Assembly (NCBI GenBank): GCA_009911175.1
Contig: QXWX01000148.1
Span: 1 to 12,291, forward strand
DNA: 12,291 nucleotides
Direction: 5' to 3'
Source: Lachnospiraceae bacterium
GTDB lineage: Bacteria; Bacillota_A; Clostridia; Lachnospirales; Lachnospiraceae
In this document: piece by piece, positions 1 to 12,291 of the stretch
How positions within the stretch are numbered: position 1 is the first letter of the stretch
Layout of the letters: every line of letters begins with the position of its first letter
Translations under genes and position numbers: made by a program
The notes under the pieces: generated by a model
What the model was told of the DNA's origin: nothing
Database searches by the model: none
Seen by the model: only the letters and a program-made list of their open reading frames with translations

Positions 1-159
1 CCGATATATATCAAGATATTGAATTTTAGAAGCATGCCAAAGTATTACTTTAAACGAAGTTCACGGATTCAGGTTATTCATCAATCAGACTTCTTTTTCC
101 CTGCTAAACAATCTCATTGCCCTAATTTTGTGAAAAACTTGGGAAACTCCAAAATTTTA

Positions 160-188
160 TTGACATTTCCACACGGGTTTTATACAAT
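160..188 (+). promoter_or_regulatory. Sigma-A type promoter of the polysaccharide genes
   Basis: A consensus -35 box TTGACA (160-165) is followed after 17 bp by a -10 box TACAAT (183-188). Transcription would start near 195, leaving a leader of about 90 nt before the ATG at 284. The leader holds the repeated word GGCAGC (at about 210 and 234) but I see no convincing hairpin in it. The remaining sequence from 1 to 159 is AT-rich and shows no gene I can support. Confidence 0.72.
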
Positions 189-283
189 GATAAAGTATGC
201 AGGGAATGGCAGCCACTTCTTGTTAGGAAAGGCAGCGGTCGAAGCATTCTTTTGGTACAAGCAGTTGAGAGGAGATTTTACAC

Positions 284-1744
284 ATGGATGAAAACCAGGA
301 ATTTAGACAGGAAGAGATCAACTTGATGGATCTGATATTTTACTGCCTGGAGAAGTGGAGATGGATCGTAGCGTTCATGCTGATCTTGGCAGTTGCGGCA
401 GGGGCATACAAGTATCGGGGTGTGGTGAAGGAGAACCAGGCCAAGCAGGAGGCGGCGATTTCCGCAGAGGAAGATGACGATGAGGTGAATATCGTTAAGG
501 TCGATCTTCAGTCTGTGTCCTATTATGAACAGGCCATTGCAGAGAATACGAACGCGCTTGAGAGGCAGAAGGAGTATCTGGATAATTCAGTCGTGATGGA
601 CATGGATTCCTATCATGTTTCAACAGGGACACTGAGTTTTTATTTGGAAGGCGGTGACCATCTGGACAGTCTGATTGCGGCCTTTGGTGCTTATGTAGCG
701 GATGGCAGACTGGCAGAACGGCTGCACAGTGCAGATGCAACGGTTTCTGTAGAGGATCTGAGATATCTGACTTCCTTTTCAGATAGCTTTGAAGCAATAT
801 ATGAAGTGGGAAACAATCAGACGATCAGAACCACAGCACCGGAGAATACGGTGTTCCAGATTGAGATCCGAATGCCTGAGGAAGCATCCTGTACGGCATA
901 TATGAAGTCTGCCCATGAGGCATTGGCATCCTATTCCGCTAAGCTTCAGACAGAAGTGGGAGAGCATAAGCTGACGATGCTGTCCTCAGCGCAGTCGCAG
1001 ATGATGGATTCGGATATCAAGAACTATCAGGATAATACACGGACCGCGTATCTGACCGCTGTCAGGAATCTGCAGGCTCTGCGCACGGAGCTGGAGACCC
1101 TGCGGAATACGGCAGAGATACCGGAGGAGCCGGACGAGACAGGAGCCGTAGTACTGGCGGATCCGAAAGCATCAGCGGTAAAATATGCAGTAGTCGGTCT
1201 GGTACTCGGTGCGTTTGTAGTATGCTTCGTATTGATGCTTCTGTACATGATGGGAGGCAAGCTGCAGAATACGGATAATTTCAATATGGAATTTGGAATG
1301 CCGCTGCTGGGAGTGGTACGGGATTCCGGAAAAAAGAAAAAAATATTTGGATTTATTGATAATTGGGTTTCCCATTTGAAGGAAGGCTCTTATGCATCCA
1401 TCGGATTTGAAGAGCAGATCAAGATGGCTGCGTCCAATGTGCAGGCGGCGATTGCCAGAAAGTCTCCAAATGGAGAATTGCAGCGGATCATGCTGGCGGG
1501 CACGATGGCGGAAAAAGATGCGGCGGCGTTATGCACACAGCTGTCATCTGAGCTGCACGGGATTTCATTGTCATCTTATATGCAGATCGTATATCAATCT
1601 TCAGCACTGAAAGAACTGGAGAATTATGACGGAGTGCTGTTTTTGGAAAAGAAAGGTGCATCCAGTGCGTCTATGATCCTGCAGGAGAGAAAATCCGCTT
1701 CTGATCGGAATGTAACTGTATTGGGAGCAATCGTGCTGTCTTGA
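284..1744 (+). CDS. Wzz/chain-length-determinant-like polysaccharide co-polymerase
   Basis: This is a membrane protein of 486 residues with the topology of polysaccharide co-polymerases, which control chain length or export of capsule and exopolysaccharide. A short cytoplasmic N-terminus leads to a first membrane segment at about residues 25-44. A long extracytoplasmic region with helical, coiled-coil-prone sequence at about 235-275 follows, then a second membrane segment at about 299-322. The cytoplasmic tail (about 325-486) resembles a bacterial tyrosine kinase fold in outline: a strand RIMLAGTMAEKDAAAL where a P-loop would sit, and a late YDGVLFLEK...VLGAIVL segment. However, the P-loop GKS/T is absent, so kinase activity is unlikely. 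The start is supported by GAGAGGAG about 9 nt upstream. It precedes ugd, which fits polysaccharide synthesis. Assignment rests on topology and context, not on a database match. Confidence 0.75.
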   Translation: MDENQEFRQEEINLMDLIFYCLEKWRWIVAFMLILAVAAGAYKYRGVVKENQAKQEAAISAEEDDDEVNIVKVDLQSVSYYEQAIAENTNALERQKEYLDNSVVMDMDSYHVSTGTLSFYLEGGDHLDSLIAAFGAYVADGRLAERLHSADATVSVEDLRYLTSFSDSFEAIYEVGNNQTIRTTAPENTVFQIEIRMPEEASCTAYMKSAHEALASYSAKLQTEVGEHKLTMLSSAQSQMMDSDIKNYQDNTRTAYLTAVRNLQALRTELETLRNTAEIPEEPDETGAVVLADPKASAVKYAVVGLVLGAFVVCFVLMLLYMMGGKLQNTDNFNMEFGMPLLGVVRDSGKKKKIFGFIDNWVSHLKEGSYASIGFEEQIKMAASNVQAAIARKSPNGELQRIMLAGTMAEKDAAALCTQLSSELHGISLSSYMQIVYQSSALKELENYDGVLFLEKKGASSASMILQERKSASDRNVTVLGAIVLS

Positions 1745-1931
1745 CCTTTCATTCGGCATTTCCGTATTGCCGGAGGCTCCATTTTGGAAGCTGCATGTTT
1801 CTATAAACGGCAGAGTCCTGGTCTCAGAAATGGAGAGAATTATTGATTTTACCATTGAGCAGGAAGGATACCTCGCAGTCAGCTGCGGGGTATTTGATTA
1901 TGAAAGAAGCTTTTTGGACATTAGATTCTGA
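1716..1931 (+). pseudogene. Orphan coding-like fragment, probable 3' remnant of an unidentified gene
   Basis: Just after the Wzz-like stop, a different frame stays open from 1716 to a TGA at 1929-1931. It reads like real protein from about 1746, for example VLPEAPFWKLHVSINGRVLV and then FTIEQEGYLAVSCGVFDYER. No good start codon with a ribosome binding site precedes it. The ATG at 1830 would give only 33 residues and has no Shine-Dalgarno sequence. The preceding gene ends with a plausible natural C-terminus, so a simple frameshifted extension of it is less likely than the end of a deleted neighbour, but both are possible. I do not recognise the family. Confidence 0.4.
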
Positions 1932-1981
1932 TATGGAAATACAAAAATCAGGACCATATATAAATAGGAGAGAATACAGTT

Positions 1982-3220
1982 ATGAAGATTGCAGTTGCGG
2001 GAACAGGATACGTCGGCCTTTCTATGGCTACATTGCTTGCGCAGCATCATAAAGTGACAGCTGTGGACATTATTCAGGAGAAGATAGATCTGATCAATCG
2101 GAAGAAGTCTCCGATTCAGGATGACTATATTGAAAGCTATCTGGCAGAGAAGGAATTGGACCTGACCGCTACGCTGGATGCGAAAGCAGCGTATTCAGAC
2201 GCAGATTTTGTGGTGATTGCCGCACCCACTAATTATGACAGCAGAAAGAATTTTTTTGATACCTCGGCAGTAGAGTCGGTGATCCGTCTGGTCATGGAAT
2301 ATAATCCGAATGCGGTTATGGTGATCAAATCGACAATCCCGGTAGGTTATACGGAGAGCATCCGGAAAAAGACCGGGAGCAGCAACATCATTTTTAGTCC
2401 TGAGTTTCTTCGGGAATCGAGAGCCCTATATGACAATTTATATCCGTCCAGGATCATAGTAGGAACCGATCCAGAGGATTCGAGGCTGGTAGAGGCCGCC
2501 CATACATTTGCGGCGCTTCTGCAGGAAGGAGCACTAAAGGAGAATATTGATACGCTGTTCATGGGCTTTACCGAAGCAGAAGCAGTGAAGCTTTTCGCCA
2601 ACACTTATCTGGCGCTCCGGGTCAGCTACTTCAATGAGCTGGATACCTATGCGGAAATGAAAGGTCTGGATACGCAGGCGATCATCAATGGAGTATGCCT
2701 GGATCCGCGAATCGGAAATCATTATAATAATCCGTCCTTTGGATACGGAGGTTATTGTCTTCCGAAGGACACCAAGCAGCTTTTGGCAAACTATGCCGAT
2801 GTTCCGGAGAATTTGATCGAGGCCATTGTAGAAAGCAACCGGACCCGTAAAGATTTCATTGCGGATCGGGTGCTGAACATGGCCGGATATTATGACTATT
2901 ATAATAAGGGAGATTATAGTGAGGAGAAAGAGAAGCGCTGCGTGATCGGCATTTACCGCCTGACTATGAAATCTAATTCCGATAACTTCCGTCAGTCCTC
3001 GATCCAGGGGGTTATGAAGCGGATCAAGGCAAAAGGGGCGGAGGTTATTGTATACGAGCCCTCCCTGGAAAATGGAAGCACATTCTTTGGCTCTCATGTC
3101 ATTAATAACCTGGAGGAGTTCAAAGCGCAGTCGGATGCTATCATAGCAAACCGTTATGATGCACGTCTGGATGACGTGGAGGATAAAGTCTATACCCGTG
3201 ACCTGTTCCGCAGAGACTGA
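1982..3220 (+). CDS. ugd: UDP-glucose 6-dehydrogenase
   Basis: This cytosolic enzyme oxidises UDP-glucose to UDP-glucuronate with two NAD+, supplying uronic acid for capsule or exopolysaccharide. The N-terminal Rossmann motif GTGYVG is at residues 7-12. The catalytic cysteine is C259 in [10 protein letters not shown], with K203 and N207 in [20 protein letters not shown]. These are offset by one from the Cys260/Lys204/Asn208 set known in the Streptococcus pyogenes enzyme. The C-terminal UDP-binding domain includes [20 protein letters not shown] (321-340). The length of 412 is typical of the compact bacterial form. The start is supported by TAGGAG about 11 nt upstream. It follows the Wzz-like gene on the same strand with a 237-bp gap that holds a gene remnant, so the two are probably co-transcribed. 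An antisense open frame across it is a coding shadow. Confidence 0.95.
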
Positions 3221-3338
3221 CGGTTTCGATGAATATAAGCTTGTCATCATGTTCTCTGCTGAGGAGGACAGTCTTTCCTGATATACGGCTGGAAATAGAA
3301 CTTTTGAGTTAAATATTACAAAAATGTTAAAAAAGGTA

Positions 3339-3367
3339 TTGTTATATTCTGTCGGATGTGGTATGAT
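3339..3367 (+). promoter_or_regulatory. Upstream promoter for the envelope operon
   Basis: TTGTTA (3339-3344) and TATGAT (3362-3367) are separated by 17 bp. Both match the housekeeping consensus well. A transcript from here would have a leader of nearly 400 nt, including the 3385-3409 inverted repeat and the second promoter. Confidence 0.5.
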
Positions 3368-3526
3368 ATAGACAGTTCGGCAGATGTATCTATGAAATAC
3401 AGAGATACAACATGTCGTGCGTATATATTATGTCATGCTACCAGATTTAGGACACTTTTGATAGAATTGTTAACTTCGAAACACATATTTTTATTGAAAA
3501 TTTATTTTTAAATTGTGTAAAAAGTA

Positions 3527-3555
3527 TTGACAATTCAAAAAGATAAGAGTAGAAT
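3527..3555 (+). promoter_or_regulatory. Main promoter for the LCP-sortase-substrate operon
   Basis: A perfect TTGACA (3527-3532), a 17-bp spacer and TAGAAT (3550-3555) predict a start near 3562 and a leader of about 200 nt. The start would lie just before a GGAGGGGG sequence, a ribosome binding site placed for the short ORF at 3577. Confidence 0.75.
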
Positions 3556-3576
3556 GACTTTGCATGGAGGGGGATT

Positions 3577-3633
3577 GTGCGTCAGAGAGATGCAGGGAAC
3601 GAACAATATGCAGAAGATAGATTGAAATATTGA
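3577..3633 (+). CDS. Possible 18-residue leader peptide
   Basis: A GTG codon 3-7 nt after a strong purine-rich ribosome binding site GGAGGGGG (3566-3573) opens a frame of 18 codons ending in TGA (3631-3633), giving MRQRDAGNEQYAEDRLKY. A TTG at 3575 would open a different 16-residue frame from the same site. The strong site sits at the very 5' end of the predicted transcript, while the LCP gene itself has a poor one. That suggests a translated leader, although nothing in the peptide points to amino-acid attenuation. Confidence 0.3.
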   Translation: MRQRDAGNEQYAEDRLKY

Positions 3634-3668
3634 AGCATATGTTTTCGGACGGAGTATTGATTGACAGG

Positions 3669-3715
3669 TCTATACATAATTAAATGAGAAGATATCTGCA
3701 AGTGCATTGTATAGA
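3669..3715 (+). repeat. Inverted repeat in the LCP leader
   Basis: TCTATACA (3669-3676) is the exact reverse complement of TGTATAGA (3708-3715), with 31 nt between the arms. It lies in the predicted 5' leader upstream of the LCP start. It could form a weak long-loop hairpin or be a split operator. No T-run follows, so it is not a terminator. Confidence 0.35.
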
Positions 3716-3762
3716 ACAGCATACAGAAACTTGTATAACTCATTAAAGCGAGAGAAAGAGTT

Positions 3763-4890
3763 ATGAATGATATAAAAAACTTGAAGAAATTTGAAGATGA
3801 TATAGAGGTTTTATCAATAGAAGATTTGGACGAAGAAGAACCCGCCCCTGTAAGGCAAAGGCAGAAAGGCAAAAAGAAAAAAAGAAAAAAAAAGAGAATG
3901 CCTGTTTGGCAAAAAGTGCTTATAGGTGCTACGGTAGCAGTTTGTGTGCTCTTGGTGGGTGGTGTGTCGCTATTTTTTGCCTTTCGTACTGTTGGTGAAA
4001 ATAGTTTAAAAGCGGAAGCAAGTGAGAATCGCATTACATACAATGGAAAAGAGTATCAGTACCGGGAAGATGTGATAAATATTTTGTGCCTTGGAATTGA
4101 TAAAGGCGAAGCTATGGAGAAACAAATAGAACGCCGTCAGATGCTTGGAATGTGCGATGCGATTTTACTGGTAAGCATTGATACTAAAAAAGATACATTG
4201 AAAATAATCGCAATTCCTCGTGATGTTATGACAGAGGTGTCAATGACATCTGAAACCGGTGAGGTGACAGGGACAGAAAGAATGCAGCTTTGTTATCAAT
4301 ATGCATATGGGAAACGTGCGGAGCAAAGTGGCCAACTGACTATGGATGCGGTTTCAAAGCTGTTATATAATGTGCCGATTCAAAAATTTTGCGCTATTAA
4401 CTTTACTGCATTACCTATTGTTAATGATGCGATCGGCGGTGTAGACGTTGAAGTAATAGAGGATTTCTCATCAGAGATACCGGAGTTTGTAGTTGGAAAT
4501 AAGGTTCATCTGGAAGGAGATCTTGCACTGCAGTATGTAAGGAAGCGTAACAAGCATTTGGTAGATACAGTTGTGTTGAGGACACAGCGCCAGAAGCAGT
4601 ATGCACTGGCTTTCTTGGAAAAAGCTAAGACGGTCGTTGCCGAAGATATGACATTGCCGGTTACAATATTCCAGAGCCTGCAGGAAAATATGAGTACAAA
4701 TATATCCATAGCAGATATCACATATTTAGTACCTGAACTTTTGGAAATGTCTCTTTCAGAAGATATTATAGAGGTGTTGCCAGGGGAAAGTGAATTGGGA
4801 GAAGAATTTGTAGAATTTCATGTGGATGCTAACGCAATGAAAGAAATGATTATAAGCACTTTCTACGAAGAAGTAGATAAGGCAGAATAA
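3763..4890 (+). CDS. LytR-CpsA-Psr (LCP) family glycopolymer transferase
   Basis: LCP proteins transfer lipid-linked glycopolymers (teichoic acid, capsule) onto peptidoglycan outside the membrane. This one has a charged cytoplasmic N-terminus with a lysine/arginine run (about 35-45), a single membrane helix at about 51-74 and an external LCP domain at about 104-285. Visible family signatures are ILCLGID (D112), MCDAILLVSID, the AIPRD block with R153 and D154, AIGGVDVEV, and YVRKRN followed by RTQRQ, which supply the conserved arginines. Length 375 is normal. The ATG at 3763 has only a weak purine-rich site (AGAGAAAGAG). The sortase gene starts 32 nt downstream on the same strand, suggesting an operon. 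Which glycopolymer it handles is not shown; the neighbouring ugd makes a uronic-acid polymer a possibility. Confidence 0.9.
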   Translation: MNDIKNLKKFEDDIEVLSIEDLDEEEPAPVRQRQKGKKKKRKKKRMPVWQKVLIGATVAVCVLLVGGVSLFFAFRTVGENSLKAEASENRITYNGKEYQYREDVINILCLGIDKGEAMEKQIERRQMLGMCDAILLVSIDTKKDTLKIIAIPRDVMTEVSMTSETGEVTGTERMQLCYQYAYGKRAEQSGQLTMDAVSKLLYNVPIQKFCAINFTALPIVNDAIGGVDVEVIEDFSSEIPEFVVGNKVHLEGDLALQYVRKRNKHLVDTVVLRTQRQKQYALAFLEKAKTVVAEDMTLPVTIFQSLQENMSTNISIADITYLVPELLEMSLSEDIIEVLPGESELGEEFVEFHVDANAMKEMIISTFYEEVDKAE

Positions 4891-4922
4891 TAGATTGCAA
4901 AAGAAAGTGAGGAAACTAGAAG

Positions 4923-5696
4923 ATGAAAAATAAAAAAGTGCTGATTATTATCGGCGTGGTAGCATTGCTTGTTGTTGGAGGGGTCGGCGGCTTCTTAGCT
5001 TTTAACCGCAAGGGTGTTAACAGTTCTAACTCCACACAGGAGTATGCGGAGACGGCCGGTAAGGCCTATGATGAAGCTAAGGAGAAAAACGTTACAGAAG
5101 CTGATGATCCATATGATACGAAAGTAGATTTCGAAGGACTGCAGGCAACGAATAAGGATGTTTATGCTTGGATAAGGATTCCAGGAACGAATATTGATTA
5201 TCCGATTTTGCAGAACGCTGATGAGGCAGATGACTATTACCTGAATCGGACGATGGATGGTCAGACAGGATTGCCAGGTTCTATCTATACTGAAAAGTAT
5301 AATACAACAGGTTTTACAGATCCGGTTACAGTGATTTACGGACATACTTTACATGATGGAACAATGTTCAGTGAGTTGAAGAAGTATAAGGATAAAGAAT
5401 TCTTTGACGAGAACAGAGATATTTATATTCAGCTTCCGGGAGGAAGAAAGAAATATCAGATATTTGCGGCGGTAGCATTTGATGACCGTTATCTGATGAG
5501 TACTTATGCTTTTACATATGATGAAGATTTTAACAAGTATATTTCAGAATTGAAAGCGTGCATGGAAGGTAATGTGGATGAAAGTATAGATGTTAAATTT
5601 GGAGATAAAATCATCACATTGTCAACGTGTATCGACGAGTATCCGGATCAGCGCTGGCTTGTAAATGCCGTGTTGGTCGATGAAGAATGGTATTAA
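4923..5696 (+). CDS. srtB: Class B sortase
   Basis: This membrane-anchored cysteine transpeptidase cuts sorting motifs in secreted proteins and joins them to cell-wall peptide. It has an N-terminal membrane anchor (about residues 5-27), then a soluble catalytic domain. The catalytic His is H141 in VIYGHTLHDGTMF, the Cys is C236 in TLSTC, and the Arg is R244 in DQRWLV. The extra N-terminal helix region, the length of 257 and the YAWIRIPGTNIDYPI strand are typical of class B. GTGAGG lies about 9 nt before the ATG. The gene lies 32 nt after the LCP gene and 63 nt before an SPKTG-motif protein. Clostridioides difficile SrtB is known to use (S/P)PXTG motifs, so the downstream protein is its likely substrate by family analogy and position. 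Confidence 0.95.
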   Translation: MKNKKVLIIIGVVALLVVGGVGGFLAFNRKGVNSSNSTQEYAETAGKAYDEAKEKNVTEADDPYDTKVDFEGLQATNKDVYAWIRIPGTNIDYPILQNADEADDYYLNRTMDGQTGLPGSIYTEKYNTTGFTDPVTVIYGHTLHDGTMFSELKKYKDKEFFDENRDIYIQLPGGRKKYQIFAAVAFDDRYLMSTYAFTYDEDFNKYISELKACMEGNVDESIDVKFGDKIITLSTCIDEYPDQRWLVNAVLVDEEWY

Positions 5697-5715
5697 AACT
5701 CTTTCAGGGTTTTAA
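5693..5715 (+). terminator. Weak terminator-like hairpin overlapping the sortase stop codon
   Basis: TTAAAACTC (5693-5701) pairs with GGGTTTTAA (5707-5715), a nine-base-pair stem with one G-U pair and a 5-nt loop, followed by TATATAATC. It could partly reduce read-through from the sortase into cassette A or protect a processed mRNA end. It is weak in G/C, so strong termination is doubtful. Confidence 0.4.
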
Positions 5716-5721
5716 TATATA

Positions 5722-5737
5722 ATCACACAAAATAATG
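5722..5737. repeat. 16-bp motif, copy 1 of 3 (inverted/direct) around cassette A
   Basis: ATCACACAAAATAATG sits just before cassette A. Its reverse complement occurs after cassette A at 6591-6606 (15 of 16 bases), and a same-orientation copy lies at 6949-6964 (15 of 16). Gene A is therefore bracketed by inverted copies, and the block from A to the middle of the inverted repeat by direct copies. Confidence 0.6.
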
Positions 5738-5759
5738 AAGTTCAGGAGGAAACAGTAAA

Positions 5760-6518
5760 ATGATTAAATTAAAGAAGATTGTTGCGGTCGCTCTGACAGC
5801 AGCAATGTGCTTAGGATTAAGCATGACAGCTTTTGCAGCTAAGAATACAGGATATACTAAGGATGATCTTTGGAGCCCAGATATGCTTAAACAGCAGGGA
5901 CCTGGATCAGATGACTTTGGTTTTATTCCGGCTACTGATGCAGATGGTAACATCATTGATGGTTATTACAATTCTTTCATCAGCGCAAAAGATGCTAAGG
6001 GCCATAGAGTAGATATTTCATGGAGAGAACTTAGTGCTAAGACATTAAAGTCTATCGATGAAGAAGGAAAAGTTGCGGATATCTTCAAGAAAAATGGTTA
6101 TGAAGTACCGGATGATACAGATTTCATTCCGTTGTTAAATGGTAATATTACATTTGATGAAGGTGTACCGGCTGGTGGCGGCACAGTAACTTTCCAGTTA
6201 GCAGATTTAGGCGTTAGCTCTGAAGGTGTTCAGCCTGGCGATACAGTTTATGTAATGCAGGAAACAGCTCCAGGATCTGGTGTATGGGAAGTTTATGCAG
6301 CTACAGTTGGACAGGGTAATGATATCGTAGTTACTCTTCCGCGTAATGGATCTATCGTTCTTGTTAAGACTTTATCTGATGGAACTGTTATTACTTTAGA
6401 CAGAACTACTGGTGAAGTTGTTGATCGTAAGCCTGCAGATAATGTAGCTAACAACAATGCAAAGGGTACTTCCACAAACGCTAGTGGAGCAACTTCTCCG
6501 AAGACAGGTGAATTTTAA
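5760..6518 (+). CDS. Secreted SPKTG-motif surface protein, cassette A
   Basis: This predicted exported protein of 252 residues is the likely substrate of the adjacent sortase B. A signal peptide (residues 1 to about 26, cleavage near AFA|A) precedes a mature region with an N-terminal acidic part. A beta-rich part follows (about 130-215, with VTFQLADLG, APGSGVWEVYAATVG and DRTTGEVVDRKPADN), then an Asn/Thr/Ser linker and the C-terminal SPKTGEF. The sorting-type motif SPKTG is followed by only two residues; the usual hydrophobic segment and basic tail are absent, and no read-through frame supplies them. A strong site AGGAGGA (5744-5750) precedes the ATG. It is about 55% identical by eye to cassette B, with near-identical DNA at the signal peptide and 3' end. 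Function is unknown; adhesion or immune interaction is only a guess. Confidence 0.85.
   Translation: MIKLKKIVAVALTAAMCLGLSMTAFAAKNTGYTKDDLWSPDMLKQQGPGSDDFGFIPATDADGNIIDGYYNSFISAKDAKGHRVDISWRELSAKTLKSIDEEGKVADIFKKNGYEVPDDTDFIPLLNGNITFDEGVPAGGGTVTFQLADLGVSSEGVQPGDTVYVMQETAPGSGVWEVYAATVGQGNDIVVTLPRNGSIVLVKTLSDGTVITLDRTTGEVVDRKPADNVANNNAKGTSTNASGATSPKTGEF
5771..5840 (+). repeat. Conserved signal-peptide DNA block, copy in cassette A
   Basis: These 70 bases match the reverse complement of 7719-7788 (cassette B) at 69 of 70 positions, while the mature coding DNA nearby has diverged strongly. The first 15 bases recur at the window end (12277-12291). Such DNA-level conservation exceeds what protein function needs and points to recent duplication or gene conversion. 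Confidence 0.85.
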
Positions 6519-6566
6519 TTCATCCTATTGGGATAAGTGAAAGAAATAAGAAACACTTAAATTTAT

Positions 6567-6599
6567 AAAATAATGTAATTTCATAATATACGTTATTTT
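6567..6599. terminator. AT-rich bidirectional hairpin after cassette A
   Basis: AAAATAATGTA (6567-6577) pairs with TACGTTATTTT (6589-6599), 11 bp with one G-U pair and an 11-nt loop. It is flanked by A's and T's as in a bidirectional terminator, but has very little G/C. The same structure occurs in inverted orientation at 6956-6989. Confidence 0.45.
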
Positions 6600-6616
6600 G
6601 TGTGATAGGTAGTTTG

Positions 6617-6651
6617 AGAACCGTCTTTCTGGTAGTTTGAAAGACGGTTCT
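6617..6651 (+). terminator. Strong hairpin terminator of cassette A
   Basis: AGAACCGTCTTTC (6617-6629) pairs perfectly with GAAAGACGGTTCT (6639-6651) around a 9-nt loop. It lies about 100 nt after the stop of cassette A and ends the probable LCP-sortase-substrate operon. The T-run after it is short (TTGCATTATTTATT), so efficiency is uncertain. Confidence 0.65.
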
Positions 6652-6899
6652 TGCATTATTTATTCCTCTAATTTAAAATAAATGTCAATCAGAAATATAA
6701 GTATCAAATAAGTATCACGCAAATTTGTTTATTTTGAACAATAATTCTTATATTTTATATATTTCTTTGTTCAAATATACCATTTTCAATTAAATAACTT
6801 AGTAAAATCATCTTGCTAATTAGTTTAGATTTTGTGATAAAATTCTATTGATGTGGGAGATTAATTGTCAATTGGTAAGGAAGTAATGGCATTAAAATT

Positions 6900-6991
6900 A
6901 CAAGAACCGCCTTTCTAACTATCTGGAAAGACGGTTCTTAAAGTACCTATCACACAAAATAACGTATATTATTGAAATTACATTATTTTAT
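6900..6991. repeat. Long inverted repeat, right arm
   Basis: This is the inverted partner of 6565-6653. The arms are about 250 bp apart and could support a cruciform, inversion, or recombination between cassettes A and B. Confidence 0.85.
6902..6939 (-). terminator. Strong hairpin terminator of cassette B
   Basis: On the minus strand AAGAACCGTCTTTC pairs with GAAAGGCGGTTCTT, a 14-bp stem with one G-U pair and a 10-nt loop, about 100 nt past the cassette B stop. It is a diverged copy of the hairpin after cassette A. Confidence 0.65.
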
Positions 6992-7037
6992 TAATTTGAA
7001 TGTTTCTTACTTTTTTGCCTTATCCTTAGCGGACAAA

Positions 7038-7823
7038 TTAGAATTCACCTGTCTTCGGAGAAGTTGCTCCACTCGGATTTGTGGAAGTGCTTGTTCCAGC
7101 ATTATTGTTTGCTACATTATCTGCAGGCTTACGATCAATAACTTCACCAGTAGTTCTGTTTATTGTTACTACAGTGCCATCCTGTAATGTTTTGCAAAGA
7201 ACAAATGCACCATTGCGTGGTACAGTGAAGGTAACATCATTGTTCGGTCCAACTGTAGCAACATATACTTCCCATACACCAGAACCTGGTGCTGTCTGCT
7301 GCATAAGGTACGTGGTATCTCCTGGCTTTAAGCCTTCAGCGGCAGCGCCTAAATCAGCCAGCTGGAAAGTCACAACGCCGCCACCCTCAGGCACACCATA
7401 CTTGAAATTGATATCACCATCAAGTACTGGAATTATATCAATCTTAGTTTCATCAAAATCAAAGCCATTATCTTTGTAAATATTAATAACTTTCTCTTCC
7501 GTAAGAGACTCCCGTACGCCTTGGCTTAACTCTCTGAACGATGTATCCACCCGATTACCTTTTGCATCACGGGCTAAAATATAAGCATTTGTGTACCCTG
7601 TGAGATTACCAAACTCATCATAATCCGGAACAAAATGCATGTTTGAATTGCCATTTGGTCCGATCTGCTTAATATGGTCAGGACTCCAAAGATTTTCTTT
7701 GCTATATGACGTACCTGTAGCTGCGAAAGCTGTCATGCTTAATCCTAAGCACATTGCTGCTGTCAGAGCGACCGCAACAATCTTCTTTGATGATTTAGTG
7801 CCTTTCGAAGGCATAAATTTCAC
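7038..7823 (-). CDS. Secreted SPKTG-motif surface protein, cassette B
   Basis: This is a paralogue of cassette A in opposite orientation, 261 residues from a GTG at 7821-7823, or 258 from the ATG at 7812-7814. Neither start has a clear ribosome binding site, unlike cassette A. The ATG start aligns with the leader of the third copy. The signal peptide spans roughly residues 14-36 (IVAVALTAAMCLGLSMTAFA). The mature domain shares the beta-rich VTFQLADLG, APGSGVWEVYVATVG and RTTGEVIDRKPADN stretches with A, but the first half is much more diverged. It too ends in SPKTGEF immediately before the stop, with no membrane tail. It has its own hairpin terminator downstream. The poor start region raises the possibility that it is a weakly expressed or donor copy. 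Confidence 0.8.
   Translation of the reverse strand: MKFMPSKGTKSSKKIVAVALTAAMCLGLSMTAFAATGTSYSKENLWSPDHIKQIGPNGNSNMHFVPDYDEFGNLTGYTNAYILARDAKGNRVDTSFRELSQGVRESLTEEKVINIYKDNGFDFDETKIDIIPVLDGDINFKYGVPEGGGVVTFQLADLGAAAEGLKPGDTTYLMQQTAPGSGVWEVYVATVGPNNDVTFTVPRNGAFVLCKTLQDGTVVTINRTTGEVIDRKPADNVANNNAGTSTSTNPSGATSPKTGEF
7719..7788 (-). repeat. Conserved signal-peptide DNA block, copy in cassette B
   Basis: This block matches 5771-5840 in reverse complement at 69 of 70 bases. Directly upstream (7774-7798 on the minus strand) it is identical over 25 bases to the window end (12267-12291). Confidence 0.85.
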
Positions 7824-7887
7824 TACACAATGGCATCCATTTTCTCGTCAAAATCGACATCAATTCTTGAAAAGTCTACTGCCTATA

Positions 7888-7897
7888 TAGTATACTA
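7888..7897. promoter_or_regulatory. TAGTATACTA palindrome upstream of cassette B
   Basis: A perfect 10-bp palindrome lies about 75 bp before the cassette B start and contains TATACT, a plausible -10 box on the minus strand, though no good -35 is spaced from it. The same palindrome, preceded by TT, occurs at 12159-12168 about 100 bp before the third copy. It therefore belongs to a shared leader and may be a promoter element or operator. Confidence 0.5.
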
Positions 7898-7916
7898 AAA
7901 GTATTCCAAAAATAAA

Positions 7917-7945
7917 TGGAAATCCGAGAAATCTTTGTATATTAT
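7917..7945 (+). promoter_or_regulatory. Candidate promoter of the ATPase/nuclease gene at 7997
   Basis: TGGAAA (7917-7922), a 17-bp spacer and TATTAT (7940-7945) give four and five matches to the housekeeping consensus boxes. It is divergent from cassette B and would start near 7952, leaving a leader of about 45 nt. Confidence 0.4.
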
Positions 7946-7996
7946 ATTCGAAGCAGAAGCATAATTACACTGTTTCTGGAAAAGGGAGCATAGCAT

Positions 7997-9580
7997 ATGG
8001 GAAGATTTTTAAATCCGGATAGCAGCGCCTTTCAGGTTGCACTGAATTCGGAGATTTATGTTGACAAGACTGGTCTGCTTGAATATACGAACAGAGTACT
8101 GGATACGAACCAGGCACTGATATGCAACAGCAGACCGCGGCGTTTTGGCAAATCAATTACTGCCAATATGCTGACTGCATATTATAGCAAAGGCTGTGAT
8201 TCCGAGCAGATGTTCGCTGAAAGGATCATTGGGAGCAGCAAGTTTTTCAGACATCATCTGAATCAATATGATGTGATTCATTTTGATGTACAATGGTGCT
8301 TATCTCCGGCAAAGTCTGTCAATACAGTCGTATCTTATATTGAAACCAACATTATACAAGAGTTAGAGAATGCATTTCCTGATATAGATCTTCAATCTGC
8401 AGAATCTTTAGCAGAGGCATTATCCTATATCAACAGTACAACGGGCAGAAAATTTATTATTATCATAGACGAATGGGATGTCCTGATTCGTGACGAGGCT
8501 GCCAATATCTCGATACAGGAGGAATATATCAATTTTCTACGCGGGCTGTTCAAAGGAACAGAACCAACAAAATTTCTTCATCTTGCATATTTAACCGGGA
8601 TTTTGCCGATCAAAAAATTGAAGACTCAGTCTGCGCTGAACAATTTTGATGAGTTCACGATGCTGAATGCCAGCATACTTGCTCCATATGTTGGATTTAC
8701 AAAAGAGGAAGTACGAGCGCTTTGTAAAAAATATAACCGTGATTTTGAAGAAACGGTACACTGGTATGACGGATATTTGCTCTCAGAGTGTCACGTATAT
8801 AATCCAAAGGCCGTTGTGAGTGCATTGATACGAGGTGACTTTCAGAGCTATTGGTCGCAGACCGGTACCTATGAATCAATCCTTCCATTGATAAATATGG
8901 ATTTTGACGGACTGAAAACCGCTGTCCTTGAAATGATTGCCGGTGAAGCGGTCAAGGTTAAGACCATTTCCTATCAGAATGATATGGTCACATTTAAAAA
9001 TAAGGATGATGTGCTTACTTTACTGATTCATCTGGGATATTTTGCTTATGACGAGAAAAATAAAACAGCATTTGTTCCCAATGAAGAGATCAGGAGTGAG
9101 CTTATAGATGCGGTAGAAGATACTCAATGGAATGAGTTTGAAGAACTGCGGTATCAGTCGGATGAACTGCTCCGTGCGACTTTGGATCGGGATTGTGCTG
9201 CCGTTGCGGAAACAATAGAAGAAATCCATTCCGGATATGCCTCTGCGATCGCTTATAACAATGAAAATTCATTGAGCAGTGTGCTGAGTATTGCATATCT
9301 TGGCGCAATGCGGTATTATTTCAAACCGATCCGCGAATTACCCACAGGGCGGGGATTTGCAGATCTGGTATTTCTTCCGAAAAGAGAATATCCGGATATT
9401 CCGGCGCTGATTGTGGAACTCAAATGGAATCAATCCGCCGAAACAGCGATTCAGCAGATAAGAGAGAAAAAATATGTCGCTTCCGTGGAGAATTATACTG
9501 GTGATATTTTATTTGTTGGGATAAACTATAGTAAAAAAAACAAAGAGCATACATGTATGATCAAGAAATTTAATAAATAA
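7997..9580 (+). CDS. AAA-ATPase-like protein with C-terminal PD-(D/E)XK nuclease domain
   Basis: This protein of 527 residues has the layout of the family usually annotated as AAA-ATPase-like (formerly DUF1703-type) proteins, common in Clostridia and Bacteroidetes and mostly of unknown role. The N-terminal P-loop SRPRRFGKS (about 45-53) is followed by Walker B FIIIIDEWD (D158, E159). The middle has the family-style HWYDGYLL. The C-terminal nuclease-like core is GFADLVFL (D456) then LIVELKW (E474, K476), matching the D...ExK pattern. It is therefore probably a cytosolic NTPase coupled to a nuclease fold. AAGGGAG precedes the ATG by about 10 nt. It is divergent from cassette B and stands upstream of an XRE regulator. 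Defence or mobile-element function is possible but unproven. Confidence 0.88.
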   Translation: MGRFLNPDSSAFQVALNSEIYVDKTGLLEYTNRVLDTNQALICNSRPRRFGKSITANMLTAYYSKGCDSEQMFAERIIGSSKFFRHHLNQYDVIHFDVQWCLSPAKSVNTVVSYIETNIIQELENAFPDIDLQSAESLAEALSYINSTTGRKFIIIIDEWDVLIRDEAANISIQEEYINFLRGLFKGTEPTKFLHLAYLTGILPIKKLKTQSALNNFDEFTMLNASILAPYVGFTKEEVRALCKKYNRDFEETVHWYDGYLLSECHVYNPKAVVSALIRGDFQSYWSQTGTYESILPLINMDFDGLKTAVLEMIAGEAVKVKTISYQNDMVTFKNKDDVLTLLIHLGYFAYDEKNKTAFVPNEEIRSELIDAVEDTQWNEFEELRYQSDELLRATLDRDCAAVAETIEEIHSGYASAIAYNNENSLSSVLSIAYLGAMRYYFKPIRELPTGRGFADLVFLPKREYPDIPALIVELKWNQSAETAIQQIREKKYVASVENYTGDILFVGINYSKKNKEHTCMIKKFNK

Positions 9581-9628
9581 GGGTTCAAGTGATTGATCAA
9601 ATGTAGAATTGTTGTTTCGAAATAAACG

Positions 9629-9644
9629 TCGCATATTATTGCGA
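9629..9644. other. Small hairpin after the ATPase/nuclease gene
   Basis: TCGCA (9629-9633) and TGCGA (9640-9644) form a 5-bp stem with a 6-nt loop, followed by TTTAAATTAATTCT. It may be a weak terminator about 50 nt after the stop at 9580. Confidence 0.25.
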
Positions 9645-9695
9645 TTTAAATTAATTCTCTGTTTTGTAGCATATGCCTCCGAAGCTGATAATAAA

Positions 9696-9704
9696 TGTTA
9701 TAAT
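9696..9704 (+). promoter_or_regulatory. Extended -10 promoter of the XRE gene
   Basis: TGTTATAAT contains a perfect TATAAT (9699-9704) with the TGn extension. No good -35 lies at the expected spacing, as is usual for extended -10 promoters. Start would be near 9711, about 67 nt before the ATG. Confidence 0.5.
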
Positions 9705-9777
9705 CAAAGAAAGTATTTACATTTTTAGACATTTATTCAAAAAATTCGGGACCATCCCCTTACTATGGAGGTGTGCT

Positions 9778-10182
9778 ATGGCGAATATACAGCTTGCGTA
9801 CAATTTAAAAAGATATCGGAAAGCTTACAATTATACCCAGCAGAAATTAGCTGACAAAATCAGTATCTCCAGACAAGCATATTCCAATTATGAAATCGGA
9901 AAACGGGTACCTGATCTGGATTTGCTGGCAAAGCTGTGTGATGTGTATTCCATTACATTAGATGAACTTGTACGACAGCCGTACGCCCCCGCAGAGTGTA
10001 AAGACCCAAAAGCTGTTTATCATATTTGCTACAGACATAACATGAAGGATATTCTTTATCTGACGGATAAAGAGATTGAATTTGTGTTGGAATACCGTGG
10101 AGCAGAATGGGAAAAACAGTATCTGATCGCATATGTGCTGGATATGATGAACAGGCAGGACAGGGAATCACATCTGCGATGA
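9778..10182 (+). CDS. XRE-family helix-turn-helix regulator
   Basis: This small protein of 134 residues is a likely DNA-binding transcription regulator. The N-terminal 65 residues form the Cro/CI-type fold: LAYNLKRYRKAYNYTQQKLA, then ISRQAYSNYEIGKRVPDLDL with the recognition helix, then LAKLCDVYSITLDELV. The rest (about 70-134) has no recognised domain; YLTDKEIEFVLEYRGAEWEK looks helical and may mediate dimerisation. The ATG at 9778 is chosen over upstream starts because GGAGGTG (9767-9773) lies just before it and the HTH begins right after. A longer frame from 9673 has no support. Its last codons form the first unit of a 40-bp tandem repeat. It may control itself or the flanking ATPase/nuclease genes, but no operator was identified. 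Confidence 0.88.
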   Translation: MANIQLAYNLKRYRKAYNYTQQKLADKISISRQAYSNYEIGKRVPDLDLLAKLCDVYSITLDELVRQPYAPAECKDPKAVYHICYRHNMKDILYLTDKEIEFVLEYRGAEWEKQYLIAYVLDMMNRQDRESHLR

Positions 10183-10300
10183 ATTAATAAACAGGCAGGA
10201 TTGAGGGTTACATATTCGCTGAATTAATGAACAGGCAGGATAGATGCTCACATACATACTGAATTGATAAGCAGGCAGGACAGATGATATCTGCCTGCTT
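10141..10300 (+). repeat. Four 40-bp imperfect tandem repeats
   Basis: Units begin at 10141, 10181, 10221 and 10261. Each starts GAATTAAT-like (GATATGAT in the first) and carries ACAGGCAGGA, or GCAGGCAGGA in the last, at exactly the same offset (10151, 10191, 10231, 10271). The second halves of the units differ more. Unit 1 encodes the XRE C-terminus; units 2-4 lie after the stop. The period is not a multiple of three, so the extra units are not in-frame repeats. Confidence 0.9.
10269..10300. terminator. Bidirectional hairpin terminator between convergent genes
   Basis: AAGCAGGCAG (10269-10278) pairs perfectly with CTGCCTGCTT (10291-10300) around a 12-nt loop. It is built from the last tandem unit and sits between the XRE stop and the stop of the minus-strand ATPase gene at 10315, so it can serve both. 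Confidence 0.65.
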
Positions 10301-10314
10301 GCTGTTTCAAGTAG

Positions 10315-11931
10315 TTACACGACTGCTTCAATAATATGTTTATCACCGACAGTCCGATCAAACACTCCGGTTTCCTTTTTCTTGTTAAAGTTAAAACTCA
10401 GCATATAGCCTGTCTGCTTATGATAAATATCCAGATACTCCGCAAGCTGTGCTTCTCCCCGTTCATGATACTCTTTTCCGTGCCACAACTTCATTTCGAT
10501 TATAAATTGTTCTCCTCTGTAATCCACGATTACATCTGTCCGCTTTTTATCTCTTGTCTCTGATTCAATGTAATAATTCCCTGTACCATTAATAATCGGC
10601 CTGAGATACAGCAGGAAAAATCTTCTTCCATAGTCCTCAATAAATTTTTTGTCCTTGTCCCCATATAATTCCTGAAAATGAATTACAAACTTTTCGAGGA
10701 TTCTTCTTACATTAAGATGTCCATCTATCAGAAAGCCATTTTTATCCAAAAAAGAGGCCTGTGTAATATTATTTTCTTTCCACTCTTCTGAAGTTAAAAA
10801 TCTGTTATACAGGCGTGTTTCAAAAATACGGTTTGAGATCACAATTGTGGCTCCGTCACGCTTTGCAAAACCGAACATAATTGCGATATCGATTTCTTCC
10901 AGATCCGGATTATATAGAATCTTGTCCCCATTAAACAGCAGTTTACTGAGCACACGCTCTAATTCCGGATAAGATTCCAGCTTGTGATTTAGAGAATCAA
11001 ACAACGTATTTTTTTCCAGCAAAAGTATTCTGACTGCTGCAAGAAAACCTTCTTTGGTCCAGACTTCGGAAGAATTTTTGAATGCTGATGTTCCTGGAAG
11101 CTCCTCGTCCATGATTTTACATAAACGGCACACAAGAAAAGGATATCCGGATGTCTCGTCAAAGATCAGACCTGCTATCTGGTCAACGTTCATTCCGGTA
11201 TGTTCATCGGATTCATATTCCTGCAGCATCCCGGCGATCTCTTCCTTTGAAAAACTCATATCTACTTTAAAATCTACAGCAATATTCCAGGGACTGTTCA
11301 TCTTGTGAACTTCTTCCGGGCGCAGCTTCCTCTTCAGATTTTTTACGTCATACACACCTGCTAATATAACAGAATGAAAAGTTTTGGTTCCCTTCCGTTC
11401 TCTTTGAAGATAATAATTTCGTAATTGTGAAAGAAAATCTAAAAACACCTGATTATTTGACGCTGTGTCAACTTCATCAATCATTAGAACAATCGGCTTA
11501 ACAGAATGCTTACATATAGTCATCAAATATTGGAAAAGCTGCATCAGATAAAATGTTTCCTGCTGTTTCACAGCGTCTTCCAGTTCTTTTACCGCATGTT
11601 TGAGCGGTTCTGGGGTGTCTTTATACGCTGTATGAAACTCCTCTAAAAAGCAGCCGGCAAATGCGCGAGAAAATGAATTTTCATTTTCATACATCTCACT
11701 CCCTATACTCTGAAAATCCAGGAATATAACAGTATATTCATTTCTCAGATAAATCGCCAGAGCTGTCAGAGTTGTTGTTTTTCCATATTGCCGTGCACGG
11801 TTTACAGCAAAGTAGTTTCCTTTTTCTATCATCTTTCTCATCTGTTCCAGACGGCTGTTTAAGTTGATCATATAGTGCTTTTTAGGTACGCATAAGCCCG
11901 TAATATTAAATTCTCTTCTCATCAATTGCAT
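10315..11931 (-). CDS. AAA-family ATPase with C-terminal PD-(D/E)XK-like domain
   Basis: This protein of 538 residues from the first ATG also combines an NTPase and a nuclease-like domain, but it is clearly different in sequence from the one at 7997. Its P-loop is NRARQYGKTTT (K51, T52) and its Walker B is IVLMIDEVD (D152, E153). LRNYYLQRER and SVILAGVYDV resemble the sensor region of the same ATPase class. The C-terminal core has TDVIVDYRGEQFIIEMKLW with D466 and E479-x-K481, followed by EAQLAEYLDIYHKQ. The ATG at 11922 (the fourth residue) is better spaced from AAGGG than the one at 11931, so the true protein may be 535 residues. It is convergent with the XRE gene. Biological role is unknown; an accessory or defence-type role is an inference from domain type and setting. 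Confidence 0.85.
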   Translation of the reverse strand: MQLMRREFNITGLCVPKKHYMINLNSRLEQMRKMIEKGNYFAVNRARQYGKTTTLTALAIYLRNEYTVIFLDFQSIGSEMYENENSFSRAFAGCFLEEFHTAYKDTPEPLKHAVKELEDAVKQQETFYLMQLFQYLMTICKHSVKPIVLMIDEVDTASNNQVFLDFLSQLRNYYLQRERKGTKTFHSVILAGVYDVKNLKRKLRPEEVHKMNSPWNIAVDFKVDMSFSKEEIAGMLQEYESDEHTGMNVDQIAGLIFDETSGYPFLVCRLCKIMDEELPGTSAFKNSSEVWTKEGFLAAVRILLLEKNTLFDSLNHKLESYPELERVLSKLLFNGDKILYNPDLEEIDIAIMFGFAKRDGATIVISNRIFETRLYNRFLTSEEWKENNITQASFLDKNGFLIDGHLNVRRILEKFVIHFQELYGDKDKKFIEDYGRRFFLLYLRPIINGTGNYYIESETRDKKRTDVIVDYRGEQFIIEMKLWHGKEYHERGEAQLAEYLDIYHKQTGYMLSFNFNKKKETGVFDRTVGDKHIIEAVV

Positions 11932-12249
11932 TACCCTTCTAAATAGTTGATAAACGGTTGAAAGGTTGTTTTTTTCTAAACATACGGAGGGATTTCTGTG
12001 CTTGTTGCATAGAGATATTCAACTTGCATTACATTTTTTTAATATCGTTTTTGGGAATTTCAAAATGATATCCTACCTCAACAATACCCTTGGCTTCACT
12101 GTCTCATGCAATCTTATCAAATATTATGCACATACTCACCTTTTCTAGTTTATGTGTTTAGTATACTAATAAATTGCGGCAATTTCAAGATTAGGCAGAA
12201 AATTTGAGAAGAAAACGAGGTGACTTTTGCGGTAATATACGACAAATAT
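11932..12249. other. 318-bp gap before the third cassette copy
   Basis: The left part holds no gene I can support. A short TTG-started frame (11966-12148) and a GTG four-codon frame after GGAGGG at 11986 look accidental. The right part (from 12159) resembles the leader of cassette B, including TAGTATACTA, TTTCAAGA-like and GAGAAAA-like words. Confidence 0.6.
12159..12185 (+). promoter_or_regulatory. TAGTATACTA box plus operator-like palindrome upstream of the third copy
   Basis: TAGTATACTA (12159-12168) is identical to the box upstream of cassette B. Three bases after it, AAATTGC-G-GCAATTT (12171-12185) is a perfect 7+7 inverted repeat. If TATACT is a -10 box, the palindrome covers the transcription start, a classic repressor position. 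Cassette B lacks this second palindrome. Confidence 0.4.
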
Positions 12250-12291
12250 ATGCCTGAAAAAAGGCGCTAAATCATCAAAGAAGATTGTTGC
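12250..12291 (+). pseudogene. Start of a third SPKTG-type cassette (T), truncated by the window and apparently frameshifted
   Basis: The final 25 bases (12267-12291) are identical to the cassette B signal-peptide start, and the preceding ATGCC...AAAGGC-CTAAATC bases also align with it. Relative to B there is one extra base in an A-run (12257-12262). As a result the ATG at 12250 runs into TAA at 12268-12270 after six codons, while the conserved frame (AKSSKKIV) has no ATG, GTG or TTG after the upstream TAA at 12233. The copy therefore looks untranslatable from its own start, unless an unusual start, slippage or a downstream start is used. The rest lies outside the window. Confidence 0.55.

Follow-up and report, generated by a model that had tools for sequence, protein, structure and literature searches.

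Background

The best-known cases of combinatorial gene-body switching at the cell surface come from mycoplasmas, Campylobacter fetus and Bacteroides. The sap S-layer system of C. fetus combines a single promoter with silent homologues that share conserved 5' ends, and its inversions are RecA-dependent and involve long conserved 5' regions. The slpA/slpB locus of Lactobacillus acidophilus comprises two genes, both for S-layer proteins.

The excerpted text of PMC2268961 describes the Vsa, Vsp and Vpma systems of mycoplasmas as a gene cluster with a short identical 5' recombination site and an adjoining tyrosine recombinase gene, in which inversions bring silent genes behind one promoter. An excerpt of PMC11852207 names the C. 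fetus sap S-layer system and describes the R64 shufflon, which has several inversion sites (sfx, 31 nt with a 7-bp core), an adjoining Rci gene and many arrangements, Rci picking alternative C-terminal segments of PilV. Chromosomal inversion also alters which surface-protein gene, slpA or slpB, is expressed in L. acidophilus (PMC5893755, in excerpt), and the RecV switches of Clostridioides difficile use a tyrosine recombinase and have a cell-surface gene among their targets (PMC5903667, in excerpt).

We consider it likely that the genes described here, for secreted proteins that are probably associated with the surface, form a multi-site invertible array (shufflon). Judged from its sequence, the system is best read as a variant of known inversion-type variation, with a phage-type integrase and exchange of whole gene bodies.

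Gene copies and core sites in the window

The window, i.e. the whole stretch of 12,291 nucleotides analysed (Lachnospiraceae bacterium, contig QXWX01000148.1), carries the following features.

4923-5696, + strand: class B sortase (TIGR03064, 172.6 bits, cut-off 153.75), directly upstream of copy A
5697-5770, + strand: leader L1, coding for MIKL and probably the expression site (TATAAT 5718-5723, AGGAGG 5744-5749, ATG 5760)
5760-6518, + strand: copy A, predicted secreted protein of 252 aa with a signal peptide, a domain and a tail ending SPKTGEF
5771-5785, + strand: core site 1, AAAGAAGATTGTTGC
6618-6650, + strand: terminator-like hairpin behind A, GAACCGTCTTTC...GAAAGACGGTTC
6904-6937, - strand: hairpin behind B, matching the hairpin behind A
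7038-7823, - strand: copy B, 261 aa, tail to tail with A, without a good ribosome binding site
7774-7788, - strand: core site 2, AAAGAAGATTGTTGC
7789-7898, - strand: leader LB, of the MKFMPSKGTKSS type
7997-9580, + strand: AAA1, cargo protein between LB and LT (AAA-ATPase_like and PDDEXK_9)
9778-10182, + strand: HTH_3 protein, cargo
10315-11931, - strand: AAA2, AAA_35/PDDEXK-type protein, cargo
12159-12276, + strand: leader LT, without an in-frame start codon
12277-12291, + strand: core site 3, AAAGAAGATTGTTGC, whose final base is the window's final base

A preliminary description of this DNA had listed two copies, A and B, and the start of a third, T, with A beside a sortase; both copies and the sortase were found in these positions, and the 5' end of T resembles that of B (97% of 32 bases identical at 12260-12291, where the window stops). 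Copies A and B are 66% identical as proteins, and the reported pattern of conserved ends and diverged mature N-terminal halves was borne out: the two agree at 69 of the 70 bases from 5771 to 5840 (over 5768-5840, 2 of 73 differ, at 5770 and 5834), and in sliding windows of 50 columns their identity, 0.94-0.98 in the signal-peptide region, falls to 0.44-0.66 across about 5844-6187, and is 0.60-0.90 in the later part of the gene and 0.82-0.96 3' of it (6535-6657). There is also an inverted repeat of 47 nt (6583-6629/6926-6972, 96% identity). The further claims that only A has a strong ribosome binding site and that T looks frame-broken agree with our scans, as AGGAGG lies 10 nt 5' of the ATG of A, the best SD match of B is only 4 nt long, and no in-frame ATG, GTG or TTG occurs among the 14 open codons upstream of the core of T.

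The exact 15-bp core occurs three times in the window (0.01 chance matches expected at up to one mismatch) and coincides with codons for KKIVA early in the signal peptide. The constant part before KK amounts to at most some 4-22 codons. All 11 copies compared as DNA (three from the window, six from L001 and two from L002, see below) have an identical core, and the bases adjoining it vary by leader and by body.

Related loci

The window was compared with L001, a locus of Schaedlerella arabinosiphila on a 6.35-Mb contig (title: quiver_pilon), with L002, from a MAG of the window's species, and with L006, a single-copy, ancestor-like locus without the integrase. L001 has six copies in the orientation + - + - + -, their cores spanning 16.1 kb between the sortase and an integrase; the pattern AAAGAAGATTGTTGCNGTNGC has six matches in the S. 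arabinosiphila genome, all inside the array and three per strand, and its reversed control has none in the same genome. Two copies are present in the part of L002 compared; the window, which is the truncated edge of a larger system, has two and the 5' end of a third.

Since the cores alternate in orientation, recombination between a + and a - core inverts the intervening DNA. In the mechanism that we propose, the unit would be a body (signal peptide, variable domain and SPKTGEF tail) starting at the core, and any + core could recombine with any - core, inverting the DNA between them and swapping bodies behind two fixed leaders. Relative to the sortase, the AAA1-HTH-AAA2 segment that separates leaders LB and LT has opposite orientations in L001 and in the window. 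Beside B, the window and L002 are 96.7% identical over a block of 2456 columns and leader LB is identical at 120 of the 130 bases upstream of the core, but the body joined to LB in L002 (M2, within a 29-kb contig) differs from B beginning at the first base 3' of the core, 7 of the first 13 bases being different. The preliminary description had held that middles fixed and orthologous across strains would refute variation; here, two genomes of one species have different bodies behind LB. After these 13 mixed bases, B and M2 have 18 identical bases, a homology usable by ordinary recombination that we count against the inversion model.

The sortase-side leader (promoter-like box, AGGAGG, MIKL) would be the likely expression site, and its AGGAGG stands at 10 nt in the window, in L001 and in L006. 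A good start is missing from several other leaders (the SD and start scan found no start codon in the W_T, S2 and S3 leaders, and the integrase-side leader of L002 has no SD match longer than 4 nt), which would store silent bodies. One body at a time would be made. The related loci match the earlier idea of a variation system in which a single leader is well equipped for expression and several copies have no good start. Leaders S5 and S6 of L001 have good SD sequences as well, given which more than one body may be made.

Candidate recombinase

A tyrosine recombinase gene lies at the far end of the array, beyond the end of the window, and is known from L001 (18507-19556) and L002 (8758-9942); the two are 97% identical, with 70 bp and 69 bp, respectively, from the stop to the last core. 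The best match is the phrog_1 phage integrase, with Arm-DNA-bind_4 and Phage_int_SAM_3 domains, and the XerA, XerC and XerD models scored far below their cut-offs. By eye, the putative catalytic residues are R (GLRCGE), K (SPKTTNSIR), HDIRHSH and Y (NIYGH), with D (IGDTVD) at the H/W position, in what we take to be the positions R, K, H, R, H/W and Y. Relatives of 96.6-100% identity occur in two of the 12 genomes of the genus, the same two that carry a core-bearing array, and another four have only relatives of 47-51%. This integrase is likely the recombinase of the array and would be the candidate catalyst of its inversions. Two observations count against the inversion model: with its arm-binding domain the integrase resembles an ordinary element integrase, and further database relatives are 66-87% identical.

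Leader-body reshuffling in protein databases

Body groups were defined by at least 97% mature identity and at least two members. Seven of the eight groups occur with two or more leader classes each, a proportion inflated by the clustering of the database at 90%, which hides further occurrences of a body with the same leader; the eighth group, P0005 with L001 S6, has a single leader class. One body, with no more than 2 differences in 234 residues, stands behind five leader classes. Body B stands behind no other leader in the database entries searched, where its closest relative is 64% identical. Among pairs in which one body follows different leaders, 42 of 43 have identical signal peptides (one group supplies 37), the exception being P0042 and L001 copy 1, with unlike signal peptides; among pairs in which one leader precedes different bodies, 137 of 706 have identical ones. 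The proposal that a middle segment is exchanged needs modification: the whole body 3' of the core appears to move, by inversion, and what stands of the proposal is P0007, the 3' half of which carries a short patch swapped in from another body family, so that some segment exchange may occur in addition.

Such a patch is what gene conversion would leave and, together with the 69 of 70 bases common to A and B and the almost identical signal-peptide DNA of five of the six L001 copies, it fits homologous recombination of the RecA type between the inverted signal-peptide and 3' regions, which are nearly identical, the integrase being a bystander. We regard this as unlikely, because M2, although it stands behind leader LB, departs from B at 7 of the 13 bases that follow the core, because signal-peptide variants move with the body (the 42 of 43 pairs above, mostly from one group), and because a close integrase and a core-bearing array are found in the same two of 12 genomes. 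It is common for surface genes to be duplicated and to diverge in the middle, and L006 is single-copy, ancestor-like and without the integrase; a history of plain gene duplication and divergence, in which strains come to differ by rare rearrangements and switching is not programmed, is nevertheless very improbable, as the strict alternation, the exact core, one leader with different bodies in one species and a near-identical body behind five leader classes all stand against it, and alternation, core and reshuffling require repeated recombination at one point. Least probable of all, the joins might be assembly chimeras across the repeated signal peptide, since many entries derive from short metagenome contigs of a few kb in which repeats could yield chimeras, L002 is itself a MAG and the window ends exactly at a core, as assemblies end at branch points, but the joins of P0008, P0015 and P0020 (each entry being one sequence) are found on nine, five and two contigs (longest 108577, 46661 and 211303, respectively), six joins lie on the single 6.35-Mb contig of L001, and LB is joined to the L002 body inside a 29-kb contig.

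Protein products

The encoded proteins are probably secreted and surface-associated, and exchange of the bodies would serve surface variation. SP.TGE is invariant in all 39 aligned proteins, which end in SPKTGEF, SPVTGEF or SPKTGE; a hydrophobic stretch and charged tail after this motif are absent from all 39. The SrtB motif of C. difficile is (S/P)PXTG, and SP.TGE, beside a class B sortase, is a putative sorting motif. In L001 and L002, the adjacent transglutaminase-like protein does have a hydrophobic, charged tail after its SPKTG.

Comparison with known systems

As in the Vsa, Vsp and Vpma systems, the genes form a clustered family (six copies in L001) of presumably surface-located proteins, the same short site stands at every 5' end in both orientations (15-bp core, 11 of 11), and a tyrosine recombinase gene adjoins the array, in L001 and L002. 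By analogy, the array may work like Vsa or Vpma; the likeness meant is one of function. By contrast with those systems, the host belongs to the Lachnospiraceae and not to the mollicutes, the family is a secreted one with a class B sortase neighbour, the site is inside signal-peptide codons, and the cassettes are paired tail to tail, with AAA/PDDEXK cargo lying between leaders; relative to Xer1, Mbr and HvsR, the recombinase is typed by family models (phrog_1, arm-binding and SAM-like) rather than by direct comparison. The alternative arrangements reported here come from comparisons of strains, species and database entries; change within one clone, as in Vsa, Vsp and Vpma, would be expected of this array too.

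A single promoter, silent homologues with like 5' ends and inversion, as proposed for the array, also make up the C. fetus sap system, which differs from it in that a 15-bp core and an adjoining integrase are present here. The proposed change of surface protein by inversion in a Gram-positive bacterium recalls L. acidophilus slpA/slpB, which differ in being two genes only, for S-layer proteins. Several inversion sites, an adjoining recombinase gene and many arrangements are shared with the R64 shufflon. In the array a constant leader precedes the exchanged bodies, with at most those 4-22 codons before KK; what stays fixed is the extreme 5' end, and it is entire bodies that move. An architecture like that of the sfx sites was not noticed here in a non-systematic inspection. 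The RecV switches of C. difficile are likewise found in Clostridia, with a tyrosine recombinase and a surface gene target, but in the excerpted description (PMC5903667) it is the expression of the adjacent gene that is switched, unlike the exchange of gene bodies proposed here.

Significance and possible origin

The array is a compact candidate for gene-body switching in Lachnospiraceae and, as it belongs to an anaerobe with a deposited strain (DSM 106076), a role against host antibodies, phages or competitors is directly testable. Short-read assemblies and catalogues clustered at 90% can misrepresent such loci, and the window itself stops on a core.

Tentatively, and with somewhat less than even confidence, we suggest that the array is a domesticated integrative element, whose integrase was retained and had its attachment core within the opening codons of a sortase-linked gene then present as a single copy; gene and core would then have been duplicated in alternating orientation, so turning an integration reaction into a switch that combines surface proteins in a gut commensal, and the integrase-adjacent leader would derive from the int-att arm of the element. 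This suggests a route from mobile-element integrase to antigen-switching enzyme, of which the single-copy relative would be the before picture. As a separate observation, an HTH_3-like gene also follows the single-copy gene in L006.

Copies of the family in the window

The window carries three copies (A, B and T) of a secreted-protein gene, the A/B pair being preceded by a class B sortase gene and an LCP gene:

5760-6518, plus strand, copy A, tail to tail with B
7038-7823, minus strand, copy B, tail to tail with A

Copy T is present by its 5' end only, and the final base of the window is the last base of the 15-mer AAAGAAGATTGTTGC, which is common to A, B and T. We refer to this 15-mer as the core, to the fixed part before it as the leader (MIKL type on the sortase side, before A; LB before B; LT before T) and to everything 3' of it (signal peptide, variable domain and tail) as the body. 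The A and B proteins are 66% identical, and the preliminary description of the pair was accurate: 69 of 70 signal-peptide bases are alike, the mature N-terminal half is diverged (44-66% identity), and identity is high again toward the 3' end as well as across the block downstream of it.

Related arrays

Six distinct loci emerged when the species genomes of GTDB were scanned. The first, L001, lies on a 6.35 Mb contig of Schaedlerella arabinosiphila DSM 106076 and holds six copies (S1-S6) in alternating orientation between a sortase and a tyrosine recombinase, with cores starting at:

2331, plus strand
6239, minus strand
10006, plus strand
12018, minus strand
16417, plus strand
18436, minus strand

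In the whole L001 genome, the extended core pattern matches these six array sites only, three per strand, and the reversed control pattern gave no match. The second locus, L002, is a metagenome-assembled contig of the window's species (96.7% identity over window positions 7722-10177 and 96.8% over 10245-11240), and reads, in order, recombinase, leader with copy M1, a transglutaminase-like protein, copy M2, and a leader-AAA1-HTH-AAA2 block running to the contig end, which is the same block as in the window. In L001 the AAA1-HTH-AAA2 block has the opposite orientation relative to the sortase from that in the window.

The cargo between leaders includes AAA-ATPase/PDDEXK proteins and a Schlafen/AlbA_2 protein (window 7997-9580 and 10315-11931; L001 6652-8208 and 8465-9937); the AAA proteins had no PADLOC match. 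At and past the end of the window's HTH gene, a 54-nt direct repeat occurs three times with 40-nt spacing (10147-10280, 76-80% alike). The transglutaminase-like protein lies between two copies in both arrays (L001 3287-5134; L002 11170-12975) and ends in SPKTGD and a hydrophobic tail, the L002 protein combining SPKTG with a tail of the conventional type; its surroundings differ, being beside the sortase-side copy in L001, whereas in L002 it is flanked by the integrase-side copy and the LB copy.

Exchange of bodies between leaders

Leader LB precedes body B in the window, while the corresponding L002 leader, identical at 120 of 130 bases, precedes the body of another family, of the kind seen at the sortase-side leader of L001. 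The two sequences match up to and including the final core base; of the 13 bases immediately after it 7 differ, and a run of 18 identical bases comes next.

The same exchange is seen among database proteins. Body A recurs behind the integrase-side leader type (P0001), as does the M2 body (P0041), and the M1 body recurs behind MIKL (P0003); the 240 residues that follow the leaders MIKL and MEVRKYDAARGGGFCITS in P0044 and P0046 show no difference. One body is found in ten entries, at most 2 of 234 residues away from P0008, behind five leader classes that resemble leaders at L001 sites. Seven of the eight body groups with at least two members (97% identity) are found with two or more leader classes, a count favoured by the clustering of the database at 90%, which hides same-leader duplicates. 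As a result in the opposite direction, body B had no relative above 64% identity in the protein database. Entry P0007 departs from the P0008 body in one patch only, at post-leader residues 124-144, where 11 residues differ and the sequence follows the P0002 body family, from either gene conversion or an assembly chimera.

Where two entries have the same body behind different leaders, their signal peptides are identical in 42 of 43 pairs, one large group contributing 37; for pairs with the same leader class and different bodies the figure is 137 of 706. The contrary case is P0042, which shares its body with L001 copy 1 and has a different signal peptide. That the signal peptide travels with the body and not with the leader places the exchange point in or beside the codons for KKIVA, which at DNA level make up the 15-bp core in each of the 11 copies compared as DNA. 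Variation by inversion at the core is well supported by sequence comparison. We infer that switching occurs within a clone, that one body would be expressed at a time and that surface variation is the biological purpose. The array works like the Vsa/Vpma systems; we do not claim membership, its proteins matching no known family.

The integrase

The L001 tyrosine recombinase, the likely catalyst, has 349 residues with Phage_integrase, SAM-like and arm-binding domains, and its L002 counterpart is 97% identical. It matches the phage integrase family phrog_1 (260.8 bits) and falls far below the cut-offs of the XerA, XerC and XerD models. The distance between its stop codon and the closest core is 70 bp in L001 and 69 bp in L002. 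Two more distant integrases show the placement usual for element integrases beside their attachment sites: the one at L051 stops some 90 bp away from a tRNA-Leu gene, and the one at L061 adjoins what appears by eye to be an elongation factor Tu gene at its 3' end.

Among 12 genomes of the genus, relatives at 96.6-100% identity occur in two, the same two that have a core-bearing array, and relatives at 47-51% in four more. One of these four, G402, encodes two divergent family members about 4 kb apart on opposite strands (E 1.4e-14 and 1.0e-9), without the core and on a different contig from its integrase:

C8:138837-139388, minus strand
C8:143180-143740, plus strand

Among 397 genomes drawn from the family, E 1e-120 was passed only by G001 itself and one relative at 51% identity; in the protein database, the 120 of 233 relatives listed run from 97, 87, 86 and 78% downward. 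Family members P0053 and P0054 and a 53% identical integrase, P0205, each have a longest contig of 9455 bases, and possibly represent another array with its own integrase.

Expression signals and the encoded protein

In the window, L001 and L006 (a single-copy locus), AGGAGG stands 10 nt ahead of the ATG of the sortase-side leader, with TATAAT upstream. The Shine-Dalgarno match never exceeds 4 nt in window B or in L002 M1 and M2. A start codon is lacking in window T and in L001 S2 and S3, and L001 S4 is without a Shine-Dalgarno match. This pattern points to the sortase-side leader as the likely main expression site. Shine-Dalgarno sequences are present at S5 and S6, and a second expression site may lie beside the integrase in L001. 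The motif AGTATACT stands upstream of LB, LT, S5 and M2 and is absent from the rest of the window, L001 and L002:

window 7889-7896, upstream of LB
window 12160-12167, upstream of LT
L001 16310-16317, upstream of S5
L002 14021-14028, upstream of M2

In the model of protein A, residues 33-207 are folded and the tail, which closes with SPKTGEF, is disordered; structural and family searches gave no convincing relative. This motif resembles class B sortase sites. The hydrophobic tail by which a sortase substrate is normally kept in the membrane is missing after SPKTGEF, which makes the motif a putative attachment signal at most.

Origin of the array

At L006, in genome G003 of the same genus, one copy with leader MINL and a core matching at 14 of 15 bases lies between the sortase and a gene that we take to be yicC-like; the region also holds an HTH gene similar to that of the window, and its open frames of at least 120 residues include no AAA gene and no integrase. 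The core peptide is present in 14 of the 17 distant family members P0059-P0075, in each case with a MIKL or MINL leader. In the simplest history, the core would predate the array, and one gene would have become an invertible set later, through an element integrase able to use that core. A larger paralogue with a similar domain (open frame of 417-425 residues) occurs elsewhere in three genomes, at loci (L003-L005) where the core is absent:

G001:C1:5935963-5936463
G002:C43:18413-19069
G003:C8:121623-122255
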